Made by a program: the position numbers and the translations under genes
Shown here: positions 1 through 21,206 of the stretch, piece after piece
Numbering within the stretch: position 1 is the first letter of the stretch
Layout: each line of letters begins with the position of its first letter
Source: Ochromonadaceae sp. CCMP2298
Lineage: Eukaryota > Sar > Synurophyceae > Ochromonadales > Ochromonadaceae
Direction of reading: 5' to 3'
Length of the DNA: 21,206 nucleotides
NCBI GenBank assembly: GCA_026770595.1
Contig: MU633855.1
Location: 1-21,206 of the forward strand
Notes under the pieces: model-generated
What the model saw: the letters and a program-made list of their open reading frames with translations, nothing else
Databases searched by the model: none
What the model was told of the DNA's origin: nothing

Positions 1-285
1 CTCTGGGTGCCAAAGTGGGCTTTGGGGCAGGTCCCCTCAGCACACCGGAAACAGGGCTGTGGCATCCGGCAAGCCATCCTGCCTGGCCTCTGAGATTCTT
101 CATCGCTTGGACTCCTTAAGAGCTCCCACAGCCACTTCGAGGCTCCCAAGGTCCGCGTTACTCGCGTCTACAGTTCATTGGCACCGCGGGTGAGCCCCAA
201 TCCATTTTCCAGCGCGTCCAGATTCGCATGAACGGCCCTGCCCGCCTCAGGAGTGCGTGAGACCAGGAGAAGATCGCGACGAACG

Positions 286-3200
286 ATGCGGCCAGGAGCA
301 CGAAGCTTCCCCGGCCTGTGGCTGCTCGTCTTATTAGCCTTAGCCACTCTACGCGACTCGCTGGCCGCGTGCTTGAATGGCTGTAGTCTCAAGGGCCGGT
401 GCAATGTGTACAGCATGTGCGATTGCTTCGAGGGTCACGAGGGTAACGACTGCTCGCGCAAGAGCTGCCCCAAGGGACCCGCGCTCTCAGACTCGCCCTA
501 CGCGCTGGACACTGCACACGCAGAGGTGGAGTGCAGCAACCAGGGGCGGTGCGACTACTCTACGGGCGTGTGCTCGTGCAGCCCGGGCTTCCAGGGTCGC
601 GCCTGCCAGGCCACTCGCTGCTTCAACGACTGCAGCGGGCGGGGCGTCTGCATGAGCCTCAAGCAGGCGGCTGAGTTCAACGACGGCTTCCAGTTCAACC
701 GCACCACCAGCTACGACCGGTGGGACGGAGAGGTCTTCTCTGGCTGCAAGTGCGACCCAGGCTTCTCAGGCCCCGATTGCTCCCAGCGCGTGTGCGAGTA
801 CGGGCCTGACCCACGCCTGTCCGTGGAGCCCCGAGAGAGAGTGACCCTAATATGCTCGTGCTTCCCCTCGTGCAGCGGCAAATTCAAGTTGCGCATGTTT
901 GGAGTGCCTCTGAGGGTGTGGCACAAGGCGGAGACAGTGCGGGCCTTCGAGATCGCAGACGCCATCATGAACACGCCTGGAGTGTGGGGCAACAACAGTG
1001 GCCACGTGGAGGCGCCTGTGATCGCCACCATCAACACTGTGGACGACTTGGTCTGCCAGCCCAATGCGTTGACGACCACCACGATCAACTTCCGCCGCAA
1101 CCATGGAGACCTGCCCTCCATCTCCTTCTACGCGCAGCTCATGACTAAGGGCTCTCTGCACTTCCAGACACTACAGACGCTCAACTGCGACTGCGTGGAG
1201 CAGGCCTGCAATGGCACCTTCCGCGTGTCCTTCGACGGAGAGATGTCGGGCAGACTGAGCACCTGGGGCAACGGAGCAGACGTGACCGCCGCACTGGCGG
1301 GCATGGCGACCTTCAAGGCAGCAGGCCTCAGCATCAGCACGCACCCGGACAGCGCATCAACGCCCGTCTGCGTGCCCGGCTCAATGGGCAACCACAGTAT
1401 GGTCATCACGGGATTGTCTGGGAACGCCCCGCGCATAGGCGTGTGGAGCAGTGTGGTGAAGGACAAGAGCCCCGAGGCCTACGACAGTGTCAACAGCTCC
1501 TCTGTGCTGCGACTCACCACCTCTGACGGCAGAGACGACCACGTGAAGCTGTGCAACGGCATTGGCAAGTGCGACTACGCAACGGGTCAGTGCGGCTGTC
1601 CCTTCGGCTGGGGCTTCGATGCTGACCTGGGCGTGTGCGGCTCGCTGCAGGTCAACACATCGAGATACGCAGGTCTGGGCCGCTGTCCCGGTGTGGGCGT
1701 GCTCTCTGCTCCCACCAAGGACCTATCTGGCAGCCGCAACTACCAGACCACGATATACATCAGCCTCAACCCCGAGTACGTGCTAAAAGAGAGCGCTCAG
1801 TCGGCCAACAAGACCCTGAGCGGCATCTACTCCTTCGCTTGGCGGCCTGACACCATCAAAGGGCCCGACATCGACGAGAGCACCAGACAGCTCTTCGTCA
1901 ACCTCAGCAGCAACAGCTCTGCAGGCCCGCTGCTGATCGACGGCACTCGCGACCGCATCTTCTTCGTGGACCAGCACGCAGACACACCCTACATCGGCAT
2001 CGCAACCCTAGGGGGGCCGCTGGGCAACCTGACTGTGTGGCTCAGCGTCAGCTACCGTATCTTCGGTCTCACCTCTTACGCCCACTTCGACGGCCGCCGC
2101 CTCTACTGGACCGTGCCCGGAACAACTGGCGGCGACGTGCGGGATGGAGGCATCTACTACGCCGATATGGACCAGGAGCTGGGCACTGCTGTGTCGCTAG
2201 TGGCTGCCATCGGGCAGGTGCACGTGATCGACCCGCACGGCATCGCCATCCACTACAAGCAGCGCCGCATCTACTGGACTGACAAAAACGTGACGGAGAA
2301 CAACCGCGCGGGTGTGCTGCGCAGCTGCAACTTTGACGGCAGCCAGGTACTGGAGGTGCTGGTGCTGCGTACCTTCGACAACCACACAGTGAGCACCAAC
2401 CTCACGGACCTCGTGATCGACTTCGTGCACAACAATACGGCCTTCCTGCTCGATGCGGGCCAGCCCTCTGCCGTCATCGCAGCCAACCTGGACTTCCCCG
2501 AGTACTACAACAAGGACAACGCCACTGGCATCGTGGACGCATGGGTGGGGTTCAAATCCACTCGAGTGCTCGCGAACGAGTGGGCCATCACCATCGGGGA
2601 CCCCACCTACCTGGGCATCGACGACAACGCATTGATTCTGCTATGGTCGGACGCATCGGAGAAGGTCATCAACTTCGTGCGTTACGTCAAGCAGTTCCTG
2701 GATCTCTTCTCGCCAGGAGTGGTCTACACCCCCATAATGGACACGCGCCAGAAGAGTCTGCGGGAGTTCTACCCAGTGGCCATGGTTATCGACAAGGGAC
2801 TGGGCCCCCCTAAGTGGGACGACTACACGGAGTGCTACGGGAACGGGGTGTGCGTGGGAAGGGGGGGAAACTTCGAGTGCCGCTGCAACAAGGGATTCTT
2901 CGGGGACTGTCAGGCAAGAACCTGTCCGCTGGGAAAAGCGTGGTTCCACGAGCCAGCGGCAGACAACGTGGCGCACGACGAGCAGGCAGAGTGCTCAGCC
3001 ATGGGCGTGTGCGACAGAGGCACAGGCCAGTGCTCCTGCCGCAGCGGCTTCGAGGGTGAGGCCTGCGAGCGCCTCTCCTGCCAGGGCCGCATCTCAGCAT
3101 CCTCCGCATGCTCCGGCCGAGGTCGCTGCCTCTCCCTGCGCCGACTAGCTGAGCAGCACCGAGACGACGCACTGGCCTCTACAGCAGTGGTGTACGGCTC

Positions 3201-3873
3201 CTCTGCGGGCGATCCCAACACGTGGGACGCGGACATGGTGCAGGGCTGCCAGGCAGACGACTACGGGTTCCTGAAGACCCCATACGAGATCTACAACATC
3301 TCGTCAGCGGCAGGGCCGGCTCTCAGCGGGTACGACTGCCCCAGGGGCTACAACACTAGGCTGTTGGACGCAGGCATATACGTCAGCTACGACGCCAACT
3401 ACAGCAACCCCAGAGAGGTGCAGGAGGTATACTGCGCCGCTAACGAGGGCAGCTTCCAGCTCAGCTTCCGCGGACACACCACCCGCTCCATCAACGCCAA
3501 CGCCTCAGCCGACCAGCTGGTCAAGCTGCTGGAGGAGCTGCCTACGCTGGGCAGGGTGCAGGTGTCCTACGATGAGGGGCAGACGAACCTGTGCTCCGCC
3601 CCCAACAACTACAGAGCCCGAGTCACCTTCGTCTCGCTCGTGGGACCAGTGGCGCTGCTGGAGGTGGTCAACCAGAACGTCTTGGGGCACCCAGGAGAGG
3701 TGACTGTGACACGTCTGAGCGAGGGCGTAGTGGAGGGGCTGTTCGAGTGCTCGGGCAAGGGGGATTGTGATCGATTCACAGGCCGCTGCAAGTGCTGGAA
3801 TAACTACGGGTCTTCAGACGGCATAGGGGGCCCGGGAGACCGCGGGGACTGCGGACACAACCTGATATTCTAA
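286..3873 (+). CDS. Secreted EGF/YWTD-repeat protein, candidate SIG1/Ocm1-type mastigoneme protein
   Basis: Single-exon gene encoding 1195 aa. The first ATG of the frame is at 286; the open frame reaches further upstream but has no earlier ATG. Residues 1-27 form a signal peptide (basic start, Leu-rich core, small residues before cleavage). Residues about 28-180 hold three to four EGF-like modules with regular Cys spacing. The middle has two clear LDL-receptor class B motifs (RRLYWT near 604, RRIYWTD near 660), which indicate a YWTD beta-propeller. A second EGF block starts near 849 and a last EGF-like module closes the protein with RGD at 1186-1188. Many N-x-S/T sequons are present. No C-terminal membrane segment or GPI-like tail is seen, so it should be secreted. 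Cys-rich EGF blocks at both ends of a long chain are typical of stramenopile SIG1/Ocm1 tubular mastigoneme proteins; I infer that role. A general extracellular adhesion protein (often labelled tenascin-like) is the alternative. Confidence 0.85.
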   Translation: MRPGARSFPGLWLLVLLALATLRDSLAACLNGCSLKGRCNVYSMCDCFEGHEGNDCSRKSCPKGPALSDSPYALDTAHAEVECSNQGRCDYSTGVCSCSPGFQGRACQATRCFNDCSGRGVCMSLKQAAEFNDGFQFNRTTSYDRWDGEVFSGCKCDPGFSGPDCSQRVCEYGPDPRLSVEPRERVTLICSCFPSCSGKFKLRMFGVPLRVWHKAETVRAFEIADAIMNTPGVWGNNSGHVEAPVIATINTVDDLVCQPNALTTTTINFRRNHGDLPSISFYAQLMTKGSLHFQTLQTLNCDCVEQACNGTFRVSFDGEMSGRLSTWGNGADVTAALAGMATFKAAGLSISTHPDSASTPVCVPGSMGNHSMVITGLSGNAPRIGVWSSVVKDKSPEAYDSVNSSSVLRLTTSDGRDDHVKLCNGIGKCDYATGQCGCPFGWGFDADLGVCGSLQVNTSRYAGLGRCPGVGVLSAPTKDLSGSRNYQTTIYISLNPEYVLKESAQSANKTLSGIYSFAWRPDTIKGPDIDESTRQLFVNLSSNSSAGPLLIDGTRDRIFFVDQHADTPYIGIATLGGPLGNLTVWLSVSYRIFGLTSYAHFDGRRLYWTVPGTTGGDVRDGGIYYADMDQELGTAVSLVAAIGQVHVIDPHGIAIHYKQRRIYWTDKNVTENNRAGVLRSCNFDGSQVLEVLVLRTFDNHTVSTNLTDLVIDFVHNNTAFLLDAGQPSAVIAANLDFPEYYNKDNATGIVDAWVGFKSTRVLANEWAITIGDPTYLGIDDNALILLWSDASEKVINFVRYVKQFLDLFSPGVVYTPIMDTRQKSLREFYPVAMVIDKGLGPPKWDDYTECYGNGVCVGRGGNFECRCNKGFFGDCQARTCPLGKAWFHEPAADNVAHDEQAECSAMGVCDRGTGQCSCRSGFEGEACERLSCQGRISASSACSGRGRCLSLRRLAEQHRDDALASTAVVYGSSAGDPNTWDADMVQGCQADDYGFLKTPYEIYNISSAAGPALSGYDCPRGYNTRLLDAGIYVSYDANYSNPREVQEVYCAANEGSFQLSFRGHTTRSINANASADQLVKLLEELPTLGRVQVSYDEGQTNLCSAPNNYRARVTFVSLVGPVALLEVVNQNVLGHPGEVTVTRLSEGVVEGLFECSGKGDCDRFTGRCKCWNNYGSSDGIGGPGDRGDCGHNLIF

Positions 3874-4064
3874 ACCCGATAGAGCGTATCCATATATAGC
3901 CGACATAGCCGGGCGGCAGCAAACTGTACATACTATTTCGACTGCACGTTTATTATCCGGATAAAGGGTAAACACAGACCCGTAAACTTAAGCTTCCTGC
4001 TCTATTGTACACTATGCCTCTACTCTATCATTGGTGGGGGAATCACGCTCGTCTTTTGCAACAA

Positions 4065-5684
4065 TCACGTCCCGAGTTTCTGTCTTTTGAAACCAGGCGC
4101 GTCTGTCCCCGTCTCAGCGCAGTGTCGACACAGGTAGGCGTACAGAGGCCCCGCCACCAGGGGGTCGTCCGCAGCGCATAGCACGCCCTCCCGCACCAGC
4201 AGCCGCAGATTGGCCATGGCCGCTGCCCAGTGCCCGCCCCCATGTGTCTGCCCCTCCGTCTGTCCCGTCTTCGTCTGTCCCTCCGTCTGCTCTGCCTGCA
4301 CGAAGACATATGTCTGTGCGTCGTTGCAGGGGAAAGACTTGCGGTCCAAGGCTTTCCTGTTGGTGTACCCGGGATAGGCGCACTTGTCGAAGCACACCCT
4401 ATAGGCGCACAGGTACCCCGCACCCGCACCCAGCGTCTGCAGGCCCCACCAGCAGAAGGGCTCCACGGTCTTGTGCGTCAAGTGCACCTCGCTCCAGCCA
4501 GCACCATCCCCTTCCCCATCACCCCCAACCCTCCTGCCCCCCCTGCGCAGGAAGGGGCCCACGTTTCGAAAAAAGTCTCCCAGCAACTCCTTGTTCGCAA
4601 GCAAGTCCGCCGCCTGACCGTCCACCCCCTTCGCCAGGCTGATGCAGGGGAAGTTCCAAATTATTCGGTCGAAGCGCCGCGGCCTTGGTTTGCGCGCGTT
4701 CGTGCCCTCTGACTCCGCTTCAGCCCCTTCCTTTCCTTCCTTCCCTTTCTTCCCTTTCTTCCCTACCTTCGGTGTCTTCTCCCTGGCGGGTTTGAGCAGT
4801 TCCGCAGTGCCCCGCAGACAGGTGGCGTCCACACAGTGGAGCACCGTCACTGAGGCAGAAGCCACACCCTCCCCCTGCCCGGCCTCCCGCAGCTGCTTTA
4901 GCACATCCTGCACGTATGGTGTGTACGTACTGCACACAGAGGCGTGCGACTCGTGGGATGTTGCCACCAGCTGCGAATAATCTGCGTCTCCATCTGCGTC
5001 TGCATCGGCGTCAGATCCCCTTGCCAGCCTCTGCCTTTGCCGCAGCAGGCTCTGGGCCAGGCAGAGCGAGAATGTGAAGTCCCCGTCGCCCAGCGTCAGC
5101 AGCCGCTGCGAACACCGGTACAGGCCGTCACCCCCACCCCCACCCCCACTGCTGCTCCCAGCAGCAGTGGCGCCCCCAGCCCCGCTGCGCGGACACATCT
5201 CCGGTCGCTGGTTGCGCGGGAAACTGAAAGTGGGGACCGCTCCCTGCTTCTCCATCCCACTGCTCGCTGCCTCCCGAAGTCGGTGAGTGAGCGGGTCCTG
5301 TGCCCCTTCAGGGAATATCTTGTACAGGCAGGGCACGCAGTGGTTGAGCAGCAAGCAGCGCATAGTGGAGCACTGCAGGTACAGGGGCGCGTCGCCCACT
5401 TGCGGTGCTGGAGTTGGACTATCCTCTGCTAGTGTGTCAACAGCGGTGCCCTCCTTGCCCTTTCTGCGGTGCTTCTCTCGCCGCGCTGCAGAGACGTCGG
5501 CGCTCATGCTCGGACTGATGCAGGGACTGATGACTGCGCTGTAAGCGCGTAAACGAGCCGGCTGCCCCACCTCTCTCTGGCCGCCGCCCTTAGGAGCAGA
5601 GGTTATGTCCACGAGGGGGGCTGCGGAGGTAGAAAATTGGATCGAAACTTGGATCACACTGTGATCCAAGTGACAAGCCCTCAT
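4065..5684 (-). CDS. DUF2431 / BMT5-like 25S rRNA (uridine-N3) methyltransferase
   Basis: Uninterrupted frame of 539 aa. Counting from the Met at 5684, the SAM-binding motif LLTLGDGDFTFSLCLA (195-210) and RRFDRIIWNFPC (336-347), followed by GVDGQ, ENK-like and FF positions, match the Rossmann-like DUF2431 domain. So do EVHLTHKTVEPF (399-410) and YPGYTNRK (437-444). In yeast the family member Bmt5 methylates a uridine of 25S rRNA in the nucleolus. The domain spans about 194-465 and is interrupted by low-complexity inserts: a Ser/Asp/Ala repeat near 224-236 and a Lys/Gly/Glu tract near 303-325. The tail repeats TEGQT. The start is uncertain. An in-frame Met at 5507 opens onto a Lys/Arg-rich N-terminus and would leave room for a promoter towards the divergent LRR gene, whereas the 5684 start puts a palindrome inside the coding region. 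It converges on gene 1, with 191 bp between stops. Confidence 0.8.
   Translation of the reverse strand: MRACHLDHSVIQVSIQFSTSAAPLVDITSAPKGGGQREVGQPARLRAYSAVISPCISPSMSADVSAARREKHRRKGKEGTAVDTLAEDSPTPAPQVGDAPLYLQCSTMRCLLLNHCVPCLYKIFPEGAQDPLTHRLREAASSGMEKQGAVPTFSFPRNQRPEMCPRSGAGGATAAGSSSGGGGGGDGLYRCSQRLLTLGDGDFTFSLCLAQSLLRQRQRLARGSDADADADGDADYSQLVATSHESHASVCSTYTPYVQDVLKQLREAGQGEGVASASVTVLHCVDATCLRGTAELLKPAREKTPKVGKKGKKGKEGKEGAEAESEGTNARKPRPRRFDRIIWNFPCISLAKGVDGQAADLLANKELLGDFFRNVGPFLRRGGRRVGGDGEGDGAGWSEVHLTHKTVEPFCWWGLQTLGAGAGYLCAYRVCFDKCAYPGYTNRKALDRKSFPCNDAQTYVFVQAEQTEGQTKTGQTEGQTHGGGHWAAAMANLRLLVREGVLCAADDPLVAGPLYAYLCRHCAETGTDAPGFKRQKLGT
5647..5671. repeat. 25-bp inverted repeat (12-bp perfect arms, 1-nt centre)
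   Basis: The left arm acttggatcaca (5647-5658) is the exact reverse complement of the right arm (5660-5671), with a single base between. It lies between the divergent methyltransferase and LRR genes, or inside the first codons of the methyltransferase if that gene starts at 5684. It could be a dimeric transcription-factor site or an RNA hairpin. No transcription factor can be named from the sequence. Confidence 0.7.
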
Positions 5685-5879
5685 CCTTCACCAACCGTGC
5701 TGGGACATCCCCAAAAGATACTTCATCCGGATCGCTTCAGAAGGTTTTTTCCCCAACACCATTGTCTTGGCCTTTTCGACTTTAGTTCGGCCATGGCCTC
5801 TCATCCCATGTCGCGTGGTGCTGATGTGGACGAGAGGACAAGCTCTGAGTAGCAGCGGACATATGCGCAGTGGCTCAAC

Positions 5880-6950
5880 ATGCGGCGAGTGTTTGTGAAC
5901 TCCATCGTACTGAATGAGCACACGACGCTTTGCGTCCTGTTCATGTTCGACACAACGAATCGATCGGGTCTCACATCTCTAACCATTCACGGCAATGTCG
6001 ACTGGCCCAAGGACATGGCAGTGCGTCACTCTAAGACTCTGCACAGACTCATAAGTACCGGTACCGAGCAGCTGAGAAAGGTTATGAGAAGTGTGCGTGA
6101 GTGGGAAAGCATGGGAGGATCGCTGCAGGAGTTGACGTTGCGGAAATGCGACGCAAAGGAGGAAGTAGACATCGGCAGCTGCGATTCTTTGATTGCTTTA
6201 CACATCCAGGACTGCAGCAGTTCCCTTTCCACCACGCCAGTCGGCTCCCTTCGCTGCACACGCTTGCTGTGGGGCATCCTGCACAAATGCAAGAATCTTA
6301 AGCGGTTCACAAATCAGCGAACTGATGGTGTGGGCACTGCAATGAGTGGGCGGAATCTGTGCCTGCTGGCCAGGTTATGCCCCCATCTCGAGAGTCTCCG
6401 TATAGACGCAACTGCAGATCCGGTCAACGCGGCGTTTCATTCTGTTATAGGGACATGCACCGAGATCCAGCACCTGTGCCTACATTTACGGAGTCTTGGG
6501 GACTCTGCTTTGCTAGTGGTTTCCGCCACCTTGGTCTCTCTACGAAGTCTAACGATTGCGAATCTAGAGCTGATCAATGGGCAACCTTTGCGGTGCCTGG
6601 CACACTGCTGCCCGCACTTGCGGCAGCTTACCATCACAAAGGGCAATGGCGATGTGAACGAAACAGAGCTTTTGTACCTGGTCCAGCACGGAAAGAACCT
6701 GCAGCGACTGACGATAGGAAAGTGGGACCATCTTACCTTCCAGGACATATGGTGGGAGCTCGAGCCCTCTAAACCGCAGATTCTACAGCACCTTGGCATC
6801 GAAGATCCCGCAGCCTTAATCTCAGCAGAGCAGGAGAGAATGGATAAAATGATAGCAGCCACCGAGCAGCCGGGCGAGATGGACACATTGCAGAAATTGC
6901 GAGCAGCCAGAAACAACCCCGGCTTCAAAGTTGTACTGCTGGATGAGTGA
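5880..6950 (+). CDS. Leucine-rich-repeat protein (F-box/AMN1-type LRRs), 5' end unresolved
   Basis: A 356-aa frame with several degenerate leucine-rich repeats of the cysteine-containing kind: LQELTLRKC, LIALHIQDC, LCPHLESLRI, IQHLCLHL, LRSLTIANLEL, CCPHLRQLTITK and KNLQRLTIGK. Such LRRs usually follow an F-box in SCF ubiquitin-ligase substrate receptors. No F-box is visible here. The frame seems to begin inside a protein: the codons just before the ATG read sensibly (TYAQWLN) back to a TAG at 5850-5852. The same frame is then open upstream to about 5637 and contains a short ATG frame at 5793. Either a 5' exon ends at an acceptor near 5852, or the gene is a truncated copy. Third codon positions are much less C/G-rich than in neighbouring genes. 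No catalytic motif is seen; a protein-protein interaction role is inferred. Confidence 0.6.
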   Translation: MRRVFVNSIVLNEHTTLCVLFMFDTTNRSGLTSLTIHGNVDWPKDMAVRHSKTLHRLISTGTEQLRKVMRSVREWESMGGSLQELTLRKCDAKEEVDIGSCDSLIALHIQDCSSSLSTTPVGSLRCTRLLWGILHKCKNLKRFTNQRTDGVGTAMSGRNLCLLARLCPHLESLRIDATADPVNAAFHSVIGTCTEIQHLCLHLRSLGDSALLVVSATLVSLRSLTIANLELINGQPLRCLAHCCPHLRQLTITKGNGDVNETELLYLVQHGKNLQRLTIGKWDHLTFQDIWWELEPSKPQILQHLGIEDPAALISAEQERMDKMIAATEQPGEMDTLQKLRAARNNPGFKVVLLDE

Positions 6951-7575
6951 GGGTAAAGGCATCGCTTTCAGTGCTTGTGACTGCAGTTGCTAGCATGCTG
7001 GAGTGCTGGAGTAGTGTGCGGTGGTCAGTGGTAAGTATTTGGTAATTGGTGAACGGTAGTTGGTAGCAGCGATATCGGAGGGTTTGCATGTACACTACAC
7101 GCATCACGAGTTCAGCAGTGACGGACACTGCCCACCCCCTGCATGCACAGCAGCACACAGTCTATAGTCAAACAGTCGCATAATCGCACAGATGCATAAT
7201 AGTGCCATCGCATAATCGCATAGCACAGTAGTAGCAGGTTGCATTGGTTGCACATCATCGAATGGTAACACCATGCTTAAGTGTAATACGGAAGCAGACA
7301 GTGGACAGGATATTTAATTCTTCTCACTATATGCTGTATCCTGTGTAATCTATACAATAATGACTGAATAGACACTGAGCACTGGAGGTGGCGGGTGTCG
7401 GGTAAGCAGGGGCTGTTCTCTGCTGAGGCTAAGCAGCAGCACCTGCACTTGCTCTGTGCAAATACTGTGCCGCAGCTCTTCCACTCTACACTCTCCCCTC
7501 TTCGCTCTCGACCCTAGGCTCAGGGCTACCCGTTATGAGTTCTATCACGCCCCTCCCCCACACACTCTACCCCCC
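6951..7575. other. Intergenic region between convergent genes, with short repeats
   Basis: This 625-bp spacer lies between the stops of the LRR gene (+) and the glycosyltransferase-like gene (-), so it should hold both 3' UTRs. It contains small direct repeats, including a 13-bp element (tcgcataatcgca) at 7176-7188 and again at 7208-7220, within a stretch of cataat/gcata variants. An ATG frame in it (minus strand, ending near 6925) has no recognisable protein character. I see no RNA gene. Confidence 0.5.
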
Positions 7576-9116
7576 CTACCGGATTTGGAAGTCCTCCAGG
7601 AAGCTGAACATCCAGAAGAAGTCCCAAGTTAGCCCCCCCCTCTTGGTGCTCTGCAGCTGGTAGCCCCTAGTGCCGATGCCCTTGCCAGAGCGGACGTCTG
7701 TGCGTTCAGTGGTGCCCGACAGTCGCTGCGCAGATAGCACGAAGGTAGAGAGCATCGAGACGCCGCCCTTGCGCCAGGCCAGCACTGTGTTGGCCAGGGA
7801 GAGCGCGTACCAGTCGAAGACGAGGTCCAGCAGCCCCTCATTGGAGGTGGCCTCCTTCAGGCGGGCCAGGTTCTTCGCATGCATCACCCCCCGACTCTGC
7901 ACCTGCATCACCTTCACACGCGCTGCGAGGAGCTGGTTTGCGGATATTTTCTCGAAGAAGGCCTGTTTCACCTCCTGGTTGTCCGCCGCCAGGTACACGT
8001 AGAAGGGAGCCACCGCCTTGGTCACCACTCCCTCCACTACTACTGCCCCTGCCTCCACTGCATCTGCGGCGATGCGTGGGCGCGCTGCGTCCACCAGCTC
8101 TACCAGCCTGCTCTCCATGGCCTGGAAGACGTCCCTGCACTCGCTGCCGTTCAAAAACTCTGCCACCTCCTGCAGACCGGGGATAGGGGACAGACAGGGG
8201 ACATGGGGGGCGAGGGAGAAGGTAAGAGGATCGGAGGGAGTAGCAAGGAATATGGAGAAAGGCGAATGGAAAAGAACATATAAAGATGGAACTGCCGCTG
8301 AATACTGCGCTTTGAATACTGCTACCGAACCTTTCTGTACTGCGGGTCGTCCACGCTGGCCTGCTGCTCGAAGTGGTGGAACTGGGGACGCAGGTGCACT
8401 GCAGCGTCCAGGCGGGGCGCGTACGCATGCGGTAGCGTGAGTAGCGCGTGCTTGAGCATGTCTGGCACGCCGTGGATGCGCTTCTCCTCCTCTGCTGAGA
8501 GGTGGCTCTGGAAGGGTCCGCGTACGAGTCTCTGGAAGGCGTGTCTCTCCGCGCAGCCCACGTCCCCCAAATCGCAGCCCGTGAGCCTCTGCACGCAGTG
8601 CACTGTCGTGTTGAACCACAGGAACCAATCCGTCTTGCTCTGGTAGCCCGCTGCCCGCACCACCTTGGATGTGATCTGTCTGCTGCCCTCCATGAAGCGC
8701 AGGAAGTCTTCCGACTTTATGTTGTCTGCATTGGCCAGGGCCTCGGGCGTCAGGATCTCCGGGAAGGCCAACGACACCTGCGAGACGAAAGGGAAGCCGC
8801 AGTGTACAATGGAGCACATCGCCCCGACGATCGACTGGTCACTTATGATGATGTCGCGGCCCGTGATGGCGGCGAAGTAGTACGCGGCGGGGTAGAAGAT
8901 GAGGATGTTGCCCAGGCCCGCGCCGCCCCCATTCTCGGAGCCCAGAACCATAAACTTGCGGTCTACGTTCTGTGCTGAGCCGCCGACGTCGGGGTCTCTG
9001 CACTGGATGGGTGTCAGTGCGCCGCTCTCGCGAACAAGGAGCAGCGAGAGCAGCAGCAGAGGCAGCATCAGTAGCGGCGAACGCGAGCGCCCCGAGGAGC
9101 GAGAGACTCCCCACAT
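7576..9116 (-). CDS. Secretory-pathway protein resembling fucosyltransferases (GT11/GT23/GT37-like fold)
   Basis: Two exons, 9116-8331 and 8169-7576, joined in phase 0 (AAG|GT...CAG|GAG) across a 161-bp intron, give 459 aa. Residues 14-28 are a Leu-rich signal peptide or signal anchor. The order of conserved blocks fits GT-B fucosyltransferase-like enzymes. GGGAGLGNILIFYPAAYYFA (63-82) resembles the N-terminal G-x-G-L-G-N block, followed by TGR. AVHLRPQ (239-245) sits where the donor-binding H-x-R motif lies. PFYVYLAADNQEVKQ (317-331) matches the strand-D(D) block, and FDWYALSLANTVL (380-392) with STF (403-405) matches the C-terminal D-x-x-x-L-S...S-S-F block. These blocks are short, so the family call is an inference and the sugar donor is unknown. 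It lies head to head with the sulfotransferase/oxygenase fusion gene, and the strong C/G third-position bias matches that gene. A nearby Golgi role is plausible. Confidence 0.6.
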
Positions 9117-9626
9117 ACCGGCGGTCTATTGCGGATCCTGGGAGATGGATCCCTTGTCCAGCAGTCGATCAAAGGCGGACACATTGTGAGAGGACTCCTG
9201 CTGGACTTACCTCTCACATCAATCACAAAGTAAAAGGTATTGAATATGCGCAGATACAATCGGAAATGGTTGTTTAAATGTCTATCTATCTGACACATCT
9301 GCACATCTCAACACACCCTGAGTGAAATGTATCAGGGTGAATGTAGCAAAGAAAACTACAACACATGAAAACCGAAATCGGTGCTTGTATTCTGCAGGGC
9401 TTCATGCTGCAGTTTTCTTCTCCAGTGCTCCATTGCTTCTTATCTGGCTTCTTGCGGCGGTCGACAGCTTTCAGTGCAGCCAGCGGGTGGGGGATAGCGC
9501 AGCTGATTTGTGGCGCGGACGCTGCACGGCTTGAGGAGGAAGATCAGGACGCGTACAGAGCGGGGAAGCAGTATAATATAGCTGTGTAGTGGAACAGCAC
9601 GGAGTACAACAGACCGCATTGCAGGC
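9117..9626. promoter_or_regulatory. 510-bp divergent (putatively bidirectional) promoter region
   Basis: The region lies between the start codons of the minus-strand glycosyltransferase-like gene (9116) and the plus-strand sulfotransferase/oxygenase gene (9627). It is richer in A/T than the flanking coding sequence. A TATA-like stretch (gtataatata, 9571-9580) lies about 50 bp upstream of the plus-strand ATG. No coding sequence is convincing. Shared control of both genes is inferred from the arrangement only. Confidence 0.4.
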
Positions 9627-12600
9627 ATGAGCGGAATTACTCCGAGCAAGAACCCGCTGACGCCTAGCAAGGGCGGCCGCAGCAAGCCCAAGGGCGGCAC
9701 AGGCTTCCTGTCTGTGGTCATCTGCGTGCTGCTCTGCTGCATGCTGGGCGTGGGCGTGCTGCTGATGGTCACCATGCTGCCATCGGACGGAGCCACCGGT
9801 CCCGCCATCAACTCGCTGCTGGGCCCCTCCTCCGATGCCAGTAACTCGAAGCTGCTCAGTTTCAGCGAGAAGATTGCCAAGTGGGTGCCGCGCCTGCAGG
9901 AGGGCCAGGGCCTGCGCGGAGCGGAGGATCGGGTCACGCCCCCGTGGGAGAAGGAGTTCTGGACGCCTATCGACATAGTGGACGTGGATAGCACGCCGGT
10001 GGTGATCCTGTGCAAGTTGAACTTCAGGGAGTACAGCGAGCAGCCGCACCTGACCTCCATGTTCAAGGACCTGGTGGCCAAGAGCAAGTGCATGGGCGGC
10101 AACAGGCGCAGAGAGAGCCTCAAGAGCCTGCTGGAGGAGATTAACGACCCCAACGGCGGCGAGAGTGCGCGCGTGGTGGCTCCTAACGGGTTCGTGTTCC
10201 ACGAGAGCAGAGTGGGCAGCACCCTGGTGGCCAACTTCCTTGCCTCAGACCCGCTCAGCCTCGTGTTCAGCGAATCGGCGCCAGCTGCCAACGCGCTGCT
10301 GCACTGCGACGCCTGCACTCGCGAGCACAAGGTGCAGCTGTTCCGGGACGTGGTGACGCTGATGGGCCGGTCCCCCTTCCACCAGCACCTGTTCTTCAAG
10401 TTCCAGAGCATCACTGTCACGCACATGGACATAGCCTTGGAGGCCTTCCCAGAGGTGCCTTGGGTGTTCGTGTACCGGCAACCAGTGCAGACGATGATGT
10501 CACACATGGACCCTAGGAAGGACAACAACGGCAACGCGCCCTGCATGAGATCCAAGCGCAGGCCCCCTAAGGAGGTGCAGGCGGACATAGACAAATACGT
10601 CACGGGCTGGGGCGCGCCCAACGAGGCCTGGTGAGTAACACAGCAACCAGATCGGGAGTGGGTTGAACATGACGCACTAGCTTATCCCCTCTAACGCAAT
10701 TCTTTCCCCTTTTCCACCTTCCCCCCCCCCCCTCCATCCCTGCCCCCCTGCCCCACAGGTGTGCGGCGCACCTGAACATGCTATGCTCCTCCGCCGTGCG
10801 CAGCATGGAGAAGTATGGGACGCACAAGACGGAGGTAGGAGGAGAGAGCGTGCTGGTGCAGCGCGGCCTGTTCCTGAACTACGACTCGCTGCCCGGCATC
10901 GTGCCCGCGGTGCTGCTGCCGCACTTCGGGGTGGACCCAGTGCCTGCACGCTGGCTGCGCAAGATCTCGGAGGAGTCGGGGCAGTACAGCAAGTCACGCG
11001 GATCCAAGGCGGGCGTGTTCCTGGGCGACTCTAAGGACAAGGTGGAGCACTCCACGCAGCTTATCAAACAGTACGGAGAAGCCATACTGGGCCCCACCTA
11101 CGAGCTGATGCAGAAAAAGGCGCTGCTGGTGCTGGAGAGCGCTAGACCCGGCGCCATCGATCTGGTACTATCTCAGAGCGGGAAGACGATGGTGGATTTC
11201 GACTGGAAACTATTCAGCCCGCTGTCCAGTGGCGGGAGTGGGAGCGGGAGTGGGAGCGGGAGTGGGGGCGGGAGTGGGGGCTCTGCGGCGACGGGCAGGT
11301 GAGTGATGCTTGCCTGCCCTGCCTGCCATATCTGCTCTGTCCGTAATTATATCCATACTCATGTCCATTTATGCCCGTTTGTATGTGGATCGGTTATCCT
11401 GCTGTCTCCCTTAAACGGATTAGCTAGGCGCTCACATCTGCACTTTTTCTTTCTTGCCCCCACCACAGCGGCCTCTCTATCGTCCCAGCCCCAGTGTCAG
11501 TGCCAGTGGGTGAGTCGGGGGAGGTGCCGCACAGTCGGGTGCTGGAGCAAGTGGAGTTCCGAGCAGACATGCCCTTCGGCAACCACCACTCCTCCCGACC
11601 CGTGCAGGCCGCCCACTGCCCCCTGCAGCCCGATGCCGACTACCCCCGCGCCTACAGCATGATCGACATCGTGCGTAACTGGAACCCCGACAACACCACC
11701 ATCCCCCCCACGCACTACGATAGCCTCTGCCACTTCGACTGCGCCAACGCCACGCAGCTGCAGCAGGCATACACATACCGCGCAGCAGAACTGCCCTTCG
11801 TGGCCTACAACATAGAAGAGATCGACGCAGTGGTGAAGAAGTGGTCCGACCTCAACTACCTGGAGGGGAAGATGGGCACCACCCGCTACCGCACTGAGAA
11901 GTCTGTCTCTAACCACTTCATGTACTGGAGCAACGCCAGGGACAAATTCCTGCGCACAGCCCAGGGCAAGAACTGGACCGCACCCACCGAGATCAAGCAG
12001 ACCACGTATCAGCAGTGGATGCAGACAGCCATCACGCAGCACAACAACAGTCTGGCGAAGAGGGAGCATGAGTACTTCAGAGTGAGCTCAGACACCCCCT
12101 GGCTGTCTGCAGAGCTGCCCTTCTTCAAACCTGTCAAGAACCTGCTATTGGTAGACCCAGCAGGGCAGCAGGGCATCCACTGCAGGTACCTACCCCTCCA
12201 TGCAAATGTGCTGTACCCCTTCTGTTCTGTAAACGTGTATTTAACCCCCTCCTTTACTATAAATGTTTATTTAACCCACAGGTTCGGTATGCGTTCGGTC
12301 ATCGCGGAGGCTCACTTCGATGGCACCCGCAACTCCGTAGTGGAGCTGGCAGGCATTCGGAGATGGATTATGACCCATCCAGACCAGGTAAGCCTCCTCT
12401 CCTCCTCTCCTCCTCTCTTCCCCTCTCCCTCCCTTCCTGTGTACACTTTGCGACACTGACCCCCTTCTCCGACACCGAACACCTGAACACCTAGTGCAAG
12501 GACATGCACATGCTACCCCGGGGCCACCCCAGCGGGCGGCACAGCCAGGTGGACTGGTCAGCCCCCGACCTGCAGAAATACCCCAACTTCGCCAAGGTAA

Positions 12601-12853
12601 TCACAATCCTAGTACAGCCCTCCCTACAGCTCTCCCTCGAACCTTAATTCCACCTTCCACCCCCCCTTCCTCCTTCCCTACCTCCTCCCCCCAGGTGAAG
12701 GGCCACGAGGTGATCCTGGTCCCAGGGGACTTCCTGTTCGTGCCCACCTACTGGATACACTACATCGTCTCGCTCAACGTCAACATTCAGTGCAACAGCA
12801 GATCAGGCATGTCGCGCGTATACGACGGAGCCATTCACAAGTGCGGCTTCTAG
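9627..12853 (+). CDS. Membrane-anchored sulfotransferase-like / cupin_8 (JmjC-like) oxygenase fusion protein
   Basis: Six exons (9627-10630, 10759-11298, 11469-12185, 12282-12387, 12495-12596, 12695-12853) join in frame to 875 aa. All introns are GT-AG; the first three are phase 2 and the last two phase 0. Residues 27-50 are one membrane segment after a short Lys/Arg-rich tail, a type II Golgi-enzyme layout. A sulfotransferase-like P-loop follows (FHESRVGSTLVANFL, 191-205), then PWVFVYRQP (278-286) with Ser292, matching the PAPS 5'- and 3'-phosphate sites. EAWCAAHLNMLC spans intron 1. A Gly/Ser linker (about 491-514) leads to a C-terminal cupin_8/JmjC-like domain (about 620-875): KSVSNHFMYW, then EAHFDGTRN, RRWIMTHPDQ and PTYWIHYIVSLN. 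The Fe(II) triad is H765-x-D767...H845, all present. I infer that the protein sulfates and/or hydroxylates secreted glycans or proteins; both substrates are unknown. The splice phases and open reading argue for one gene rather than two. Confidence 0.82.
11231..11280 (+). repeat. Hexanucleotide repeat encoding a Gly/Ser linker
   Basis: About eight imperfect copies of gggag(t/c) or gggggc encode a Gly-Ser alternation at the end of exon 2 of the sulfotransferase/oxygenase gene, just before the phase-2 intron at 11299-11468. It forms the flexible joint between the two enzyme-like halves. It is a slippage-prone sequence and its length may vary between alleles. Confidence 0.8.
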
Positions 12854-13262
12854 GTGGCAGGTGGCAGGTGGTGGCAGGTGGGAGGGAGACTCCCCAGGAG
12901 GGGGGCGGTTGGAACGAGCTGCACTAGGATAAGGAGGGACTGTGCTAAGTTGTATATATCTGCTATATTTTAGTGATCTAGATAAACTCCTCTGGCTCTC
13001 GGTGCAGCCCACCCACCAGCGCCTGCCACCGCCTGTCCCAGAGTACATTTGTAATTATTTCGCAAACGTCTTTCAAATCCTACTTGTGTTATGAATTACC
13101 ACCCGTTAAAACCAGTAAGATTTACGAAGATATGTGCAACGAATGAATCGAACGAGAATGCTCATTCTTTCCCTCGATAATTTGGCGATACTTGAGAAAG
13201 AATAGGTCGCTCGTACTAAAGCTGCAGAAAGAGTAGGCCGTTGTGGGAAGTGGCACCTGAAG
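12854..13262. other. 3' UTR and intergenic sequence with a GGTGGCA tandem repeat
   Basis: Directly after the stop codon of the fusion gene there are about three copies of ggtggca (12853-12881). A/T-rich 3' UTR-like sequence follows from about 12940. An ATG at 13091 starts a short frame of eight codons that meets a donor-like gtaaga at 13115. In principle this could be a first exon for the open frame at 13263-13703, joining at an AG at 13249-13250, but the acceptor lacks a C/T tract, so I do not annotate it. Confidence 0.4.
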
Positions 13263-13703
13263 TTGGCAGCAGTGCTCGTGAACCAGGCGCTCAGCTTTGC
13301 CTACCACAAACAAGATTGCCCCGCCCCGGTCCAGGGCTGCATTGACGTGTCCTCTTTCATCCGTGAGCGCTGTGAGAGCGCCGCTAAGGCTGGAAAGTGC
13401 ACAGGGTTGCTGGAGCTGCTGGACGAGGCGCTGCAGGACTTCCGTACCACCCTGCTGTCCCTGGCAGTCCGTCCCCACAACCTGGCCGTCCGTCCCCAAC
13501 AACCCGAGGACATCTTCGCGGACGAGAAGATGCATCAGTCAGCCAGGCGCCTGAAGGAAATCCTGGTTAAGACTGCGATCGCGCATGTGGAGTACAACGA
13601 GGTTGCGGGCCTCTTCCCAGGCAGCGGCGGGTTCGTTTGGCGCGGTTGGATCCAGGTTCTTACTCAGTGGATGGAGACACTTGGCCTTCCCTGCTTTAAC
13701 TGA
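13263..13703 (+). CDS. Unrecognised open frame, possible terminal exon or gene remnant
   Basis: The frame encodes about 146 residues and reaches back to a stop at 13203, with no ATG before residue 90 or so. If real, it is therefore a downstream exon or a 5'-broken copy. It reads as a soluble, helix-prone protein: two acidic/Leu-rich segments (LLELLDEALQDF; ARRLKEILVKTAIAHVEYNE) and a hydrophobic, Trp-rich end (GGFVWRGWIQVLTQWMETLG). A short internal duplication (LAVRPHN / LAVRPQQ) comes from repeated gtccgtcccc DNA. I recognise no family and assign no function. C/G-leaning codons in the first half support coding, but the evidence is weak. Confidence 0.3.
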   Translation: MAAVLVNQALSFAYHKQDCPAPVQGCIDVSSFIRERCESAAKAGKCTGLLELLDEALQDFRTTLLSLAVRPHNLAVRPQQPEDIFADEKMHQSARRLKEILVKTAIAHVEYNEVAGLFPGSGGFVWRGWIQVLTQWMETLGLPCFN

Positions 13704-13931
13704 AGAGGCTGCACGGCAAAGTTCCTCTTTTGCTCTGCCGCCCGAGTGAGAGTGCTGCTATTACAAAACCAACAGTGCCCCAACACAAAGGGCTGAACGG
13801 CACGGCCGTGTGCAAGGCGTATCTGTGCAAGCTCCTGGGAGTAAAAGATGGGAATGGAGCATTGCCGGGGTACACACGCGCTGTTTGCCACTTCCGTCAT
13901 CCCCCCAGGGTGTCCGTGTGCCCCCCCCCGA

Positions 13932-13967
13932 CGCCAGATAGCCTTACATATGTAAGGCTATCTGGCG
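13932..13967. repeat. Perfect 36-bp palindrome (18-bp arms, no spacer)
   Basis: The left arm cgccagatagccttacat (13932-13949) is followed directly by its exact reverse complement (13950-13967). After one mismatched pair (13931/13968), six more pairs extend the stem to 13925-13974 (C-run against G-run). Transcribed RNA could fold into a long hairpin with a minimal loop, and the DNA could extrude a cruciform. It resembles neither a rho-independent terminator (wrong kingdom) nor a tRNA. Origin unknown. Confidence 0.9.
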
Positions 13968-14238
13968 CCGGGGGTTAGCACAGTCCGACATCACCTTGGC
14001 CGAGGCCCAGGCAGCAGCGACATTAGATTCCCCCGACTGCGAGAGAGAACTTCAAAGGCCTGCGAGAGAGAACTTCGGACGGCTCCAAGGGGAAGGAAGA
14101 AGGTCGCCTAGGGGTGTGGCGGAATCGGGAGGGGTCACGGCCACGGTGTGGCCAGGACGCCTACGAAGGAATCCATCGAATTGTAGTAGGAGCTGCCAGG
14201 TAGGATTAGTCAGCAAGAATTTCTGGCCGGAAGACTGG

Positions 14239-14292
14239 AGAACTGGAGCACGATCTCACATCAACAGAACTGGAGCACGATCTCACATCAAC
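14239..14292 (+). repeat. 27-bp exact tandem duplication
   Basis: Two adjacent identical 27-bp copies (14239-14265 and 14266-14292), each beginning agaactggagcacg, are followed by a partial atcaac echo. The period is a multiple of three, so an open frame running through it keeps a nine-residue repeat (RTGARSHIN). That frame has no ATG and is not supported as a gene. Confidence 0.85.
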
Positions 14293-14602
14293 ATCAACAA
14301 TAAGTGAGGAATAATTCCCTAGGGACACATGGGAACGAAAAAAGGGACGGGAAAGTGGGACAAAATTTGGTGGCGAGTGGTGGCTCTCTTCGCCGAATGT
14401 GCAAGCCGAGGATCTGTGCGAGTTGGTAGGAACCTAGGTTGGAAGGGAGCTGTGGGAGACCTGCATCCACTCTTCACACCCATCGGCTAGAGCTACTCAG
14501 AGTAGTCGTGTGAGCGTACGTGCACAGCGAACGCTAGCGAGACAGCGGGACAAACGCAACCTGCGAATCTGTGGAAATTTGCGACGACCGATAACCTGAG
14601 AG

Positions 14603-17600
14603 ATGAGCAAATTTGCCGCAACCTCCGAGCCCAAGGCGGCGCCCAAGTCAACCAATAGAAGGGACCACCTGCGCGATATCGAGCAGCGCGTGCAGGCGCA
14701 GTGGGCCGCGGACAAGGTGTACGAGGTGGAGGTGGACCTGACCCGCGAGAAGTACATGCTCTCCTTCCCCTACCCATACATGAACGGACGCCTTCACCTT
14801 GGCCACGCCTTCAGCCTGACCAAGGCCGAGTTCACTGCTCGCTTCCAGCGCCTGCAGGGCAAGAACGTGATGTTTCCCTTCGGCTTCCACTGTACGGGCA
14901 TGCCCATCCAGGCGGCGGCCAACAAGCTGCGGGAGGAGATGGCCAACTACGGATGCCCCCCGGACTTCCCAGAGCACACCCAGCCCATGCAGGTTGAGGA
15001 GAAGACGGAGACAGCGGAGCAGCAGCTGGCCAACAAGTCGAAGGGCAAGAAGACCAAGCTGGCGGTGAAAGGGCTCACGGGTCCTGCGAGGCAGTGGGAC
15101 ATCCTGGCCAAGATGGTGCCCCTGGAGGACATCCCCCTCTTCGCAGACCCCATGAAGTGGCTCAACTACTTCCCCCCACTGGGTGTGCAGGACTTGACGG
15201 CGTTCGGCAGTGCTATCGACTGGCGGCGCAGCTTCATCACGACGGCTGTGAACCCCGTGTACGATGCCTTCATCCGGTGGCAGTTCAACCTGCTGCAGAA
15301 GGGAGAGCGGTGAGTGCATCGGGGGATAAGAGCGCGCCTGTGCAGAGTGTGATCTACCTCCCTCATGCTCTAACGTCTTGACGCTCTATTGCTCTTACCC
15401 TTACCTCCTTATCCCCTTCCTTCCACCTCACCTCTCCCGTCCCTGCCCCCCTCCCCCCGCAGCATCCGCTCTGGCTTCCGCCCCAACGTGTACTCGGTGA
15501 AGGACAAGCAGGTGTGTGCGGACCACGACCGCTCCTCAGGCGAGGGCGTGTGTCCCCAGGAGTACACCCTGGTGAAGCTGGCAGTGATCACCCCCTACCC
15601 CGCAGACAGCAAGCTCAACCACCCCGCCCTAGCAGGCAAGCCTCTGTTCCTGACGCCTGCCACTCTGCGTCCCGAGACGATGTACGGGCAGACCAACTGC
15701 TTCGTGCTGCCTGAGGGGGAGTACGGGGCGTTCGAGTTCAAGAACGGAGAGGTGTACATAATGTCTGAGCGATCAGCTCTGGGCCTGGCTCACCAGGACG
15801 CCGCCACTGAGTGGGGCAAGGTCAACTGCCTGCTGAAGCTCACCGGCCAAGATCTGCTGGGCCTGCCCCTGCGTGCGCCCTATGCTGTGTACGAGACCGT
15901 GTACACCCTGCCCCTGATGACCATCTCCATGGGCAAGGGCACGGGCGTCGTTACATCCGTGCCCTCTGACGCGCCTGACGACTACGTGGCTCTGAAGGAG
16001 CTGCAGGACAAGCCCCTGTGGAGGGAGAAGTTCGGACTGACCGCGGAGATGGTGGAGCCCTTCGAGGTGGTGCCCATCATTGAGATACCGGGGTACGGGG
16101 ACAAGTGCGCGGTGACGATGTGCGAGAAGCTGGACATCAAGTCCAGCAAGGAGAAGGACAAGCTCAAGGCGGCCAAGGACGAGGTGTACCTCAAGGGCTT
16201 CTACGAGGGAGTCATGCTGGTGGGCTCATGTGCGGGCATGAAGGTGTGCGACGCCAAGCCCATCGTGCGCAAGGAGCTCATGGACCTGGGACTGGCCCTG
16301 CCCTACTTCGAGCCTGAGAGCTTAGTGGTGGGTCGCTCGGGTGATGAGTGCGTGGTGGCTTTGACTGACCAGTGGTATCTGTTCTACGGTGATGAACAGT
16401 GGAAGGGCCTGGTGTCGACGCACCTGCACAGCGCGAACTTCAACAGCTATAACACGGGCGTGCTGGACGCCTTCGATAAGGCAGTGGACTGGCTGAAGGA
16501 GTGGGCCTGCAGCAGGGAGTTCGGACTGGGCACGCAGCTGCCCTGGGAGAGCAAGTGGGTCATCGACTCGCTCTCTGACTCCACCATATACATGGCTCTG
16601 TACACGATCGCGCACAGGTTCTTCGGATCTAGCGGCTTCGACAACCTCAACCTGGCGGGAGAGGCGGGCGCACCCTGCGGGATCAGCCCGGTCGACCTGA
16701 CGGACGAGGTCTTCGACTTCATCTTCCTGCACAAACCCCTGCCCGCAGGTGTCACCACGCCCATCGCCGAGTCTCTGCTGCAGGAGCTCAGGGGCGAGTT
16801 CGAGTACTGGTACCCTATGGACCTGCGCGTGTCCGCCAAAGACCTGATCCCCAACCACCTCACGATGTGCCTGTACAACCACGCAGAGGTGTGGAAGGAC
16901 CAGCCGCACATGTGGCCCAGGGGCATCTACTGCAACGGACACATCATGGTGGACGCCGAGAAGATGTCCAAGAGCAAGGGCAACTTCCTCATGCTGCTGG
17001 AGTGCTGCGAGGAGTTCACTGCGGACGCTACTCGATTCGCACTGGCAGATGCGGGGGACACTCTGGAGGATGCCAACTTCGACAGGGCGGTGGCCAACCA
17101 GGCCATCACCTACATGGTCATAGAGGAGGAGTGGATCAAGCAGCTGCTGGCGGACGCACAGGCGGGCAACCTGCGCACCGGTGAGCCCATATGATGCGAT
17201 GCTGCTTCCGTTAGCCGCGCTTACCACTAATTTTCCCACGAACCCGTACCCCCACCCTGCTTATGATGCTGCTGTATACTGCTGTGTGCCCCTTTTTTCT
17301 GCTGCCTCCTCCCTCTCCGCAGATGAGGAGATGGTTTTCATGGATCGCGCCTTCAACAACGAGATCGACTACCTCATCGCAGCCACCTTCGCCGAGTACG
17401 ACAAGATGTGCTACAGAGACGGCATCCACAGGGCCTGGTTCGACATGATGATCGTCAGGGACTTCTACAGGGACTGGTCGCTTAAGTGCAACGTGCCCAT
17501 GCACCAAGCAGTGGCCATGCGGTTCGTGGAGGCGGTGGCGGTGATGATGGCGCCCATCACTCCTCACTGGTGCGAGCACGTGTGGGGCCTGTTAGGGCGC

Positions 17601-18170
17601 AAGGGCACAGTCAACGACGCAGCCTGGCCCGCCTTCCAGCCCGCGGACCGCATGCTTCGCAAGGAGTACCTGTTCTTCAGAGACTTCGTTAAGAACATCC
17701 GCATGGGCACGATCAAACTCAAGGTGGCCCCGCCCAAGTGCGCCTGTATCTACCTGGCCAGCACCTACGAGGCGGTCAAGGTGGACGTGCTGCTGCACAT
17801 GCAGGGGCAGTGCGACGCTGAGGGCAAGTTCCCCTCCGACTTCATCAAGGGCCTGAAACCCTACCTGGAGTCTCAGCCGCAGCTCCTCTCTCACACAAAG
17901 CCCCTGATGCAGTTTGCCTCCTTCATGAAGGACGAGGCGAACGAAAGAGGCGCAGACGCGCTAGCTGTGGTGCTGCCCTTCGACCAGAGAGCTATCATAC
18001 AGGAGAACGCGGTCTACGTGCTGGCTGCGCTGGACCTGGCCCACATCAGCATCCTGGACGTGGAGGACGCCGCCTCCGCCTCTGCGCCCAGCGTGGACAA
18101 GAAGAAGATGGGCATGGCGGTGCCTGGCAAGCCCTCCTTCAGCCTCTACACTGGCACGGCATCCAGCTGA
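14603..18170 (+). CDS. LARS: Cytosolic leucyl-tRNA synthetase (class I, eukaryote/archaeal type)
   Basis: Three exons (14603-15309, 15463-17180, 17323-18170) join in phases 2 and 1 to encode 1090 aa, close to the usual 1100-1170 aa for eukaryotic cytosolic LeuRS. It charges tRNA-Leu with leucine using ATP. The class I HIGH motif appears as FPYPYMNGRLHLGH (55-68) and KMSKS is exact at 736-740. The editing (CP1) domain lies between them, with TLRPETMYGQTN (303-314) and the hydrolytic region SDAPDDY (404-410), so proofreading of mischarged tRNA should be intact. The C-terminal anticodon-binding region contains AFNNEIDYLI and MAPITPHWCEHVW. No organelle presequence is evident at the N-terminus. 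The ATG at 14603 is the first in the frame and lies 48 codons before the catalytic core. Codons are strongly C/G-ending, as expected for a highly expressed gene. It converges on the CDK gene. Confidence 0.93.
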
Positions 18171-18203
18171 ATAGTGAATAGTGAATAGTAAAAAGTGAAT
18201 AGT
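18169..18203 (+). repeat. Short tandem repeat (GAATAGT)n at the stop codon
   Basis: Copies lie at 18169-18175, 18176-18182 and 18183-18189, with a fourth at 18197-18203. The first two bases of the array are the last two of the synthetase TGA stop. It is probably replication-slippage sequence in the 3' UTR. Confidence 0.8.
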
Positions 18204-18743
18204 CGATTAGACAGGGGGCCTAGCGGGGGGAGCTCGAAGGAGGGGCAGCGTAGCAGGAACAGCGTGTAGGTAGGGTGTGGGTAGAGCACGCTGGGTGTGC
18301 AGCTGAGTAGCGGACGAGGCGGATGGAGAGTTGAATATTGATAGAAGAGGAGAGCATATTTTTCACTTTTCCTATCGTCGGGGTGCAGACTAATTTTTAA
18401 GAAAGTGAAATGGATCCGTCGATTTTATATTACAACTATCCGATACTAATACTGCGCCCAACCGGCCGCCAGAGGGGCACCGACACCGTAGTGACCGTGT
18501 GTCCCCCCAACTCGCCTCGACTCACCCCACTGGCCAGTCGCAGCGTCCGCCCCCGCGATGCATAACCTTCCAAAAGTTTCAGCAGCGCGAGGGCATTTAA
18601 AACCACGTCGTCGTAGTAAAACCCTGCCTCTCTAAAGCATCTCCCACATTGTACAAGCTCCGAAATGACACACCAGCACCTGCTTCTGCCGTGCTGCTGT
18701 CCACGCCTGCCCCTGCCCCAGTGTCATGTATCGCCTTGCAGCT
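18171..18743. other. Intergenic region between convergent genes, with GAATAGT repeats
   Basis: The 573-bp spacer holds the 3' UTRs of the leucyl-tRNA synthetase (+) and CDK (-) genes. Three tandem gaatagt units and a fourth after a short A-run lie at 18169-18203, the first overlapping the TGA stop. The rest is moderately A/T-rich around 18340-18440 and otherwise unremarkable. No gene is seen. Confidence 0.5.
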
Positions 18744-19868
18744 TTACATGGCGTTGGCCATGTCAGCCAGGTAGGCGTGCTCCAGCGCGTCCTTGCAGCT
18801 GATGCGTCTCCTAGGATCCAGGTGCAGCAGCTGCTCCAGCAGGTCCACGCCAGACTCGCTCAGGCCGGGTGCGCTGCGGCTGATCTGCAGAGAGGGCCAC
18901 ACGGGGAAGTCCTCGTTCCAGTCCTGCAGACCGGTCACGCCAGGCCAGGTCTGCTCGTTGGGGGTGCCCAGCACGCGGAATATCTTGAAGAGCTCGTCCA
19001 CCTCGCTGTCCCCTGGGAACAGAGGTCTCTTGGTGACCATCTCTGCCAGGATGGTGCCCACAGACCACGTGTCCACGGGCAGGCTGTAGGTCTTGCAGCC
19101 CAGCAGGATCTCGGGAGCGCGGTACCAGAGAGTCACCACCTCGTGGGTGAAGGGGCGGATGGGGGGGACGAAGGCGCGGGCTAGGCCGAAGTCCGCGATC
19201 TTCAGGCGGCCGTCCCTAGACACGAGGATGTTCTGGGGCTTGAGGTCGCGGTGCATCACACCTCTGACGTGGCAGTAGTGCATTCCCCTCAGCAGCTGCG
19301 CCATGTAGGACTTGATCAGCTGCGGGGACAGGGGCCCGTCGCAGGCCTCGAAGTATTTCTTGAGGTCCTTGTCCACGAACTCGAACACCAGGTACAGGCG
19401 GCCCTCGCTCTGCACCACGTCGTTCAGCCTGCGCGGGAGAGGGGGAGAGGTGGTTGGGGGAAAAAGGGGCGGAGGGCGGTGAGGGATGTACGCGGGCGCG
19501 TTTGTGCGGGGTGTCGGTAGGGTGTTGGCTTGCGGACGAATAGACAGATAAGATGGAGGTAGAGGCGGAGGACTTACTCGACGATGTTGGGGTGCTTCAG
19601 CTGCCTGAGGACGGAGATCTCTCTCAGCGTTGTGCTAGGGATGCCCTCGTCCTCGACCTCAAGGCGGATTCTCTGCAATTAGTTTGGAGGAGTCGTGTTA
19701 ATTTCAAGTTTCTGGTCTATGACATCGTTGCCACCGCTGAAATTAGGCCGGCGACTGTACCTTCAGAGCCACAATTTCGTTGGTCTGCTTGTCCTTGGCC
19801 TTGTACACCACTCCGTAGGTACCGGCACCGCATTCGCCATTTTTCTCGATCTTCTGGTATCTCTCCAT
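18744..19868 (-). CDS. Cyclin-dependent kinase, CDK1/CDKA-like with PSTTLRE helix
   Basis: Three exons (19868-19761, 19672-19578, 19428-18744) join in phases 0 and 2 to 295 aa, the length of CDK1/CDK2. It is a Ser/Thr kinase that drives the cell cycle when bound to a cyclin. The sequence shows catalytic Lys36 (VALK), the cyclin-binding helix PSTTLRE (48-54) in place of [15 protein letters not shown] (127-134), DFGLARAF (147-154) and the activation-loop Thr162 in [14 protein letters not shown]. Thr17-Tyr18 correspond to the inhibitory Thr14-Tyr15 of CDK1. The glycine loop reads [12 protein letters not shown], three residues longer than the usual IGEGTYGVV; the extra residues lie inside exon 1, so they are not a splicing choice. 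The helix variant falls between A-type (PSTAIRE) and plant B-type (PPTALRE/PPTTLRE) kinases, so A or B assignment needs a tree. All catalytic residues are present. Confidence 0.93.
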
Positions 19869-20407
19869 TCTGTGAAATTAACGAGAAGTTGTCTGGGGTC
19901 GGTGGCGGGCGCAAGGTGGATCTGAGTGATCGGTATCGCGGCGGGGATGTCGAGGGACGGTGAAGAACAATTCGAGGCTTTGAATCTGGGATGAATCAAA
20001 GGGCTTCTAAGTTAGCGTCGGCGTGGGGTCTCGCGCAGAGTAGGCAGCGGCAAGGCAGCTTCCGTTGCCCTCCCAAATCAACACGCCAACGCCAACGGAT
20101 TCCCGTTTTTTCAAAATATATCCGTTACCCCTCTTTGTTTCATTTTTTAGGCGTCGTTCCCCCATAAAAGTGGCCAACTTGGGCGGGCTGGTGCACTGGA
20201 AAGATTGGCATTGTACTCCATTGAAATAGCACAAACTACGTAAAGGAACGAGCACAAATTCGCTAACAAGTGTTTAATATAGATAGATCTTCTTACTTAA
20301 CTTTATACAGTAGGTAATGGTGTGAATAACTAGTTGTTATCAAGGCTCAGTGAATGTCGAATAAGTTTTGTTTCTACTCGTTATGGGTAGTGAGCAGCAT
20401 GCTAAGT
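19869..20407. other. Intergenic region upstream of the CDK gene
   Basis: The 539-bp interval lies between the CDK start (19868, minus strand) and the stop of the DUF4116 gene (20408, minus strand). It should hold the CDK promoter and 5' UTR and the DUF4116 3' UTR. The part from about 20240 to 20400 is distinctly A/T-rich. An ATG frame on the minus strand (20255-20007) has no recognisable protein character. I found no convincing E2F-type or other named element by eye. Confidence 0.45.
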
Positions 20408-21202
20408 TTAGTAAGGGCAGCCTTTTGCCCTTTGTCTCTCTCTCCTGATTGACCATCTGCATCTCTGCATAACGCCCAATATCTCCCTATCCGTCTGGTA
20501 CTGCTCACTAAAATGCTCCAATACTGAATCATCCATTTCCCAGTTGTTGTGTTCGGCGGCTATCATGCAAAGCTCCCTATCACTCCGCAGCTCGTCAGCA
20601 GCGTACTCGAAATTGTGCGCGTCTTTTCGCACCAGTTCTAGTACTAGCGCTCTATCTGCCCTTATGTGCTCAGGTGCTTGCCTAAGTATGGGTTGGTTAT
20701 CGTCATCCCTACCATTAGATGCTCTGATTTTTGCAAGGTCTACTTCTGGGTGTGTGTTTTGCAACGGATATCCCATTCCCCTCCCATACTCAGCTCGCCA
20801 GGCTTCTTGGCGATGCATGGCGTAGTACAGGTCATTCTGGTCATTTGGAAAGGCATCATATGCGTTAGGAGTATATTTGTAGGAGTGCTTGGCACGGCAG
20901 ACCACGTCGGTGCAAAACGAAAGATCTGTACTTTCTGATAAGACAATTTGGGCCATCTTCCATATCGTCAGGGGGAGGGTGGGGTCCTCTGCCCCCTCTC
21001 CCTCCTCTCCCTCCTCTCCCTCCACTCCCTCCTGTCCCTCACGTTCCTCCTCTCCATCCTCCTCTTCCTCCTCCCCATCCTCCTCTCCCTTCTCTTCCTC
21101 ATCCTCTACCTCCTGTGACCCAAGATGAAGGTTCAAGTATATATTGTGTGTTAAGTTCATTACATCACGAGCAGAGCAGAGTGGGGCAGAGAAGGCAGAC
21201 AT
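20408..21202 (-). CDS. DUF4116 repeat protein with acidic low-complexity region
   Basis: The frame encodes 264 aa from an ATG at 21202, only four bases from the window end, so the true start may lie outside. Residues 31-73 are an almost pure Glu/Gly/Asp tract, encoded by a polypurine/polypyrimidine stretch at about 20984-21112. The C-terminal part (about 181-250) has DUF4116-type units: RADRALVLELVRKDAHNFEY, LRSDRELCMIAAEHNNWEM and YQTDREILGVMQRC. These follow the family pattern of D-r-e-(l/i)-x-l...v...(g/n)..l. DUF4116 has no assigned function and occurs in large numbers in some algae and protists. Codon use is far less C/G-biased than in the neighbouring kinase and synthetase. No signal peptide or membrane segment is evident. 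Confidence 0.65.
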   Translation of the reverse strand: MSAFSAPLCSARDVMNLTHNIYLNLHLGSQEVEDEEEKGEEDGEEEEEDGEEEREGQEGVEGEEGEEGEGAEDPTLPLTIWKMAQIVLSESTDLSFCTDVVCRAKHSYKYTPNAYDAFPNDQNDLYYAMHRQEAWRAEYGRGMGYPLQNTHPEVDLAKIRASNGRDDDNQPILRQAPEHIRADRALVLELVRKDAHNFEYAADELRSDRELCMIAAEHNNWEMDDSVLEHFSEQYQTDREILGVMQRCRWSIRRERQRAKGCPY

Positions 21203-21206
21203 GCAG

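Follow-up and report, generated by a model that had tools for sequence, protein, structure and literature searches.

A single gene in the window (the whole 21,206-nucleotide stretch of DNA analysed here) encodes a protein in which a predicted sulfotransferase-fold domain and a Cupin_8/JmjC oxygenase domain are joined behind one predicted membrane helix; both domains are of known kinds, and their combination appears to be new. From the N-terminus, the protein consists of a basic tail, the membrane helix, the sulfotransferase-fold domain (approximately residues 113-487), a Gly/Ser linker, and the Cupin_8/JmjC domain (approximately residues 545-875; Table 1). This fused architecture had been proposed in the first-pass annotation; it is now backed by relatives that carry both halves, by two structure models in which each half takes up its fold and keeps most of the catalytic residues that would be expected, and by the conservation of catalytic positions. 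The P-loop (residues 191-205, FHESRVGSTLVANFL), the 3'-phosphate site (278-292, with R284 and S292), the H765-x-D767 motif and H845 all lie where that annotation had placed them. The chances appear evenly balanced that the protein is a bifunctional lumenal enzyme that both hydroxylates and adds sulfate to secreted substrates of one class, with a putative activity, location, set of cofactors, substrate and order of steps.

The six exons, previously described as in-phase, join without a stop into an in-frame reading of 2628 nucleotides, equivalent to 875 amino acids plus the stop codon, and all five introns read GT...AG. Over residues 1-503 the window protein matches P0001, a protein from an MMETSP transcript, with 100% identity, so that P0001 spans intron 1 and backs the joining of exons 1 and 2. 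P0001 departs from the gene at residue 504, within the GS repeat, and continues into a His/Arg-rich tail of approximately 42 residues (504-545) that matched nothing in the window or in the genome assembly searched (11.2 Mb in 724 contigs, and possibly incomplete), an empty result that is weak on its own. Since such a repeat is a usual place for assembly chimaeras, P0001 is probably one of them. The search with the C-terminal half returned no identical transcript (the best reached 70%); with P0001 leaving the gene at residue 504, exons 3-6 of the window gene are here without transcript support of their own. Of the transcript check that had been suggested for the introns, the part concerning intron 1 was therefore borne out, and the part concerning exons 3-6 was not.

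Table 1. Features of the fusion gene and its protein, with positions in the window; conservation counts lean towards conserved motifs, the relatives having been retrieved through word matches to the query.
Feature	Position	Strand	Content	Evidence
Exon 1	9627-10630	+	Residues 1-335: N-terminal tail, membrane helix, most of sulfotransferase domain	Own-genome match 772.6 bits; identical to transcript protein P0001
Exon 2	10759-11298	+	Residues 335-515: end of sulfotransferase domain, most of Gly/Ser linker	Own-genome match 386.7 bits
Exon 3	11469-12185	+	Cupin/JmjC half begins	Own-genome match 562.3 bits
Exon 4	12282-12387	+	H765 (12313-12315), D767 (12319-12321), R780 (12358-12360) in the FIH K214 slot	
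Exon 5	12495-12596	+	Residues 790-823	HPxxRxSxVD stretch common to FIH
Exon 6	12695-12853	+	Third iron ligand H845 (12758-12760) and stop	
Predicted membrane helix	9702-9776	+	Residues 26-50	Helix H26-50 in model mb105201069ac; hydropathy 3.12 at residue 30
Sulfotransferase-fold domain	9963-11215 (intron 1 in span)	+	Residues 113-487	
5'-phosphosulfate loop	10191-10241	+	Residues 189-205, with R195, G197, S198, T199	
E216, counterpart of TPST2 catalytic E99	10272-10274	+		Kept in 171/172; 21 residues past the loop Arg in both proteins
K258, counterpart of TPST2 catalytic K158	10398-10400	+		Kept in 171/171; distance to 3'-phosphate Arg 26, against 25 in TPST2
3'-phosphate site	10458-10505	+	Residues 278-293	R284 in 135/144, S292 in 133/147; R-to-S spacing 8, as in TPST2
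Low-complexity Gly/Ser linker	11216-11298	+	Residues 488-515	
Cupin_8/JmjC oxygenase domain	11557-12850 (introns 3-5 in span)	+	Approximately residues 545-875	

A neighboring gene with a signal-like start lies head-to-head with the fusion gene on the minus strand (7576-9125), approximately 500 bases from the fusion ATG, and a promoter shared by the two genes is possible; the two open frames of this neighbor had no Pfam match at 0.01. Elsewhere the window contains a single open frame (232-3873) for a secreted or surface protein of 1213 amino acids that carries three EGF_2/teneurin-type EGF repeats; a BMT5-like rRNA uridine methyltransferase domain on the minus strand (4065-5687; 103.8 bits); a class I tRNA synthetase gene of several exons, leucine type by motif reading (14600-18170, of which 15374-17191 was scanned); a protein kinase exon on the minus strand (18747-19634; Pkinase, 185.6 bits), read here as CDK-like; and a minus-strand open frame with one DUF4116 repeat (20408-21205; 45.4 bits) that is cut by the window end.

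Five Lys/Arg and no Asp/Glu residues precede the membrane helix, a charge distribution that suggests an N-in, type II lumenal topology. The C-terminal half contains four N-glycosylation sequons (590, 608, 683, and 707), all encoded by exon 3, and a hydrophobic segment precedes the domain in 37 of 43 two-half relatives. The protein is probably a type II membrane protein of the secretory pathway, putatively of the Golgi, with a lumenal catalytic part. The linker is predicted to be disordered (pLDDT below 50 from residue 496 in the model of the N-terminal half), as is the linker of the relative P0003 (470-488, also below 50); the full-length model, with a pTM of 0.60, does not fix the placing of the two domains relative to each other.

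The C-terminal half matched Pfam Cupin_8 over residues 617-857 (74.6 bits, cut-off 27.4), as the first-pass annotation had anticipated, with JmjC_2 just above its threshold (22.8 against 22) and JmjC below it (16.9 against 24); its predicted fold is a double-stranded beta-helix of the FIH/JMJD5 kind. The iron triad HxD...H is intact, and its members are nearly invariant (H765 in 189/190, D767 in 189/189, and H845 in 185/186), although these counts, like those below, come from proteins found by words in common with the query and so favor conserved motifs. A halogenase reading of the cupin half was rejected, D767 being kept throughout. In an ungapped alignment, R780 (Arg in 189/193) falls on FIH K214, the lysine that binds the 2-oxoglutarate C5 carboxylate; arginine can take this role in other 2-oxoglutarate oxygenases, and judged from its sequence the C-terminal half is likely, but not more than likely, to use 2-oxoglutarate.

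The N-terminal half was modeled separately, since the PDB comparison of the full-length model showed the cupin half only. The model has a sulfotransferase fold; the six best Foldseek matches (E 6e-4 to 9e-4) are modest, with TM-scores of 0.22-0.31 by query and 0.38-0.48 by target and an rmsd of 9-11, and viral sulfotransferases match by fold only (the best is a Synechococcus phage protein, E 7e-4). The profile search that had been recommended alongside the one for Cupin_8 stayed below its cut-off for this half, where Sulfotransfer_3 (PF13469) matched residues 230-294 weakly (12.9 bits, cut-off 27); the same domain is precomputed in four listed relatives (P0075, P0225, P0267, and P0313), and 40 of 51 relatives of the N-terminal half match it at a lenient E of 1 or below (best 3.2e-6). 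Against the PDB, phmmer with residues 1-485 returned chance matches only (best E 0.17), and profiles built from 15 and from 51 relatives found no chain at an E of 10 or below; hhalign of the profile with a single TPST2 sequence gave a probability of 2% in a false register. With these sequence routes to the fold unsuccessful, the correspondence to tyrosylprotein sulfotransferases rests on the fold and on motif spacing matched by hand. The catalytic residues named for TPST2 are R78, E99, K158, and S285 (PMC5562738); by motif and spacing, the first three correspond to R195, E216, and K258, whereas no residue of the window protein could be assigned to S285. The 5'-phosphosulfate loop is strongly conserved (R195 in 169/172, G197 in 172/172, S198 and T199 each in 170/172). 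By its predicted fold and phosphate-site motifs, the N-terminal half would belong to the PAPS sulfotransferase superfamily and may catalyze PAPS-dependent transfer.

A full-length search, in which the 7,995 candidates sharing most words were scored, returned 103 proteins, and in 46 of them the alignment covers upwards of 200 residues in each half; the remainder comprise the N-terminal half with part of the C-terminal half (4), part of the N-terminal half with the C-terminal half (18), the N-terminal half only (15), and the C-terminal half only (20). The architecture thus recurs in single proteins of other organisms. As far as could be checked, both refuting conditions set in the first-pass annotation, transcripts of two separate genes and models in which a domain lacks its fold or active site, turned out in favor of the fusion. 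Relatives P0002-P0045 match at E 2e-207 or better with 42-61% identity, which places the observation far beyond chance. At least four two-half relatives are transcriptome-derived, P0002 (Spumella elongata), P0031 (MMETSP1177, "Ochromo..."), P0035, and P0037, and introns cannot have misled their reading. Chrysophytes and diatoms account for all of the named relatives; the majority of relatives come from metagenomes. A second copy with both halves and many small exons occurs in the same genome on contig C552 (L024, G000:C552:1800-10999); read by eye, three of its introns, one interrupting the Arg codon ahead of FGM and the others preceding CKD and VKG, fall at the codon positions of window introns 3-5. 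The deposited protein of this paralogue, P0017 (710 amino acids), ends in apparent intron sequence; the final cupin exons occur downstream on C552 but seem to have been left out of its gene model. No prokaryotic or viral relatives were found by sequence in the contig collections: the genome_contigs scan with the N-terminal half gave 48 pattern matches, and the viral_contigs scans gave 27 for the whole family and 21 for the N-terminal half, none of them confirmed; as a caveat, each scan rested on two short peptide patterns, so that distant kin could be missed.

Trees of each half were calculated with a quick method and SH-aLRT support only (118 rows for the C-terminal half, 66 for the N-terminal half), leaving out rows with too little coverage and unclear rows, i.e., C-terminal domains near the protein start with no N-half match, and N-terminal domains with no C-half match that were not clearly complete. 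In the C-half tree, 66 of the 77 rows on one side are fused and 39 of the 41 on the other are standalone; the N-half tree divides similarly (50/53 fused and 11/13 standalone). The fused proteins P0065 and P0075 are placed on the standalone side of both trees, and their branches are long in that of the N-terminal half; the fusion therefore either dates far back and later came apart or arose repeatedly, and these two proteins are possibly a second fusion event or a relic of an old one. Standalone rows within the fused side (e.g., P0132) could be true losses or gene-model fragments. Pairwise distances of the two halves are correlated (r 0.77 for 44 two-half proteins), a value reached in none of 999 permutations. 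Among proteins with a single half, a hydrophobic segment precedes the domain in 25 of the 53 that carry the N-terminal half and in 38 of the 107 that carry the C-terminal half, including the cupin-only P0086, P0100, and P0118 and the sulfotransferase-only P0263, P0271, and P0102; in the transcript-derived P0272 the segment is borderline (1.59). Many of the remaining one-half proteins look like exon fragments. That separate partners can both sit behind a membrane anchor is a good argument for the two partners meeting in one compartment.

In the reading favored here, the protein would be a type II membrane enzyme with two functions, working in the chrysophyte secretory pathway and probably in the Golgi. 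The N-terminal half would move sulfate from PAPS: by analogy with TPST2, R195 and the GST loop would grip the 5'-phosphosulfate and R284 and S292 the 3'-phosphate, E216 would deprotonate the acceptor hydroxyl, and K258 would assist the transfer. The C-terminal half would act as an oxygenase dependent on Fe(II) and 2-oxoglutarate, akin to FIH and JMJD5, with iron bound by H765, D767, and H845, and would hydroxylate a side chain of a secreted protein. Hydroxylation may come first and sulfation second, although order and substrate are guesses; the flexible linker could let both sites reach one substrate, and on this basis a coupling of hydroxylation and O-sulfation is proposed. No evidence emerged for the other suggestion of the first-pass annotation, a coupling between a modification and its carrier. 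In known systems, the hydroxylases that modify secreted proteins often act in the ER and sulfotransferases in the Golgi; one address would have to serve both, which counts against the favored explanation. It is doubtful, though conceivable, that the two domains work in tandem on one carbon (C-H to C-OH to C-OSO3), the oxygenase hydroxylating a secreted protein at an unactivated carbon and its partner domain sulfating the same hydroxyl; the product would be a sulfated hydroxy-amino acid, which might occur on silica-associated or cell-surface proteins of ochrophyte algae; we know of no single enzyme that performs both steps at one carbon.

Several alternatives have to be weighed against this bifunctional enzyme. 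The domains may act independently on different substrates or residues, the fusion giving them only a common membrane anchor and equal dosage, a reading with a modest share of the probability: each half is found alone, often behind its own hydrophobic segment, so that neither needs the other, and the linker is disordered in both models; yet the fusion is kept in a large clade of the C-half tree and its two halves share their inheritance, both of which sit better with functional coupling, and a common anchor would by itself be a poor reason to retain a fusion. Slightly less probable is a membrane-anchored hydroxylase-sulfotransferase in which both domains are active on a non-protein substrate such as a lipid, polyamine, or polysaccharide. 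The 1,14-disulfated docosanediol chlorosulfolipids of Ochromonas need a mid-chain hydroxyl as well as sulfation, and a lipid substrate of this type makes a live rival. It is rather improbable that catalysis is confined to one half of the window protein and that the other works in binding or targeting, for instance as a sulfotransferase fold that only recruits substrate for the oxygenase; the marginal sulfotransferase similarity, the unassigned counterpart of S285 and the change of the FIH lysine to R780 would fit this scheme, whereas hardly any variation is seen over 171 to 190 sequences in the three iron ligands or in the residues that correspond to the catalytic Arg, Glu, and Lys, a constancy for which a pure scaffold would have no need. 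Finally, a gene-model artefact in which wrong exon calls join two adjacent genes could account for P0001 leaving the gene ahead of the cupin half and for the absence of an identical C-half transcript among those returned, but is scarcely credible given that P0002, P0031, P0035, and P0037 hold both halves in one reading frame, that the C552 paralogue has both halves with three of five intron positions in common as read by eye, and that P0001 breaks off at a usual site of assembly chimaeras.

The sulfotransferase half is invisible to usual annotation; a sulfotransferase domain is precomputed in only one of the 103 relatives (P0075), and the source names of the relatives include "JmjC domain-containing protein," "Cupin-like domain," and "hypothetical protein." No description of a sulfotransferase-JmjC fusion was found among titles and abstracts of the open-access literature, which takes in few subscription papers. 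The conserved fusion predicts a sulfation step and an oxygenation step in one pathway, and suggests a setting for membrane-anchored cupin-only proteins of diatoms and for sulfotransferase-only proteins elsewhere.

In comparison with known systems, the N-terminal half shares 14% identity and no significant sequence match with TPST1/TPST2 (PDB 5wrj, 3ap1), which are without an oxygenase domain, and the window family has conserved cysteines of its own (C227 in 161/171, C306 in 144/147, and C336 in 127/132). FIH is a soluble, single-domain protein with a lysine at the 2-oxoglutarate site, in contrast to the membrane-anchored, two-domain window protein with its arginine; the structural match ends at FIH residue 321, where the modeled protein ends as well, and in FIH the C-terminal helix beyond this residue forms the dimer. 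A lumenal location would argue against FIH-type hydroxylation of ankyrin-repeat or HIF asparagines. JMJD5/KDM8 and JMJD7 are less similar in sequence to the C-terminal half than FIH and are, to our knowledge, not fused to a sulfotransferase. Precedents for the products are available in plants, where secreted peptides carry hydroxyproline and sulfotyrosine together on one peptide; the plant enzymes are separate proteins. No paper that ties a JmjC hydroxylase to diatom silica was found in the open-access literature, and we know of no enzymes assigned to the hydroxylated and sulfated residues of diatom silica-associated proteins. Diatom silaffins contain hydroxylated lysines and sulfated hydroxy-amino acids (PMC4557024); they provide a precedent, as products only, for both marks on silica-associated proteins.
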